From Glycomyces artemisiae (GTDB lineage Bacteria > Actinomycetota > Actinomycetes > Mycobacteriales > Micromonosporaceae): 64,000 nucleotides of DNA. Shown piece by piece: positions 1 to 64,000 of this stretch. The DNA is taken from contig NZ_PVTJ01000002.1 of the NCBI RefSeq assembly GCF_003002955.1, positions 620,001 through 684,000 of the forward strand, given 5' to 3'. Each line of letters starts with the position of its first letter. Within the stretch, counting starts at the first letter, position 1. The translations under genes were made by a program, and so were the position numbers. The notes beneath the pieces were generated by a model. The model saw nothing but the letters and a program-made list of their open reading frames with translations, was not told where the DNA came from and did no database searches.

Positions 1-2
1 CC

Positions 3-1787
3 GACCCGGCCCGCGGCGCGATGATCACCTCCGACACCCGGGTCGAGTGGGTCGGCGCCACGCGCGCCGCGGCGGACCTCCCCTCGGACCTGCCGCTGCC
101 CGCCGGCCGCACCCCCGGCGAACGCATGCCGGCCTCCTACGGCGGCACCGCGAGCGCGGCCCGGCCGCGCACCGAGTCGCAGGCGCCGCTGTCGAATACG
201 CCTGCGCCGCAAGCCGTCCCGGGCGTCGCCCCGATCCCGTACGACGAGCTCGCGGGCGCGAAGATCCCCGCCGAGGAGCTGCGCGAACTCCTCGACCTGG
301 GCTTCAACCACCGCGAAGTCCTCAAGGTCGTCGGCACCGACATGGCCCTGGGCGTGCTCGTCTCGGGCCCGTCGGGCGCCGGGAAGGCCACGGTCGTCCG
401 CTCGGTCGCCGAGGCGGTCGGCGCGCGCGTCAGCGAGGTCTCCGGCTCCGACCTCGCGGCCCTGGAGGCGAACGCCGCGGCCGACCGGCTCCGCTCGGCC
501 GTCGCCGCGCTCGCGGTCCCCGGGGTGCTGCTCGTCCGCGGCGTCGAGCACCTCGCGCCCGCCGGGCGCCGGACGCCGTTGGGCACCATGTTCGCCCGCC
601 TCGTCGAGGAGGTCCTCGCCGAGCCGGGCGAGCACGCCGTGGTCTGCACGACCGCGCGCGTCGAGGATGTGGACCCGACACTGCGCTCGCGTCTGGAGCA
701 CGAGGTCGTCGTGCCCATGCCCGACGCCGAGGCCCGCCGCGACCTCCTCGTGTACTTCACCCGCTCGATGAAGGTGGCCGAGGACGTCAAGCTCGAAGCG
801 GTCGCCCACCGCGCCCCCGGCTACGTCGCCTCCGACCTCGCGGTCATGGTCCGCGAGGCCGGGGTGCGGGCCGCCCTGCGCGCCAAGGACGGCGGGGCCA
901 CCGCGCTTCAGATCGCCGACTTCGACGGCGCCCTCGAATCGGTGCGGCCCACCAGCCTCGCCGGGGACTCGGTCGAGCTCGGCGGGCTCACCCTCGCCGA
1001 CGTCGGCGGCATGGAGGACCTGAAGCAGACCCTCACCGAGACCGTCCTGTGGCCCCTCACGTACCCGGACGCGTTCACGCGCCTGGGCATCGAGGCCCCG
1101 CGCGGCATCCTCCTGTACGGCCCGCCCGGCTGCGGGAAGACCTACATCGTGCGCGCGGTCGCAGGCGAAGGCCATGCGAACGTCATGAGCGTCAAGGGGT
1201 CCGAGCTGCTGAACAAGTGGGTCGGCGAGTCCGAGAAGAACGTGCGCGAGCTCTTCCGCCGCGCCCGCCAGGCCAGCCCCACCCTCATGTTCTTCGACGA
1301 GCTCGACGCCCTCGCGCCGGTCCGCGGGGCCGGGACCGACGGCGGCACCGCCGACCGCGTGGTCGCCGCGCTCCTCACCGAGCTCGACGGCGCCGAGGCC
1401 CTGCGCGACGTCGTGGTCGTCGGCGCCACCAACCGCCCCGACATGATCGACCCGGCGCTCCTGCGCCCCGGCCGCCTGGAGCGCCTCGTCTACGTGCCGC
1501 CGCCCGACGCGCGCGGGCGCGCGGACATCTTGCGCGCCAACGCGAAGAACGTGCCCTTCGCCGAGGACGTCGACCTCGACGCCGTCGCCGACGAGCTGTG
1601 GCTCTACTCCGCCGCCGACTGCGCCGCCCTCGTCCGGGAGGCCGCCCTCACGGCCATGCGCGAGTCCCTCGACGCGAGCATCGTCACCGCCGGTCACGTC
1701 GAGCAGGCCATGGAGCGGGTCCGGCCCAGCCTCGACCCCGAGCAGCTGGAGTACCTGGAGAACTACGCCCAGAACCGCGAGGGATAG
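3..1787 (+). CDS. CDC48/VCP-like tandem AAA+ ATPase (5' end outside window)
   Basis: Two AAA+ modules in series, as in Cdc48/p97-type unfoldases that use ATP to pull proteins from complexes; the substrate is unknown. The frame is open to the left edge and the first residues (TRVEWVG) look like the end of a CDC48 N domain. The ATG at 21 is therefore probably internal. Counting from it, module 1 (about 95-270) has a Walker A of GPSGAGKA, with Ala replacing Thr/Ser, and VLLVRGVEH where the Asp-Glu of Walker B should be. Module 2 (about 325-560) is intact: GPPGCGKT, FFDELDAL, GATNRPD, LRPGRLER. Only the second ring is likely to hydrolyse ATP. A hairpin follows the stop. Confidence 0.88.
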   Translation, partial: DPARGAMITSDTRVEWVGATRAAADLPSDLPLPAGRTPGERMPASYGGTASAARPRTESQAPLSNTPAPQAVPGVAPIPYDELAGAKIPAEELRELLDLGFNHREVLKVVGTDMALGVLVSGPSGAGKATVVRSVAEAVGARVSEVSGSDLAALEANAAADRLRSAVAALAVPGVLLVRGVEHLAPAGRRTPLGTMFARLVEEVLAEPGEHAVVCTTARVEDVDPTLRSRLEHEVVVPMPDAEARRDLLVYFTRSMKVAEDVKLEAVAHRAPGYVASDLAVMVREAGVRAALRAKDGGATALQIADFDGALESVRPTSLAGDSVELGGLTLADVGGMEDLKQTLTETVLWPLTYPDAFTRLGIEAPRGILLYGPPGCGKTYIVRAVAGEGHANVMSVKGSELLNKWVGESEKNVRELFRRARQASPTLMFFDELDALAPVRGAGTDGGTADRVVAALLTELDGAEALRDVVVVGATNRPDMIDPALLRPGRLERLVYVPPPDARGRADILRANAKNVPFAEDVDLDAVADELWLYSAADCAALVREAALTAMRESLDASIVTAGHVEQAMERVRPSLDPEQLEYLENYAQNREG

Positions 1788-1796
1788 CGACCCGAG

Positions 1797-1833
1797 GACG
1801 GACGGCCGCACCGGCTCGGTGCGGCCGTCCGTC
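1797..1833 (+). terminator. Hairpin terminator after the AAA+ gene
   Basis: A perfect 16-bp stem (1797-1812 with 1818-1833) and a 5-nt loop begin 10 bases after the stop codon. There is no T tract, which is common for actinobacterial terminators. Confidence 0.7.
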
Positions 1834-1873
1834 GCGTCTGCGAGCGGCACAGCGAGAGCACCCGTCAAAATTC

Positions 1874-1941
1874 GAGAGCACTGCTCTTGCATTTCCGGCA
1901 GGAGTGTGCGATCGTTGATCTCAACAGAGAGCACTGCTCTC
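1874..1941. promoter_or_regulatory. Pair of identical palindromic operators (TetR-type)
   Basis: The palindrome AGAGCACTGCTCT occurs at 1875-1887 and, extended to GAGAGCACTGCTCTC, at 1927-1941. The centres are 53 bp apart, about five helical turns, and the extended half-site TTCGAGAGCA shows that the two copies are inverted relative to each other. The second copy ends 22 bp before the epimerase ATG. Size and symmetry fit a TetR-family repressor. No TetR gene lies in the window, so the regulator is unidentified. Confidence 0.75.
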
Positions 1942-1963
1942 GAATGTGAGAAGGGATCTCCCA

Positions 1964-2905
1964 ATGACCGACCACGTCATCCTCGGCAAAGGCCAGATCG
2001 GCTCCACCGTCGCGGGCCTCCTCGCCGAGCGCGGCGAGCGCGTGCGCGTCCTCAGCCGCTCCGGCGGGCCCTCGCAGCCCGGCATCGAGCACGTCAAGGT
2101 CGACGCCCGCGACGCCGCCGCCCTCACCGCCGCCACCAAGGGTGCCGACGTCATCTACAACTGCGCCAACCCCGCCGGGTACCACCAGTGGGCCGACGAG
2201 TGGCCGCCCATGTTCGCCGCGATCCTCGCCGCCGCCAAAGCCCACGGCGCCGGCCTCGTCAACACCGGCAACCTGTACGTCTACGGCCCCGTCACCGCCC
2301 CCATGACCGAGCGCACCCCGCTCAAGTCCCCCGGCCACAAGGGCCAGATCCGCATCAAGATGTGGAACGACGCCATGGCCCTCCACGACAGCGGCGACCT
2401 CCGCTTCACCGAGGCCCGCGGCTCCGACTACTTCGGCCCCGGCGCCCTCGCCGACGCCATGCTCGGCGAGCGCATCGTCCGCCCCGTCGTCGAAGGCAAG
2501 GGCGTCAGCGTCCTCGGCGACCCCGACGCGCCCCACTCCTTCACCTACATCCCCGACGTCGCCCGCGCCCTCATCCGCCTCGGCGGCGACGACCGCGCCT
2601 GGGGCCGCCCCTGGCACGTCCCCACCGCCCCGGCCGCCTCCCAGCGCGAGATGATCGACGCCATGGCCCGCCTCCTCGGCCGCGGCCCCGTCCGCGTCGG
2701 CAGGATGCCCTGGTGGTTCCTCATCCACGTCGTCGGCATCGCCGCGCCCGCGATGAAGGGCATGGCCGAGACCCGCCACCAGTGGGACGGGCCGTACGTC
2801 ATGGAGTCGCAGGACTTCACCGACACGTTCGGCGACAAGCCGACCGACACCGACACCGCGCTGGCCGAGACCCTGGAGTGGTGGCGCCGCCGCCTCGCCG
2901 CCTGA
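1964..2905 (+). CDS. NAD(P)-dependent epimerase/dehydratase-like oxidoreductase
   Basis: A 313-residue atypical short-chain dehydrogenase. The N-terminus VILGKGQIGSTVA carries a Rossmann glycine motif for NAD(P). The central NTGNLYVYGP segment resembles the strand leading to the active site of epimerases, without a clear YxxxK pair. The substrate cannot be read. The ATG at 1964 is chosen over a GTG at 1946 because a purine-rich GAGAAGGGA (1948-1956) sits at the right spacing. The gene stands alone behind the duplicated operator at 1874-1941, so it is probably an inducible detoxification or secondary-metabolism enzyme. That role is inferred. Confidence 0.8.
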   Translation: MTDHVILGKGQIGSTVAGLLAERGERVRVLSRSGGPSQPGIEHVKVDARDAAALTAATKGADVIYNCANPAGYHQWADEWPPMFAAILAAAKAHGAGLVNTGNLYVYGPVTAPMTERTPLKSPGHKGQIRIKMWNDAMALHDSGDLRFTEARGSDYFGPGALADAMLGERIVRPVVEGKGVSVLGDPDAPHSFTYIPDVARALIRLGGDDRAWGRPWHVPTAPAASQREMIDAMARLLGRGPVRVGRMPWWFLIHVVGIAAPAMKGMAETRHQWDGPYVMESQDFTDTFGDKPTDTDTALAETLEWWRRRLAA

Positions 2906-3007
2906 CGTCCGCTGTTCGTGGACAGTTCACCCGGGGGCAAGCAACCGGCCACGGCCCCGGGGCGTTCTCACGGCATAGTCACGCTCCCGCCCAGAGGAAG
3001 TGAGCCC

Positions 3008-4024
3008 ATGCGCCTGTCGCCTCTCGTCCCGGCTTCGATCAAGCGCCGCCTGCGCCGCGCCGCCCCGCGGTCCAAGGAGTTCCTGCACGTCATCGCCACC
3101 CGCCACGGGATCGGCGTGTTCGACGAGCAGTGGTTCGCCTACCGGCAGCTCATGATGGAGCACCTGACGCTCGCCTCGCTCGACGCCCAGGCCGACCGCG
3201 ACTTCGTCTGGGTGATCGGGGTCGACCGCGACATGCCGCCCGAGGCCCGCAAGCGCCTCGACGGCATGGCCGAGGGCCGACCCTGGATCCGGATCGCCGA
3301 GACCGAGCTCAAGCGCGACTTCGTGCCCGACCTCGCGGCCTGGGTCCGCGCGGAGGCCAAGGCCCGCAAGCGGGGCTGGGTCCTCACCACCCGCCTCGAC
3401 GACGACGACGCGATCCACCGCGACCTCACCGGCCGGCTCCACGCGGAGGCCGCCGCGTACCTCGCCGCGGGCAACAAGGCGCCCGCGATCCTCTCTCCCG
3501 TCCTGGGCTGCAACTGGGTCCCGTCGAAGGCCGCCGGGCACCGCGCCTACCACCACAGCCCCTCGATCGGACTGAGCCTCCTGGAGCACGCCTCGGACCC
3601 GGGCACGGTCTACCGCAACAACCACCGCACGCTCGCGCAGGTCCTCGCCCCGTGGAACTACAACGTGCGCCACCTCGACGGCGAGACCATGTGGTGGCTC
3701 TACGCCCACACCGGCCTGTCCCACATGCAGAGCGAGGGCTCGGACCGCATGGACAAGGTCGCCGGCCACCGCCGCGCGTTCAAACTCGACGCAGCACGAC
3801 TGGCCCCGTTCGGCGTCACCGCCGAAGGGGCCAGGATCATCCGCGAGACCCCCGAGCCGGAGGTCGGCGGCACGCTGTTCGAGCTCAACCGCCGCGGCCT
3901 CGACCTGGAGGACGAGATCCACGCGCTGCGCGACGCCGCCCGCGGAGGGGACGAGGCCGCCCGCGAGCGGATCGCCGAACTCCACGCGAAGCGCCGCGCG
4001 ATGCACGAGGACCTGATCCGCTAG
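3008..4024 (+). CDS. Putative rhamnosyltransferase-family glycosyltransferase
   Basis: A 338-residue protein resembling the putative rhamnosyl transferase family (PF11316 type). The run RLDDDDAIHRDL near residue 131 is the probable DXD-like site for metal and sugar nucleotide. The N-terminus has a basic stretch (IKRRLRRAAPRSK) before HVIATRHGIGVFDEQW. There is no signal peptide, so it should act in the cytoplasm on cell-surface or exported glycans; the acceptor is unknown. The ATG at 3008 follows GAGGAAG with good spacing. No other glycan genes are nearby. It converges on the acetyltransferase, with 9 bp between the two stop codons. Confidence 0.7.
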   Translation: MRLSPLVPASIKRRLRRAAPRSKEFLHVIATRHGIGVFDEQWFAYRQLMMEHLTLASLDAQADRDFVWVIGVDRDMPPEARKRLDGMAEGRPWIRIAETELKRDFVPDLAAWVRAEAKARKRGWVLTTRLDDDDAIHRDLTGRLHAEAAAYLAAGNKAPAILSPVLGCNWVPSKAAGHRAYHHSPSIGLSLLEHASDPGTVYRNNHRTLAQVLAPWNYNVRHLDGETMWWLYAHTGLSHMQSEGSDRMDKVAGHRRAFKLDAARLAPFGVTAEGARIIRETPEPEVGGTLFELNRRGLDLEDEIHALRDAARGGDEAARERIAELHAKRRAMHEDLIR

Positions 4025-4033
4025 GCGCGCTTC

Positions 4034-5074
4034 CTAACCGAGCTTCTTCTGGCTCAGCTTCTTCTGATAAACGGCGTCGCGGCCCGCGAGGCGGTATCCG
4101 ACCGCTTCGTTGATGGCGATCATGTGCGAGTTCGACTCCGCGTTCCCGGTCCACACGTAGCGCATCCGCGGGCGCCATTCGCGCACGCGCCGCTGGTTGG
4201 CGATCTTGAGGACGAGGCCGAGCCGGTGGCCGCGGAAGCGCGGGTCGACGATCGTGTCGCCCTGCGTGCAGTGCTCCTCCTCGCCGCCCTCGACGAGGAT
4301 CTCGGTGTGCCCGGCGATCTCACCGCTCTCCTTGTGCCGCACGACGACGTGGAGGCGCAGGTCGCCCTTGAGTCGCTGGAGGCGCTCCGTCTCGCGCACG
4401 TGGCCGCGGTCGATCACGGCCTCCTGGAGGTCCCAGTCGCCCAGCGGCATGTCGGTGTACATGCGGGCCTGCATGTACGCGACCCCGTCGACGAGGTCGT
4501 CGGGCGCGGTGTTCTCGTAGGCGATCACCTCGAAGTCCGCCGACCGCTCGCGCGCCTCGCGCCACAGCCGCTCAAGGGCCTCCTCGTCGACCGCGTCGAG
4601 GTCGCAGCGGCGCACGAGGCCCTGAAGCGACCGCTGGTAGCCCTTGTGGACCAGGAACGGCCCGCCGTCGCCGCGGACCAGCGGCGACGCCTCGCTCGGC
4701 TCGTCGAGCCAGCTGGAGATCGTGGTCCGCCCGTCTTCGGCGGCGCGCTCCTCGGCGTGCCGCAGCAGCGCCGTGGCGACCCCGCGGCCGCGGTGGTCGG
4801 GGTGCACGCTGAGGGAGAACATGGCGAGGTGGGTGTTGTCGCGGTCCGAGAGGGACAGGCGCAGACTGCCGAGGACCACCCCGTCGCAGACGGCCGCCCA
4901 GAACTCGTCGCGCTGGTCCCGGCCGGCGACGACGAGGGAGGTCAGCCGCCGCAGCGGGTGCTGCGGGCGCAGTCCCTGGAAGTCGTGGGCCTCCACGGCC
5001 TGGTGCGTGGCGAGCCAGGACTCGACGAGCGCGTGGTTCGAGGGGTCCACCGGGACGATGTCGAAATGCGTCAT
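4034..5074 (-). CDS. Tandem-domain GNAT N-acetyltransferase
   Basis: A 346-residue protein with two GNAT folds. The first carries the acetyl-CoA loop VHPDHRGRGVATALL near residues 90-105, and the second carries IVDPRFRGHRLGLVLK near residues 275-290. Acetyl transfer to an amine is the family reaction; double-GNAT proteins include mycothiol synthase and many uncharacterised enzymes, and this one cannot be assigned. The ATG at 5074 begins MTHFDIVPVDP. A longer frame to 5206 adds only an unconserved, low-complexity leader. The C-terminus ends in a short repeat (QKKLSQKKL) encoded by two near-identical 12-nt units. Confidence 0.8.
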   Translation of the reverse strand: MTHFDIVPVDPSNHALVESWLATHQAVEAHDFQGLRPQHPLRRLTSLVVAGRDQRDEFWAAVCDGVVLGSLRLSLSDRDNTHLAMFSLSVHPDHRGRGVATALLRHAEERAAEDGRTTISSWLDEPSEASPLVRGDGGPFLVHKGYQRSLQGLVRRCDLDAVDEEALERLWREARERSADFEVIAYENTAPDDLVDGVAYMQARMYTDMPLGDWDLQEAVIDRGHVRETERLQRLKGDLRLHVVVRHKESGEIAGHTEILVEGGEEEHCTQGDTIVDPRFRGHRLGLVLKIANQRRVREWRPRMRYVWTGNAESNSHMIAINEAVGYRLAGRDAVYQKKLSQKKLG

Positions 5075-5449
5075 GGCCTGAGCCTGGCAGAGGGGTGCGA
5101 CGGGGGCAAGCGGATAGCCGCGGCTCAAGGCGAAAAGGTTTGGGGGAGCAGGGAACCGGGAATGCGAACACCGGGGGCTTGGTCGGGAGACCGCAGTTCC
5201 TGACACCGGCTGGCGCTGCTCGACACGTTCTAGCCCCAGGACTCGCAGTCAACCGGGTGAGTGGCGACAGGACGTCTGCGGCCTCCCGCAAGAAGAATTC
5301 TTGCTCATTCAGTGAATACGGTCAAGACCCGAACTTCTCTTGTTTTTGTCGGGTACCCGACACTTCACTTCACATCGGTCACTGAGAGTGATAATTTCAG
5401 GAGTTCGGAAAGCGTTTTACGAGCACGGATTCCGAACTCCTCACTCCAC
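5075..5449. other. Intergenic region with lower GC and several palindromes
   Basis: This gap of about 375 bp separates the acetyltransferase (start at 5074, minus) from thrC (end at 5450, minus). It is visibly less GC-rich than its surroundings, especially 5260-5450. It holds the palindrome GTCGGGTACCCGAC near 5350, a CAAGAA/TTCTTG inverted pair near 5290 and the 12-bp inverted repeat listed separately. The small open frames here lack coding character and ribosome binding sites. It should include the acetyltransferase promoter, which I could not locate. Confidence 0.5.
5399..5441 (-). terminator. 12-bp inverted repeat after thrC
   Basis: AGGAGTTCGGAA (5399-5410) is exactly complementary to TTCCGAACTCCT (5430-5441), with a 19-nt loop. 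It begins 9 bases past the thrC stop on the minus strand, where a terminator is expected. There is no T tract. Confidence 0.55.
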
Positions 5450-6712
5450 TCAGGAAACTAGAATCCCCGCGTCCTTCGCCGCTTTCAGCGACGGCTTCAC
5501 AGTATGCGTCGGCCCCACCAGGGACGACACCGCGTCCAGTGTCTTCAGTCCCTCACCGGTGTTGTAGATGACGGTCTCGGCCTCCGGGTCGAGGCTCCCC
5601 GCCTCCAGAAGCTTACGGAGCGTAGCGACGACGACCCCGCCGGCCGTTTCAGCGAACACGCCGGTGGTCGCGGCGAGAAGCTTCACTCCTTCGCGGATCT
5701 CGTCGTCGGAGACCTTCGCCATCCCGCCGCCCGTCGAGCGGCACGCCTCGATCGCGTACGGCCCAGCCGCCGGGTCGCCGATGTTGAGGCTCTTCGCGAT
5801 CCCCGTGGGCTTCACGGGCGTGATCACGTCGGTGCCCGCGCTGAACGCGTCGGCGATCGGGCTGCACCCGGCCGACTGCGCCCCGAACACCCGGACCTTC
5901 CCCGGGGCCGTCAGGCCGATCTCCGCGGACTCCTCGAACGCCTTGTGGATCTTGGTCAGCAGCTCGCCCGAGGCCATCGGCACCACGACCTGCTCCGGCA
6001 GCCGCCACCCGAGCTGCTCGGCCACCTCGTACCCGAGGGTCTTCGAGCCCTCCGCGTAGTACGGGCGGATGTTCACGTTGACGAACGCCGTCGACTCGAA
6101 GTCGTCGGTCTCGGTCAGCTCCGAGCACAGCCGGTTCACGTCGTCGTACGAGCCCTGCACGGCCACGAGCGTGCCGCCGTAGATCGCCGACTGCACGACC
6201 TTCCCCGGCTCCAGGTCCGAGGGGATGAACACGATCGACGGGACGCCCGCGCGCGCCGCGTGCGCCGCCACCGAGTTCGCGAGGTTCCCCGTGGACGCGC
6301 ACGCGAACCGGTCGAACCCGAGCTTCACGGCCGCCGACACCGCGGTCGACACGACCCGGTCCTTGAACGAGTGGGTCGGATTCGCGCTGTCGTCCTTGAC
6401 CCACAGCTTCCTCATGCCGAGGGCCTTCGCCAGGTGCTTCGCGTCGATGAGCGGGGTCAGGCCCGGGTTCAGGCTCACCCGGTCCTCGGGGTGGACGCCG
6501 ACCGGCAGCAGCGGCGCGTACCGCCAGATGTTCTGCGGGCCCGCCTCGATCTGCTCCCGCGTCACCTTCGCCAGCTCGTCGAGGTCGTAGTCCACTTCGA
6601 GCGGCCCGAAACACTGCCAACAGGCGTGCTGGGCGACCAGGTCGTAGGTGGCGTTGCAGTTGCGGCAGACCAGGCCCTTGGCGGGGCTGTCTTCAAAGAG
6701 AGCATTGGACAT
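5450..6712 (-). CDS. thrC: Threonine synthase
   Basis: Converts O-phosphohomoserine to threonine with pyridoxal phosphate in the cytoplasm. The 420-residue protein has the usual length. It begins with a four-cysteine ribbon (VCRNCNATYDL, then HACWQC) and carries NPTHSFKDR, whose Lys (about residue 117) should bind PLP. ASTGNLANSVAAHAA is the phosphate-binding loop. The ATG at 6712 lies 9 nt after GGGAGGAG. The leader is a SAM-I riboswitch whose closing stem touches this ribosome binding site, so expression is probably set by S-adenosylmethionine. The gene stands alone, followed by an inverted repeat. Confidence 0.95.
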   Translation of the reverse strand: MSNALFEDSPAKGLVCRNCNATYDLVAQHACWQCFGPLEVDYDLDELAKVTREQIEAGPQNIWRYAPLLPVGVHPEDRVSLNPGLTPLIDAKHLAKALGMRKLWVKDDSANPTHSFKDRVVSTAVSAAVKLGFDRFACASTGNLANSVAAHAARAGVPSIVFIPSDLEPGKVVQSAIYGGTLVAVQGSYDDVNRLCSELTETDDFESTAFVNVNIRPYYAEGSKTLGYEVAEQLGWRLPEQVVVPMASGELLTKIHKAFEESAEIGLTAPGKVRVFGAQSAGCSPIADAFSAGTDVITPVKPTGIAKSLNIGDPAAGPYAIEACRSTGGGMAKVSDDEIREGVKLLAATTGVFAETAGGVVVATLRKLLEAGSLDPEAETVIYNTGEGLKTLDAVSSLVGPTHTVKPSLKAAKDAGILVS

Positions 6713-6727
6713 GCGAGAAGGCTCCTC

Positions 6728-6842
6728 CCTCATCTTTCCCGCTCGTGGCGGGCCGGATTTGGCACCTGCCGCAACGCCGTTAGGCGTGCCGGTGGTTGCC
6801 GCAGCGTCGCAGGGCCGGACCCCTCGGCTGCTCTGGATGAAG
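6728..6842 (-). promoter_or_regulatory. SAM-I (S-box) riboswitch upstream of thrC
   Basis: Read on the minus strand, the conserved S-box core is present in order: TTCATCCAGAG, GAGGGGTCCGGCCC, CGGCAACC, GGTGCCAAATCC and GGGAAAGATGAGG. P1 pairs CTTCATC (6842-6836) with GATGAGG (6734-6728). P4 pairs CCCGC with GCGGG. The last two G residues of P1 are also the first two of the thrC Shine-Dalgarno GGGAGGAG (6729-6722). Control of translation initiation is therefore the simplest model, and no separate terminator stem is visible. S-boxes usually shut genes off when SAM is abundant. Confidence 0.9.
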
Positions 6843-6852
6843 TACGAGCGAA

Positions 6853-6882
6853 ATGCTACGGGTGTGTCACCGGAATCGGCAA
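6853..6882 (-). promoter_or_regulatory. thrC promoter
   Basis: TTGCCG (6882-6877), 18 nt, then TAGCAT (6858-6853). The predicted start of transcription, near 6846, falls just before the riboswitch. Confidence 0.6.
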
Positions 6883-6921
6883 CAACCGTTCCAACTTCCG
6901 AGACGAGACGCGCGGAGCCGT

Positions 6922-7809
6922 CTAACGGCCCGCCCGGGTCGCCTCCCACACCGCGCGCGCGTCCGCCGTCCCGGCCACGTCGTGGACCCGCACGCCCCAC
7001 GCGCCCGCCTCGAACGCCAGCACCGACGTCGCCAGCGTCGCGGCCTCCCGCTGCCCCACCGGCCGCGGCTTCCCGCTCTCGTCGCCCAGGAGCCGCCCCA
7101 GGTACGACTTCCGCGACGACCCGAACAGCACCGGGTACCCCAGCGCCACGAACTCGTCCAGGTGCGCCGACAGCTTCCAGTTGTGCTCCGCGGTCTTCGC
7201 GAACCCCAGCCCCGGGTCCAGGATCAACTTGTCCCGCTCCACGCCGTTGTCCAGTGCCGCCTCGGCCCGGTCCTCCAGCTCGGCCTTCACGTCCGCGACC
7301 ACGTTCTCGTACTTCGCGAGCTGCTGCATGTCAGCCGAGTGCCCGCGCCAGTGCATGAGCACCCACCGCACGCCCGTGTCCGCGACGACCCGCGCCATGT
7401 CCGGGTCCGCGAGCCCGCCCGACACGTCGTTGACGACGCTCGCGCCCGCCCCGATCGCCGCCGCCGCGACCGCCGCGCGGGTCGTGTCGATCGAGACCGC
7501 AAGGCCCCGTTCGGCGAGCGCCGCGATCACGTCGACCACCCGCGCGGTCTCGGTCGCCGCGTCCACCCGATCCGCGCCCGGCCGCGTCGACTCGCCGCCC
7601 ACGTCGATGAGGTCGGCGCCGTCGGCCGCCATCTGCTCGCCGTGCGCGACCGCATCAGTGAAGTCGAGGTAGCGCCCGCCGTCGGAGAACGAGTCGGGGG
7701 TGATGTTGAGGATCCCCATGATCTGCGGGCGGGCCGGCCCGGTCCCGGCGCTGTGCGGTGTGGTCACGGAACCGACGTTACCCGCGCCGGGCGCGGGAAC
7801 GCCTCGCAT
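6922..7809 (-). CDS. folP: Dihydropteroate synthase
   Basis: Condenses p-aminobenzoate with dihydropterin pyrophosphate in folate synthesis. Family motifs are clear: IMGILNITPDSFSDGG at the N-terminus, DVGGESTRPGA, the segment DPGLGFAKTAEHNW, and LFGSSRKSYLG near the C-terminus. The ATG at 7809 is taken as the start because it overlaps the upstream stop as TAATG, which suggests coupled translation. A GTG at 7767 would remove 14 residues and begin closer to known homologues, and neither has a strong ribosome binding site. No other folate gene is in the window. Confidence 0.92.
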   Translation of the reverse strand: MRGVPAPGAGNVGSVTTPHSAGTGPARPQIMGILNITPDSFSDGGRYLDFTDAVAHGEQMAADGADLIDVGGESTRPGADRVDAATETARVVDVIAALAERGLAVSIDTTRAAVAAAAIGAGASVVNDVSGGLADPDMARVVADTGVRWVLMHWRGHSADMQQLAKYENVVADVKAELEDRAEAALDNGVERDKLILDPGLGFAKTAEHNWKLSAHLDEFVALGYPVLFGSSRKSYLGRLLGDESGKPRPVGQREAATLATSVLAFEAGAWGVRVHDVAGTADARAVWEATRAGR

Positions 7810-8894
7810 TAAGCCAGGTCCGTGAGGTCGAGCACGTGCCACACCAGGAGCTCGCCCGTGCCCGTCGACCACCACAGGCGCCGCGCATCGGCACCTGTCG
7901 CTCCCGCACTGGACGCGACCAGGAACGCCTCTCCCGCTTCGAGGTCGAACAGCGTCACCTCCGTCGCGTCGCCCGCGGCGACCGCCCGTTCGGCGAGCGG
8001 CTCGAACCGGTCGATCAGTCCCACATCGGGGGACACCGCGGAGGTGAACCCCTCCGCGACGGTGACCCTTCCGGTCCCGTCTGGACGGACGAGGTCGGTG
8101 CGCGCCCCGTCCTCGGCGTTCACGATCAGCCGGCACCACGTCGCCGAGCACAGCGTCAGCTCCTCCGCGCCGGAGAAGACCTTCACGCCCGCACCGGTGT
8201 CGGTGCGCACCAGCTGCGCCCCGCCCAGCGAATCGGACCCGGCGCTGGCGAGCCACGGCCACGCGGCCGCCTGCCACGCGCCAAGGTGGCCGGTCACCGC
8301 GACCTCGCCGCCCTCGACGGGGATCGACCGGTGCTCGGTCACGAGCGTCTCGGAGCGGGCCGTGGCGAGCCAGTGGAGTCCCTCGGCCGCGAACTGGAGG
8401 TCGTAGGCCGAACCGGACGCGATGACGTCCCCGGTGTCGGCCGTCAGCAGTGAGGCCTCGCCGGGTTTCCCGTCCTCGCCGCGCGGCGCGGTCCACAGCT
8501 CGGAGGCGACGCGGCCCTGCGCGTCAGGGACCGACGTGATCCACGCGAGCCGCTCGTCGGTGGCCGCCGCGGCCACGACCCCGGGGACGGCCCCGGGCTC
8601 GGCCAGCGGCGTCGCGACAGCGTCGCCGTCCTCGGTGAGCTCCACATAGAGCAGGCTCCCGGCCCCGTCGGTGGCGAGCGCCTGGCCGTCGTCGAGGACC
8701 TTCAGCGGGGTCCACGCCCGGCCGTCAGCGGTCGTGCCGGGCCAGTCGACCGGTTCGGCGTCCCACGTCTGCCACACCGTCGGCACGGGAGCGGGCAGGG
8801 AAGCGGCCTCGGGCCGGTCGGGGGAGGGCCACGCGAGCCAGGCGAGCGCGAGCACCGCCGTCCCGGCGAGTGCGAACCGCTGCGCGCCGTCCAA
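7809..8894 (-). CDS. Membrane-anchored exported protein of unknown function
   Basis: A 361-residue protein I do not recognise. It starts MDGAQRFALAGTAVLALAWLAW, a short N-terminus followed by one hydrophobic segment, so it is probably anchored with the bulk outside the cell. The rest is acidic and rich in short strands with W, G and D, suggesting a beta-propeller or WD-like fold without a readable repeat. The TTG at 8894 follows AGGGGCG, just after the stop of the phosphatase gene. Longer frames run through the phosphatase gene and are its shadow. It overlaps folP by one base (TAATG). Cotranscription with the phosphatase is likely. Confidence 0.65.
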   Translation of the reverse strand: MDGAQRFALAGTAVLALAWLAWPSPDRPEAASLPAPVPTVWQTWDAEPVDWPGTTADGRAWTPLKVLDDGQALATDGAGSLLYVELTEDGDAVATPLAEPGAVPGVVAAAATDERLAWITSVPDAQGRVASELWTAPRGEDGKPGEASLLTADTGDVIASGSAYDLQFAAEGLHWLATARSETLVTEHRSIPVEGGEVAVTGHLGAWQAAAWPWLASAGSDSLGGAQLVRTDTGAGVKVFSGAEELTLCSATWCRLIVNAEDGARTDLVRPDGTGRVTVAEGFTSAVSPDVGLIDRFEPLAERAVAAGDATEVTLFDLEAGEAFLVASSAGATGADARRLWWSTGTGELLVWHVLDLTDLA

Positions 8895-8902
8895 TCGCGC
8901 CC

Positions 8903-9808
8903 CTAGTCGCGTTCGCGGGACTTGTACAGGTACAGCAGGCCCGCGCCGACGCCCGCGGCCGTGGCGGCGGGCAGCGCGAGCTTCGCGGCGCGGCGGCCGC
9001 GCCGGTAGTCGAGGACCGGCCAGCCGTGGTGGCGGGCCTGGCGGGCGAGCCGCGTGTCCGGGTTGACGGCGATGGCGCGGCCGACTTTCCGCAGCATCGG
9101 CAGGTCGTTCGCCGAGTCGGAGTAGGCGGTGCACATGGCCAGGTCGAGGCCGCGCTCGGCCGCGAGCTGGGCGATGCCCTCGGCCTTCGCGGGGCCGTGC
9201 ATGAGGTCGCCGACGAGGCGGCCGGTGTAGCAGCCGTTCTCGATCTCGGCGATCGTCCCGAGCGCGCCGGTCAGGCCCAGCCGCGTGGCGAGCACCCCGG
9301 CGAGCTCGACGGGGCTGGCGGTCACGAGCCAGACCTCCTGCTCGGCTTCGAGGTGGCGTTCGGCGAGGCGCCGCACGGGCGCGAGGATGCGCGGGGAGAT
9401 GTCGCGGTCCACGACCTCCTCGCACAGAGCGCGCATCTCGTCCACGGGGAACCCGGCGACGAGTTCGAGCGCCGACGACTTGATCTGCGAGATGTGCCCG
9501 TGGTGCTCGACGCCCTGGAACTTGAAGCGGGCCTGCTTCCACGCGAAGCCGAGGATGTCGCGCCCGGAGAGGACGCCGTGGCGGGCCAGCGCGCGGGCGA
9601 GGTAGTACGTGGAGGCGCCGTGCATGAGGGTGTTGTCGACGTCGAAGAACGCCGCGGAGGGGATGTGGGCGAGCTCGTCCTCGCCGGGCGCACCGGGCTC
9701 GACGACGACGGAGTGGGCGTTGGACTGGGTGCGAGCGACGCCGCCGCCCCGCACGGTCATGGAACGGGGTGTGGCGGAGGCGCTGGAGGAAGCCTCGATC
9801 TCTGACAC
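8903..9808 (-). CDS. HAD-superfamily subfamily IB phosphatase with C-terminal membrane segment
   Basis: A 301-residue SerB-like HAD hydrolase. Motif I is AAFFDVDNTLMHG, with Asp nucleophile and acid Asp. Motif II is WLVTASP, the Lys is in GPAKAEGI, and motif III is AYSDSANDLPML. A hydrophobic stretch (ALPAATAAGVGAGLLYLY) ends the protein, suggesting tail anchoring. The natural substrate cannot be inferred; relatives act on phosphoserine or lysophospholipids. The GTG at 9808 lies only 6 bases after a TAGGCT -10 box (9820-9815, minus) and lacks a ribosome binding site, so the mRNA may be leaderless. The first 45 residues are low complexity, and an ATG at 9760 is an alternative start. Confidence 0.82.
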   Translation of the reverse strand: MSEIEASSSASATPRSMTVRGGGVARTQSNAHSVVVEPGAPGEDELAHIPSAAFFDVDNTLMHGASTYYLARALARHGVLSGRDILGFAWKQARFKFQGVEHHGHISQIKSSALELVAGFPVDEMRALCEEVVDRDISPRILAPVRRLAERHLEAEQEVWLVTASPVELAGVLATRLGLTGALGTIAEIENGCYTGRLVGDLMHGPAKAEGIAQLAAERGLDLAMCTAYSDSANDLPMLRKVGRAIAVNPDTRLARQARHHGWPVLDYRRGRRAAKLALPAATAAGVGAGLLYLYKSRERD

Positions 9809-10075
9809 TCTGAAAGCCTACAAGCCCAAGGCAGACGGCCTGTAACGCGAGGACGCGAGCCCGGTGAATTTCCAGTGTGGCCTTGTTCATGTATGGCCCC
9901 GGTCGCGTGCCTCTGGTACGGGTGGGCGCAATTGCGGCTTTCGCTCCGTGCACTCGGGGACGCAGGCCGCCCCGAGGCCGCCGCCCGCATCGGTCGCCTT
10001 CGGCTCGTGCGCACGGGACGCGGAAGGGCCGGGTCGCCTCGCGGCTCCCCGGCCCTGCTCCGCACCTTTTTCCTT

Positions 10076-10097
10076 CCCGCCGCGTTCCCGCGGCGGG
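10076..10097 (-). terminator. Hairpin after the rsbN-like gene
   Basis: CCCGCCGCG (10076-10084) pairs with CGCGGCGGG (10089-10097) around a TTCC loop, 3 bases beyond the stop codon. The remaining 270 bp up to the phosphatase gene show no gene. Confidence 0.65.
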
Positions 10098-10100
10098 TGA

Positions 10101-11264
10101 TCAATCGAACAGGTCCGAGATGATCCCGGTGAGCTCTCCGAGGACGTCGTCCTCTTCTTCCGCCCCGGTGGTCGGGTCGGACGCGGGGCTGGAGGCCCCG
10201 CCGCTCGCGGGATCGGACGCGGGCGCGTCGGTCTGCTCGTCCGAGTCGGCCCCGGCGGTCGCCCCGCCGTCGGACCCGGTGGCCTCGCCCTCCTCGGGCT
10301 CGGCGCTGCCGCTCTCCCCGGTGCCGCCGGTCGCCCCGGGGGCCGCCGGCTCGGTGGCGTCGACGTTGTTCTGCGCGCACGCGCCGGGGATCGGGCCGAG
10401 CTCGTCGGCGCCGGCGCCGGGCTCGGTGCAGTCGAGCGACTCGCGCAGCTCGACGGACCTGACGGCCGCGGCCTCCAGGACCGACGCGAGCTCCTCGCCC
10501 GCGTCCCTGGCGTCGCCGCCGAGGTCGCCCACGAGGTCGTCGAGGACCCAGCGGTGCTCGTTGGCGAACAGGTCGAGGTAGTCGAGCGGCGCAGGATCGC
10601 CGTTCGCGACGGCGAGCTCGCCGAGGAGGGCGCTGGCGCTCTTCAGCTCCGATGTGGCGTCGGTGAGCGCGGCCGCCGCGGCCTCGTCGTCGTCGGCGAC
10701 GAGCTGGGCCTCCTGGATGCGGGTGCGCGCGAACTCCAGGTAGAGCTGCGCGCGGCCGAGGTCGTTGCCGGCGAGGGCCAGCTGCGCCCGCTCGGTGGAC
10801 CGCTTGACGTTGTAGAGCGTCTCGCCGGGGAGGGCGTCGCCGGAGGCCGCGGAGACCCCGGAGATGGCGACGGTGCCGGTGAGCAGCGCCGCGACGATCG
10901 CGATGCGCCTGCCGCCGCGGGGGCGGCGCGGGAACATCTCGTCGAGGACGGGCGCGCGCTTCGTCTCGGGGACGGCGGCGCTGGCGCGGTGCCTGGCGGT
11001 GACGCCGATGCCCTCTTCGGTGGCGACGGCCATGAGCCGCCTGCGGGTGGCGTCCTGCCAGTCCCTTGACGGTCGCGCGGTGTTGACGAGCTGGTCGCCC
11101 AGCCCGCCGAGCCGTTCGGTGACGCCGACGAGTTCGGCGAGTGCTTCTGCCGACGCACCCGATGCGTCCGCGCTGCGGCGCGAGTGAGGGAGGGTGGGTC
11201 CTTCGAAGTCAAGCAGCCGCGCGAATTCCTCCGCGCGTCGGCGCTCCATAGGGTTCAATGTCAC
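10101..11264 (-). CDS. RsbN-like anti-sigma factor (DUF5667-type membrane protein)
   Basis: A 387-residue protein with a cytoplasmic N-terminus (MERRRAEEFARLL onward), one membrane segment (RIAIVAALLTGTVAISGVSA, near residues 100-120), a helical extracellular DUF5667-like domain (DALPGETLYNVKRSTE, then LARAQLYLEFARTR) and a long Asp/Glu/Ser/Gly tail. It lies downstream of a BldN-type sigma gene, the position of RsbN, the Streptomyces membrane anti-sigma factor of BldN. The sigma-inhibiting role is inferred from topology and position. The GTG at 11264 is favoured because AGAGGGGG lies 9 nt upstream; GTG 11273 and ATG 11249 are alternatives. The 295-bp gap to the sigma gene leaves room for its own promoter. 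Confidence 0.75.
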   Translation of the reverse strand: MTLNPMERRRAEEFARLLDFEGPTLPHSRRSADASGASAEALAELVGVTERLGGLGDQLVNTARPSRDWQDATRRRLMAVATEEGIGVTARHRASAAVPETKRAPVLDEMFPRRPRGGRRIAIVAALLTGTVAISGVSAASGDALPGETLYNVKRSTERAQLALAGNDLGRAQLYLEFARTRIQEAQLVADDDEAAAAALTDATSELKSASALLGELAVANGDPAPLDYLDLFANEHRWVLDDLVGDLGGDARDAGEELASVLEAAAVRSVELRESLDCTEPGAGADELGPIPGACAQNNVDATEPAAPGATGGTGESGSAEPEEGEATGSDGGATAGADSDEQTDAPASDPASGGASSPASDPTTGAEEEDDVLGELTGIISDLFD

Positions 11265-11559
11265 CGGGCACACCCCCTCTCACTGCATGGATCCTGCTCC
11301 TGTACTGAGAACAACGCACGAGTAGCCCCTGAGGTTACGGTTCGCCGCGAACCTTGCGTTTCAGACCACATCGTCCTCGTCGCAGAAGGGTCTCGCGGCG
11401 GTATCGGGCCGGTAAAGGGCCCTGACCTGGCAGTTCCGGTCCGCCGTGAGGAGGCGGATCGTCGATTACGGGATAGCGGGCCGAGGCCCTTGGGAACGGG
11501 TGGTGTCGGGTTCCCGACGCATGCGGCCGGGAGGGGAGTTGCGGGGATCGGAGGGCCTC

Positions 11560-12414
11560 TCAGCCTCGGAAGCCGTCGGGGAGGAGCCGCGCGAGGGTCC
11601 GCACCGCCCGGTACTGGAGCGCTTTGACCGCGCCCTCGTTCTTGCCCATGGTGCGGGCGGTCTCGGCGACGGTGAACCCCTGGAGGAAGCGGAGCACGAT
11701 GCACTCCTGCTGGTCGGGGTTGAGCTTCTTGACGGCCGTGAGGAGGGTCGCGTTCGTCAGCTTCTCCAGCGCGGCGGTCTCGGGCGAGGTGCTCGGGTCG
11801 GAGTCCTTCTCGTCGGCGCCGAGGACGTCGGGCTTGACGATCTCCAGCCGGTACCGGCCGGACTTGAAGTGGTCGACCACGAGGTTCCGCGCGATGGTCA
11901 CCAGCCACGCGCCGAACGCCCGGCCCTGCCAGGAGAAGCTGGAGATGCGCCGCAGCGCGCGCAGGAACGTCTCGGACGCGAGGTCCTCGGCGAGCTGGGC
12001 GTTGTTGACGCGGAAGTAGATGTACCTGTAGACCGTCTCGTTGTAGCGGTCGTAGATCTCCCCGAAGGCCCCCGGGTCGCCGTCCTGGGCGCGCGCGACG
12101 AGGTCGGCGACCTCGTCGCCGTCGACCTGGTCCTCGTGGTGGTCGGTGCCGCGCGGCTCGGCAGCGCCTCCTGTGGCGCCGCCGGCGGAGCCGGGACCGG
12201 TGCCGCGGCCGGGCCGCACCTGGTGCTGTTCGGCGGTGCCGGTGTCCAGGCTGAGGACCGTCCACACGGCCTGCTTGAGCCGCGCGAAGGTCGGGGCCGG
12301 GTGCTGCGCGAGCAGCGAGCCGAGCGATCCGGGGTTGAAGAAGGGGGCGATGTCTGCTGTGAGCACTGCCGAGTCGTGGCTTGCCACAGCCAAGGTCGGT
12401 GCAATACCGGGCAC
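11560..12414 (-). CDS. bldN: BldN-type ECF sigma factor
   Basis: A 284-residue sigma factor. In Streptomyces, BldN switches on aerial-hypha genes, is made with an N-terminal extension that is removed, and is held by RsbN. Here sigma region 2 begins only near residue 107 (DLVARAQDGDPGAFGEIYDR), so a comparable extension of about 100 residues is present. Region 2 continues VYRYIYFRVNNAQLAEDL and TFLRALRRISSFSWQGR. Region 4 reads LRFLQGFTVAETARTMGKNE then LQYRAVRTLARLLPD, all very BldN-like. The GTG at 12414 follows GAGGAGG. Gene order (bldN, anti-sigma, then divergent glutaredoxin-rex-hem) supports the assignment. Confidence 0.88.
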   Translation of the reverse strand: MPGIAPTLAVASHDSAVLTADIAPFFNPGSLGSLLAQHPAPTFARLKQAVWTVLSLDTGTAEQHQVRPGRGTGPGSAGGATGGAAEPRGTDHHEDQVDGDEVADLVARAQDGDPGAFGEIYDRYNETVYRYIYFRVNNAQLAEDLASETFLRALRRISSFSWQGRAFGAWLVTIARNLVVDHFKSGRYRLEIVKPDVLGADEKDSDPSTSPETAALEKLTNATLLTAVKKLNPDQQECIVLRFLQGFTVAETARTMGKNEGAVKALQYRAVRTLARLLPDGFRG

Positions 12415-12753
12415 TAGTGGCCTCCTCGTGTGAGGGGTCGTCGGGCCGAGTCGAGTGAACGGATCCCGCAGGGACTGACCCGCCTGAGTCTAGAAATCCG
12501 CGGGGTCGGCGACGCGTATTTGCGATCGGCGTGTCGCGCTCGGTGACGGGTGTGCGGGGGGCGATGTCGGCGCGCGCCCGATGCGCCGGCGTACCCTTCG
12601 TTGCGGGGGCGGAATCCCACCATTACCTCCCCAAACGTTCGGTGGTCCGCGGCCGCGGACCGGTTGTGCCTCAATAGTGAGCGAGGAATGACGGAGGGTG
12701 TCGCACAAGCTGTGCGATCCGGCCCGACTTCTTGGAATGACGGAGGGAGCAGG
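12415..12753. other. Divergent control region between bldN and the glutaredoxin-rex-hem cluster
   Basis: This region of 339 bp has no gene. It contains the perfect 18-bp palindrome GGTCCGCGGCCGCGGACC (12644-12661). The 14-mer GGAATGACGGAGGG occurs twice (12685-12698 and 12734-12747), flanking a hairpin TCGCACA-AGC-TGTGCGA (12701-12717). The second 14-mer supplies the ribosome binding site of the glutaredoxin gene. I found no clear BldD-type site and no convincing -35/-10 pair. Confidence 0.6.
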
Positions 12754-12999
12754 GTGAACAGGCTGACGCTGCTGACTACAAGGGAGTGCCATCTCTGCGG
12801 TGCGGCGCGCGAGGCGCTCGACCGGGTGGCGGCGGAGACGGGCGAGCCGTGGACGGAGGTCGACGTCGCCGACGACGCTAAGTTGGCGCGCGACTACGGC
12901 GACCGCCTCCCCGTGCTGCTGCTCGACGGGAAGGAGCACGGCTACTGGGACGTCGACGTCCCGCGCCTGCTCAAGGACCTCCAAGTCCCTCCGGCGTGA
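12754..12999 (+). CDS. Glutaredoxin-like protein
   Basis: A small thioredoxin-fold protein of 81 residues. The redox pair is CHLC at residues 12-15 after a first strand (RLTLLTTRE). The cis-Pro region reads RLPVLLLDGKE. Proteins of this short glutaredoxin-like family (DUF836 type) lie beside rex in other actinobacteria; a thiol-disulfide exchange role is likely and the partner is unknown. The GTG at 12754 follows GGAGGG (12742-12747). An in-frame ATG at 12688 would add 22 residues and would use the first copy of the repeated 14-mer. The gene is probably separate from rex, given the 255-bp gap. Confidence 0.82.
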   Translation: MNRLTLLTTRECHLCGAAREALDRVAAETGEPWTEVDVADDAKLARDYGDRLPVLLLDGKEHGYWDVDVPRLLKDLQVPPA

Positions 13000-13254
13000 A
13001 GCGACACACCGATGAATATCTGAAATACCAATACACAACGGTCTTTTAGGGCAAAATTCTGGCAGACGGCGGCTCGCCGGGACGTCTGCAATTTCGGTAC
13101 AGCCGGGCCTCGCCCGGTGATACGGGGGTGTACCGCGCAGGCGACCGCGAGCCGCCGAGTCCGTTCACCCCTGCGTTCCCGCCGCGACATCCACTTCTTA
13201 AGCTGAGTGGCGCGCCGGTGAACGGCGGCGCGGATCGGACCTGGAGCTCCAGCA
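13000..13254. promoter_or_regulatory. Structured leader region upstream of rex
   Basis: 255 bp between the glutaredoxin gene and rex. Nested inverted repeats are present: GGTACA (13096-13101) with TGTACC (13129-13134), enclosing CCGGGC-CTC-GCCCGG (13103-13117). It may be a terminator for glutaredoxin or a folded rex leader. No TTGTGAA-N4-TTCACAA Rex operator is visible. Confidence 0.4.
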
Positions 13255-13959
13255 TTGACGACCACCGGTGAAGGCACAGGCCAGCGGGCCGCCGCGGTCC
13301 CGCCTGCGGCGGCGGCCGACCTCCCCGCCGCCACCGTCAGGCGCCTGCCCGAATACCTCCGCGCCCTCGGCACGCTCTCCGAGTCCGGCGTCGACACCGT
13401 CTCCTCCGAGACCCTCGCGGCCGCCACGGGCGTCAACTCCGCGATGCTCCGCAAGGACCTCTCCCAGCTCGGCGCGTCCGGGATGCGCGGCGTCGGCTAC
13501 TCCGTCGCCAACCTCGCCACCCACATCGCCGGTGTGCTCGGACTCACGAAGGACTCCCGGGTCGCCATCATCGGCCTCGGCCACCTGGGGCAGGCGCTCG
13601 CCCGCTACCCCGGATTCTCCGAACGCGGGTTCGACATCGTTGGCCTCTTCGACGCCGACGCGGGCATCATTGGCAAGGACCTCGACGGCCTCCAGGTGCG
13701 CGACGTGGCGCTCCTCGCCCGGGCCGTGCGTGACGAAGGCATCAACATAGGGGTGATCGCCACACCCGGCGCGGCCGCCCAACACGTGGCCGACCTCCTC
13801 GTAGATGCTGGTGTCACAAGCATTCTCAACTTCGCGCCGTGCGTCCTCGCCGTCCCCCAGGGAGTGGCGGTCCGCAAGGTCGACCTGGCCGTCGAGCTCC
13901 AGATCCTCTCATTCCACGAACACCACAAGACGCTCAGCAGGCCGGAAACAGACGTCTAG
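13255..13959 (+). CDS. rex: Redox-sensing transcriptional repressor Rex
   Basis: Rex senses the NADH/NAD+ ratio and represses respiratory and heme genes when NADH is low. The 234-residue protein has an N-terminal winged helix (TVRRLPEYLRALGTL, then GVNSAMLRKDLSQLG) and a Rossmann domain starting VAIIGLGHLGQALA. LNFAPCVLAVPQGV and the C-terminal helix that swaps between subunits are present. The TTG at 13255 follows GGAG at 13242. hemA begins 16 bp downstream, so rex and the heme genes should be cotranscribed. Autoregulation is known in Streptomyces, but I could not find the operator here. Confidence 0.96.
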   Translation: MTTTGEGTGQRAAAVPPAAAADLPAATVRRLPEYLRALGTLSESGVDTVSSETLAAATGVNSAMLRKDLSQLGASGMRGVGYSVANLATHIAGVLGLTKDSRVAIIGLGHLGQALARYPGFSERGFDIVGLFDADAGIIGKDLDGLQVRDVALLARAVRDEGINIGVIATPGAAAQHVADLLVDAGVTSILNFAPCVLAVPQGVAVRKVDLAVELQILSFHEHHKTLSRPETDV

Positions 13960-13975
13960 AGACGGGAACGGTGCA

Positions 13976-15385
13976 GTGAACCTCCTGGTTGTCGGCATCT
14001 CGCACCGCAGCGCAGCGGTCGAGACCCTGGAACGGCTCGCGGTCGGCCCCGAGGCCGCCGCCGACCTCGCGCGCGCCCTCCTGCGCGGCGGCGAGGTCCG
14101 CGAGGCGGTCGTCCTCTCCACGTGCAACCGGGTCGAGGTCTACGCCGTCGCCGCCTCCTTCCACGGCGGGCTCTCCGCGATCGTCGACGAGCTCCACCGC
14201 ATCTGGGGCCTCACCGAGCTCCAGGCCGACCTCGACTTCGCCTCCTGCGGATACGTGCGCCACGGCGCCGACGCCGTCGCCCACGCCTTCCGCGTCGCCG
14301 CCGGGCTCGACTCCATGGTCGCGGGCGAGCCGCAGATCCTCGGCCAGCTCCGCGACGCCTACGACACCGCCCGCGAGGCCGACCAGGTCGGCCGCCACCT
14401 GCACGAGCTGTTCCAGCAGGCCCTGCGCGTCGGGAAGCGCATCCACGCCGAGACCGACGTCGACGCCGCCGCGCCCTCCATCGTCACCGCCGCCCTCGAC
14501 CTCGCCGAGCGCGCGCTCGCCGAGGCCGGGTTCGCCAACGGCCTCACCGAGACCCGCGCCGCCGTCGTCGGCGCAGGGTCCATGGGCTCGCTCGCCACCG
14601 CGACCCTCGCTCGCTCCGGCGTCAAGTCCCTCGCCGTCGCCAACCGCGACCGCGCCAAGGCCGAGCGCCTCGCCGAGGTCTGGGACGCCGCGCCCGCCGA
14701 CTACGCCGACCTCGCCGGCCTCGCCGCCGGCGTCGACCTGCTCGTGTGCGCCACCTCCTCGCCCGAGCCGGTGCTGCGCGCCGCCGACCTCGCCGGTCGC
14801 GACCGCCCGCTCGTCGTCTGCGACCTGGCCCTGCCCAAGGACGTCGCCGAGGACGTCGCGCTCCTGCCCGGCGTCACCGTGGTCGACATCGCCGAGATCC
14901 AGAAGGCCGACGCCGCGGGCGCCGCCGCCGACACCCTCGCCGAAGTCGAACGGCTCCTCGCCGAGGAGATCGCCGCGTTCAACGAGAGCCTGCGCGCCGA
15001 CGCCGTCACCCCCACCGTCGCGGCCCTGCGCTCGGCGGCCGCCGACATCGTCGACGCGGAGCTGGCCCGCGTGGCCCGCCGCGGCGACTTCACCGACGAC
15101 CAGCGCGCCGAGGTCGCCCGCACCGTCCACCGCGTCGTGCAGCGGCTCCTCCACGAGCCCACCGTGCGCGTGCGCGAGCTCGCCGGGCAGCCCGGCGCCC
15201 CCGACTACGCGCGCGCCCTGCGCGACCTCTTCGCCCTCGACGCGGCCGTCCTCACCGCCGCCGAAGGCGACCACCTCGTCGAGGCCCTGAAGATCAGCCC
15301 CGCGACGGCCCCCGTGGCCGACGCCCTCGGGACGATCCCCTCCGCCCCGTCCGAAACCGGAACGGCTGCGACGCAGCAGTCTTGA
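13976..15385 (+). CDS. hemA: Glutamyl-tRNA reductase
   Basis: First committed enzyme of C5-pathway tetrapyrrole synthesis, reducing glutamyl-tRNA to glutamate-1-semialdehyde with NADPH. 469 residues. It begins VNLLVVGISHRSAAVETLE. The catalytic Cys is in STCNRVEVYA (about residue 50), DSMVAGEPQILGQ follows, and VVGAGSMGSL opens the NADPH domain. The C-terminal helical dimerisation domain is complete. The GTG at 13976 lies 16 bp after rex with a weak GACGGGAA upstream. hemL is not in the window. Confidence 0.96.
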   Translation: MNLLVVGISHRSAAVETLERLAVGPEAAADLARALLRGGEVREAVVLSTCNRVEVYAVAASFHGGLSAIVDELHRIWGLTELQADLDFASCGYVRHGADAVAHAFRVAAGLDSMVAGEPQILGQLRDAYDTAREADQVGRHLHELFQQALRVGKRIHAETDVDAAAPSIVTAALDLAERALAEAGFANGLTETRAAVVGAGSMGSLATATLARSGVKSLAVANRDRAKAERLAEVWDAAPADYADLAGLAAGVDLLVCATSSPEPVLRAADLAGRDRPLVVCDLALPKDVAEDVALLPGVTVVDIAEIQKADAAGAAADTLAEVERLLAEEIAAFNESLRADAVTPTVAALRSAAADIVDAELARVARRGDFTDDQRAEVARTVHRVVQRLLHEPTVRVRELAGQPGAPDYARALRDLFALDAAVLTAAEGDHLVEALKISPATAPVADALGTIPSAPSETGTAATQQS

Positions 15386-15401
15386 GAAGGGAAGCACGCC
15401 C

Positions 15402-16334
15402 GTGATCCGAGTCGGGACCAGGGGATCGAAGCTCGCTCTCGCGCAGAGCGGCATGGTCGCGGACGCGATCGGCCGCCTGACCGGCGAGCACGTCGAACTC
15501 GTGGAGATCAAGACCACAGGGGACGGGACCACGGTCCCCGTCGCGGAGCTCGGGGTCGGCGTCTTCGTCAACCAGCTCCGCGAGGCCCTGGAGCGCGAGG
15601 AGATCGACATCGCGGTCCACTCGTACAAGGACCTGCCCACGGCCCAGCCCGAGCACCTCGTCATCGGCGTCCCGCCGCGCGAGGACCCGCGCGACGTGCT
15701 CGTCGCCGCGGACGGCCGCACCCTCGCCGACCTGGGCCCCGGCGCCCGGATCGGCACCGGGTCGCCCCGGCGCATCGCTCAGCTGAACGCCCTGGGGCGC
15801 GGCTTCGAGTGCGTGCCCATCCGCGGGAACGTCGACACCCGCATCGGCCGCGTCGGCAAGGACCTCGACGGAGTGATCCTCGCGGCCGCCGGCCTCAAGC
15901 GGGTCGGCCGCCAGGCGGAAGTGACGGAGTACCTGGACCCGTTGGTGATGCTTCCCGCTCCGGCACAAGGGGCATTGGCGGTCGAATGCCGCAAAGCCGA
16001 CATGACATCTGCGCTGATCTCGGCTAAGCTCAACGACCGGTACTCCCAGGCCGCCGTCGCCGCCGAGCGCGCGCTGCTGCAACGGCTCGAAGCCGGATGC
16101 AGCGCTCCCGTCGCCTCACTCGCCGACGTCGCCGAAGGCGCCGATCCCGGCGAAGTCGACCTGTATCTGCGAGGCGCCGTCGGCGCCGTGGACGGCTCCG
16201 TCATCGAACGGCTCTCGACCACCGCCGCGCTCGCCGACAACGGCGGCCCGGAGCTGGCCGAGCAGGCCGCGGCCGCGGGCAGGCGGCTCGCCGAGGAACT
16301 GCTCGACGCGGGTGCCGCACAACTGTTGAAGTAG
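15402..16334 (+). CDS. hemC: Porphobilinogen deaminase (hydroxymethylbilane synthase)
   Basis: Joins four porphobilinogen units into hydroxymethylbilane. The 310-residue protein opens IRVGTRGSKLALAQSG, has HSYKDLPT around the catalytic Asp region, GTGSPRRIAQL for substrate binding, and GCSAPVA near residue 233, where the Cys carries the dipyrromethane cofactor. GTG start at 15402 with GAAGGGA about 8 nt upstream and a 16-bp gap from hemA. Part of the rex-hemACDB operon. Confidence 0.97.
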   Translation: MIRVGTRGSKLALAQSGMVADAIGRLTGEHVELVEIKTTGDGTTVPVAELGVGVFVNQLREALEREEIDIAVHSYKDLPTAQPEHLVIGVPPREDPRDVLVAADGRTLADLGPGARIGTGSPRRIAQLNALGRGFECVPIRGNVDTRIGRVGKDLDGVILAAAGLKRVGRQAEVTEYLDPLVMLPAPAQGALAVECRKADMTSALISAKLNDRYSQAAVAAERALLQRLEAGCSAPVASLADVAEGADPGEVDLYLRGAVGAVDGSVIERLSTTAALADNGGPELAEQAAAAGRRLAEELLDAGAAQLLK

Positions 16335-16366
16335 ACGTATCTCAGACGATTGCTGATGGAGAGAAC

Positions 16367-17947
16367 ATGACCAGTGCCCGTAAGCCGGTGGGCCGCGTGC
16401 GTTTCGTCGGGACCGGCCCAGGCGACCCGGGACTGCTGACCAAGCGCGCCCTCGACGCGATCCGCGAGGCCGACCGCGTCTACTACGACCGGTCGCTGCC
16501 GCAGTCGCTCGTGGAGGCCGCGAAGGAGATCAACGGCGACGACGCGAAGCTCAAGCTGATCGAGTCCTCCCCGTCCGACCAGGGCAAGCTCATGGCCGCC
16601 GCCGCGCGCGAGGGCGAGAACATCGCCCGCCTCATCGTCGGCGACGCCTACCCGAACCGCCTCGCCAAGGCCGAGATCAAGGCCGCCTCGGCCGAGCAGG
16701 CCCGCTTCGAGGTCATCCCGGGCATGAGCCACGCGCAGGCCGTCGCGGTGTACGCAGGGATGCCCCCCGGGGAGATCCGCACCGTCATCGACATCGACGA
16801 CATCGCGTCCGTGGAGCCGCTCGTCATCGCCGACGCGATCAAGCGCGGCTCGCTCACCGTCACCGCCGACGTCTCCGACCTCTCCTCCCTGCGGGACATC
16901 CTCCTCGCGGGCGGCGTCTCCGGCGAGACCGCCGTGGCCGTCACCGGCGACGCGACCGGCGAGACCGAGTACACCACCACCTCCTCTGTGGACACGTTCG
17001 TGGAGGCCGCGCTCGGCTACGCCGGGCAGGTCGTGCTCACCATCGGCCCCGGCGTCGACGACCGCCACGAGCTCGCGTGGTGGGAGGGGCGCCCGCTGTA
17101 CGGCTGGAAGGTCCTCATCCCGCGCACCAAGGAGCAGGCCGGCGTCATGTCCGAGCGCCTGCGCGCCTACGGCGCCATCCCGTGCGAGGTCCCGACCATC
17201 GCCGTCGAGCCGCCGCGCACGCCCGCCCAGATGGAGCGGGCCATCAAGGGCCTCGTCGACGGCCGCTACGCGTGGATCGTCTTCACCAGCCAGAACTCCG
17301 TGAAGGCCATCTGGGAGAAGTTCAAGGAGCACGGCCTCGACGCCCGCGCCTTCGGCGGCCTGCGCATCGCCTGCATCGGCGAGGCCACCGCGAACGCGGT
17401 GCGCGAGTTCGGCATCGAGCCCGAGCTCCTGCCGACCGGGCAGCAGTCCTCGGAGGGCCTCCTGGAGGTCTTCCCGCCGCACGACCCGATCCTCGACATG
17501 GTCGGCCGGGTGCTCCTGCCCCGCGCCGACATCGCCACCGAGACGCTCGTCCAGGGCCTCTCGGAGCGCGGCTGGGAGGTCGACGACGTGACCGCCTACC
17601 GCACCGTGCGCGCCTCGCCGCCCGCCGCGGACATCCGCGACGCCATCAAGTCCGGCGGCTTCGACGCGGTCCTGTTCACCTCGTCCTCCACGGTCCGCAA
17701 CCTGGTGGGCATCGCCGGGAAGCCGCACCAGCGCACCGTCGTCGCGTGCATCGGCCCGGCGACCGCGGACACCGCGACCGAGTTCGGCCTGCGCGTGGAC
17801 GCCAAGCCCGAGAACGCCTCGGTGCCCGACCTCATCGAGGCGCTCGCCGAGTACGCCACGGAGCTCAAGCAGCGCCTGGCCGAGGGCCCGATCAAGACCC
17901 GCCGCGGCCAGAAGGTCCAGGGCCCGACCGCGCTTCGGTTCCGCTAG
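16367..17947 (+). CDS. hemD: SUMT-like domain fused to uroporphyrinogen-III synthase
   Basis: 526 residues in two parts. The N-terminal half (about 1-240) has a methyltransferase-fold start ([19 protein letters not shown]), but where active SUMT enzymes have a GGDP-type motif it reads [15 protein letters not shown], so methylation activity is doubtful. The C-terminal half (about 250-510) is uroporphyrinogen-III synthase ([41 protein letters not shown]), which cyclises hydroxymethylbilane. Such fusions are usual in actinobacterial heme clusters. The ATG at 16367 follows GGAGAG. The last 20 residues are basic (RRGQKVQG). The gene sits between hemC and hemB, 32 bp from each. Confidence 0.9.
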
Positions 17948-17979
17948 AGAGTTGTTACGCAAGAAGGGAAGTGGCCGCA

Positions 17980-18966
17980 GTGCCGCACAGCTCCGAATAC
18001 CCCGTCATCCGGCCCCGGAGGCTGCGCCGCACTGCGGCCCTTCGCCGTCTCGTCGCCGAGACCCGCGTCCATCCGAGCGACCTCGTCCTGCCCGTGTTCG
18101 TCAAGGAGGGCCTGCACGAGCCGGTCGAGATCGCGACGATGCCGGGCGTCTACCAGCACACCGTCGACTCCGTGCGCAAGCTCGCGGTCGAGGCCGCGCG
18201 CGCCGGGCTCGGCGGGCTCATGCCCTTCGGCGTCCCCGCCGTGCGCGACGCCGTCGGCTCCGCCGCGACCGACCCCGACGGCATCCTCAACCGCACCACG
18301 CGCGCGATCCGCGAGGAGATCGGCGACGACCTCGTCGTCATCCCGGACCTGTGCCTCGACGAGTTCACCGACCACGGCCACTGCGGCGTCCTGCGCGCCG
18401 ACGGCTCGGTCGACAACGACGCGACCCTCGACCGCTACGCCGAGATGGGCCTCGCGCTCGCCGAATCCGGCGCCGACCTCCTCGGCGCCTCCGGCATGAT
18501 GGACGGCCAGGTCGGCTTCGTGCGCTCGGCCCTCGATGAGGCCGGGCACACCGACACGGGCGTCCTCGCCTACGCCGCCAAGTACGCCAGCGCCTTCTAC
18601 GGCCCGTTCCGCGAGGCCGTCGAGTCGCAGCTCCAAGGCGACCGCCGCACCTACCAGCAGGACACCGCGAACGCCACCGAAGCGCTCCTGGAGATCGACC
18701 TCGACATCGAGCAGGGCGCCGACATCGTCATGGTCAAGCCCGCCCTCCCGTACCTCGACGTGGTCCGCGCCGCCGCCGAACGCTCGCCCGTTCCCGTTGC
18801 GGCCTACCACATCTCCGGCGAATACGCCCAGCTCGTGGCAGCGGCGGAACGCGGCTGGATCGACCGCGACGCCGCCATCCTGGAGTCCCTCACCTCGATC
18901 AAGCGAGCGGGGGCAAAGATCATCGCCACCTACACGGCCCTGGAAGCGGCGGCCCTCCTCCGCTAG
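17980..18966 (+). CDS. hemB: Delta-aminolevulinic acid dehydratase (porphobilinogen synthase)
   Basis: Condenses two aminolevulinates into porphobilinogen. The 328-residue protein has [13 protein letters not shown] and [10 protein letters not shown], holding the two active-site lysines. The metal loop reads [14 protein letters not shown]: zinc-type enzymes have Cys where this has Asp after CL, so a magnesium-type metal requirement is expected. The GTG at 17980 is preferred because GAAGGGA lies 10 nt upstream; GTG 17971 would be too close. Its TAG stop overlaps that of the convergent vapC gene in one CTAG (18963-18966). Confidence 0.95.
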
Positions 18967-19394
18967 CCCTCAGCTCTTGGCGGCCTGGGCAGAGTCTTGC
19001 TGATGCGCTGTTCCAGGAGCGACGGGTGGTACCGGGCGGCGGCAGTGAAGTCCTTGTCCTCATGCAGCACGGTCAAACCCAACTGCATCGCGGTAGCCGC
19101 GATGAGGTAGTCGGGAAGGCTGAACATGGTGTGCATGCTGCGGCTGGTGAGGTCGCGGCGCAAGTCGCGCATGTAAGAGCCGACCTTGTCCGGCAACGGT
19201 ATCCATTCGTGACCCGCCAGCAGTTCGGCTTCGATCGCCTGGGCTTCTCGTGCCCCCGAACCATGCACGAACTCGAAGATCACTGGCTCGCAGATCGCGA
19301 ACCGGCCTTCGTCTGCATACCGGATCCAAGCCGGGTCGGCCTGTCCGCGGATGATTCGGATGAGTGCACTGGTGTCGATGAGGTAGTCGATCAT
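18963..19394 (-). CDS. vapC: VapC-type PIN-domain ribonuclease toxin
   Basis: A 143-residue PIN-domain protein. The acidic metal-binding residues are visible: DTSALIRI at the N-terminus, EPVIFEF in the middle, and [15 protein letters not shown] with HEDKDF near the end. PIN toxins cut RNA, often tRNA, and are held inactive by the paired antitoxin. The ATG at 19394 overlaps the antitoxin stop as ATGA, the classic coupled layout. It converges on hemB with shared stop bases. Mobility genes are absent, so when it arrived cannot be judged. Confidence 0.9.
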
Positions 19395-19630
19395 TCGCTG
19401 GAACGGTCGCCCTTGTGGGCGTTGCTGAGCCTCTCGACTTCGTCCAGGTTGAGGGTGCCATCGGCCGCCATGCGACGCAGGTTCTTCCAAGCGGTCTGAG
19501 GGCCGGTACGCTGCGCCTCGCGGTAGTACTCAAGTGCTTCGTTGATGGCCTGCTTCTTGGTCCTCGCGCCGCTCTGGGCCATCACATCGGCCAGCAGCTC
19601 ATCGTCCACGTCTACGAGAGTCTTGGTCAT
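19391..19630 (-). CDS. vapB: VapB-type antitoxin
   Basis: A 79-residue protein with a ribbon-helix-helix N-terminus (TKTLVDVDDELLADVMAQS, then KKQAINEALEYY) of the VapB family that has an alpha-helical C-terminal toxin-binding tail. It should neutralise VapC and repress the operon. The ATG at 19630 follows GGAGG. Upstream, short inverted GATAT/ATATC arms flank a TATACT-like -10 box (about 19645-19675), a plausible operator-promoter region. Confidence 0.88.
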   Translation of the reverse strand: MTKTLVDVDDELLADVMAQSGARTKKQAINEALEYYREAQRTGPQTAWKNLRRMAADGTLNLDEVERLSNAHKGDRSSE

Positions 19631-19727
19631 GACCGCCTCCACACTTTGATATCGCATGTAGGTCGGAGTATATCCAAGTTAGCGGGATTCGGCGAACGAA
19701 AGGAGCCCTCGGCGTGTCTCGCCCTGC

Positions 19728-20906
19728 CTAAGCATTCGGGTCGTGCCGTCGAGAGTCGTCGGACCATCCCAGCGCTTCCTCGATTGAGCGCATGCGTTCT
19801 TCGCGGGCTTCGTGAATGGCGGCCACGATCTCGTCGGTCGTGGGACCTGTGCGTTTCGCCGAGCGTTCGGCGTTCACCATGACCGGTTCGGGGTGGAGGC
19901 GGATACCGAAGTCAGTCTCGACCTTGTCGGCTACCTCGGAGGAGAGGGCGAGGAGTTCTGCTGTCGTGGCGCCGCCTCGGTTGGTCAGGGCGAGGGTGTG
20001 TTTCGTTGAGAGGCTGACGTTTCCGTGGCCGTAGCCCTTTTCGAAACCGGCGGCGCCGATGAGCCAGGCGGCGGAGATCTTCACCTGGCGGTCGTCGGTC
20101 TTCCAGTGCGGGGGTTCGCCTCCGGCCTTCTCGGCGATGTCGTGGAGGACGTGCGCGCCGACGATCGGGTTGGTGAAGAACGAGCCCGCGCTCCAGGTGT
20201 CGTGGTCGGCCTCGTCGAGGACCATGCCCTTGCCCCGGCGCAGCTCGATGACGGCCGCGCGGGTCTCGGCGAGGGGCGCGCGGTCGCCGATGTCGACGCC
20301 GAGGCGCTTCGCGAGCTCGGCGTAGGCGATCGGCTGCGACAGCGCGGATGCCTCCAGGGCGAAGTCGACGCTCAGCACCAGGTAGCGGTCGGAGTGCTTG
20401 AACACGCTGTGCCGGTAGGCGAAGCCGCATTCGGCGGGGGTCCAGTCGCGGATCTCGTCCTTCTCGCGGTCCCAGACGCGGACCGACTCGATTGTCTGGG
20501 CGACCTCCTGGCCGTAGGCGCCGACGTTCTGGATCGGGGTCGCTCCGACCGAGCCGGGGATGCCGCTGAGGCATTCCACGCCGGAGCGTTCGTTGACCAC
20601 GGTCCACGCTACGAAGTCGTCCCACACCTGGCCCGCCTGCACCCGCACGGTCCGCTCGCCGAACTCCTCGACGCCGCCGCCCCGCAGGACCACGACCGTG
20701 CCGTCGAAGCCCGCGTCGCCGATCACGACGTTGCTCCCCCCGGCGAGGACCAGCGTCGGGCCCTGCGCCGCGCGCAGGACCTCCACCGCCTCCTCGGACG
20801 AATCGACCTCGACGAGCTCCTTCGCGGGCCCGCCCAGGCGCAGGGTCGTGTACGCGCTGAGGAGATTCCGGTCGGCGGCGTGAGGCGTTGGACTGGCGTG
20901 TGTCAC
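19728..20906 (-). CDS. murB: UDP-N-acetylmuramate dehydrogenase
   Basis: FAD-dependent reduction of the enolpyruvyl group in peptidoglycan precursor synthesis. 392 residues, longer than most MurB because of a C-terminal tail of about 35 residues rich in charged residues. FAD motifs are TLRLGGPAKELVEV, LAGGSNVVIGD and SGIPGSVGATPIQNVGAYG; the catalytic Ser lies in WSAGSFFTNPI and the Glu in HPEPVMVN. The GTG at 20906 is 7 bases after a TAGGCT -10 box (20919-20914, minus) and has no ribosome binding site, so it is probably leaderless. It is divergent from the next gene, with 47 bp between them. Confidence 0.94.
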   Translation of the reverse strand: MTHASPTPHAADRNLLSAYTTLRLGGPAKELVEVDSSEEAVEVLRAAQGPTLVLAGGSNVVIGDAGFDGTVVVLRGGGVEEFGERTVRVQAGQVWDDFVAWTVVNERSGVECLSGIPGSVGATPIQNVGAYGQEVAQTIESVRVWDREKDEIRDWTPAECGFAYRHSVFKHSDRYLVLSVDFALEASALSQPIAYAELAKRLGVDIGDRAPLAETRAAVIELRRGKGMVLDEADHDTWSAGSFFTNPIVGAHVLHDIAEKAGGEPPHWKTDDRQVKISAAWLIGAAGFEKGYGHGNVSLSTKHTLALTNRGGATTAELLALSSEVADKVETDFGIRLHPEPVMVNAERSAKRTGPTTDEIVAAIHEAREERMRSIEEALGWSDDSRRHDPNA

Positions 20907-20953
20907 GCCCGAAAGCCTAGACTTTTCGCAGGCTACGAGGAACGGCGGTCACC

Positions 20954-21700
20954 ATGGCTAAGCTGCGCATCACCGACTACCTCACGGAACTGAAGACGGA
21001 GGCCGCGGGCCTGCGGTCGGTCTGCGAGCCCGGGGTGCTCGACCGCGTGGCGCCCTCGCGGCCGGACACGACCGTGGCCGGGATCCTGCTGGACCTGGTG
21101 CGGCTGTACCGGTGGACCGTGGACGCCCTGTTCGCGGCGCCCTCCGAGGACCGCGACGTCGCGGAGCCGCCCCGGCCCGAGGCGAGCGGCAAAGCCGTGC
21201 TCGACCTGTTCGACCAGTCCCTCGCGGCCGTCCTCGACGCGTTCGAGGCCCGCGGCCCCGAGTCGCCCGCGTGGACGTGGGCGCCCGTTGAGTGGCGGGC
21301 CGAGTTCTGGCACCGGCGCGCCACCGTCGCCACCGGGCTGGCCCGCTGGGACCTCCAGATGGCCGTCGGGGCGACCGCGCCCGTGCAGGTCGCGCTCGCC
21401 GCCGACGCCGTGACCGAGGCGTTCGAGGCGTTCATCCCCGTGGGGGCCCGCCGCGGCGCCCACCCCGACGCGACGGGGCTCGTGCAGCTGTTCGCGCAGG
21501 ACGCCGACTCGACGTGGTTCGTGCGCCTGCGCGAAGGCCGGGTCGCCCTGCTGGACCAGCCCGACGCGCGCACCGAGCTCCAGGCCCGCGCCGCCGGGTC
21601 GGCCTCCGACATCGCGCTGGCGCTGTGGGGGCGGCTGCCGTTCGGGATCTGCGACGTCGTGGGGGACGAGCGGCTGCTCCAGGCGCTGCGCGTGGAGTAG
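20954..21700 (+). CDS. Maleylpyruvate isomerase-like (MDMPI/DinB-fold) protein
   Basis: A 248-residue protein with the layout of mycothiol-dependent maleylpyruvate isomerase relatives: an N-terminal DinB-like four-helix domain (TTVAGILLDLVRLYRWTVDA) and a C-terminal alpha/beta domain. In active members the third helix carries metal-binding histidines in an HE-x-x-x-H pattern. Here it reads FWHRRATVATGLARWD, so the second ligands are missing and metal-thiol chemistry is doubtful. The ATG at 20954 is preceded by GAGGAACGG. A specific role cannot be given. Confidence 0.6.
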   Translation: MAKLRITDYLTELKTEAAGLRSVCEPGVLDRVAPSRPDTTVAGILLDLVRLYRWTVDALFAAPSEDRDVAEPPRPEASGKAVLDLFDQSLAAVLDAFEARGPESPAWTWAPVEWRAEFWHRRATVATGLARWDLQMAVGATAPVQVALAADAVTEAFEAFIPVGARRGAHPDATGLVQLFAQDADSTWFVRLREGRVALLDQPDARTELQARAAGSASDIALALWGRLPFGICDVVGDERLLQALRVE

Positions 21701-21763
21701 GCGCGAAGCGGATAACGGTTCGGTAAAGGCCGCCGATAAACCGGACAAACGTTCGGAGCCCAC

Positions 21764-21927
21764 TTGGCAAAGGCATTCACCCGAGGCTAGGCTCACACCA
21801 CGCTCCGCGGTGCTCGCACCGCGCTGCGCGCGTCCCAGCGCGGGGACCTGGTGTTCCCGTCCTGCGGCGGACAACCGCCTTTTACCACGGATCGTCTGGC
21901 ACGTGCCTGCCAGTGAAAGGGAACATC
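21764..21927 (+). promoter_or_regulatory. msiK promoter and structured 5' leader
   Basis: TTGGCA (21764-21769), 18 nt, TAGGCT (21788-21793) make a good housekeeping promoter, giving a leader of about 128 nt. The leader folds strongly: CGCGGTG-CTCG-CACCGCG (21806-21823), GTCC/GGAC pairs further on, and the palindrome GGCACGTGCC just before the ribosome binding site. A conserved RNA element named after msiK has been described upstream of such genes in actinobacteria. Whether this is that element needs a covariance-model search. Confidence 0.55.
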
Positions 21928-23022
<1,095 letters not shown>

Positions 23023-23037
23023 GGCCGTACGAACAGG

Positions 23038-23067
23038 GGGCCGCGCACTGGCTGCGCGGCCCTTTTT
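23038..23067 (+). terminator. Intrinsic terminator of msiK
   Basis: GGGCCGCGCA (23038-23047), 5-nt loop, TGCGCGGCCC (23053-23062), then five T. A textbook terminator. Confidence 0.92.
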
Positions 23068-23114
23068 CGCTGCCCGTAACGCGAAGGCAACTCACAGAGA
23101 GCTACGGTTGGGGC

Positions 23115-24245
23115 ATGGCCGCCCTCACCCCCAGGCCGAGAGTGGAAGGCGCCGACGCGTTCACCGTCGGCACCGGGTTCCACCGCGCCCTGGACGACGG
23201 CCGCATCGAGTGCACCGTCTGCCCGCGGGCCTGCCGCCTGCGCGAAGGCCAGCGCGGCCTGTGCTTCGTGCGGGCCCGCATGGGCGACCAGATCGTCCTC
23301 ACCTCCTACGGCCGCTCCTCGGGGTTCTGCATCGACCCCGTCGAGAAGAAGCCGCTGAACCACTTCCTGCCCGGCACGCCGGTGCTCTCCTTCGGCACGG
23401 CCGGGTGCAACCTCGCGTGCCGGTTCTGCCAGAACTGGGACATCTCCAAATCGCGTGAGATCGACACCCTCTCCTCGCAAGCGGATGCCGTGACGCTCGC
23501 CGCCACCGCGAAACGCCTGGGGTGCAACTCCATAGCGTTCACCTACAATGACCCGACGGTGTTCCTGGAGTACGCGGCCGACTGCGCCGACGCCGCCCGC
23601 GACGCGGGGCTCAAGGCGATCGCGGTGTCCGCCGGGTACATCAACGCCCCGGCCCGCCGGGAGCTGTACTCCCATATGGACGCCGCCAACATCGACCTGA
23701 AGGCCTTCACCGAGGACTTCTACAAGCGGATCGCCTTCGCCTCACTGAGGACGGTCCTGGACACACTCGAATACCTGGTGCACGAGACCGACGTGTGGAC
23801 CGAGATCACGACGCTGCTGATCCCGGGCCACAACGACTCGGACGCGGAGATCGCGGCCGAGTCGGCGTGGATCGCCGAGCACCTGGGCCCCGAAGTGCCC
23901 CTGCACTTCACGGCCTTCCACCCGGACTTCAAGATGCGGGACGTGCCGCCCACGCCCCCCGCGACCCTCCGGCGCGCGCGCCGGATCGCGCTCGACGCGG
24001 GCCTGCGGTACGTGTACACCGGCAACGTGCACGACCCGGAAGGGCAGACCACCGTCTGCACCGACTGTGGCGAAGCCCTCATAGTGCGTGATTGGTACCG
24101 GATTGACCGGTATGCAGTGTCGGATAGCGGACAGTGCGTACGTTGCGGGGCGCGCGTTCCCGGCATCTTCGAGGGACCGGCGGGAGACTGGGGTCCCAAG
24201 CGGCAACCGATCCGCATCGCCGCACCGTCAGTCAGTCAGCGATAA
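23115..24245 (+). CDS. amrS: AmmeMemoRadiSam-system radical SAM enzyme
   Basis: A 376-residue radical SAM protein of the AmrS family. The cluster motif CNLACRFC (Cys about residue 98) binds the 4Fe-4S and SAM. It is preceded by a second cysteine group (CTVCPRACRLREGQRGLC, about 34-51) and followed by a C-terminal zinc ribbon (VCTDCGEALIV, then GQCVRCG). The reaction is not something I can name; the system is known mainly as a conserved gene trio. The ATG at 23115 follows the terminator by about 50 bp. amrB follows after 21 bp. The usual third member, AmrA, is not nearby. Confidence 0.88.
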   Translation: MAALTPRPRVEGADAFTVGTGFHRALDDGRIECTVCPRACRLREGQRGLCFVRARMGDQIVLTSYGRSSGFCIDPVEKKPLNHFLPGTPVLSFGTAGCNLACRFCQNWDISKSREIDTLSSQADAVTLAATAKRLGCNSIAFTYNDPTVFLEYAADCADAARDAGLKAIAVSAGYINAPARRELYSHMDAANIDLKAFTEDFYKRIAFASLRTVLDTLEYLVHETDVWTEITTLLIPGHNDSDAEIAAESAWIAEHLGPEVPLHFTAFHPDFKMRDVPPTPPATLRRARRIALDAGLRYVYTGNVHDPEGQTTVCTDCGEALIVRDWYRIDRYAVSDSGQCVRCGARVPGIFEGPAGDWGPKRQPIRIAAPSVSQR

Positions 24246-24266
24246 CCCACCACCGGAAGACCTGCG

Positions 24267-25067
24267 ATGCCTTCGACGAAATCCGAAACCGTGCGGCCCC
24301 CGGCCGTCGCCGGACGCTTCTACCCGGCCGACCCCGGGCTGCTCCGCCGCGACGTCCAGCGCCTCATCGACGCGGCAGGGCCCGTGAGCGAACCGCTCGC
24401 GGCCGCCTACATCGTGCCCCACGCCGGATACCGCTACTCCGGGCACGTCGCGGCCCAGGTGTACGCGCGCCTCGCCGCCCACCGCGGCCGCGTCAAGCGC
24501 GTGGTCCTCGTCGGACCGTCCCACCACTACCCGCTGCGCGGCACCGCCGCCGCGCCGTACACCGCGTGGCAGACCCCGCTCGGGGAGGTCCGCGCCGCCG
24601 CCACGAACGCCGTCGGCTCCTCGCGCCTCCCGCACGAGGCCGAGCACTCGCTCGAAGTGCAGCTGCCGTTCCTCCAGGTCGCCCTCGGCGACGACATCGA
24701 GGTCACGCCCGTCGCCTGCGGCATGAGCCAGACCCCCGACACCGCGCGGATCATCGCCGCGCTCCTGGAGGAGGCCGGGGAGGACGCCGTCCTCATCTGC
24801 TCCACCGACCTGTCGCACTACCACGACCTCGCCACGGCCCAGCGCATCGACGCCGCGACCGCCGAGGCCATCAAGAGCCTGCGGCCCCGCGAGATCGCCC
24901 CGCAGCACGCGTGCGGCGTGTTCGCCCTGCGCGGCACGCTCGCCTGGGCCGACGCCACCGGCAGGCGCCCCCGCCAGCTCGCGCTCGCGACCTCCGCGGA
25001 CGCGGCCGGCTCGCCCGACCGGGTCGTCGGCTACCCGGCGTTCGCGATCGAGCGCCCCGGGCTGTGA
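24267..25067 (+). CDS. amrB: AmmeMemoRadiSam-system protein B (Memo-like)
   Basis: A 266-residue member of the Memo family, structurally related to non-heme iron dioxygenases. Conserved metal-site histidines are in VPHAGYRYSGHVA and VGPSHHYPL; CSTDLSHYHD and the cysteine in QHACGVFAL complete the expected pocket. Function is unresolved for bacterial members; neighbourhood ties it to AmrS, with which it is almost certainly cotranscribed. lysS begins 63 bp downstream with a promoter-like TACCCT of its own, so it is probably separate. Confidence 0.87.
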   Translation: MPSTKSETVRPPAVAGRFYPADPGLLRRDVQRLIDAAGPVSEPLAAAYIVPHAGYRYSGHVAAQVYARLAAHRGRVKRVVLVGPSHHYPLRGTAAAPYTAWQTPLGEVRAAATNAVGSSRLPHEAEHSLEVQLPFLQVALGDDIEVTPVACGMSQTPDTARIIAALLEEAGEDAVLICSTDLSHYHDLATAQRIDAATAEAIKSLRPREIAPQHACGVFALRGTLAWADATGRRPRQLALATSADAAGSPDRVVGYPAFAIERPGL

Positions 25068-25130
25068 CCTGCGCTCGCGGGGGCGAAACTCGCACGACCG
25101 CCGCGAAGGGCGGCGTTTACCCTGTAAGAC

Positions 25131-26639
25131 GTGACCGAGCACGAGCAAGACAGCACTGAGACCGGCGACGACCTTCCCGAGCAGATGAAGATCCGGCGCG
25201 AGAAGCGCGCCGCCCTCCTCGCGGAAGGCAAGGAGCCGTACGCGCTCGGCTACCCGCGCACCCACTCGCTCGCGGAGCTCCGCGGGCTGTTCGGCGGGCT
25301 GGCCGACGGCGAGTCCTCGGGAGTCACCGTCTCCACCACCGGACGGGTGATCTTCGTGCGCCTGGCCGGGAAGCTCGCCTTCGCGCGGCTGCGCGACGGC
25401 GACGGGACCGAGTTCCAGGTGATGCTCTCCCAGGGGAAGGTCGGCGAGGAAGCCCTCGCCGAGTGGAAGCGCCTCGCCGACATCGGCGACCACATCGGCG
25501 TCACCGGCGAGGTCGTCTCGTCCAAGCGCGGCGAGCTGTCGGTCATGGCCGACTCGTTCCAGATCACCGGCAAGGCCCTGCGCCCGCTTCCCGTGGCGCA
25601 CAAGGCGCTCGCCGAGGAGACGCGGGTGCGCCAGCGCTACGTCGACCTCATCGTGCGGCCCGAGGCCCGCGACACGGTGCGCAATCGCGCGCGGGTCGTC
25701 AAGTCGCTGCGCGACCAGCTCGACGCGGAGTCGTTCATCGAGGTCGAGACCCCGATGATGCAGGTCCAGCCGGGCGGGGCGACCGCGCGGCCGTTCGTGA
25801 CGCACATGAACGCGTACGACATCGACCTGTACCTGCGGATCGCGCCGGAGCTCTATCTGAAAAGGTGCGTCGTCGGCGGCATCGACCGCGTATTCGAGAT
25901 CAACCGCAACTTCCGGAACGAGGGCGCCGACTCGTCGCATTCGCCGGAGTTCGCGATGCTGGAGGCCTATCGCTCGTACGGCGACTACCGCACGATCGGG
26001 GCGCTCACGAAGTCGCTCATTCAAGGCGCGGCGCGATCGGTGTTCGGGTCCGAGACCGTCGTTCTCGCGGACGGCTCGGAGTACGACCTCGGCGGCGAGT
26101 GGGCCGAGATCACGCTCTTCGGGTCCCTTTCCGAAGCGCTCGGAGAAACCGTGACCGTCGACACCCCGTACGACGTCCTCGTCGCGTACGCGGACAAAGT
26201 CGGACTCGGCGTCGACCCGAAGTGGGGACCCGGGAAACTCGCCGAGGAATTGTTCGAGCACCTCGTCGTCGACGGCCTGCACGCGCCGACGTTCGTCCTC
26301 GACTACCCCGAGGAGACGTCCCCGCTCGTGCGCGGCCACCGCACCACTCCGGGCCTCACCGAGAAATGGGACCTGTACGTGCGCGGCTTCGAGCTGGCGA
26401 CCGGCTATTCCGAGCTGATCGACCCGGTGATCCAGCGCGAGCGCATGGAGGCCCAGGCCAGGCAGGCCGCGAAGGGCGACGACGAGGCCATGGGCGTCGA
26501 CGAGGACTTCCTGCGGGCGATGGAGTACGGGATGCCGCCGCTGTGCGGCATGGGCATGGGAATCGACCGGCTCCTTATGGCGCTCACCGGACTCGGCATC
26601 CGCGAGACGATCCTCTTCCCGCTGGTGAAACCCGAATAG
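25131..26639 (+). CDS. lysS: Lysyl-tRNA synthetase, class II
   Basis: Charges tRNA-Lys. 502 residues: an N-terminal anticodon-binding OB fold ([20 protein letters not shown]), class II motif 1 ([11 protein letters not shown]), motif 2 ([20 protein letters not shown]) and motif 3 ([15 protein letters not shown]). The length is normal, with no membrane domain like that of LysX. The GTG at 25131 lies 7 bases after TACCCT and has no Shine-Dalgarno sequence, suggesting a leaderless mRNA. Codon use between about 25860 and 26400 includes more T- or A-ending codons than neighbouring genes. Confidence 0.96.
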
Positions 26640-26645
26640 CAAAGC

Positions 26646-26715
26646 AAAGGGACCGCATCGGGACCCGCGGCGCCGCTTGCGCGGCCGACTGCGGACAATC
26701 CGATGCGGTCCCTTT
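26646..26715. terminator. Long inverted repeat after lysS
   Basis: AAAGGGACCGCATCGG (26646-26661) is perfectly complementary to CCGATGCGGTCCCTTT (26700-26715). The 38-nt centre is itself GC-palindromic (GCGGCGCCGC). It starts 6 bases after the lysS stop and ends in CTTTC, so it probably terminates lysS. The 16-bp stem with a large loop is unusual for a simple terminator. Confidence 0.65.
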
Positions 26716-26904
26716 CTGCCTACCCCGGCGGCCCATTTCCGGATGATGTTTGCCGAGCGGTTTGCCACGCCGCGAGCGGCGCGGTAGCGATCCATTCACA
26801 AATCTTTCGCTCCACCCTCTTTCCTTTCTCTTAGGGACTCGTATATGCTCTGGCACTAGTAAGAGCAAAAGGCACTGTTGGGCCGGGTCCGAGGGGAATT
26901 TGCC

Positions 26905-27264
26905 ATGGCGAAGAAGACACAGGTCATCCTGATCGACGATATCGACGGCAGCACCGCTGAGGAGACGGTCAAATTCGCCATCGACGGGCAGGCCTACGAG
27001 ATCGACCTGTCGGCGTCGCACGCGAAAGAACTGCGCGACGCACTGGAGAAATTCCAGGAGGCGGGCACCCGACTGGGCCGCTACACGCTCGGCTCCCCGC
27101 GCGGGCCGGTCCGCGGCGCCGTCTCGGCCCCGCGCCGCCAGTCCGTGGACCGCGAGCAGAACAAGGCCATCCGCGAGTGGGCCTCCCGCTCCGGCAAGAA
27201 CGTGTCGCCCCGCGGCCGCATTCCGCAGGCCATCGTCGAGGAATACAACGCCGCGCACAACTAG
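26905..27264 (+). CDS. lsr2: Lsr2 nucleoid-associated protein
   Basis: A 119-residue Lsr2, the actinobacterial H-NS counterpart that coats and silences AT-rich DNA. The N-terminal dimerisation domain ([20 protein letters not shown]) is followed by a basic linker and the C-terminal DNA-binding helix pair ([20 protein letters not shown]), where RGR inserts into the minor groove. The ATG at 26905 is used because GAGGGG lies about 9 nt upstream. The upstream 190 bp are AT-rich for this genome and contain a TATATGCT-like -10 box near 26850, possibly a target of autoregulation. Confidence 0.95.
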
Positions 27265-27285
27265 TAGTCCGGCGCCTGAACGCAC

Positions 27286-27318
27286 CGCCCGCTTCCCGCT
27301 CGGGAGGCGGGCGTTTTC
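27286..27318 (+). terminator. Intrinsic terminator of lsr2
   Basis: A 12-bp stem (27286-27297 with 27302-27313, one G-U pair) with a GCTC loop, followed by TTTTC. Confidence 0.88.
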
Positions 27319-27376
27319 TCATGTACCGGAACGGTGCGGCCTCCCCATTGATTGGGACCCGGCCCGGCGGGTATTG

Positions 27377-27390
27377 CGCTCAGAGCGAAC
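27377..27390 (-). promoter_or_regulatory. ClgR-type activator box upstream of clpC
   Basis: On the minus strand the bases read GTTCGCTCTGAGCG, matching the ClgR consensus GTTCGC-N5-GCG known for Clp protease genes of Streptomyces and relatives. It lies about 155 bp before clpC. A TAAGGT -10 candidate is at 27468-27473. Confidence 0.65.
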
Positions 27391-27546
27391 CTGTTATCAC
27401 GGGGAATGGCTTAGGGTGCACGCTTGTTGTCACCCACGTGGCACCCGCCGTCCGCGGACCCGGGGGATAAGGTGTACCCACAGGGTTTTGCAAGCCACGA
27501 CCAGTAACGACGACGAAGTAGCGGCGGACGCGAGGAGCAGAAGCGC

Positions 27547-30159
27547 ATGTTTGAACGGTTTACGGACCGTGCCCGACGCGTGGTCGTCCTGGCTCAAGAA
27601 GAGGCCAGGATGCTCAACCACAACTACATCGGCACGGAGCACATCCTGCTCGGCCTCATCCACGAGGGCGAGGGCGTGGCGGCGAAGGCCCTGGAGAGCC
27701 TGGGGATCTCCCTGGAAGGCGTGCGCCAGCAGGTCGAGGAGATCATCGGACAGGGGCAGCAGGCCCCCTCCGGGCACATCCCCTTCACCCCCCGGGCGAA
27801 GAAGGTCCTGGAGCTGAGCCTGCGCGAAGCGCTCCAGCTGGGCCACAACTACATCGGCACGGAGCACATCCTGCTGGGCCTGATCCGCGAGGGCGAGGGC
27901 GTCGCCGCCCAGGTCCTCATCAAGCTCGGCGCGGACCTCAACCGGGTCCGCCAGCAGGTCCTCCAGCTGCTCTCCGGCTACCAGGGCAAGGAGCCCGCGG
28001 GCGCGACCGCCGGCGGCACCTCCCAGGAGTCGCAGCAGTCCGGGTCGCTCGTGCTGGACCAGTTCGGCCGCAACCTGACGCAGGCCGCGCGCGACGGCAA
28101 GCTGGACCCGGTCATCGGGCGCCAGCGCGAGATCGAGCGCGTCATGCAGGTCCTGTCGCGGCGCACCAAGAACAACCCGGTGCTCATCGGCGAGCCCGGC
28201 GTCGGCAAGACCGCCGCCGTCGAGGGCCTCGCGCAGGCGATCACCAAGGGCGAGGTCCCCGAGACCCTCAAGGACAAGCAGCTGTACACGCTCGACCTCG
28301 GCGCGCTCGTCGCCGGGTCGCGGTACCGCGGCGACTTCGAGGAGCGGCTGAAGAAGGTCCTCAAGGAGATCAAGACCCGCGGCGACATCATCCTGTTCAT
28401 CGACGAGATCCACACGCTCGTCGGCGCGGGGGCCGCCGAGGGCGCGATCGACGCGGCCTCGATCCTCAAGCCGATGCTCGCCCGCGGCGAGCTCCAGACC
28501 ATCGGCGCGACCACGCTCGACGAGTACCGCAAGTACCTCGAGAAGGACGCGGCCCTGGAGCGCCGCTTCCAGCCGATCCAGGTGGCCGAGCCGTCGCTCG
28601 CGCACACCATCGAGATCCTCAAGGGCCTGCGCGACCGCTACGAGGCGCACCACCGCGTGTCCATCACGGACGGCGCCCTGGTGCAGGCCGCGACGCTCGC
28701 CGACCGCTACATCTCCGACCGGTTCCTGCCGGACAAGGCGATCGACCTCATCGACGAGGCGGGCGCGCGCATGCGCATCCGCCGGATGACCGCGCCGCCG
28801 GACCTCCGCGAGATCGACGAGGAGATCGCAGAGACCCGCCGCCAGAAGGAGTCCGCGATCGACGCGCAGGACTTCGAGGCCGCCGCGCGCCTGCGCGACA
28901 CCGAGAAGCGCCTGCACGAGAAGCGCGCCAAGCGCGAGCAGGAGTGGAAGGCCGGCGACCTCGACCAGGTCACCGAGGTCGACGAGGAGATGATCTCCGA
29001 GGTCCTCGCGAACTGGACGGGCATCCCGGTCTACAAGCTGACCGAGGAGGAGACCTCCCGCCTGCTCAAGATGGAGGAGGAGCTCCACAAGCGGATCATC
29101 GGCCAGGAGGACGCCGTCAAGGCCGTCTCGAAGGCGATCCGCCGCACCCGCGCCGGGCTCAAGGACCCCAAGCGCCCGTCCGGCTCGTTCATCTTCGCCG
29201 GCCCGTCCGGCGTGGGCAAGACCGAGCTGGCGAAGGCGCTCGCGGAGTTCCTGTTCGGCTCCGAGGACGCGCTCATCCAGCTCGACATGTCCGAGTTCCA
29301 CGACCGGTACACGGTGTCGCGCCTGGTCGGTGCGCCTCCCGGGTACGTCGGGTACGACGAGGGCGGGCAGCTCACCGAGAAGGTGCGCCGCAAGCCGTTC
29401 TCGGTGGTCCTGTTCGACGAGATCGAGAAGGCCCACCCGGACGTGTTCAACACGCTCCTCCAGATCCTGGAGGACGGCCGCCTGACCGACGGCCAGGGCC
29501 GCATCGTCGACTTCAAGAACACGGTGCTGATCCTGACCACGAACCTCGGCACGAGGGACGTCGGCAAGGCCGTGTCGCTGGGCTTCCAGGCGGACTCGTC
29601 CGAGGGCGGCGACTACGAGCGGATGAAGGAGAAGGTCAACGAGGAGCTGAAGAACCACTTCCGCCCCGAGTTCCTGAACCGCATCGACGACACGATCGTG
29701 TTCCCGAAGCACACGCAGGAGGCGATCGTCTCGATCGTCGACCTGATGGTGAAGCGCATCGAGGACCAGCTCGCGAACCGCGACATGGCCCTGGAGCTGA
29801 CCGACAACGCGAAGCTGTACCTCGGGCACAAGGGCTACGACCCGGTGCTCGGCGCGCGGCCGCTGCGCCGGACGATCCAGCGCGAGATCGAGGACACGCT
29901 CTCGGAGAAGATCCTCTTCAACGAGTTCGTGCCCGGCCAGATCGTCATCGTCGACGTCGACGGCGACCCGAAGGACATCGAGAAGACGAACCTGACCTTC
30001 AGGGGCGCCGACAAGCCCGCGGGCATCCCGGACACGCCTCCGGCCGAACTGGCCGGCGAGCGCGCCCCGAAGAGCCCCGGCGCCGGAACCGGCACCTTGC
30101 CGCCCAAGAGCCCCGGAGCGGGCCCGCGCGGCGGCATGGCCGGCGAGGGCGCGGGCTAA
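27547..30159 (+). CDS. clpC: ATP-dependent Clp protease ATP-binding subunit ClpC
   Basis: A hexameric unfoldase that feeds substrates to ClpP. 870 residues: two Clp-N repeats (about 3-140, with [14 protein letters not shown] twice), first AAA+ module ([11 protein letters not shown] near 215, [12 protein letters not shown]), a UVR coiled coil (about 415-460), second AAA+ module ([14 protein letters not shown] near 552, [13 protein letters not shown]). A Pro/Gly/Lys-rich tail of about 45 residues ends it. ATG at 27547 after GAGGAGCAG. A ClgR-type box upstream suggests stress induction; a GCAA-loop terminator follows. Confidence 0.97.
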
Positions 30160-30176
30160 GCGTCTGAGGCAGTGAG

Positions 30177-30208
30177 AACGGGGCGGGACCGCAAGGTCCC
30201 GCCCCGTT
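30177..30208 (+). terminator. Terminator of clpC
   Basis: A perfect 14-bp stem (30177-30190 with 30195-30208) capped by a GCAA tetraloop, 17 bases after the stop. Confidence 0.85.
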
Positions 30209-30309
30209 TCGTGTACCCCGGGGTCGGGTGTGTCGGAATCGATGCGCCCCCGGTTGCAACGATGCCCGGAGGGTGCGACAAGAACGCCGCCTCGGCTGCT
30301 GAGCGCCCG

Positions 30310-30331
30310 GTGCGCACGCTTGGAAAGCGTG
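30310..30331 (+). repeat. 22-nt inverted copy of the tRNA-Ser anticodon arm
   Basis: These 22 bases are exactly the minus-strand sequence of tRNA-Ser at 30456-30477, covering the anticodon stem-loop and the adjoining D-arm end. The copy lies on the opposite strand 125 bp away, outside the tRNA and beyond its terminator. Confidence 0.85.
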
Positions 30332-30344
30332 GTGATGCGGGCAA

Positions 30345-30370
30345 GAAAAAACCGGAGCTGATGCTCCGGT
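30345..30370 (-). terminator. Intrinsic terminator of tRNA-Ser
   Basis: On the minus strand, ACCGGAGC-ATCA-GCTCCGGT (30370-30351) runs into six T. It ends the tRNA-Ser transcript about 40 nt past the CCA. Confidence 0.88.
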
Positions 30371-30411
30371 GTGAGTGGCGGAGGCTCTGCTTTCCGAACC
30401 TCGCCACTTCG

Positions 30412-30499
30412 TGGCGGAGGATAGGGGATTCGAACCCCTGAGAGCTTTCACTCAACACGCTTTCCAAGCGTGCGCACTAGGCCACTATGCGAATCCTCC
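30412..30499 (-). tRNA. tRNA-Ser (anticodon GGA)
   Basis: Acceptor GGAGGAT (30499-30493) pairs with ATCCTCC (30422-30416); discriminator G and an encoded CCA follow (30414-30412). The anticodon stem CACGC/GCGTG encloses TTGGAAA, giving anticodon GGA, which reads UCC and UCU. A long variable arm typical of serine tRNA and the AGGGG-TTCGAAT-CCCCT T-arm are present. The 10-nt 3' end including CCA is repeated 36 bp downstream (30375-30384). Confidence 0.97.
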
Positions 30500-30590
30500 G
30501 CGGAGTACCTTACCCGACGCCGGGAGCGGCCTCCAACCGGGTTGATCGAGGTGACCTGCGTTGCATCGGGACCGCGGCGGGCGCTCCGGG

Positions 30591-30620
30591 TTCGGCGGGG
30601 CGGGAGGCGTGCGGTAGACT
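30591..30620 (+). promoter_or_regulatory. Promoter of the SRP RNA gene
   Basis: TTCGGC (30591-30596), 18 nt, TAGACT (30615-30620), 7 bases before the predicted RNA 5' end. Confidence 0.55.
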
Positions 30621-30627
30621 TTCGCCC

Positions 30628-30712
30628 GTCTCCCACGCGGCGTCATCTTGTGAACCTCCCCAGGGCCGGAAGGCAGCAAGGATAAGCGGGCTCTGGCGGG
30701 TGTGTGGGAGAC
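30628..30712 (+). ncRNA. ffs: Bacterial small SRP RNA (4.5S)
   Basis: The ends pair as a long hairpin (GTCTCCCAC at 30628-30636 with GTGGGAGAC at 30704-30712). The conserved domain IV contains GGCCGGAAGGCAGCAAGG with the GGAA tetraloop and the asymmetric AGCA internal loop that bind Ffh. It guides membrane proteins to the SRP receptor. It is 85 nt, located between tRNA-Ser and tRNA-Thr. Confidence 0.92.
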
Positions 30713-30715
30713 CCC

Positions 30716-30791
30716 GCCGCCTTAGCTCAGTCGGCAGAGCGATTCACTCGTAATGAATAGGTCGTCGGTTCGATTCCGACAGGCGGCTCCA
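30716..30791 (+). tRNA. tRNA-Thr (anticodon CGT)
   Basis: Acceptor GCCGCCT (30716-30722) pairs with AGGCGGC (30781-30787), discriminator T, encoded CCA. The anticodon stem ATTCA/TGAAT holds the loop CTCGTAA, anticodon CGT, reading ACG. It starts 3 bases after the SRP RNA, so both may come from one precursor. Confidence 0.97.
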
Positions 30792-30792
30792 A

Positions 30793-30826
30793 CGGAAAGG
30801 CCCCGGCGAACGCCGGGGCCTTTCCG
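30793..30826. terminator. Bidirectional terminator
   Basis: A 16-bp perfect stem (30793-30808 with 30811-30826). It serves tRNA-Thr on the plus strand and the histidine kinase gene ending at 30835 on the minus strand. Confidence 0.85.
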
Positions 30827-30834
30827 CGTCTGCG

Positions 30835-31977
30835 CTACGCGGCCGGGAGCGACACCGTGACCACCAGGCCGCCTTCCGTCCCCGCCTTCGCAGTGGCCTC
30901 GCCGCCGTGGGCCTCGGCGACCGCGCGGACGATCGAGAGGCCCAGGCCCGCGCCCTTGGAGGCGGTGGCGAGGCGTTCGGTGCCGAGGCGGCGGAACGGG
31001 GTGAAGAGGCCGGGGACTTCGAAGGCGGGGACGATGGGCCCGGAGTTGGCGACCTCGACGACCGAGCGGCTGTTCTCCGTGCGGGTGGTCACGGTGACCC
31101 AGCCGTCCTCGGGGAGGTTGTAGCGGACCGCGTTCTCGACGAGGTTCTGGACCATGCGCTCCAGCAGGACCGGCTCGCCGCGGGCGGGCGCCTCGGCGCA
31201 GTCGGCGGTGACCGCGACGCCCGGGGCGGGGGTCTGGGCGGCGACGTGGGCGGCGATATCGGCGAGGTCGAGGTAGGAGCGCTCGCCGAGTTCGCGGTCG
31301 GAGCGCATGAGCAGGAGCAGGCCGTCGATGAGGCGCTCGTGGCGGGCGTTCACTTCGAGGAGGGTCTCGCCGAGCTGCTGCACGTCCGCGGAAGCCCCCT
31401 TGCGGTTGACCGCGACCTCCAGGAGCGCGCGGGTCACCGTCAGGGGCGTGCGCAGCTCGTGGGAGGCGTTGGAGATGAAGGAGCGCTGGCCGTCGAAGGA
31501 GTGGTCGAGGCGCTCCAGCATGCGGTTGAACGTCTCGGCGAGCTCGCGCAGCTCGTCCTGGGGACCTTCGATGTGGATGCGCTCGTGGAGGCCCTGCCCG
31601 GCCGCGGGGGCCTCGGCGATGCGGGCGGCGGTCTCGGTGACACGCGAGAGGGGCCGGAGCATCCGGCCGGCGATGAGCCAGCCGAGGGCGATCGTGCCGA
31701 CCGAGACCAGGCCGAGGGCCAGCGAGCCCTGGGCGCTGATGGCCCCGAGGGCGTCGTCCCAGACGTCCTTGGTGAGCAGGACCCGGAACTGCTCCGCGTT
31801 GTACACGTCGTCCCCGGGCCCGACCGGGGGAGCCTCCTGGTACGCGCCCTGGATCGTGCCCCCGCTCGGGGTGGTGTTCGCGACCAGGCTGTAGGTGAGG
31901 ACGAGCAGGAGGATCCCGCCGAGGAGGAACAGGCCGCCGTAGACGAGCGTCAAGCGGTTGCGCAAGGTGAGCGTCAT
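30835..31977 (-). CDS. Sensor histidine kinase (OmpR-partner class)
   Basis: A 380-residue membrane kinase: TM1 (TLVYGGLFLLGGILLLVLTY), a short extracellular loop of about 75 residues, TM2 (LALGLVSVGTIALGWLIAG), HAMP, HisKA with the phospho-acceptor in FISNASHELRTPLT, and an HATPase domain (NLVENAVRYN, GAGLGLSIVRAVAEAHGG). The extracellular loop is small and has no known sensor fold, so the signal is unknown. The ATG at 31977 overlaps the regulator stop as ATGA. It is divergent from the exporter operon at 32774, which it may control. Confidence 0.93.
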   Translation of the reverse strand: MTLTLRNRLTLVYGGLFLLGGILLLVLTYSLVANTTPSGGTIQGAYQEAPPVGPGDDVYNAEQFRVLLTKDVWDDALGAISAQGSLALGLVSVGTIALGWLIAGRMLRPLSRVTETAARIAEAPAAGQGLHERIHIEGPQDELRELAETFNRMLERLDHSFDGQRSFISNASHELRTPLTVTRALLEVAVNRKGASADVQQLGETLLEVNARHERLIDGLLLLMRSDRELGERSYLDLADIAAHVAAQTPAPGVAVTADCAEAPARGEPVLLERMVQNLVENAVRYNLPEDGWVTVTTRTENSRSVVEVANSGPIVPAFEVPGLFTPFRRLGTERLATASKGAGLGLSIVRAVAEAHGGEATAKAGTEGGLVVTVSLPAA

Positions 31978-32639
31978 CGGATGCGGTACCCCACTCCGGG
32001 TTCGGTCAGGACCACCGGCGGGTCCCCGAGCTTGCGGCGCAGCTTCAGGATCGTCATGCGCACGGCCTGCGTGAACGGGTCGGTGTGCTCGTCCCACGCC
32101 TTCTCCAGGAGCTGCTCGGCGGAGACGGGCGCGCCGTCGGCGCGCAGCAGCTCGGCGAGGACCGCGAACTCCTTGCGGGACAACGGGACGTAGCGGCCGT
32201 CGCGGAACACCTGGTGGAGGTGCACGTCGAGGGAGATCCCGGCGCGCTCCAGGACCGGCGGCGCGGCGCGGCGGGTGCGCCGGCCCAGGGCCGCTACCCG
32301 GGCGGCGAGCTCGCGGAACGCGAACGGCTTCGGCAGGTAGTCGTCGGCGCCGAGCGACAGGCCCGCGACGCGGTCGTCGATGTCGGATGCGGCCGTGAGC
32401 ATGAGGACCCGCGTGTCGCCACCGGCGGCGGCGATCTCACGGCACACCTGGTCGCCGTGGACGACGGGCAGGTCCCGGTCGAGGACCACCACGTCGTACT
32501 CGTTGACGCCGAACCGCTCCAGGGCCGCGCCGCCGTCGGCCGCGACGTCGACGGCGTGCGCGTCGCCGCGCAGCCATTCGGCGACCGCGTCGGCCAGGAG
32601 GGGCTCGTCCTCCACCACCAGGATCCTCATGCCTCCCAT
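31974..32639 (-). CDS. OmpR-family response regulator
   Basis: 221 residues. The receiver domain starts MRILVVEDEPLLADAV, with the phospho-acceptor in VVLDRDLP and Lys in YLPKPFAF; the C-terminal winged helix contains PLSRKEFAVLAELLRADG and MTILKLRRKLGDPP. ATG 32639 is chosen over 32630 because GGAAG lies upstream at workable spacing. Two TTGCCG repeats 11 bp apart (32656, 32667) just upstream resemble an OmpR-type binding site, so autoregulation and control of the divergent lipoprotein operon are plausible. Confidence 0.93.
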   Translation of the reverse strand: MGGMRILVVEDEPLLADAVAEWLRGDAHAVDVAADGGAALERFGVNEYDVVVLDRDLPVVHGDQVCREIAAAGGDTRVLMLTAASDIDDRVAGLSLGADDYLPKPFAFRELAARVAALGRRTRRAAPPVLERAGISLDVHLHQVFRDGRYVPLSRKEFAVLAELLRADGAPVSAEQLLEKAWDEHTDPFTQAVRMTILKLRRKLGDPPVVLTEPGVGYRIR

Positions 32640-32655
32640 CTTGGCGCTTCCGGTG

Positions 32656-32727
32656 TTGCCGCGGCATTGCCGTTCCGGATTACGGCCGCGCAACGCCCCG
32701 GCCGCTGTACTGACTGCGCGGCCGGGG
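32656..32727. promoter_or_regulatory. Divergent control region with direct repeats and an inverted repeat
   Basis: TTGCCG occurs at 32656-32661 and 32667-32672, an 11-bp spacing favoured by OmpR-family dimers. Further right CCCCGGCCGC (32696-32705) pairs with GCGGCCGGGG (32718-32727). Both lie between the regulator gene and the lipoprotein gene. Confidence 0.45.
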
Positions 32728-32773
32728 TGCCTCCCGCCCCCGGCCGCGCCAACGACACACGAAAGGCAGCATC

Positions 32774-33340
32774 ATGCGGCGATACCTCATCGCACTCCTC
32801 CTGTGCCTGACCGCCTTGACGGCGGCGGCCTGCGGCGACGACGCCGACGACGGGGGCGTGGCCTCCGCGGACGGCGACGCCACCGAGTCCGCCTCCGACG
32901 GCGACGGCGACGGCGAGGACCTGAGCGGCTTCGAGCAAGCGCTCGCGTACTCGCAGTGCATGCGCGACAACGGCGTCCCCGAGTTCCCCGACCCCGAGCA
33001 GCAGGGCGAGGGCGGCGTCAGCCTCGGCCTGCCCGAAGGGATGGACCCCGAGAGCCAGGAGTTCAAGGACGCCGAAGCGGCGTGCGAGGACCTCCGTCCC
33101 CAGCCCAACGGGGGCGAGGACATCGACCCGGAGATCTACGAGAAGCTCGTCGAGTACTCGGAGTGCATGCGCGAGAACGGCGTCGAGAACTTCCCGGACC
33201 CCGAGCCGGGCGGCGGCATCATGGTCGGCCCCGACATGGGCTTCGACCCGCAGAGCCAGGAGTTCCAGGACGCCGAGGCCGCCTGCGCCGACCTGCGTCC
33301 CGAAGGCCCCGGCGGCTCGACCGACAGCGGTGACGAGTGA
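32774..33340 (+). CDS. Lipoprotein with an internal tandem duplication
   Basis: A 188-residue lipoprotein: signal peptide ending LTALTAAAC, with lipidated Cys20, an acidic linker, then two repeats of about 65 residues. Each repeat has the pattern CMR(D/E)NGV..FPDP and ends with SQEF(K/Q)DAEAAC(E/A)DLRP, so each has two conserved Cys that may form a disulfide. Function is unknown. The ATG at 32774 follows GAAAGGCAG. The stop overlaps the adaptor start as TGATG, so it belongs to the exporter operon and may be its extracytoplasmic partner. Confidence 0.8.
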
Positions 33341-34419
33341 TGGCGCGCCGACGCAAGGGCCGCGCCGGGAAGGCCGTCGCGGGCGCCGCGATCGCCCTCG
33401 CTGCGGCGGGCGCCGTGGCCGCCGCACTCGGCTTCGACCCCCGCACGTTCTTCAAGGAGTCGGAGGCCGAGGCGACCCAGGAGACTCCGGCGACCGCCGA
33501 GGTCGCCGTGCAGACCCTCACCGAGACCGTCTCGGTCTCCGGGGACCTCGGCTACGGCGACGCGCTCGACATGGCGTGCCTGCTCAACGGCACCCTCACC
33601 GGGCTGCCGTCCGCGGGCGACGTGCTCGGGCGCGGCGACGTGCTCTACTCCGTGGACGACCAGCCGGTGGTCCTCATGTACGGCTCGCTCCCGGCCTACC
33701 GCGCCCTCGCGGTCGGCGCCGAGGGCGCCGACGTGGAGCAGCTGGAGAAGAACCTCGAACAGCTCGGCTACGACGGCTTCACCGTCGACGACGAGTTCAC
33801 CGACGCGACCGCCGAAGCCGTCGAGGCGTGGCAGGAGGACCTCGGCATCGAGGAGACCGGCCGCGTGGACCTCGGCCGGGTCGTCTTCGCGCCCGACCAG
33901 ATCCGCGTCGACACCGTCGACCCGCAGCTCGGCGCGATGGCCCAGGGGACCGTGTTCACCTACACGGGCCTCGACAAGGTCGTCACCGTCGAGGTCGAGC
34001 TCGACGACCAGGAGCTGGTGGTCGTCGGCGACCCCGTCACCATCACCCTCCCCGACGGGACCGAGGCCACCGGGACCGTCACCGATTCGGAGACCGCGGT
34101 CACCGAGGAGCAGAACGGCGGCGAGAACGAGGACGTCACGTACCTCGAAGTGACCGTGGCCGCCGACGACGCGGCCGTGTTCGACGCGCTCGACCAGGCG
34201 TCCGTGGACGTCGGCTTCGCGGGCGACAGCGCCGCCGACGTGCTCACCGTCCCCGTGGAGGCCCTCCTCGGGCTCGCCGAAGGCGGCTACGGCGTCGAGG
34301 TCGTGAACGGCGACACCACCGAGATCGTCGCGGTCGACACCGGCCTGTTCGCGGACGGGTACGTCGAGGTCAGCGGCGAGGGCCTGGAAGCGGGCCAGTC
34401 CGTAGTGGTGCCCTCATGA
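33340..34419 (+). CDS. Periplasmic-adaptor-like (HlyD/MacA type) protein with peptidoglycan-binding domain
   Basis: 359 residues. An N-terminal membrane anchor ([20 protein letters not shown]) is followed by a membrane-fusion-protein scaffold. A PG_binding_1-like domain ([18 protein letters not shown] onward, about 130-180) is inserted between the two lipoyl/barrel halves, a common actinobacterial version. The C-terminal beta-barrel includes [17 protein letters not shown]. It should link the ABC permease to the envelope. The ATG at 33340 overlaps the lipoprotein stop; its own stop overlaps the ATPase start (ATGA). Confidence 0.85.
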
Positions 34420-35120
34420 CGGTGGTCGCGGAAGCCGAAGCGGCGCAGCCGCACACGCGGCCCCGGCCGGTCGTCGAGCTCGACGGGGTCTCGAAGACCT
34501 ACCCCGGCGGGGTCCGCGCCCTGCGCGGTGTGTCCCTGCGGATCGAGGCCGGGGAGATGTGCGCGATCGTCGGCCCGTCCGGTTCGGGCAAGTCGACGAT
34601 GCTCCACCTCATCGGGACGCTCGACCGGCCCAGCGAGGGGTCGGTGCGCATCGACGGGTTCGACGTGGCGGCGCTGCGCGACAAGCAGCTCTCGGCGCTG
34701 CGGGCCACCAGGATCGGGTTCGTGTTCCAGCAGTTCCACCTCGCCGTGGGGCAGCAGGTGCTCGACAACGTCGCCGACGGGCTCCTCTATTCGGGCCGGC
34801 GCGGCCCCGACCGGCGCGCCCGCGCCGCGGAGGCGCTGGAGCGGGTGGGCCTCGGCCACCGCCTCGACCACCTCCCCAACGAGCTGTCCGGCGGCGAGCG
34901 GCAGCGGGTCGCCGTGGCGCGCGCGATCGTCGGCGGCCCCGCGGTCCTCCTCGCCGACGAGCCCACGGGCAACCTCGACTCCGTCTCCGGGGCGGGCGTG
35001 ATGGCGCTCCTGCACGAACTGCACGAGGCCGGGACCACGGTCGTGGTCATCACCCACGACCAGGACATCGCCCGCTCGCTGCCCCGGCAGGTCGCGATGC
35101 GCGACGGAGAGGTGGTCTGA
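34416..35120 (+). CDS. MacB/LolD-type ABC exporter ATPase
   Basis: 234 residues with intact motifs: Walker [13 protein letters not shown], signature [14 protein letters not shown], Walker [14 protein letters not shown]-loop [10 protein letters not shown]. It belongs to the family that drives FtsX-like permeases and works mechanically across the envelope. The 15-residue N-terminal extension is low complexity. It is translationally coupled to the adaptor (ATGA) and abuts the permease start directly. Confidence 0.94.
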
Positions 35121-36413
35121 ATGGCAACGGCGACAACGGGAACCGGCCCCGGCGGGCCGCCCGGGAGCCCGCCTCCGCCCGCGCCGCCCGCCGCCGAGCC
35201 GCCGCCGTCGGCGAAGCTCCTGCGGCCCGCGCGGATGCACACCGGGGACGTCCTCCGCGTCGGCGCCACCGGCCTGCGGACCAGGCCCCTGCGGGCGTGG
35301 CTGTCGGCGCTGGGCATCGCGATCGGCATCGCGGCGATGATCGCGGTCGTCGGGATCTCCTCGTCGAGCCGCGCCGAACTCGACCGGCAGCTCGCCGAAC
35401 TCGGCACGAACCTGCTCAGGGTCGAACCGGGCACCTCGATGCTCTCGGGCGAGGAGGGCGTCCTGCCGTACGAGGCGACCGCGATGGTCGCCCGCATCGA
35501 ACCGGTCTACGCCGTCGCGGCGACCGGGAACGTCTCGGACGCGAACGTCTACCGCTCCGACCACATCCCCGAGGGCCAGTCCGGCGGCATGACCGTGAAG
35601 GCCGCCGAGCTCGACCTGTTCGACACGGTCGGCGCGGAGCTCGCGGACGGCGTGTGGCTCAACGCGGCCACCGCGCAGTACCCGACGGCGGTCCTCGGCT
35701 CTGCCGCCGCCGAGCAGCTCGGCATCACCTCGGTCGGCGACGGCGTCGAGGTGTACATCGGCGGGCAATGGTTCACCGTGGTCGGCATCCTCGAACCCGT
35801 CGCGCTCGCGTCGGAACTGGACCTCGCGGTCCTCGTCGGCTGGGACGCCGCCGCGACCTACCTCGGCTTCGACGGGCACCCCACCACGGTGTACACCCGT
35901 GCCGAGGAGCAGTACGTGGAGGACGTCGCGGGCGTCCTCGCGGCGACCGCGAACCCCGAAGCGCCCGACGAGACCTCGGTGTCGCGGCCCTCCGACGCGC
36001 TCGCCGCGAAGAACGCCGTCGACACGGCGTTCACGGGGATGCTGCTGGGCCTGGGCGGCGTGGCGCTCCTCGTCGGCGGCGTCGGCGTCGCGAACACGAT
36101 GGTCATCTCGGTCCTGGAGCGGCGCAGCGAGATCGGCCTGCGCCGGTCCCTCGGCGCCACGAAGGGGCAGATCCGCGTGCAGTTCCTCGCGGAGTCGCTG
36201 CTGCTGAGCGCTCTCGGCGGCGTCGGCGGGGTGCTGCTGGGGACGGCGGTGACCGCGGTGTTCGCGGCGGTGCGGGAGTGGCCGACGGTCGTCCCGTACT
36301 GGGCGAGCGTCGGCGGCGTGGCCGCGACGCTGTTCATCGGCGCGGTCGCGGGGCTGTACCCGGCGGTGCGGGCCTCGCGGCTCTCGCCGACTGAGGCCCT
36401 TACGGCGCAATAA
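35121..36413 (+). CDS. MacB-like ABC permease (FtsX family)
   Basis: 430 residues. A Pro/Gly-rich cytoplasmic extension (about 1-35) precedes TM1 (AWLSALGIAIGIAAMIAVVG), a large extracytoplasmic MacB core domain, then three C-terminal TM segments with VLERRSEIGLRRSLGATKGQ between them, the hallmark of the family. The ATG immediately follows the ATPase stop. With the lipoprotein, adaptor and ATPase it forms a complete tripartite-like exporter; cargo is unknown, with peptides, antibiotics or lipids as family precedents. Confidence 0.93.
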   Translation: MATATTGTGPGGPPGSPPPPAPPAAEPPPSAKLLRPARMHTGDVLRVGATGLRTRPLRAWLSALGIAIGIAAMIAVVGISSSSRAELDRQLAELGTNLLRVEPGTSMLSGEEGVLPYEATAMVARIEPVYAVAATGNVSDANVYRSDHIPEGQSGGMTVKAAELDLFDTVGAELADGVWLNAATAQYPTAVLGSAAAEQLGITSVGDGVEVYIGGQWFTVVGILEPVALASELDLAVLVGWDAAATYLGFDGHPTTVYTRAEEQYVEDVAGVLAATANPEAPDETSVSRPSDALAAKNAVDTAFTGMLLGLGGVALLVGGVGVANTMVISVLERRSEIGLRRSLGATKGQIRVQFLAESLLLSALGGVGGVLLGTAVTAVFAAVREWPTVVPYWASVGGVAATLFIGAVAGLYPAVRASRLSPTEALTAQ

Positions 36414-36415
36414 AC

Positions 36416-36446
36416 CCTATATCCTATATCGTATATCCTATAGGAT
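36416..36446. repeat. AT-rich tandem 7-mers ending in a palindrome
   Basis: Four consecutive 7-mers: CCTATAT (36416), CCTATAT (36423), CGTATAT (36430), CCTATAG (36437). The last overlaps the perfect 12-bp palindrome ATCCTATAGGAT (36435-36446). It starts 3 bases after the permease stop, in strongly AT-rich contrast to the surroundings. Confidence 0.8.
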
Positions 36447-36465
36447 TCGTCCCCAGTGGATTAGT

Positions 36466-36493
36466 GGTGCCCGCCCCGACCAGGGCGGGCACC
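36466..36493. terminator. Bidirectional terminator between convergent genes
   Basis: GGTGCCCGCCC (36466-36476) pairs with GGGCGGGCACC (36483-36493), 6-nt loop, between the permease and esterase 3' ends. Confidence 0.8.
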
Positions 36494-36505
36494 GCTCGTC
36501 CAGAG

Positions 36506-37990
36506 TCAGATGTACTGGTCGATGATCGAGGTCAGCCGGTCGGCGATCTTGAGGTGGCCCGCGTCGCTCGGGTGCACCGAGTCGACGAGGTCGCCCGCGT
36601 CGGGCAGCCACCCGGTCGTGTCGACGAAGTGGACCTTGCTGTCACCGGCGCTGACCCGCGCGTTGACGGCGTTCTGCGTCTCGGGGCTGTACCGGTTCCG
36701 GAACGTCTCCATGGCGAAGATGTGCGCGTTCGGGTAGGCCTGGCGCACCCGCTCCAGCATGGTGATGTAGTTCGCCTGGAACGCGGTCGTGGAGACCCCG
36801 TGCCCGACGTCGTTGGTGCCCAGGTTGATCACCACGGCCGTGGCCTGGTACCGCGAGAAGTTCCAGTCGTCCGAAGTGGACGCCATGGAGGTGCGGCGGA
36901 ACCAGTCCATCATCCCCCAGCATCCGTCGGAGGTGCTGACCAGGCATGCGCCGCCCTGCGCGACCTGCGTGTGGCCCGCGTTCAGGTTGTCGCCCACCAG
37001 GTACGGATACGCAGTGAACGGCCGGTTCCCGTTCGGCTGGCCCACGGTGATGGAGTCGCCGATGAACTCCACGAAGTTCGCCGGGCGGCCGATCGCGCTG
37101 GTCGCGCCCCCGGAGGCGAGGATGAGCCCGCCGAACGCCGGGTCGCCGGTGTACGACCCGGCCTTCTCGCGGAAGCCGATGCGGATCGTGTGGGTCCCCG
37201 AGGAGAGTCCGGTCCGGATCGTGACGTTCCCGGAGACGGCCCGCATCCAGGTCTCGGCGCCGCCGTCGACCGAGTAGTACATGTCGATCGTGTTGCGCAG
37301 CTTCACGCCGATCGAGGAGCCGGTGAAGGCCGCCTCGACGTAGCCGCCCGCCCAGCCCATCGTGTAGAACGACGCGTCGGCGGTGTTCCAGCGCCCGTAG
37401 TACTGGAGGTTCGGGTCGTTGACCGCGCCGTTCCCGGCGGCGGCCACGGGGACGAGCTTCCAGTGCTGGGATTCGAGGTTGTTGCGGTCGTACTGGGAGA
37501 CGCGCGAGCCGGCGCTCGTGGCCCACTCCCAGTTGTCGAGGGCCTTGCCGGAGTTGCGGTTCACGAGTTCGACGGAGCCGTCGGACTGGGTGTTCACCTG
37601 CCACTGCTGGTTCGTGCCGTTGTTGTCGGTCCACTGCACGAGGTCCGCGCCGTTCTCGGTGGACTTGGCGTAGACGTCGAGTACCTGATTCGAGTGCCGG
37701 GCCTGGATCCGGTAGTAGCCGCTGCCGGAGTCGACGAATCGGAACTGCTGGCTGGTGGCCGAGGACTGCGCGGCGAGCACGGCGGCCGCGCCGGTCGCCG
37801 TGGAGCCGTCCTGGATGCTGACGGCGAGGCCGGAGAAGTCGTTGACGATCCGGTACCAGGTACCGGTCTCCACGGCGGCGGCCGGGGCCGAGCCGAGGGC
37901 GGTGAACCCGGCCGCGGTGCAGACGGCCACGACGGCGGCGGCCAGCCACCGGGCGAGCCGCGCGCGGCGGGTCGGAGCGGGAGTGCGCAA
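36506..37990 (-). CDS. Secreted RICIN-lectin/SGNH carbohydrate esterase (CE2-like)
   Basis: 494 residues. A signal peptide with a basic start (TRRARLARW), hydrophobic core and APAAA cleavage site near residue 39. A ricin-type beta-trefoil follows (about 40-180; repeats GKALDNWEWATSAG and QQWQVN), then a jelly-roll domain (about 190-295) as in family CE2 esterases. Last is an SGNH hydrolase (about 300-494) with FIGDSITVG, NLGTNDVG and DSVHPSDAGH supplying Ser, Asn and Asp/His. It probably removes acetyl groups from plant polysaccharides outside the cell. The TTG at 37990 is supported by AAAGGAG 8 nt upstream. A LacI-type palindrome lies just upstream. Confidence 0.9.
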   Translation of the reverse strand: MRTPAPTRRARLARWLAAAVVAVCTAAGFTALGSAPAAAVETGTWYRIVNDFSGLAVSIQDGSTATGAAAVLAAQSSATSQQFRFVDSGSGYYRIQARHSNQVLDVYAKSTENGADLVQWTDNNGTNQQWQVNTQSDGSVELVNRNSGKALDNWEWATSAGSRVSQYDRNNLESQHWKLVPVAAAGNGAVNDPNLQYYGRWNTADASFYTMGWAGGYVEAAFTGSSIGVKLRNTIDMYYSVDGGAETWMRAVSGNVTIRTGLSSGTHTIRIGFREKAGSYTGDPAFGGLILASGGATSAIGRPANFVEFIGDSITVGQPNGNRPFTAYPYLVGDNLNAGHTQVAQGGACLVSTSDGCWGMMDWFRRTSMASTSDDWNFSRYQATAVVINLGTNDVGHGVSTTAFQANYITMLERVRQAYPNAHIFAMETFRNRYSPETQNAVNARVSAGDSKVHFVDTTGWLPDAGDLVDSVHPSDAGHLKIADRLTSIIDQYI

Positions 37991-38006
37991 GGGGGGAGCT
38001 CCTTTA

Positions 38007-38045
38007 CATTGAAACGTTTAAATGTCTTGTGGTTTTAAGAGGATA
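38007..38045 (-). promoter_or_regulatory. LacI-type operator and -10 box of the esterase gene
   Basis: CATTGAAACGTTTAAATG (38007-38024) is an 18-bp palindrome with one mismatched pair and the central CG typical of LacI/CcpA-family operators. A TATCCT -10 candidate (38045-38040, minus) would place the transcription start about 10 bases upstream of it, so a bound repressor would block the early transcript. No LacI gene is in the window. Confidence 0.7.
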
Positions 38046-38202
38046 CCGCTTTCATCCGTTCTGAGCCACCCCCCGAATCCACCGTCGTATGACCGCCGCA
38101 CCAAGACCCCCGGTCAGCCGCAGAACGTCGGACCCAGGCCGTACCCTGGCTTCAGGCGCGCCGCGAACCGGCGTGTGGGGCGAACGGCAACAGGAGGACG
38201 AC

Positions 38203-40164
38203 GTGGCACTCGCGCTCTACCGCAAATACCGGCCGCAGACCTTCGCGGAAGTGGTCGGCCAGGAGCACGTCACCGAACCCCTCATCAACGCCATCCGCGC
38301 CGGACGCCTCAACCACGCCTACCTCTTCTCCGGCCCGCGCGGCTGCGGCAAGACCTCCTCCGCCCGCATCCTCGCCCGCTCCCTCAACTGCGCCCAGGGC
38401 CCCACGCCCGAGCCCTGCGGCGAGTGCCGCTCCTGCCGCGCGCTGGCCGCCGACGGGCACGGCTCGGTCGACGTGATCGAGATCGACGCCGCCAGCCACG
38501 GCGGCGTGGACGACGCCCGCGAGCTGCGCGAACGCGCCGTCTTCGCGCCCGTGGACTCCCGCTTCAAGATCTACATCATCGACGAAGCGCACATGGTCAC
38601 CGCCGCCGGTTTCAACGCGCTGCTCAAGCTCGTCGAGGAGCCGCCGGACTACGTGCTCTTCATCTTCGCCACCACCGAGCCGGACAAGGTCCTCCCGACC
38701 ATCCGCTCCCGCACGCACCACTACCCCTTCCGGCTGATCCCGCCGCCCGCGATGCGCGAGCTGTGCCGCAAGCTCTGCGACGAGGAGGGGGCGGTCGTCG
38801 CCGACGACGTGCTCCCGCTCGTGGTCCGCGCCGGGGGCGGCTCCGCGCGCGACACGCTCTCGGTCCTCGACCAGCTCATCGCCGGAGCCGGACCCGAAGG
38901 GGTCACCTACGAGCGGGCCGCCGGGCTCCTCGGGGTCACCGACGCCGGGCTCCTCGACGAGATGTGCGAGGCGTTCGCCGCGGCTGACGGCGCGGCCGTC
39001 ATGGAAGTGGTCGAGCGCGTCGTCGAAGGCGGCCACGACCCGCGCCGCTTCGCCGGGGACCTCCTCGAACGCCTCCGCGACCTCATCGTCCTCACGCAGG
39101 TCCCCGACGCGGGCGCGAACGGCCTCGTCGACGCCCCCGCCGACCAGCTCGCCAAGATGACCAGCCAGGCCACCCGCATGGGCACCTCGACGCTCGCGCG
39201 CATGGCCGAGGTCGTCGCCGCCGGGCTCGCGGGGATGCGCGGCGCCACCGCGCCGCGACTGCTCCTCGAACTCGCCTGCGTGCGCGCGATCCTCCCCGGC
39301 TCCGACGAGTCGATGGCCGGGCTCATGCAGCGCCTCGAAACCCTGGAGCAGCGCGCCGCCGGAGCGGCCCTCGCCGCCCCCGTGCGGCCCGCCGCGGCCC
39401 CGGCCCCCGCGCCCGCCGAGACCGGCCCCGCCGCGGTCCGGTCCGCGCTCGCGAAGCCCGCCGAAGCGCCCGCCCCGGCTCCCGCCGCCGAACCGAAGAC
39501 CGCGGTCCCGCCGTGGGAGGAAACCGAAGCGCCGCAGGAGAAAGCGCCCGAACCCGCGGCCGCCGCGCCCGCGCCGGAACCCCCGGCCGAGGAGTGGTCC
39601 GAGCCCGAACCGGCCCCCGTCTACGAGCCCGCGCCCGAGCCCGCCGGAGGCGGCACGTCGGCCGCGTCCGTGCGCCGTCAGTGGGACCGCATCATGATGG
39701 CCGTCAAGGACCGCAAGCGCACCACCGCCGCGCTCCTCCAGGACGCCACCATCGCCGACGCGGGCGAGGGCGAACTGGTGCTCGCGTTCAAGCACGCGTT
39801 CCACGCCGAGAACCTCCAGAAGGAGCCCGCCTACGGCATCGTCGTGGGCGTCCTCGGCGAGGTCCTCGGCGGCACCTGGAAGATCCGGTGCGAAGTGGGG
39901 GAGGCGGGGACCCTCCCAAAAGCCCCGGCGGGAGCGGCGCCGGCCCCGGCGCCTAGATCGGCCGCGCCCGCGTCGCGGCCCGCCGCGGCCCCCGGCCGCC
40001 AGGCCGCCGCGCCCGCAGCCGAAGCCGTCGAGGAGCCCCCGCCGGACGACTACGACGAGCCCAGCCCCGACGACCCGGTCGCCCCGGGCGGGTTCGGCAC
40101 CAGTGAGGAGCAGGCGATCAAGCTCATCACCACGGCGTTCGGCGCCAAGCAGATCGCCCGCTGA
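38203..40164 (+). CDS. dnaX: DNA polymerase III subunits gamma and tau
   Basis: Clamp-loader ATPase of the replisome. 653 residues: ALYRKYRPQTFAEVVGQEHV at the start, Walker A GPRGCGKTSSARIL, a zinc module (CGECRSC), Walker B IYIIDEAHM and sensor FIFATTEPDKV. The long Ala/Pro-rich linker (about 380-490) leads to a C-terminal tau-type domain. The GTG at 38203 has CAGGAGGA upstream. It is the first gene of the dnaX-ybaB-recR set, although a TAGGCT box at 40233-40238 suggests an extra promoter before ybaB. Confidence 0.95.
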   Translation: MALALYRKYRPQTFAEVVGQEHVTEPLINAIRAGRLNHAYLFSGPRGCGKTSSARILARSLNCAQGPTPEPCGECRSCRALAADGHGSVDVIEIDAASHGGVDDARELRERAVFAPVDSRFKIYIIDEAHMVTAAGFNALLKLVEEPPDYVLFIFATTEPDKVLPTIRSRTHHYPFRLIPPPAMRELCRKLCDEEGAVVADDVLPLVVRAGGGSARDTLSVLDQLIAGAGPEGVTYERAAGLLGVTDAGLLDEMCEAFAAADGAAVMEVVERVVEGGHDPRRFAGDLLERLRDLIVLTQVPDAGANGLVDAPADQLAKMTSQATRMGTSTLARMAEVVAAGLAGMRGATAPRLLLELACVRAILPGSDESMAGLMQRLETLEQRAAGAALAAPVRPAAAPAPAPAETGPAAVRSALAKPAEAPAPAPAAEPKTAVPPWEETEAPQEKAPEPAAAAPAPEPPAEEWSEPEPAPVYEPAPEPAGGGTSAASVRRQWDRIMMAVKDRKRTTAALLQDATIADAGEGELVLAFKHAFHAENLQKEPAYGIVVGVLGEVLGGTWKIRCEVGEAGTLPKAPAGAAPAPAPRSAAPASRPAAAPGRQAAAPAAEAVEEPPPDDYDEPSPDDPVAPGGFGTSEEQAIKLITTAFGAKQIAR

Positions 40165-40283
40165 CCCGGTTCCGGGGCGCAGTCGGCCCCGCGGCCGGGC
40201 GTGCGCGCCCCGCCGCCGTCGCCCCGTGCGGCTAGGCTTGCCGCCAGACCAAGGAACCGGAAGACCGAACGCGAGGACGAAAC

Positions 40284-40616
40284 ATGGACATGTTCCCGGG
40301 CGGAGACATGCAGAAGCTGCTCCAGCAGGCGCAGCAGATGCAGACCGACATGCTGAAGGCCCAGGCCGAACTGGCCGAGACCGAGGTCAGCGCCGCGGCG
40401 GGCGGCGGGCTCGTCACCGCCACCGTCACCGGCGACGGCGAGCTCAAGGCCGTCAAGATCGACCCGCAGGCGGTCGACCCCGAGGACGTCGAGACCCTCG
40501 AAGACCTCATCATCGCCGCCGTCCAGGCCGCGAACGACAACGCCAAGCGCCTCGCCGCCGAGAAGATGGGCCCGCTCGGCGACGCCCTCGGCGGCATGGG
40601 CCTCCCGGGCATGTAG
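40284..40616 (+). CDS. ybaB: YbaB/EbfC nucleoid-associated protein
   Basis: 110 residues with the YbaB fold: an N-terminal Met/Gln-rich helix ([19 protein letters not shown]), a strand core ([20 protein letters not shown]) and a C-terminal helix and Gly/Met-rich end. It binds DNA and may assist RecR or replication; the exact role is unsettled. ATG at 40284 after GCGAGGACG. It lies between dnaX and recR as in most bacteria. Confidence 0.95.
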
Positions 40617-40655
40617 CCCGTCCCCACCCACACGCGGAACCACGGAGGAGATTCC

Positions 40656-41252
40656 TTGTACGACGGGGCTTTGGGCGACCTCATCGAAGAGCTCGGGCAG
40701 CTGCCCGGGATCGGCCCGAAGAGTGCGCAGCGGCTGGCCTTCCACCTGCTGGCGTCGGAGAGCGCGGACGTCGAGCGGCTCACCTCGGCGCTGGAGCGGG
40801 TGAAGGCCCAGGTCCGGTTCTGCGAGACGTGCGGCAACGTCACCGAAGGCGAGCAGTGCGGCATCTGCCGCGACCCGCGCCGCTCGGAGGCGCTCATCTG
40901 CGTCGTCGAGGAGCCGAAGGACGTGCTCGCCATCGAGCGGACCGGCGAGTTCCGCGGCCGGTACCACGTGCTCGGCGGAGCCATCAACCCCTTGGAGGGC
41001 ATCGGCCCCGACGACCTGCGCATCCGCCAGCTCATGGTGCGGCTCCAGGCCGGCGAGACCACCGAGCTCATCATCGCCACCGACCCGAACACCGAGGGCG
41101 AGGCCACCGCCACGTATCTGGCGATGCTGCTGAAACCCATGGGGCTCAAGGTGACGCGGCTGGCCAGCGGCCTGCCCGTGGGCGGCGACCTGGAGTACGC
41201 CGACGAAGTGACTCTCGGGCGGGCCTTCTCGGGCCGCCGGACCATGGACTGA
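40656..41252 (+). CDS. recR: Recombination protein RecR
   Basis: 198 residues. A helix-hairpin-helix ([17 protein letters not shown]), a four-Cys zinc finger ([16 protein letters not shown]) and a Toprim domain ([32 protein letters not shown]). It loads RecA at gaps with RecF and RecO. The TTG at 40656 follows GGAGGAG. A terminator follows. Confidence 0.96.
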
Positions 41253-41295
41253 GTGGACCGCCCGCGCCGTTCCGCGCCGCGCTTGCACCGATTTG

Positions 41296-41320
41296 AAAGG
41301 CGTTGTCGTACAACGTTTTT
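41296..41320 (+). terminator. Intrinsic terminator of the dnaX-ybaB-recR cluster
   Basis: CGTTGT-CGT-ACAACG (41301-41315) runs into five T. The preceding AAAGG can extend the stem through the T tract. Confidence 0.8.
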
Positions 41321-41464
41321 CGCTTGTGCATGGTTGATCCGGATTCGGTAACAATAGCCCGCGGAACGGTCACGATCACATAACGCTTAACAGTGGTGTA
41401 ACTCACCGTGTTCTAGTCTGTCAGGTACCTCCGAATACCCAACGACCGACGGGTGAGACAACCT

Positions 41465-43207
41465 ATGCGCACGTCCCCAACCCCAGTCAGGCGCGTCCTG
41501 GCCGCCGCGGCGAGCGCCGCGATGGCAGTGGGCATCCTCGCCGCCTGCGGCTCCGACGGCGACACCGGCGGCGACGCCGACTCCGCCGAGGACTTCGACT
41601 TCTCCTGCCCCGAGCGCACGGACGGGACCCCCGAGGCGGACACCGCCGCCAACGAGTCGCAGCCGTTCGTCTTCGGCTCCCCGGGCGACCCGACCAGCAT
41701 GGACCCGGTCCTCGCCTCCGACGGCGAGACCTTCCGCGTCACGCGCCAGATCTACGAGACCCTCGTCGACACCGACTGCACCGACAACGTGCCGGGCCTC
41801 GCCGAGTCGTGGGACCAGAACCCGGAGGGCACCGAGTGGACCTTCCACCTGCGTGAAGGCGTGACCTTCTCCGACGGCACCGCCCTCGACGGCGCCGCGG
41901 TCTGCACCAACTTCGAGCGCTGGGCGAACTTCAAGGGCGGCTTCCAGTCCCCGAACTTCACCTACTACTACTCCGCGATCTTCGGCGGCTTCACCGAGAA
42001 CGACCCGGCCATGGGCATCGAGGCCGAGTCGATCTACCAGGGCTGCGAGGCCGACGGGCTGGACGCGACGATCTCGCTCAGCAAGTACACCTCCAGCTTC
42101 CCGGGCGCGTTCTCGCTCAGCTCCTTCTCGATCATCAGCCCCGCCTCCCTTGAGGCGATCGCCGACGTCGAGCTGCCCGCCGCCGACTCGCCGCTGCCGG
42201 AGTACTCGCAGACCGCCGGGACCCTCGCGGGCACCGGCCCGTACGTCCTCACCGAGTGGGACCACGGCGAGCAGCAGGTGACCCTGACGCGCAACGAGAA
42301 CTACTGGGGCGACGCCGCGAAGGTCAAGACCCTGATCTTCCGCACCATCTCCGACGAGACCGCCCGCCGCCAGGCCCTCGAAGCCGGCGACATCCAGGGC
42401 TACGACCTCGCCGCCCCCGCCGACGTGCAGCCGCTCATCGACGCGGGCTTCCAGGTCCCCGTCCGCGGCGTGTTCAACCTGCTGTACCTCGCGTACACGC
42501 AGGGCCAGGCGCCCCTTGAGGACCACGCGGTCCGCGAGGCCCTGTCGTACGCGGTCGACCGCGAGCGCATCGTCAACAACGTGCTCCCGCCGGGCGGCCT
42601 GGTCGCCACGCAGTTCATCCCGCCGAGCCTGGAGGGCTACTCCGAGGACGTCAAGACGTACGACTACGACGTCGACAAGGCCAAGGACCTGCTCGCCGAG
42701 GCCGGCCAGGAGGACCTGACGCTGACGTTCTGCTACCCGACCGACGTGTCGCGCCCGTACATGCCCGCGCCGAAGGACATCTTTGACATGATCGCCTCCG
42801 ACCTCGAAGCGGCCGGCGTCACCGTCGAGGCCCGCCCGATCACGTGGGTCGAGTACATCCCGACCACCCGCTCCGGCGAGTGCCCGCTGTACCTGCTCGG
42901 CTGGACCGGCGACTTCAGCGACCCGTACAACTTCCTCGGCACCTGGTTCGCCGCCGAGTCCACCGAGTGGGGCTTCGACAACCAGGAGGTCTTCGACTCG
43001 ATCGCGGCCGCCAACACCGAGCCCGACGAGGCGACCCGCGTCGACCTGTGGAAGGCCGCCAACGAGGCCGTGATGGAGGAGCTCCCGGGCCTGCCGCTGT
43101 CGTCCTCGCCGCCGTCGATCGCCTTCGCCGCCAACGTGTACCCGCCGGACGTCTCCCCGCTGACGCAGGAGAACTTCGCGCAGGTCTACTTCACCACCGG
43201 CTCGTAA
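41465..43207 (+). CDS. Oligopeptide ABC transporter substrate-binding lipoprotein
   Basis: 580 residues, family 5 extracellular solute-binding protein (DppA/OppA type). Lipobox GILAAC with Cys28 as the anchor. Family signatures include GDPTSMDPVLASDGETFRVT, WTFHLREGVTFSDG and VREALSYAVDRERIV. It captures peptides or similar solutes outside the cell. ATG 41465 is preferred over GTG 41453 by signal-peptide layout; neither has a strong ribosome binding site. It is first of a five-gene importer. A TAGTCT -10 candidate lies near 41414. Confidence 0.92.
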   Translation: MRTSPTPVRRVLAAAASAAMAVGILAACGSDGDTGGDADSAEDFDFSCPERTDGTPEADTAANESQPFVFGSPGDPTSMDPVLASDGETFRVTRQIYETLVDTDCTDNVPGLAESWDQNPEGTEWTFHLREGVTFSDGTALDGAAVCTNFERWANFKGGFQSPNFTYYYSAIFGGFTENDPAMGIEAESIYQGCEADGLDATISLSKYTSSFPGAFSLSSFSIISPASLEAIADVELPAADSPLPEYSQTAGTLAGTGPYVLTEWDHGEQQVTLTRNENYWGDAAKVKTLIFRTISDETARRQALEAGDIQGYDLAAPADVQPLIDAGFQVPVRGVFNLLYLAYTQGQAPLEDHAVREALSYAVDRERIVNNVLPPGGLVATQFIPPSLEGYSEDVKTYDYDVDKAKDLLAEAGQEDLTLTFCYPTDVSRPYMPAPKDIFDMIASDLEAAGVTVEARPITWVEYIPTTRSGECPLYLLGWTGDFSDPYNFLGTWFAAESTEWGFDNQEVFDSIAAANTEPDEATRVDLWKAANEAVMEELPGLPLSSSPPSIAFAANVYPPDVSPLTQENFAQVYFTTGS

Positions 43208-43228
43208 CTGAAACCCAGCTAGCACAAC

Positions 43229-44236
43229 ATGCTGCGCTACACCGTCAAGCGCCTCCTGCAACTGGCCGTGGCCCTCTTGGGACTCTCGCTGCTGCTGTTC
43301 GCGTGGTTCAAGGCCCTCCCGGGCGGACCCGAGAACCGGCTGCTCCCCGAGAACGCCACGGACCAGCAGCGGGAGGCGCTGCGGGCCGCCCTGGGGCTCG
43401 ACGAGCCCGTCTGGGTGCAGTACGGGGACTTCCTCGGACGGGTCGTCCGCTTCGACTTCGGCAGTTCGCTGTCGAGCGGGCGGCCCGTCGCCACGGAGCT
43501 CGCCGACCGGCTGCCCGCCACCATCGAACTGTCCCTCGCCGCGATGATCATCGCCGTCGGCGTGGGCATTCCGCTCGGCTACCTCGCGGCCCGGCGCCGC
43601 GGGACGTGGCTGGACTTCACCGCCGTCTCCGGGTCCCTCCTGGGCACGTGCATCCCGATCTTCTTCCTCGCCGCCATGCTGAAAGTGGTGTTCGCGCAGG
43701 AGCTCGGGTGGCTGCCCACGACGTTCCGGCTCTCCGCCGGGGCCGACTACACGGAGGTCACGGGCCTGCGCGTGCTCGACGGGCTGATCACCGGCGAGTT
43801 CGACATCGCCTGGGACGCGGTGCTGCACCTGGTGCTGCCCGCTATCGCGCTCTCGTCGATCCCGCTCGCGGTCATCGTGCGCATCACCCGCGCCAGCGTC
43901 CTCGACGTCGTCGGCGAGGACTACGTGCGCACCGCGGACGCCAAGGGCCTCAAGCCCTCCGTGATCCGCGGCCGCCACGTCATGCGCAACGCGATGCTCC
44001 CGATCGCCACGATCATCGGCCTGCTCCTGGGCAGCCTGTTCGCGGGCGCCGTGCTCACCGAGTCGGTGTTCTCCTTCGGCGGCATCGGGTCCTTCGTGTA
44101 CCAGGCGACGACCGAGCGCGACTACCCGGCGCTCATGGGCTTCATCCTGGTGATCGCCATGTTCTACGTCGCCATCAACCTGATCGTGGACCTGTCGTAC
44201 GGGCTCCTCGACCCGAGAGTGCGGGTGCGGTCATGA
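43229..44236 (+). CDS. Oligopeptide ABC transporter permease (DppB type)
   Basis: 335 residues and six membrane helices, beginning LRYTVKRLLQLAVALLGLSL. The EAA loop is near RTADAKGLKPSVIRGRHVMR, contacting the ATPases. The DppB/OppB family forms half of the pore. ATG at 43229, 21 bp after the binding-protein gene; its stop overlaps the next start (ATGA). Confidence 0.94.
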   Translation: MLRYTVKRLLQLAVALLGLSLLLFAWFKALPGGPENRLLPENATDQQREALRAALGLDEPVWVQYGDFLGRVVRFDFGSSLSSGRPVATELADRLPATIELSLAAMIIAVGVGIPLGYLAARRRGTWLDFTAVSGSLLGTCIPIFFLAAMLKVVFAQELGWLPTTFRLSAGADYTEVTGLRVLDGLITGEFDIAWDAVLHLVLPAIALSSIPLAVIVRITRASVLDVVGEDYVRTADAKGLKPSVIRGRHVMRNAMLPIATIIGLLLGSLFAGAVLTESVFSFGGIGSFVYQATTERDYPALMGFILVIAMFYVAINLIVDLSYGLLDPRVRVRS

Positions 44237-45194
44237 CCATCGCGAAGATCGAGAAGCTCGACCGGCTCATCGAGGCGAGCGTCTCCGCCCGCGAGGCGCA
44301 GACCGGTTCGCTGCTGCGCCAGTCGTACCGCAGGCTCCGGCGCTCCCCGATGGCCGTCACGGGCGCCGTCATCGTCGGCCTGTTCGTCGTCGTGGCGATC
44401 CTCGGGCCGTGGATCGCGCCGTACGACCCGACCGCGCAGACGTGGGGCCGCGAGGTGTTCCTCAACCGGAACATCTTCCCCGGGCCGCGCGCCGAGAACT
44501 GGTTCGGCCTGGACCACCTGGGCCGGGACATGTTCTCCCGCATGATCGTCGGGGCCCGCCAGACGCTCCTGGTGGGCGTCGTGGCGACGCTCATCGGCTT
44601 CGTCGCGGGCGCCGTCATCGGCGGCGTGGCCGCCGCCGCGGGCACCTTCGGGGGCCGCTGGGGCGAGCGCGTCGAGGCCGTCCTCATGCGCACCGTCGAC
44701 GTCGCCCTCGCCATCCCGATGCTCCTGCTCGCCTTGAGCGTCGCGGCCCTCATGGGCCCGTCGCTGAGCACCGTCATGGTCGCCGTCGGGGTCGCGCAGA
44801 TCCCGATCTTCGCGCGGCTGCTGCGCGGATCGATGCTGGCGCAGGCGCACTCGGACTACGTGCTCGCCGCGGTCTCCCTGGGCGTCCCCAAGGGACGGAT
44901 CGTGGTCTCGCACATCCTGCCCAACTCGCTCGGGCCCGTCATCGTCCAGGCGACCCTGGTGCTCGCGACCGCGATCATCGAGGCCGCGGCCCTGTCGTAC
45001 CTGGGCCTGGGCAACCCCGACCCCGGCAGCGCCGAATGGGGCACCATGCTCGCCGACGCGCAGCGGTTCCTTTCGGGGGCGCCGCAGCTCGCCATCTACC
45101 CGGCGGTCGCCATCATCGTGACCGCGCTCGGGTTCACCCTCCTCGGCGAGGCCATGCGCGAATCGCTCGACCCGAGGCTGAGGAGTCAGGAGTA

Positions 45195-45195
<1 letters not shown>
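44233..45195 (+). CDS. Oligopeptide ABC transporter permease (DppC type)
   Basis: 320 residues. The long cytoplasmic N-terminus (YRRLRRSPMAVTGAVIVG) and PWIAPYDPTAQ are typical of DppC/OppC. The EAA loop is AHSDYVLAAVSLGVPKGRIV. Second half of the pore. Coupled to the previous gene by ATGA; its stop overlaps the next GTG (TAGTG). Confidence 0.94.
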
Positions 45196-47341
<2,146 letters not shown>

Positions 47342-47349
47342 CAAGAAGC

Positions 47350-47381
47350 AAGGCGCGGACCGCAGCTGCGGTCCGCGCCTT
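47350..47381. terminator. Bidirectional palindromic terminator
   Basis: A perfect 32-bp palindrome (two 16-bp halves, 47350-47365 and 47366-47381), between the importer stop (47341) and the convergent immunity gene stop (47386). Confidence 0.85.
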
Positions 47382-47385
47382 CGCG

Positions 47386-47847
47386 CTACTCGGGCCCGGT
47401 GGCGGGGATTCCCTCGATCCGGCCCCGGTAGGGATGGCGCTTCTTCCAGGTCTCCTCCCACTGGAGCAGGTACGCCTCGTGCTCCGGGAGGTCGGGCCGC
47501 AGGATGCGGACCGTGTCGGGTGAGGGAGAGCGGGTGAGCAGGAAGCGCCAGTAGCGTTCGAGCTCGGCCTGCACTTCGGCCATCGGGTAGCGGGCCTGGG
47601 TGCCGTCGTAGTCGACGAGGACGAGCTCGGTGGGCGTGAAGGTCGCCTCCATGCTCTCGCCTTCCCAGTCCCCGGCGTCCGCGGCCCCGGCGAGCGCCTC
47701 GGCCACGGAGTCGAGCGCGTCGAGCGCGGCGGCGAAATTCGTGCCGATCTCCATGGTGAGCCAGATGCCGAGCTTCCAGTACCGCTCGTCGTCCGCCTCG
47801 TAGCCGGGTCGCCCGTAGGCGTCGTTGAAGAACTTGGTGATCGCCAT
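47386..47847 (-). CDS. Putative immunity protein for the EndoU toxin
   Basis: A 153-residue acidic, soluble protein I do not recognise. It is rich in Trp, Tyr and Glu/Asp (YGRPGYEADDERYWKLGIWL at the N-terminus). It lies 10 bp downstream of the EndoU nuclease gene as the last gene of the toxin operon. Size, acidity and position are those of immunity proteins of contact-dependent or type VII toxins, so inhibition of the nuclease is inferred. The ATG at 47847 has AAGGGC upstream. Confidence 0.6.
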   Translation of the reverse strand: MAITKFFNDAYGRPGYEADDERYWKLGIWLTMEIGTNFAAALDALDSVAEALAGAADAGDWEGESMEATFTPTELVLVDYDGTQARYPMAEVQAELERYWRFLLTRSPSPDTVRILRPDLPEHEAYLLQWEETWKKRHPYRGRIEGIPATGPE

Positions 47848-47857
47848 GATGCCCTTA

Positions 47858-48415
47858 CTAGATCACAGGGAAGGCGGTCACGATACCGCCGTTGTTCGTG
47901 TCGTACCTGCCCGAGATCGTGAGCCCGTCGGGGCCCATGCCCGTCCAGGTGCCGTCGGCGTTCTTGGTGCCGTTCTTGAACGCGCCGGAGACGGCCCCGT
48001 CGATCTGCTGCGGGGTCCAGTGGTCGGGGAAGAAGGTACTGCTGCCGCCGGGGCCCTTCTTGTCCGACCAGACCATCTTCGAGCCGTCCTTGGCCTTGCT
48101 CTGGTCGACCTCGAACTGGGTGCGCACGTCGTAGGCGCCGCTGGGGTGGGTCTTGTTGGGCGGCGGGAGGATGCGCCGACCGGGGATGTCCTGCCCGCCA
48201 GGACGGTAGTGGTACCCGGTTCGCGGCCCGTACTTGCCTGGCCCGGAGCGCAGGCCGTTCCAGTGCGTCGTGCCCGCGCTGCCCTGGAGCATGTGTTTGA
48301 GCTGGTGCGGTTCGAGGCGGTGCGGCGCCGCCCGCTTCGCCCGCTGGAAGTCGGCCTTCTTCAGGAACTTCATGGCGACCTTGATGAGGCCGCCGCCCGC
48401 CTTGCCCTTGGCCAT
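47858..48415 (-). CDS. EndoU-family nuclease toxin
   Basis: 185 residues. The N-terminus is basic (MAKGKAGGGLIKVAMKFLKK). The rest resembles the bacterial EndoU nuclease domain of polymorphic toxins: LEPHQLKHMLQGSAGTTHW, GYHYRPGG, FFPDHWTPQQIDGAV and the closing GRYDTNNGGIVTAFPV. EndoU enzymes cleave RNA using two His and a Lys; the candidate histidines are visible but not provable here. No signal peptide or WXG domain is present, so secretion must depend on the upstream partner. The ATG at 48415 overlaps that partner's stop as TGATG. Confidence 0.78.
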   Translation of the reverse strand: MAKGKAGGGLIKVAMKFLKKADFQRAKRAAPHRLEPHQLKHMLQGSAGTTHWNGLRSGPGKYGPRTGYHYRPGGQDIPGRRILPPPNKTHPSGAYDVRTQFEVDQSKAKDGSKMVWSDKKGPGGSSTFFPDHWTPQQIDGAVSGAFKNGTKNADGTWTGMGPDGLTISGRYDTNNGGIVTAFPVI

Positions 48416-48909
48416 CAGCCCGCCACCAGCTTGAAGATCGCCTCTTGGATGAGGTTGCTGACGATCTCCTTGGTGATCTGCCGGAAGATCGGGATCTGGA
48501 GCAGGGAGGCGCCGAAGGTGACGGCCGCTTCGGCGATCGCCAGGGCGATCTGCACGGCCAGGATCACGACCTGCACGATCACCATGATCTTCAAGCAGAG
48601 CACGATGATCGAGGCGATCATCATGCCCGCGCCGCCGACCATGGCGCCGGTCGCCCCGGAGCTGAGGATCTCGGAGGGGCCGTCTTCGCTCTCCCACCAG
48701 GCCTTGAACGCGTCGATGTCCTGGCCGACCTGGTCGGTCCATGCCTGCGCGGCGCTGGCGCCGGACTCGCCGAGGATGTCGGCGAGCTCGCCGCCGAAGT
48801 CCATCCACGCCTGGCCGATGTCCATGAGTGCGTCCTCGTTGGACTCCGGGAAATCGTGTCCGATGGCGCTGAGCACGGCCATCAGCTCCGAAGGCAGCGT
48901 GATCGCCAT
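48415..48909 (-). CDS. WXG100-like (CpnT N-domain type) protein with hydrophobic C-terminus
   Basis: 164 residues. The N-terminal 95 residues are helical and WXG100-like (LPSELMAVLSAIGHDFPESN, then AWTDQVGQDIDAFKAWWE), as in the secretion domain of CpnT-like toxins. A glycine-rich turn and a long hydrophobic stretch (about 105-150, MIASIIVLCLKIMVIVQVVI) follow. Normally such a domain is fused to a toxin; here the nuclease is a separate gene starting within the stop (TGATG). The role is inferred as type VII export or delivery of the EndoU protein. Confidence 0.7.
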   Translation of the reverse strand: MAITLPSELMAVLSAIGHDFPESNEDALMDIGQAWMDFGGELADILGESGASAAQAWTDQVGQDIDAFKAWWESEDGPSEILSSGATGAMVGGAGMMIASIIVLCLKIMVIVQVVILAVQIALAIAEAAVTFGASLLQIPIFRQITKEIVSNLIQEAIFKLVAG

Positions 48910-49241
48910 CAGGAACCGCCTCCCATGTCGCCGCTGATGCTCTTGAAGATCTGGGCGATCTCCTCGTCGGCGGCGAGGTGCTGCGCGGCGAAGTCCCGGA
49001 TGTCGAAGCCCGCGTCCGCGATCGACTGGGCGGCTTCCTGGAAGCACTCCATCGCCCATTCGAAGATCGCCTGATGCGCTTCGCCGATGATGCCGCCGAT
49101 CTCGTCGCCGCCCGCGGCGTCGCTGTGGCTCGCGATCTTCTCGGTGAACGTCTCAAGGGCGGTGAAGAACCGCTCGGAGGTCGCTTCCATGCCCTGTCCG
49201 GCGCTGTCGAGGCCTTCAGGGTCGATCTGGAGGCCCGCCAT
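48909..49241 (-). CDS. EspC/WXG100-like type VII secretion target
   Basis: A 110-residue all-helical protein (GLQIDPEGLDSAGQGMEATS, then HQAIFEWAMECFQEAA) with the size and pattern of EspC-like proteins or WXG100 variants; a strict WxG is absent. It probably forms a helical hairpin pair with the next product for type VII export. Both junctions are TGATG overlaps, giving fixed stoichiometry with its neighbours. Confidence 0.7.
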   Translation of the reverse strand: MAGLQIDPEGLDSAGQGMEATSERFFTALETFTEKIASHSDAAGGDEIGGIIGEAHQAIFEWAMECFQEAAQSIADAGFDIRDFAAQHLAADEEIAQIFKSISGDMGGGS

Positions 49242-49663
49242 CAGTCGAGGCCTTTCGCCTGGGCGGCGGCCTGGACGATCTTGGTGTGGGACTCGGCGAG
49301 CGAGTTCATGAACGAGCCGAGCTGGCGCACCGACTGCTGCTGGATCTCCTCGACCTTCTCCGACAGGGCGGCGAGGTCGACCGCGCCGGGCATGCCCGCC
49401 TGCTCGCGGGCCGCGTCGAGGGCGGCGTTGACGCCGTTGGTGATCTCCTCGCTCAGGTACTCCTTGCTGAGGCGCACCGCGCGGGGGTCGACGAGGTCGA
49501 CCTTGACCTTGCCCGCGAGGGTCGCGGAGACGCGGATCATGCCTTCGGCCGCTTCGACTTCGACGGTCTGGTTCCCGGCCGCCTCTTGCGCCTGCCTGCC
49601 GTCGTTGACGACCTGCACGGCCTTCGCGAGCGCGTCGGCGATGCCGTTCGATTCAGTGTTCAA
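49241..49663 (-). CDS. YbaB/EbfC-family protein of the toxin operon
   Basis: 140 residues with a YbaB-like core (EAAEGMIRVSATLAGKVKV, then DPRAVRLSKEYLSEEI) and a helical C-terminus. Such proteins recur at the head of actinobacterial type VII-linked operons; they may be chaperones rather than DNA-binding proteins here. The TTG at 49663 follows GGGAG. First gene of a five-gene operon running to 47386 with every internal junction overlapping or within 10 bp. Confidence 0.72.
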   Translation of the reverse strand: MNTESNGIADALAKAVQVVNDGRQAQEAAGNQTVEVEAAEGMIRVSATLAGKVKVDLVDPRAVRLSKEYLSEEITNGVNAALDAAREQAGMPGAVDLAALSEKVEEIQQQSVRQLGSFMNSLAESHTKIVQAAAQAKGLD

Positions 49664-49738
49664 GGGGGCTCCCTGGTTTTCCGGAGTGTTCGGAGCCCAT
49701 TGAAGTTAGCAAGCGGGTGCAACCCGTGGGGTTCGCCG

Positions 49739-50968
49739 CTAGTCGAGTGCTCCCGCTTTCACCTTGCCGCCCTGCATGACCAGCTTCAGGTGCGCTTCGG
49801 GGTCGGTGAGCACGGCGAGGTCCGCGAGGGGGTCGCCGTCGACCACGAGGAGGTCGGCGCGGGCGCCGGGGACGATGCGGCCGATGCGGTCCTCTTCGCC
49901 GAGGAGCCTTGCGGCGGTGACGGTGGCGGAGCGGATGACGTCGGCGGCGGGGACGACCGCGCCGCGGATCGTGAACTCGTCGAGCTGGTGCCTGCGCATG
50001 CCGCCCAGGAGGTCCGAGCCGTAGCAGAGGTTGACGCCCGCGTTGTGCGCGAGTTCGAGGGCCCGGAGCCCGGCGTCGAGGACGAGCTCGTTCTTGGCGA
50101 GGTTCGCTTGGGACAGCCCGTATTCGGCGCCTTCGATCGACATGCGCCGGTAGGTCACCAAGGTGGGCACCAGGAACGCGTCGTGCTCCAGGAACAGCTC
50201 CACACTGGACTCGTCGAGGAGGTTGCCGTGCTCGATGGACCGCACGCCCGCCTCCAGGCCGCGGTTGATGGCCCGCGCGGTGTAGGCGTGCCCGGCGACG
50301 TAGCGGTTGGCGGCCTGCGCCTCCTCGACGATCGCGCGGATCTCGTCGAGGGAGAACTGCGTCGAGTCGATCCGGTCGGTGGGGGAGGCGACGCCGCCCG
50401 ACAGCATGATCTTGACGTGGTGCGCGCCGGTGCGCAGCTGCTCGCGGGCGGCCTTGCGCACGCCGTCGACGCCGTCGCACACGAGCCCCAGGCCCGGGCA
50501 GCACTGGTGGTCGTCGCTCACCGAGCGCCCGCGCGGGCGCATGTCCACGTGCCCGCCGGTCTGCGAGAGCGCCTTGCCGCCGAAGAAGATCCGCGGCCCG
50601 TCGATGAGGCCCTCGGCGACGGCGTCGTGGATGCCGAAGTCGGCCCCGCCGGGGTCGCGCACTGTCGTGAACCCGCGGTGGAGCATCTCCCGCAGCTCGA
50701 TCGCGGCCTTGACGGCGACATAGGCGGGCGACTCGTCGCCCAGCCCCGACAGCTCCGCGGTGTGGGCGTTGACGTGCACGTGGCAGTCGATCAGCCCCGG
50801 CATGAGCGTCTTCCCGCCCAGGTCCACCGTCTTCGCGTCGGCCGCCTCGACATCGGCCCCGACGGCCGCGATCTCCCCGTCCCGCACCAGCACCCGCTGC
50901 CCCGGCACGAGCACCCCCGCGGCGGTGTCGAGCACGGCGGCGTTCACAAAGAGCACGGTCTCGGGCAT
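49739..50968 (-). CDS. Metal-dependent amidohydrolase (imidazolonepropionase/prolidase-like)
   Basis: 409 residues of the amidohydrolase superfamily. The first metal pair is GLIDCHVHVNAH, the bridging Lys lies in HHVKIMLSGGV, further ligands in VAGHAYTARA and SIEHGNLLDE, and the catalytic Asp in CYGSDLLGGM. Relatives hydrolyse N-acyl or Xaa-Pro dipeptides and cyclic amides; the substrate is undetermined. There is no signal peptide, so it is cytoplasmic. The ATG at 50968 is divergent from the cupin gene, with 110 bp between, and the two may be co-regulated. Confidence 0.86.
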   Translation of the reverse strand: MPETVLFVNAAVLDTAAGVLVPGQRVLVRDGEIAAVGADVEAADAKTVDLGGKTLMPGLIDCHVHVNAHTAELSGLGDESPAYVAVKAAIELREMLHRGFTTVRDPGGADFGIHDAVAEGLIDGPRIFFGGKALSQTGGHVDMRPRGRSVSDDHQCCPGLGLVCDGVDGVRKAAREQLRTGAHHVKIMLSGGVASPTDRIDSTQFSLDEIRAIVEEAQAANRYVAGHAYTARAINRGLEAGVRSIEHGNLLDESSVELFLEHDAFLVPTLVTYRRMSIEGAEYGLSQANLAKNELVLDAGLRALELAHNAGVNLCYGSDLLGGMRRHQLDEFTIRGAVVPAADVIRSATVTAARLLGEEDRIGRIVPGARADLLVVDGDPLADLAVLTDPEAHLKLVMQGGKVKAGALD

Positions 50969-50990
50969 CGGCGTCTCCTCACGATCAGGG

Positions 50991-51041
50991 CTAGCCGCTC
51001 GGCTAGGAACGCTACCAATATGCCGGACCGACCGGTAGCGT
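50991..51041. promoter_or_regulatory. Divergent control region with two inverted repeats
   Basis: CTAGCC-GCTC-GGCTAG (50991-51006) is followed by ACGCTACC (51009-51016) and GGTAGCGT (51034-51041). The arms of the second repeat contain TAGCGT on each strand, a possible -10 box for both divergent genes, so one regulator could cover both promoters. Confidence 0.45.
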
Positions 51042-51078
51042 CTGACACGGGCCCCGCCCCAGAGAGAAAGCGAGCGAC

Positions 51079-51567
51079 ATGTCCTATCCCGAACCGCGGT
51101 ACTTCGGCGACGAAGGCGAGATCAGCGCGTACTTCCGGCCTGCCGGCCAGGCGCCCGACATCGAGTACCCGAACGGCGGCACGGCCGACTACCTGGCGAC
51201 CGGCGCGACCACGAACGGCCAGTTCGGCCTCTACCAGTGGAACATGAGCGGCGCCCGGTCCGGGCCCGACCCGCACTTCCACCGCACCATCTCGGAGTCC
51301 TTCTACATCCTCACCGGCACGATCCGGATCTACAACGGCGCCAAGTGGGTCGACCACGTGCCGGGCGACTTCGTGCACGTCCCCGAAGGCGGCGTCCACG
51401 GCTTCCGCAACGAGTCCGGCGAGCCCGCCTCGATGCTGCTCATGTTCCACCCGGGCGCGCCCCGCGAGGACTACTTCGAGGGCCTGCTGACCCTCGGGGA
51501 GCTGTCGGACGAGGAGCGCAAGGAGTTCTTCGCCCTCCACGACAACTTCTGGATCGAGGAGTCCTAA
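51079..51567 (+). CDS. Cupin-fold protein
   Basis: A 162-residue single-domain cupin. Motif 1 is GPDPHFHRTISESFYILTG with the His-x-His-x-Glu metal set, motif 2 is PGDFVHVPEGGVHGFRN with the last His. Small cupins of this type are dioxygenases, isomerases or sensors, and no substrate is implied. The ATG at 51079 has AGAGAGAAAG upstream. It lies opposite the amidohydrolase. Confidence 0.88.
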   Translation: MSYPEPRYFGDEGEISAYFRPAGQAPDIEYPNGGTADYLATGATTNGQFGLYQWNMSGARSGPDPHFHRTISESFYILTGTIRIYNGAKWVDHVPGDFVHVPEGGVHGFRNESGEPASMLLMFHPGAPREDYFEGLLTLGELSDEERKEFFALHDNFWIEES

Positions 51568-51572
51568 GGGCG

Positions 51573-52295
51573 CTAGGGGATCAGCACCGCGTACTCGCGC
51601 AGGTGCCGCTCGAACCCGGGCGCGACGCCGATCTCGACGATCACCTCGTCGAGGCTCTGGAACGGCCCGATGCGCTCGACGCGCTCGCGGACCTGCTCGG
51701 CGAGCGCCGCGTTGAAGCCGGGGAGGTCGCGCAGCACGTCGGCGGGCGCATGGTTGAGGTCGACCAGCCCGCCGTCGTCGAGGTGCCGCGGCTGGTCGGG
51801 GCGGCCGACGCCGCTGCGCTTCGCCAGCGACGGGTCGCCGTCGGCGAGCCGCCGGGCGTCCTCGCGCAGCCGCGCGGCCTGGTCGAGGGCCGGGGCGACC
51901 CAGTCGCCGGCCGGGACGGGCTTCGGCGGCGGCGCCGGTTCGGCGGCTCGCACTGGGGCCCAGACGTACCGGCGGATCGCGAAGGAGTGGATCGCGGCGC
52001 CGAACGTGGAGGCCAGCATGACGAGGAACGCGCTCCACAGCGCCCAGCCGGGGGTCTCGCCCACGTCGAACGGGAGGATGAGCGCGAAGAACCCCAGGAA
52101 CGCGGCGGTGTAGGCGATCAGCGGCGCCACTGTCCGCGCTGAGGGCCGCCGCCCGGCGGCGATCCCGAACGCCAGGGGCGCACCGGCTCCGGGCACCAGC
52201 AGCGGCAGCAGCGCCCACCCGGCCGTTGCCGCGCCCGGGCCGCGGGTCGGGATCTCGGGCGGACTCGGATGCGGGGACGGGGGCGTCGAGGGCAT
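51573..52295 (-). CDS. Membrane protein with C-terminal helix-hairpin-helix (ComEA-like)
   Basis: 240 residues. A proline-rich start, three or four hydrophobic segments (ATAGWALLPLLVPGAGAPLA, APLIAYTAAFLGFFALIL, ALWSAFLVMLASTFGAAI), a charged linker, then a helix-hairpin-helix pair (GLVDLNHAPADVLRDLPGF, IGPFQSLDEVIVEIGV). Such HhH domains bind DNA non-specifically in ComEA, but in small actinobacterial membrane proteins the role is unknown. Its stop lies 5 bp from the cupin stop. Confidence 0.75.
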   Translation of the reverse strand: MPSTPPSPHPSPPEIPTRGPGAATAGWALLPLLVPGAGAPLAFGIAAGRRPSARTVAPLIAYTAAFLGFFALILPFDVGETPGWALWSAFLVMLASTFGAAIHSFAIRRYVWAPVRAAEPAPPPKPVPAGDWVAPALDQAARLREDARRLADGDPSLAKRSGVGRPDQPRHLDDGGLVDLNHAPADVLRDLPGFNAALAEQVRERVERIGPFQSLDEVIVEIGVAPGFERHLREYAVLIP

Positions 52296-52430
52296 GCCCC
52301 GATCGTATCGACCGGGTGCGCGGGCGACCGGGGAGCGGATCCGGCCGCAACGGGCCGGGACCGGCGGAACGGGCCGCCGCGCGGCCGAACGGGTCCGGCC
52401 CGACCGCTCTGGGACCGCCGTCGCACGACG

Positions 52431-52461
52431 AAGGGCCGGGCGGCACCGCCGCCCGGCCCTT
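52431..52461. terminator. Terminator of sucCD
   Basis: AAGGGCCGGGCGGC (52431-52444) pairs perfectly with GCCGCCCGGCCCTT (52448-52461) around an ACC loop, 15 bases after the sucD stop. Confidence 0.85.
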
Positions 52462-52475
52462 TCGCTTTGCGCCGC

Positions 52476-53363
52476 TTAGAGGTTCTCGATGACCTCGCGC
52501 ATGAGGCGGGCGGTCTCGCTCGGGGTCTTCCCGACCTTGACGCCCGCGGCCTCCAGGGCCTCCTTCTTCGACTCGGCGGTGCCGGCCGAACCGGAGATGA
52601 TGGCGCCGGCGTGGCCCATCGTCTTGCCCTCGGGCGCGGTGAACCCGGCGATGTAGCCGACGACCGGCTTCGTCACGTGGTTCTTGATGTACTCGGCCGC
52701 GCGCTCCTCGGCGTCGCCGCCGATCTCGCCGATCATGACGATCGCCTTGGTCTCGGGGTCCTCCTCGAACGCCTTGAGGCAGTCGATGTGGGTGGTCCCG
52801 ATGACCGGGTCGCCGCCGATGCCGACGGAGGTCGAGAAGCCGATGTCGCGCAGCTCGTACATGAGCTGGTAGGTCAGCGTGCCCGACTTGGAGACGAGGC
52901 CGATCGGCCCCGAGCCGGTGATGTCGGCGGGGGTGATGCCCGCGTTCGACTTGCCGGGGGACGCGATGCCGGGGCAGTTCGGGCCCACGATGCGGGTCTT
53001 GTTGCCCTTGGACTCGGCGTAGTTCCAGAAGGTCACCGAGTCGTGCACCGGGATGCCCTCGGTGATGACGATGACCAGCTCGATCTCGGCGTCGATCGCC
53101 TCGACCACGGCGGCCTTGGAAAACGCCGGGGGCACGAACACGACGGAGGTGTTCGCGCCGGTCTCGGCGATGGCCTCCTGCACGGAGGCGAACACCGGGA
53201 GGCTCACGCCGTCGACGTCGACCTTGGTGCCGGCCTTGCGCGGGTTCACGCCGCCGACGATCTCGGTGCCGGCCTTGAGCATGCGGCGGGTGTGCTTCAT
53301 GCCCTCGGAGCCGGTCATGCCCTGGACGATGACCTTGGAGTTCTCGTTGAGGAAGATCGCCAT
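52476..53363 (-). CDS. sucD: Succinyl-CoA ligase alpha subunit
   Basis: The alpha subunit binds CoA and carries the phosphohistidine of the TCA-cycle enzyme. 295 residues: [42 protein letters not shown], and the active-site His in [12 protein letters not shown] (about residue 250). It starts at ATG 53363, 4 bp after sucC, so the two are translationally coupled. Confidence 0.97.
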
Positions 53364-53367
53364 TGGA

Positions 53368-54546
53368 CTAGGCCCCCTTGTTCGCGAGCTCGGCGGCCTT
53401 GTCGGCCGCGGCGTCCATGGTCTCGACCACGGTGATGAGCGGGTGGTTGGCGTCGGCGAGGATCTTGCGACCCTCTTCGGCGTTGTTGCCGTCGATGCGG
53501 GCGACGAGCGGCTTGGTGACGTCCTCGCCGCGGTCGGCGAGCGTCTGGAGCGCGCCGAGGATGCCGCGGGCGACCTCGTCGCAGGCGGTGATCCCGCCGA
53601 AGATGTTCACGAACACGGCCTTGACCTGCGGGTCCGACAGGACCACTTCAAGGCCGTTGGCCATGACGGCCGCGGAGGCGCCGCCGCCGATGTCGAGGAA
53701 GTTCGCGGGCTTGACGCCCCCGTGGCCCTCACCGGCGTACGACACGACGTCGAGGGTGGACATGACGAGGCCGGCGCCGTTGCCGATGATGCCGACGGAG
53801 CCGTCGAGCTTCACGTAGTTGAGGCCGGAGTCCTTGGCGCGCTGCTCCAGCGGGTCGACCGAGGACTTGTCCTCGAACTCGGCGTTGTCGGGGTGGCGGA
53901 AGTCCGCGTTCTCGTCGAGGGTGACCTTCGCGTCGAGCGCGAGGACCTTGCCCTCGGGCGTGCGCACGAGCGGGTTGACCTCGACGAGGGTCGCGTCCTC
54001 GGCGACGAAGGCGTCCCAGAGCTTCACGAAGACGTCCACGAGCTGGTCGCGGAGGTCCTCGGGGAAGCCGGCCTTGGTGACGATGCCGTCGGCGATCTCC
54101 GCGGTGACGCCGGTGCCGGCGTCGATCGGGAGCTTCACGACCTTCTCGGGGGCGGTGTGGGCGACCTCTTCGATCTCCATGCCGCCCGCGGTCGACGCGA
54201 TGCACAGGAACGTGCGGTTCGCGCGGTCGAGGAGGTACGAGAAGTAGTACTCCTCGTCGATGTCGGCGGTCACGGTGAGCATGACCTTCTCGACGGTGTG
54301 GCCCTTGATGTCCATGCCGAGGATGTTCGTGGCGTGGGTGTTGACCTCGTCCACGGTGTCGGCCAGCTTGACCCCGCCGGCTTTGCCGCGGCCGCCGACC
54401 TTCACCTGCGCTTTGACGACCACCCGGTCGCCGAGGCGCTCGGCGAGCGCAACGGCCTCCTGTGTGGTGGTGGCGACGCCGCCGTCCAGAACCGGCACTC
54501 CGTGCCGGGCGAACAGTGCGCGGCCCTGGTATTCGTACAGATCCAC
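53368..54546 (-). CDS. sucC: Succinyl-CoA ligase beta subunit
   Basis: Nucleotide-binding subunit with an ATP-grasp fold. 392 residues: [59 protein letters not shown], and the C-terminal [18 protein letters not shown]. It joins succinate, CoA and a nucleotide triphosphate reversibly, and connects to methylmalonyl-CoA metabolism, hinted at by the B12-binding gene upstream. The upstream 600 bp contain a remarkable hairpin array. Confidence 0.97.
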
Positions 54547-55155
54547 TGTAGAGTCCGCTCCACTAGCTAGTCTTCTTTGACCGGACTGCCTGGGCCTCCC
54601 CGCCCGGGCCCGGTGCGGGCCGCGGCCTCGGCGAACCGGGTCCGGTCAGGCGGGGGAAAGCTACAGGTGCCCGTTATCGCAGGGTAACGCGCGGCGAGCC
54701 GCCCCGGGTCCGGGCGGGCGGCCGGTGTGACGAGTCAGGCTTGGGATGCCGTTTGCCGGGCCCTTGCAGGCGATTCACGGTCCGGCGGGGCGGTTGTGCG
54801 GGGTCCGCGGGGAAAGAGGCGGGGACCGGACGCACCCCTCAGGCGTCCGGTCCCCTCAGCGGGAACCAAGCCCACCCCTCAAAGGCTTGATTCCCTTAGG
54901 CACGATGCCCTATCGCCACCCCTCAATCGACAGGGCATCGGCAGCTTGTGGCACAGCTCAATTGCACGACGCTTCGGAAGTGAACCCCCGGTGAAGCCTC
55001 TGCGCTATTGTCCGGCGGCCTTTCGGCCGACTGCTGATGCGTCTTCCGCGGCTTTGCTTCCGCGTCCGACACTTATAAGAACGAGGGCCGCCAGGCGCGG
55101 TTACGGTCTCTTCGAAGAATTTTTTGCAGCGGGCGTATCCGCAGGCCAGGGCCGA
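54547..55155. other. 609-bp region without a gene upstream of sucC
   Basis: Apart from the hairpin array at 54821-54940, it holds GC-rich inverted repeats near sucC (54590-54660), a GGCC-TTTC-GGCC hairpin near 55020 and AT-rich bases near 55110-55126. Short open frames on both strands lack coding character. The length is unusual next to housekeeping genes in this compact genome. Confidence 0.6.
54821..54940 (-). ncRNA. Array of three hairpins with an identical UGAGGGGU loop (candidate structured RNA)
   Basis: Read on the minus strand: hairpin A (54940-54903) has a 13-bp stem, hairpin B (54895-54861) 12 bp, hairpin C (54855-54821) 13 bp, separated by 7 and 5 nt. The stems are unrelated in sequence, but the loops are ATTGAGGGGTGG, TTTGAGGGGTG and CTGAGGGGT. 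Stems A and B each have one mismatch on the plus strand (A-C) that becomes a G-U pair on the minus strand, which identifies the RNA strand. The array lies about 275 nt upstream of sucC and in its direction. It may be a sucCD leader or a separate small RNA. I know of no named family with this form. Confidence 0.75.
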
Positions 55156-55587
55156 TCAGACGGCCGCAGGGCTGCCCTGATCGGGTGAGGGCACATGGCC
55201 GCGGACCCATTCGGCGATGGCCTGGGTCGAGGCGCCGGGGCCGAATATCTGCGCTACTCCGGCTTCGCGCAACTGGGCCGCGTCCTCGTCGGGAATGATG
55301 CCGCCGCCGAATACGACGATGTCGCGCGCGTCGTTCTCGTCGAGGAGTTTCAGCACCCGCGGGAAGAGCGTCATATGGGCGCCGGAGAGGATGCTCAGCC
55401 CGATCGCGTCGGCGTCCTCGGCGAGGGCGGTCGCGACGACCTGCTCGGGGGAGTTGTGGAGGCCCGTGTAGACGACCTCCATGCCCGCGTCGCGCAGCGC
55501 GCGGGCCACGACCTTCGCTCCGCGGTCGTGGCCGTCGAGCCCGACCTTGGCGACGACGACGCGTATGGGCGCCCCGGTTGCAGTCAT
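55156..55587 (-). CDS. Stand-alone cobalamin-binding domain protein (methylmalonyl-CoA mutase small-domain type)
   Basis: 143 residues, equal to the C-terminal B12 domain of methylmalonyl-CoA mutase. The cobalamin signature is DGHDRGAK (His ligating cobalt), followed by [10 protein letters not shown] and [11 protein letters not shown] separate large catalytic subunit must be encoded elsewhere; with it, an acyl-CoA mutase (methylmalonyl, isobutyryl or ethylmalonyl type) would result. Its product succinyl-CoA, if methylmalonyl-type, feeds SucCD. ATG at 55587 after GGAGG. Confidence 0.9.
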
Positions 55588-55698
55588 CTGTACCTCCTCG
55601 TACGGAGGCCGCGGCGCCTGCGTCGCTCGTGGCGATCGTCGGCGCCGCGGCCAGTTCATACGAGTGAGCTTAGTCGCGACCGGTGCGGGTTGGAAGTC

Positions 55699-56766
55699 CT
55701 ACTGGCCGTAGGGCGGCTGCTGCGGCTGCTGCTGGCCCGGCTGCCCGTAGCCGGGAGGCGGCGGCGGGTACCCGCCGGGCTGCTGCCCCGGCTGGCCCTG
55801 CGGCGGGCCGTAGCCCTGCGGGGGCTGCTGCGGCTGGCCGGGCTGCGGGTAGCCGCCCGGCTGCTGGTACGCGCCGGGCTGCTGCCCGTACCCGGGCTGC
55901 GGGTAGCCCGCGGGCGCGGCGGCCTGCGGGCCCCGGATGAACGCCTTGACGGCCTCGTCCTTGAAGTAGATGAAGCTGGCGTAGCCGAGCGTGCCGGCGA
56001 GGGCCAGGCTCTGGAGGAGCAGGACCGCCCCGAGGCCGCCGAACAGCGCGAAGGCCGAGAACGAGCCGAAGATTGACAGGATCGAGAACCCCGCGCCGAT
56101 CATGATGAGGATGATGCCGGTCAGGCGCAGGCCCGCGGGATTGACCTTGCCCTGCGGCAGCGCCCAGCCGTACCAGCCGAAGGCGCCGCAGATGAGGATG
56201 CCGAAGACGGCCGAGCCGACGTAGAAGCCGCCGAAGGTGAAGACCTGGACGAGGTTGCCGAGGACGCCGACGCCCGCGGCGATGAGCACCATCAGGCCGA
56301 TGCGCTTGATGCCCTCCGGGACCGCGCCCTGCGGCCCGGTGGCCTGCGGCTGCGGGAAGCCCGCCTGCGGCGGGGGCGGCGGGTAGCCGGGCTGCTGGGG
56401 CTGGCCCGGCTGGCCGTACGGCTGCTGGCCGGTCTGGGGGAGCTGGCCGGAGCCGAGCGGGTTCGGCTGCGGCGGCTGCGGGGTCCCGGCCGGGTTGAAC
56501 CCGGTCTGGGAGCCGGTCTGCGGCATGACCGTGGTCTCGGCGTACTCCGCGTGCGGCGGGTTCGACGGGCCGGTCGGGTTGCCGAGCGGGGAGGGCGGCG
56601 GGGGCGGGGTGCCCTGCTGGGCCTCGACCCGGTTGATCTTCATGGTGCGGTCGAGTCCGGCCTCCTCCCCTCCTTCAGGGGCCGCGGCGGGCGGCTGCGC
56701 GCCGGGCTTGAGCTTGAAGGTGCCGCCGTCCTCGTCGTCGGGTCGGTCGTTCTCTGGGGGAGTCAT
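55699..56766 (-). CDS. Multi-pass membrane protein with Pro/Gly/Gln-rich cytoplasmic arms
   Basis: 355 residues. An acidic start ([19 protein letters not shown]) and a Pro/Gln-rich arm (about 1-165) lead into four hydrophobic helices ([73 protein letters not shown]), then a second arm of repeated [14 protein letters not shown] units (about 290-355). No function is recognised; the arms suggest an unstructured scaffold. The ATG at 56766 is chosen over a frame reaching 56829 because homology-like acidic sequence begins there. The purine-rich repeats could complicate assembly. Confidence 0.7.
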
Positions 56767-56909
56767 GACATCCACTCTCCATGCCGGATCGGTTGTGACT
56801 GCTCTCCACCTCACCTTACCGACCGTCACGCCGCAAGGGGGTATGCCGTCCGAACAGGGGCGCGCGGGGAGGGCGCCGCACCGGCGTCAGCGGCGGATCG
56901 CCAACCGGC

Positions 56910-57296
56910 TCAGGCGAAGTGGGCCCGGAGCACGCCCATGTACGTGGGCTGCGCGGCCTCGTAGCGCTCCTGCCCGGCGGGGGTGAGCATGAGGAACATG
57001 GCGCGGCGGTCGAAGTCGCAGGTCGCGCGGGTGACGAGGCCGTCCTTCTCCAGGCGCGTGACGGTGCGGGAGAGGGCGCTCTGGCTGAGGTACATCTCGG
57101 CCTCCAGCTCCTTCATCTTCGCCTTCCCGCCGCCCTTGGAGCAGCTGCGGGACAGGATCTTGAGGACCTCGAACTCGCTCAGGCCCAGCTCGTGCCGCTC
57201 CTGGAGCTCGCTCTCCAGCTCGCACGATGTGGTGTGGTACACGCGGAGTGTTTCAGACCACTTCGTGCACACGTCTTCGGATACTACGGCCTCCAT
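56910..57296 (-). CDS. MarR-family transcriptional regulator
   Basis: 128 residues with a MarR winged helix (GLSEFEVLKILSRS, then MYLSQSALSRTVTRLEKDGL, and the wing ATCDFDRRAMFLMLTP). It probably represses the divergent MFS efflux gene and itself. Cys in SCSKGG and ATCDF could make it thiol-responsive; that is speculative. The ATG at 57296 lies 7 bases after a TAATCT -10 box with no ribosome binding site, so the mRNA is probably leaderless. Confidence 0.9.
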   Translation of the reverse strand: MEAVVSEDVCTKWSETLRVYHTTSCELESELQERHELGLSEFEVLKILSRSCSKGGGKAKMKELEAEMYLSQSALSRTVTRLEKDGLVTRATCDFDRRAMFLMLTPAGQERYEAAQPTYMGVLRAHFA

Positions 57297-57303
57297 GACC
57301 AGG

Positions 57304-57375
57304 AGATTACCATGTCAAGACATTTAATGTCCACGCATTTGATGTGTTGACATCCAATGCACGTGCATGTAAGTT
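57304..57375. promoter_or_regulatory. Overlapping divergent promoters with MarR-type palindromes
   Basis: Plus strand: TTGACA (57347-57352), 17 nt, TAAGTT (57370-57375), with the perfect palindrome ATGCACGTGCAT (57357-57368) filling the spacer. Minus strand: TGGACA (57333-57328), 18 nt, TAATCT (57309-57304), with ATGTCAAGACAT (57312-57323) in its spacer and GACATTTAATGTC (57319-57331) overlapping it. Both promoters place the start of transcription at or next to the start codon. Confidence 0.75.
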
Positions 57376-57382
57376 TCTCCCC

Positions 57383-58837
57383 ATGACGATCACCGAACCG
57401 AAACCCCTCCCCACCACCACTTCGACCAGCATCGATACGCCCGCACATGCCCCGAGCCGATGGGGACCAAAGCTGTGGGCCGTCCTCTTCGTGGCCGGCC
57501 TCGCGATGTTCCTGGACGCCCTCGACGTCTCCATGGTCGGCGTCGCGCTCCCGTCCATCGGCGCCGAGCTGGGCCTCGAAACGGCCTCGCTCCAGTGGAT
57601 CGTCAACGGCTACATCCTCGGCTACGGCGGCCTCCTCCTCCTGGGCGGACGCATGGCCGACCTGCTGGGACGCCGCCAGGTCTTCCTCACCGCGCTCGTC
57701 GTCTTCGGCGCCGCCTCGCTCGTCGGCGGGCTCGTCGAGCACGAGGGCCTGCTCATCGCCTCGCGCATCGTGAAGGGCGTCGCCGCCGCGTTCACCGCCC
57801 CGGCCGCGCTCTCGATCATCACGACCACCTTCAAGGAGGGCCACGACCGCAACAAGGCCCTGTCGATCTTCACCGTCTTCGGCGCCACCGGGTACGCCTC
57901 GGGGCTCATCGCCTCCGGCCTGCTCACCAGCGTCGACTGGCGCCTGACGTTCTTCGCGCCCGTGGTCGTCGTGGCCGGCGTCCTCATCGCCGCGTTCATC
58001 GTGGTCCCCAAGACCGCCGAGCGCGAGAAGGGGCACATCGACTTCCTCGGCTCCGCCACGCTCACCGGCGGCATGCTCGCCGCGGTCTACACCATCGTCA
58101 CGGTGCCCGAGGCCGGCTTCACGCCGCTGGTCACCGCCACCACCGCGGCCGCGGTGATCCTCCTCGGGGCGTTCTTCGTCATCGAGAACAAGGTCGCCCA
58201 CCCGCTGGTGCGCCTGAGCATCTTCAAGGTCAAGTCGATCGTCCGCGCCAACCTGGCCGCGCTCGCGATCTTCGGGTCCTACATCAGCTTCCAGACGATC
58301 GTGTCCCTGTACCTCCAGAACACGCTCCAGTGGGAGCCGATCCAGATGGCGCTGGCCCTGGCCCCCGCCGGGATCATCGTGGCGATCCTGTCGCCGATCG
58401 CGGGCAAGTTCATCGACCGCTACGGCACGAAGTCGATGATCATCGCCTCGATGGCCGCGTTCGTCCTCGGCTACCTGTGGTTCATCCTCCGCGGCGGCTC
58501 GGCCCAGCCGAACTACTTCGCGGACTACCTGCCCGCGTTCCTGCTGCTGGGCCTCGGCTTCGCGATCGGCTTCTCGTCGGTCATGGTCCAGGCCACCGAG
58601 GGCATCTCGGACGACGAGCAGGGCCTGGCCTCCGGCCTGGTCCAGACCTCCGGGCAGATCGGCGGCGCCGTGGTCCTCGCGGTCGTCACCGGCCTCATCG
58701 CCGGGGGCGCGGCCACCTCGATCGCCCAGTACCGGCCCGGCCTGTACCTGGTGACCGCGGTCGCCGCGGTCGGCCTCCTCGCCAGCGCCACCGCGCTGAT
58801 GGGGCGCCGCACCGCCGAGGTCGTCGAAGCCGCTTAG
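57383..58837 (+). CDS. MFS multidrug efflux transporter, 14-TM (DHA2) type
   Basis: 484 residues with about 14 hydrophobic helices. Family motifs include LDALDVSMVGVALPSIGAEL in TM1, the loop RMADLLGRRQVF after TM2, and GATGYASGLIASGLL (antiporter motif C region). It is expected to export drugs or related compounds using the proton gradient. The ATG at 57383 has no ribosome binding site and sits about 7 bases after the -10 box. It is divergent from the MarR gene. Confidence 0.93.
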   Translation: MTITEPKPLPTTTSTSIDTPAHAPSRWGPKLWAVLFVAGLAMFLDALDVSMVGVALPSIGAELGLETASLQWIVNGYILGYGGLLLLGGRMADLLGRRQVFLTALVVFGAASLVGGLVEHEGLLIASRIVKGVAAAFTAPAALSIITTTFKEGHDRNKALSIFTVFGATGYASGLIASGLLTSVDWRLTFFAPVVVVAGVLIAAFIVVPKTAEREKGHIDFLGSATLTGGMLAAVYTIVTVPEAGFTPLVTATTAAAVILLGAFFVIENKVAHPLVRLSIFKVKSIVRANLAALAIFGSYISFQTIVSLYLQNTLQWEPIQMALALAPAGIIVAILSPIAGKFIDRYGTKSMIIASMAAFVLGYLWFILRGGSAQPNYFADYLPAFLLLGLGFAIGFSSVMVQATEGISDDEQGLASGLVQTSGQIGGAVVLAVVTGLIAGGAATSIAQYRPGLYLVTAVAAVGLLASATALMGRRTAEVVEAA

Positions 58838-58899
58838 AAGCTGCTCGCCAACACCCGCACAACTGAACAAATTTATGGCTCGCAAGCGTCGCCAAGAGT

Positions 58900-58924
58900 G
58901 CCCGCCGTCCCCCGGACGGCGGGC
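58900..58924. terminator. Bidirectional terminator
   Basis: GCCCGCCGTCC (58900-58910) pairs with GGACGGCGGGC (58914-58924) around CCC, between the convergent MFS and ABC genes. Confidence 0.82.
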
Positions 58925-58941
58925 CCTGCTGTCTCTCCTTG

Positions 58942-59667
<726 letters not shown>

Positions 59668-59879
59668 CGGGTGCCTCCGGGTTTCCTTGGTACCCAAGAC
59701 GCTATGGGAATCCGTGTCCGTTTCCAATGCGGTCAGCTGCCGGAAAGGGGGTGGGGACAACCGGAGGCGGGCGGGTACAGCCAGCTGTAGTGCCGCCGCT
59801 TTCGGGCTTGTACAGCAGGCTGTAGCGACGGTGCGGCCCCGCCGCGGGTACGTTTCCAAGCGAGTTCTTGGAGGAAGCG

Positions 59880-61190
59880 ATGGCGATCGGCAGGCGCGAG
59901 CGGGTGCGGGCGTGGTTCGACGCGCAGCTGCGCCCGGACGGCGAGGGCAGGACCGGGCTGGGCTCGGTGCTCGCCGCGGCCCTGCGCGCCTCCGGCTACG
60001 GCGCGGTCGGCGCCGGGTTCGGCATCCTCGCGCTCTACACGATCCCGATCGCGGTCCTCGTCGGCTTCCTCTCGCTGCTCGGCGCCGGGAGGTTCCTCGT
60101 CCACCCGACGATGCAGTGGGTGCGGATGCTCGCGGGCCTGGAGCGCCGCCGCCTGCTGCGCCTCGGCCACGACGTCGAGTCCCCGTACGCGGGCCCCGAC
60201 GCGGAACTGCCGCGGAGTCTGCGGGAGGTGCGCGCCGACCCGTCCGCGCGCCGCGACCTCCAGTGGGTGTTCCTGCACGGCACGTGGGGCCTCATCATCG
60301 GGGCGATCCTCATCAACATGCCGTTCGTGGCCGTCCGCGACGCGACCTACCCGCTGTGGTGGGCGTTCGCGCCGTCCTCGGAGCAGCAGATCCTCTCGGG
60401 GATGATCGAGGCGCAGACCGCGCCCGCCGCGGCCCTCGGCTTCGCCACCGGCATCGCCGTGTGCGCGCTGTGGCTCCTCTTCGGCCCCAAGCTCCTCGAC
60501 CTCCAGGCCCGGCCCGGCGCCAACCTCCTCGGGCCCGACCCCGACATCGACCTGTCCGAGCGCGTCGCCCGGTTGACGGCGACCCGCGCCGCCGCGCTCG
60601 ACGCGCACGCCGTCGAGCTGCGCCGCATCGAGCGGGCCCTGCACGACGGGGCCCAGAACCGGATCGTCGCCGTCGCCGTCCTCGTCGGCGCCGCCAAGCG
60701 CGAGGTCCCGCGCGACCCGGACAAGGCCGTGGAGATCCTCGGCCGCGCCCAGGACACCGTGGAGGACGCGCTCGCCGAGCTGCGCGCGGTCGTGCGGTCG
60801 ATCCTCCCGCCGGTCCTGGAGGACCGCGGGCTCGCCGGGGCCCTGAACGCGCTGGCCTCCGACTGCCCCGTGCCGTGCACGGTGGCCGTGGACGTGCCGG
60901 GCCGGTGCCCGGCGAGCGTCGAAGCCACCGCCTACTTCGTGGTCGCCGAGTCGCTCACCAACGTGGCCAAGCACTCCCGTGCTACCAGCGCGTCGGTGGA
61001 GGTGACCAGGCGGGGGAATACCCTCACTGTGGCCGTGGTCGACGACGGCCGCGGCGGCGCCGACGCCGGGGCCGGATCGGGCCTGGCGGGCATCACGCGG
61101 CGCGTCGAGGCGCTCGACGGGACCGCGACCGTGACCAGCCCACCCGGTGGGCCGACCGAGATCAGAGTGGAGCTGCCGTGCGGATCGTGA
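59880..61190 (+). CDS. NarL-type sensor histidine kinase with N-terminal membrane domain
   Basis: 436 residues. Four hydrophobic segments (VGAGFGILALYTIPIAVLVG; GTWGLIIGAILINMPFVAV; LGFATGIAVCALWLLFG and others) form a PspC/sensor-like membrane part. HisKA_3 has the phospho-acceptor in IERALHDGAQNRIVAV, and HATPase has ESLTNVAKHSRA, VVDDGRGGAD and GSGLAGITRRVEAL. The ATG at 59880 follows GGAGGAAG; an upstream in-frame TTG is less likely. It overlaps the regulator gene by 13 bp. Confidence 0.93.
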   Translation: MAIGRRERVRAWFDAQLRPDGEGRTGLGSVLAAALRASGYGAVGAGFGILALYTIPIAVLVGFLSLLGAGRFLVHPTMQWVRMLAGLERRRLLRLGHDVESPYAGPDAELPRSLREVRADPSARRDLQWVFLHGTWGLIIGAILINMPFVAVRDATYPLWWAFAPSSEQQILSGMIEAQTAPAAALGFATGIAVCALWLLFGPKLLDLQARPGANLLGPDPDIDLSERVARLTATRAAALDAHAVELRRIERALHDGAQNRIVAVAVLVGAAKREVPRDPDKAVEILGRAQDTVEDALAELRAVVRSILPPVLEDRGLAGALNALASDCPVPCTVAVDVPGRCPASVEATAYFVVAESLTNVAKHSRATSASVEVTRRGNTLTVAVVDDGRGGADAGAGSGLAGITRRVEALDGTATVTSPPGGPTEIRVELPCGS

Positions 61191-61825
61191 TCGCCGAGGA
61201 CGACACCCTCCTGCGCGAGGGCCTCAACCTGGTGCTGCAAGGGGAGGGATTCGAGGTCGTGGCCTCCGTGGGGGACCCGGCCTCATTCCTGGCCGCCGTC
61301 GAGGAGCACCGCCCCGACGTCGCCGTGGTCGACGTGCGCATGCCCCCCACGCACACCGACGAGGGCATCAAGGCCGCCGTCGCGGCCCGCCGCGCCCACC
61401 CGGGGCTCGCCGTCCTCGTCCTCTCGGCCTATGTGGAGCAGTCGTTCGCGACCGACCTCCTCGCGGACGGCGCCCGCAGCGTTGGCTACCTCCTGAAGGA
61501 GCGCGTCGGCCGCGTCGACGCGTTCGTGGAGGCCCTCCACCGCGTCGCGAAGGGCGGCACCGCCATCGACCCCGAGGTCGTCGCCCAGCTGTTCGCGCAG
61601 CGCCGCGCCGACGACCCCGTCGAGCGCCTCACGCCCCGCGAGAAGGAGGTCCTGTCGGTCATGGCCGAGGGCCTGGGCAACGGCGCGATCGCGCAGCGGC
61701 TGTTCATCACCGAGAACGCCGTCCACAAGCACATCCGCAACATCTTCCTCAAGTTCGGGCTCGCCCCCGACGACGAGACCGACCGCCGCGTCGCGGCCGT
61801 CCTCCACTACCTCGACCGCGCCTGA
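61178..61825 (+). CDS. NarL/LuxR-family response regulator
   Basis: 215 residues. Receiver: IVIAEDDTLLREGLNLVLQ, phospho-acceptor in AVVDVRMPP, YLLKERV. C-terminal LuxR helix-turn-helix: LTPREKEVLSVMAEGLGN, then IAQRLFITENAVHKHIRNIF. The GTG at 61178 lies inside the kinase gene. The regulon is unknown; the divergent ABC gene and the aquaporin are candidates by position. Confidence 0.94.
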   Translation: MRIVIAEDDTLLREGLNLVLQGEGFEVVASVGDPASFLAAVEEHRPDVAVVDVRMPPTHTDEGIKAAVAARRAHPGLAVLVLSAYVEQSFATDLLADGARSVGYLLKERVGRVDAFVEALHRVAKGGTAIDPEVVAQLFAQRRADDPVERLTPREKEVLSVMAEGLGNGAIAQRLFITENAVHKHIRNIFLKFGLAPDDETDRRVAAVLHYLDRA

Positions 61826-61928
61826 ACCGCGCCCCACTACCGTCCAAATAGCGCAAAACGCTCACGAAGCCGCCCCAGTCCTGCCATCCTCTGGGACAGA
61901 CGTAGGAAACGGTTTCAAGGAGGACGTC

Positions 61929-62639
61929 ATGCGCGCGATCTGGGCCGAGCTGCTCGGCACCTTCTGCCTGGTCTTCTTCGCGGTCGGCGCCGCCGTGTAC
62001 GGCATCGGCCCCGAGGCGATCGGATTCGTCGGCGTCGCCTTCGCGTTCGGCCTCGTCCTCTTCGCACTCGCCTACGCGATCGGCCCGGTCTCCGGCGCCC
62101 ACGTCAACCCCGCCGTCACGCTCGGCGCACTCCTGGCCCGCCGCGTCGACGCCGGCACCGCCGTCGGCTACTGGATCGCCCAGTTCGCCGGCGGCATCGC
62201 CGCCGCCGCGCTCCTGAAGTTCATGACCACCGGCGGCGACGTCACCGACCAGACCGGCGCCCTCGGCGCCAACGACTACGGCGCCACCGTGAACCTCGCC
62301 GGCGCCCTCGTCATCGAGGCGCTCCTGACGTTCCTGCTCGTCTTCACCGTCCTCGCCGTCACCGGCAAGAAGGGCGCCACCCCGGCCGCGGGCGCCGCCA
62401 TCGGCCTGGTCCTGGTGATCATCCACCTCGTCGGGCTCCCGCTCACGGGCACCTCAGTCAACCCGGCCCGCTCGCTCGGCCCGGCCCTGTTCGCCGGGGG
62501 CGCACCGCTGGAGCACGTGTGGGTCTTCATCGTCGCGCCGCTCGTCGGCGGCGCGCTCGGCGCGGCCGTCCAGCTCTGGCTGTACGGCCGCGAGCCCGAA
62601 CCCGAGGACACCGACGTCCAGACCTCGTCGGCGCTGTAG
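61929..62639 (+). CDS. aqpZ: Aquaporin (AqpZ-type water channel)
   Basis: 236 residues and six helices with both pore motifs, AHVNPAVTLG and TSVNPARSLG. The second half reads IHLVGLPLTGTSVNPAR, placing His, Thr and Arg as in the narrow AqpZ selectivity filter, so water rather than glycerol is expected. The ATG at 61929 has a near-perfect AAGGAGG (61917-61923). Confidence 0.93.
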   Translation: MRAIWAELLGTFCLVFFAVGAAVYGIGPEAIGFVGVAFAFGLVLFALAYAIGPVSGAHVNPAVTLGALLARRVDAGTAVGYWIAQFAGGIAAAALLKFMTTGGDVTDQTGALGANDYGATVNLAGALVIEALLTFLLVFTVLAVTGKKGATPAAGAAIGLVLVIIHLVGLPLTGTSVNPARSLGPALFAGGAPLEHVWVFIVAPLVGGALGAAVQLWLYGREPEPEDTDVQTSSAL

Positions 62640-62653
62640 CGCGGCATCGGACG

Positions 62654-62673
62654 GCCCTCCCCCCAGGGAGGGC
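62654..62673. terminator. Terminator between aquaporin and nuclease genes
   Basis: GCCCTCCC (62654-62661) pairs with GGGAGGGC (62666-62673) around a CCCA loop, between convergent stops. Confidence 0.7.
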
Positions 62674-63110
62674 TATTCGTCGTTCAGGGACCCCCACATG
62701 CCGCGCTTCTCCGCCTTCGCGAGCCGCTCCGCCTTGCGCAGCGTGTCGCCGATCGTCAGCTCCTGGTGCCCCAGGATGTAGCAGTGCGCCATCCCCTCGG
62801 CGACGGCCAGAACGGCGTAGTTCATGCCGTTCTCCATCACCACGTGCGCCAGCAGCCGGTCGTACTGGTCGAACGCCGGGTCACCCGGATCGGTGAACAG
62901 GTTCACCGTGCGGCCTTCGAGCTTCGACTTCGCGTAGACCTTCGCCTCCGCGCCCCAGTCCTCCTCCTCGCGGAACCCGCCGGACTCGGGGGAGTTGATG
63001 CCCATGATCCGCACCCGGATCTTCTCGCCGTCGATGTAGGCGCGGAACGTGTCACCGTCCACGACCTCCTCGACGTCCACCGTGGCGTAGAAGTCGCCCG
63101 GACCTTCCAT
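62673..63110 (-). CDS. Staphylococcal-nuclease-like (thermonuclease) protein
   Basis: 145 residues with the SNase core: VVDGDTFRAYIDGEKIRVRI, GINSPE, and DQYDRLLAHVVMENG, where Arg matches the catalytic Arg of YGRLLA in thermonuclease. Asp and Arg of the calcium and phosphate site are present. Unlike secreted thermonucleases it has no signal peptide, so it may act inside the cell or be a non-classical nuclease. The ATG at 63110 follows GGAGG. Confidence 0.85.
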   Translation of the reverse strand: MEGPGDFYATVDVEEVVDGDTFRAYIDGEKIRVRIMGINSPESGGFREEEDWGAEAKVYAKSKLEGRTVNLFTDPGDPAFDQYDRLLAHVVMENGMNYAVLAVAEGMAHCYILGHQELTIGDTLRKAERLAKAEKRGMWGSLNDE

Positions 63111-63224
63111 ACTGCTGCCTCCTCCAGGCGGACCCCCGCGGGACCGCCGCCGACCCATCCTCGCATTCGCCCGCCCGTCATGGGAACCGTGCTCCGCGTG
63201 CCCCCTTGTGACAGACTGGTCGGC

Positions 63225-64000
63225 GTGGAGCGACGACCGAACCGACGCCCTGGCAGCACAGGGTCCGCGCAGCGCCACACCGTGCGCATCGACGCCTCGG
63301 CGCCGCCCCGCCAGTCCCGCAGCGAGAACGAACGCGAGACCGAGGTCCTCGACACCGGCGCCCGGCCCCGCGCGAAGCGCCCGCGCGCGCTGCTCGCGTC
63401 CGCGCTGGCGACGACCGTGTGGTGCGCGACGGTGGTGTTCACGCCGATCCTGGTGTGCGTCATCATCGGCTGGTGGCAGGCCGGGGCCCAAGGCCCGGTC
63501 TCCGTGGTCGTGGCCGCCGCCGGCACGGCCTGGCTCTCCGGGCACGGCGTGCCCGTCGACATCGGACCGGTGCACCTGAGCGTCACCCCGCTCGCCCTCA
63601 CCGTCCTCATCGCCTGGCGGCTCGCGAAGGCCGCCGCCGGGACGACCCGCGCGATCGGCGGCCGCGACGCCGCCGCCGTCCGGGCCGCCGCCGGGCTCGT
63701 CTCGATCCTCTACACCGGACTCGTCGCCGGGGCCGCCGCGCTCAGCGCCCGCGGGCCCTTCGGCATCGACATGCTCCCCGCGCTCCTGCACGCCGTCCCG
63801 CTCATCGTCGCGGCCACCGCGTTCGGCGCCGCCCGCGAAGCCGGGGTCCTCCCGTGGGGCACCGCCTCCGTGTGGCTGCGCCGCGGCCTGCGCACCGGGC
63901 TCATCACCGCCGGGGCGCTCCTCGCGTTCGGCGCCGCCGCCACGGGCGCGGCGTTCGCCGTCCGCGGGCCCGTCGTCGCCGACACCCTGGGGCTGTACGG
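63225..64000 (+). CDS. DUF6350/PerM-like multi-pass membrane protein (3' end outside window)
   Basis: The frame opens at GTG 63225 and is still open at the right edge after 258 codons. About 60 charged residues (starting VERRPNRRPGSTGS) precede several hydrophobic helices (LATTVWCATVVFTPILVCVI, WQAGAQGPVSVVVAAAGTAW, SVTPLALTVLIAWRLA, LVSILYTGLVAGAAALSA, LLHAVPLIVAATAFGAA). This matches actinobacterial DUF6350 proteins such as mycobacterial PerM, which support cell division and lie near sucCD. A GTG at 63198 is an alternative start. Family assignment is from pattern and neighbourhood. Confidence 0.7.
   Translation, partial: MERRPNRRPGSTGSAQRHTVRIDASAPPRQSRSENERETEVLDTGARPRAKRPRALLASALATTVWCATVVFTPILVCVIIGWWQAGAQGPVSVVVAAAGTAWLSGHGVPVDIGPVHLSVTPLALTVLIAWRLAKAAAGTTRAIGGRDAAAVRAAAGLVSILYTGLVAGAAALSARGPFGIDMLPALLHAVPLIVAATAFGAAREAGVLPWGTASVWLRRGLRTGLITAGALLAFGAAATGAAFAVRGPVVADTLGLY

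Follow-up and report, generated by a model that had tools for sequence, protein, structure and literature searches.

A putative small RNA family with identical hairpin loops beside sucC in Glycomyces and related actinomycetes, and its candidate BldN-type promoter

The window analysed here is the whole of a 64,000-nucleotide stretch of the genome of the soil bacterium Glycomyces artemisiae. In its last part a gap of 609 bp (54547-55155), which the first-pass annotation had rightly put at about 600 bp, separates sucC from a gene for a small B12-binding protein; it contains three minus-strand hairpins, preceded by a promoter-like block. The features of interest are the following.

11560-12414, minus strand: BldN orthologue, the proposed sigma factor (PDB 6dxo_A, which we take to be the S. 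venezuelae BldN chain, E 2.7e-64; TIGR02952, 206.1 bits)
53368-54546, minus strand: sucC, a neighbour outside the RNA gene (Pfam PF08442 and PF00549)
54812-54820, minus strand: tail GCCTCTTTC after H3, a weak U-rich run
54821-54855, minus strand: hairpin H3, loop CTGAGGGGT(G), 13 bp, or 15 in the minimum-energy fold; the last hairpin, in a terminator-like position
54861-54895, minus strand: hairpin H2, loop TTTGAGGGGT(G), 13 bp
54900-54942, minus strand: hairpin H1, loop ATTGAGGGGTGG, 12 uninterrupted bp or 15 bp across one bulged U, with little sequence change family-wide
54943-55072, minus strand: predicted 5' part of the RNA, with a predicted start near TGTCGG, a length that varies among genera and an uncertain 5' hairpin, H0
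55079-55105, minus strand: predicted ECF/BldN-type promoter CGTAACC-N15-TCGTTC, a conserved block upstream of the RNA
55156-55659, minus strand: neighbouring gene for a small B12-binding protein with the methylmalonyl-CoA mutase C-terminal domain (PF02310, TIGR00640)

Beside the mutase-domain gene there is also a 376-aa open reading frame (55702-56829, minus strand) which has no Pfam or NCBIfam match and may not be a genuine gene.

The three hairpins are arrayed in the order H1-H2-H3 at 54821-54942, separated by 4- and 5-nt linkers, and their loops are all UGAGGGGUG, with TGAGGGGTG present in every one and TGAGGGGT followed by G in each. The predicted loops measure 12 nt in H1 and 9 nt in H2, while the minimum-energy fold of H3 places two extra pairs within the loop, leaving an inner 4-nt loop. 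The 140-nt stretch with the hairpins has a fold energy of -81.5 kcal/mol (z = -5.5), matched by none of 200 shuffles, which confirms the first-pass description of three minus-strand hairpins sharing a loop. The pattern YTGAGGGGTGS has four sites in the 5.79-Mb genome, three of them being the window hairpin loops, and its reversed control pattern also has four. Within the window alone an 8-mer loop count gave five matches, a number reached by 3 of 100 shuffles and thus weaker evidence. The hairpin cluster is far from chance. Stems that were said to differ completely do so when one hairpin is compared with another, but within the genus every stem is strongly conserved. A fourth TGAGGGG in the linker (54852-54858), also pointed out in the first pass, is present in just one of 21 other genus members and is not conserved. 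That annotation knew of no named element of this form, and no Rfam family matched: Rfam 15 covariance models gave nothing at the element, both over the whole window at the gathering cut-off and over 54500-55200 at E up to 1, where the best sub-threshold match (mir-133, E 0.081) is a chance one.

The first-pass annotation had expected two or more such hairpins to recur in relatives if its reading was sound, and they recur across the family. The genome collection searched places Glycomyces and most carriers in one family (f1), which was surveyed by BLAST with the two-hairpin form (H1 and H3) as query. Matches were obtained in 297 of 300 family genomes, one of them spurious on inspection, and in 43 of 44 genera, as well as in all 282 genomes that are at least 90% complete and at most 5% contaminated. 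The three genomes without a match (G061, G098, G127) are each less than 90% complete. Three weak matches were opened, of which those in G049 and G074 are real, the latter truncated by a contig end, and that in G144 (96% complete) is not this RNA, so that 296 of 300 and 281 of 282 are the better figures. Most family genomes have one match each and some list two. Identity to the query is 95-100% for the top matches listed and 78-99% for 33 matches from a set of 36 genomes chosen mainly for divergence. Among 24 records with the H1 pattern, 19 belong to Glycomyces, two to Stackebrandtia, two to Hamadaea and one to an Actinomycetes MAG; in the NCBI taxonomy Hamadaea belongs to Micromonosporaceae and Glycomyces to Glycomycetaceae.

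All 21 other Glycomyces members searched match and keep three GAGGGGT loops, and the three hairpins are visible in the alignment of the window with 16 of them. Hairpin H2 was seen in the window, in these 21 and in one 3.5-Mb relative (G049, locus L133), whose three hairpins are Glycomyces-like. It was not seen in other genera among the rows listed, which carry H1 and H3 over about 90 nt.

Beyond the family, model searches of some 300 genomes each were run with strict filters. Of the 298 genomes in the order-wide search 55 matched, all of them family members except one (G341, E 5.5e-4), and the phylum-wide search matched four of 296, two in the family and two judged by eye to be terminator-like chance hits. 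Thirty loci upstream of sucC were examined, taken from 38 places in 33 genomes, and only G036 and G341, both of family f13, gave convincing homologues, the former by an automatic scan of these loci and the latter by the order-wide model search followed by reading by eye. These copies are divergent from sucC and possess CGTTAC-N16-CGTTG (spacing by eye), a first hairpin with a different loop and a second with TCGAGGGGTG; they look like an older or reduced form of the RNA. Two further loci have an unproven link to the RNA: G566 (locus L164; a 9.2-Mb genome of the same class) has, upstream of sucC, a pair of hairpins with TTGGGGTGGG-like loops, one per strand, with no promoter of the GTAAC-CGTT type seen, and locus L193 has a single short GAGGGGTAG hairpin. 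A DNA search of 16 same-order genomes outside the family with the Glycomyces element gave one match (G031), which is a 31-base piece of the 3' flank and not the RNA. A plasmid search with H1 and H3 of locus L034 and a phage search with the window element gave no match.

The stems also covary. In an alignment of 31 distinct rows, 98.8% of cells are paired and 12 of 28 pairs have changes on both sides; such changes number 57 cells, compared with 10.8 in shuffles and 2-8 in slid controls, while further pair types (26 against 25.8 in shuffles) show no excess. Most of this covariation is held by H3, with both-side changes in 10 of its 13 pairs across the 31 sequences. Of the 15 pairs of H1, seven never vary, six vary on one side and two on both, and the variation consists mostly of G-U/U-G exchanges that pair on the RNA strand only. 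This agrees with the first-pass observation of G-U pairs on that strand, one each in H1 and H2 of the window. AGGGGT is present in the loops of H1 and of the last hairpin in all 62 distinct cores (from 117 loci), a set for which the H1 loop entered the selection and the last-hairpin loop did not. Two loops per core were counted in 48 cases and three in 14, with L075 counted as two since its third is a stem match. Loci L073 and L077 have one more AGGGGT-type loop motif, situated in the 5' part just upstream of H1 and, in L073, within a hairpin. As the sequence of H1 is conserved beyond the needs of pairing and H3 keeps its loop, we infer that the loop and H1 are functional surfaces. Constant loops on free stems suggest that something reads the loops, and a loop-binding partner, as proposed in the first pass, is implied by the covarying stems and by the 62 cores. 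Its likening of the loop to a Shine-Dalgarno sequence is weak, the invariant AGGGGU being by inspection not the best anti-SD match.

Upstream of the RNA the block CGTAACC-N15-TCGTT is near-invariant, and the distance from CGTT to H1 ranges from 41 to 161 nt. GTAAC-N-CGTT was found in 107 of 113 distinct upstream sequences (a set that excludes loci L085 and L091), with a spacing of N16 in 98, N17 in eight and N15 in one; by eye, the remaining six have CGTTAC (five) or CGTCAC (one). Among the 98 with N16, GTAAC is always preceded by C and CGTT always by T, C follows GTAAC in 94, and CGTT is followed by G in 74 and then by A in 73, all of these bases lying outside the search pattern. The passage on BldN in PMC2375139, a tool paper, states that this sigma factor "recognizes" the motif CGTAACN16CGTTGA, which the family consensus fits. 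The window promoter ends in CGTTC and not CGTTGA and has one mismatch to CGTAACN16CGTTG. Within the window it is the only site with at most one mismatch to that motif; at up to two mismatches there are 10 sites, with 12.3 expected by chance and no excess. Four genomes were scanned for the exact 28-base motif. In two of them (G024 and G134) the promoter of the RNA is the sole site, in G022 it is one of two, and the window's genome has two sites, neither at the RNA; the reversed control gave one site over the four genomes. With the ending CGTTS there are four sites in the window's genome, six in G024, two in G134 and three in G022, with 0, 0, 2 and 2 in the reversed control. Some of the other motif sites lie inside genes (by eye).

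The explanation we consider probable is that the element is a stand-alone gene for a trans-acting small RNA, most likely driven by BldN, with identical loops that dock one partner. Transcription would start from one ECF-type promoter, with BldN, a developmental sigma factor, as its most likely reader, and give an RNA of about 130-270 nt, ending at or shortly past H3 and carrying H1 and H3, plus the extra H2 in Glycomyces, each exposing the loop. Termination at H3 is unsure, since this hairpin is followed by TTT in only 39 of the 97 distinct tails. In the 5' part a weak signal for H0 was obtained, since 58 of 107 leaders pair at least six bases, compared with 38.6% in shuffles. The repeated identical loops would act as several docking sites for one RNA or protein partner. 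The favoured partner would be C-rich stretches (CACCCCUC) in target mRNAs, with a loop-binding protein nearly as likely. The only other YTGAGGGGTGS in the genome lies on the antisense strand immediately before urtA (locus L260, upstream of 203-1465, minus strand), a gene assigned to the urea transporter UrtA with TIGR03407 (578 bits). The 11-base complement of the loop motif lies there on the sense strand and ends 35 nt before the assumed urtA start, and a 5-bp stem can present its C-rich stretch in a loop, but 14.5% of the locus positions allow the same. Since four sites were also obtained with the reversed control pattern, one such site by chance is to be expected, and the urtA site is a lead only.

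The main alternative, which we hold to be possible but less likely, is a protein-titrating RNA whose repeated loops sequester one RNA-binding protein. CsrB and RsmZ titrate CsrA, and EutX and Rli55 titrate ANTAR proteins. The two or three identical loops per RNA, their constancy on variable stems and the extra 5' loop motif of L073 and L077 would all suit such a function. Like CsrB and RsmZ, the RNA has several hairpins and one repeated loop motif, but the GGA core of CsrA-type loops is absent from its AGGGGU loops. It also resembles the ANTAR-target RNAs, as described in parts of PMC8164766 and PMC3369931, in its tandem stem-loops with similar loops, and AGGGGU has the A at position 1 and G at position 4 of ANTAR loops if, and only if, those six bases count as the loop. 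The window linkers fall within the 2-25 nt given there for the two stem-loops. However, ANTAR loops are hexanucleotides according to the same parts of these papers, while the RNA has predicted loops of 9-12 nt on 12-15-bp stems and neither H1 nor H2 has a hexaloop. Also against titration, the genome has just one further YTGAGGGGTGS, closable by a 5-bp stem only, so that no group of matching mRNA sites is seen, although sites with a shorter core may exist. The scarcity of further copies of the loop is a mild argument against a sponge mimicking mRNA sites with this sequence, and for this reason pairing with mRNAs is ranked slightly above protein titration.

As regards the regulator, the BldN orthologue lies 43 kb from the RNA, and its TIGR02952 ("BldN family") score is 0.35 bits short of the cut-off of 206.45. 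It is followed by a 390-aa gene (10101-11273, minus strand) which occupies the position of the anti-sigma gene rsbN and matched no NCBIfam model; rsbN adjoins bldN in Streptomyces (PMC4255298, in part). No site with up to two mismatches to CGTAAC-N16-CGTTG was found between the two window genes. The same small RNA may instead depend on a different ECF sigma factor whose motif resembles that of BldN, which we regard as rather doubtful. There are 70 PF08281 matches in the window's own genome, not all of them sigma factors, the motifs of ECF sigma factors overlap one another (PMC6767563, passages on promoter motifs), and no bldM promoter was recognised as a control among the motif sites found. 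Against this, the motif fits that of BldN, as the 98 N16 sequences have CGTAAC and CGTT at its spacing of 16, continued by G and A in most cases (PMC2375139, motif passage). They differ from the sigma-E sites listed in PMC6767563, mostly with an AAC -35 and a GTC-type -10, and from the SigR motif GGAAT-N18-GTT, as given in the corresponding passage of PMC2375139. BldN-like proteins (E up to 1e-30) were detected in 27 of 44 genomes tested, including all 11 family members and 16 genomes outside the family. Of these 16, 14 are without a detected copy of the RNA, which, like the CGTTC ending of the window promoter and the lack of a site before the gene in the rsbN position, counts against the favoured explanation. 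Convincing BldN orthologues are restricted to morphologically complex actinomycetes according to a passage of PMC4255298.

Going further, and tentatively, the BldN developmental pathway of Micromonosporaceae, Glycomycetaceae and one or more additional families may have this as its core small RNA, which through its several identical G-rich loops would carry much of the BldN output post-transcriptionally, possibly including repression of urtA. If so, BldN would act via an RNA besides BldM and the chaplins. Conservation in 43 of the 44 sampled family genera, the lack of an Rfam family, the BldN hypothesis and an easily mutated loop would make it possible to test directly whether RNA is used in the bld cascade, and the element may be a missing RNA part of development.

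A cis-acting leader of sucC, the setting implied in the first-pass annotation, with a transcript running toward sucC whose hairpins would regulate that gene, is very improbable. The window does have the RNA on one strand with sucC and the mutase-domain gene, and 10 of the 101 distinct loci, including the window, L132 and L133, show a co-directional sucC downstream of the RNA. However, sucC is upstream of the RNA and on the opposite strand in 86 of the 101 (it was not found within the examined stretch in the other five), so the RNA points away from it, and the RNA has its own conserved promoter-like block. The B12 gene was found in 82 of these 86 loci; the four without it include both f13 genomes. 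Clades differ in the orientation of the RNA inside one retained slot between the mutase C-terminal-domain gene and sucC, and the RNA is most simply an independent gene.

That the element is a short coding gene, with an ATG frame across H1 reading MPCRSRGGGGASC or near, is scarcely credible. The first 13 codons appear conserved because H1 is conserved, but the frame stops at codon 19 in 33 of the 62 distinct cores and anywhere from codon 4 to codon 50 in others, stays open in 12 and has no ATG in one, while changes in H1 follow pairing; a small peptide was rejected on these grounds. Plain terminators or repeats without a function of their own are just as hard to credit, as the strong GC hairpins, the TTT runs mentioned above and the two terminator-like hits in the phylum are set against constant loops on covarying stems, a nearly unchanged H1, the promoter-like block and single matches in most family genomes.

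Other known RNAs show likenesses of a more general kind. The actinobacterial 6C RNA has two hairpins with homopolymer-rich, C-rich loops, whereas this RNA is G-rich and its locus has no match to RF01066. The first-pass annotation had suggested 6C RNA as a possible pairing partner of the loops; 6C RNA had no match in the genome as a whole, in a search that detected one of 14 control genomes, below the cut-off. Like Ms1, a 6S-like RNA of actinobacteria, it has a small RNA gene whose intergenic slot is conserved, but Ms1 lies beside HAD hydrolase/oxidoreductase genes, binds the RNA polymerase core and has a large internal bulge that the predicted fold lacks (PMC9130861, sections on Ms1). The same sections imply that Ms1 was apparently not detected in Glycomycetales. 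The proposed control by an ECF factor recalls the E. coli sigma-E-dependent small RNAs (PMC6767563, in part), the difference being that BldN is a developmental sigma factor. Openly licensed papers yielded no description of the RNA, and the comparison of genomes points to a genuine family of small RNAs, undescribed within the literature searched, for which there is a strong candidate regulator. To our knowledge, few actinobacterial small RNAs combine deep conservation with a named candidate regulator.

Some minor observations can be added. A CGTAAC-N16-CGTTG site (locus L243; G000:C1:391831-391857, minus strand) precedes a gene for a small protein (MSIEYNELL...) and may mark a further BldN target. 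Elsewhere in the window, Rfam models identify a SAM riboswitch (6727-6843, minus strand), an msiK RNA (21870-21928, plus strand) and the SRP RNA (30625-30718, plus strand).
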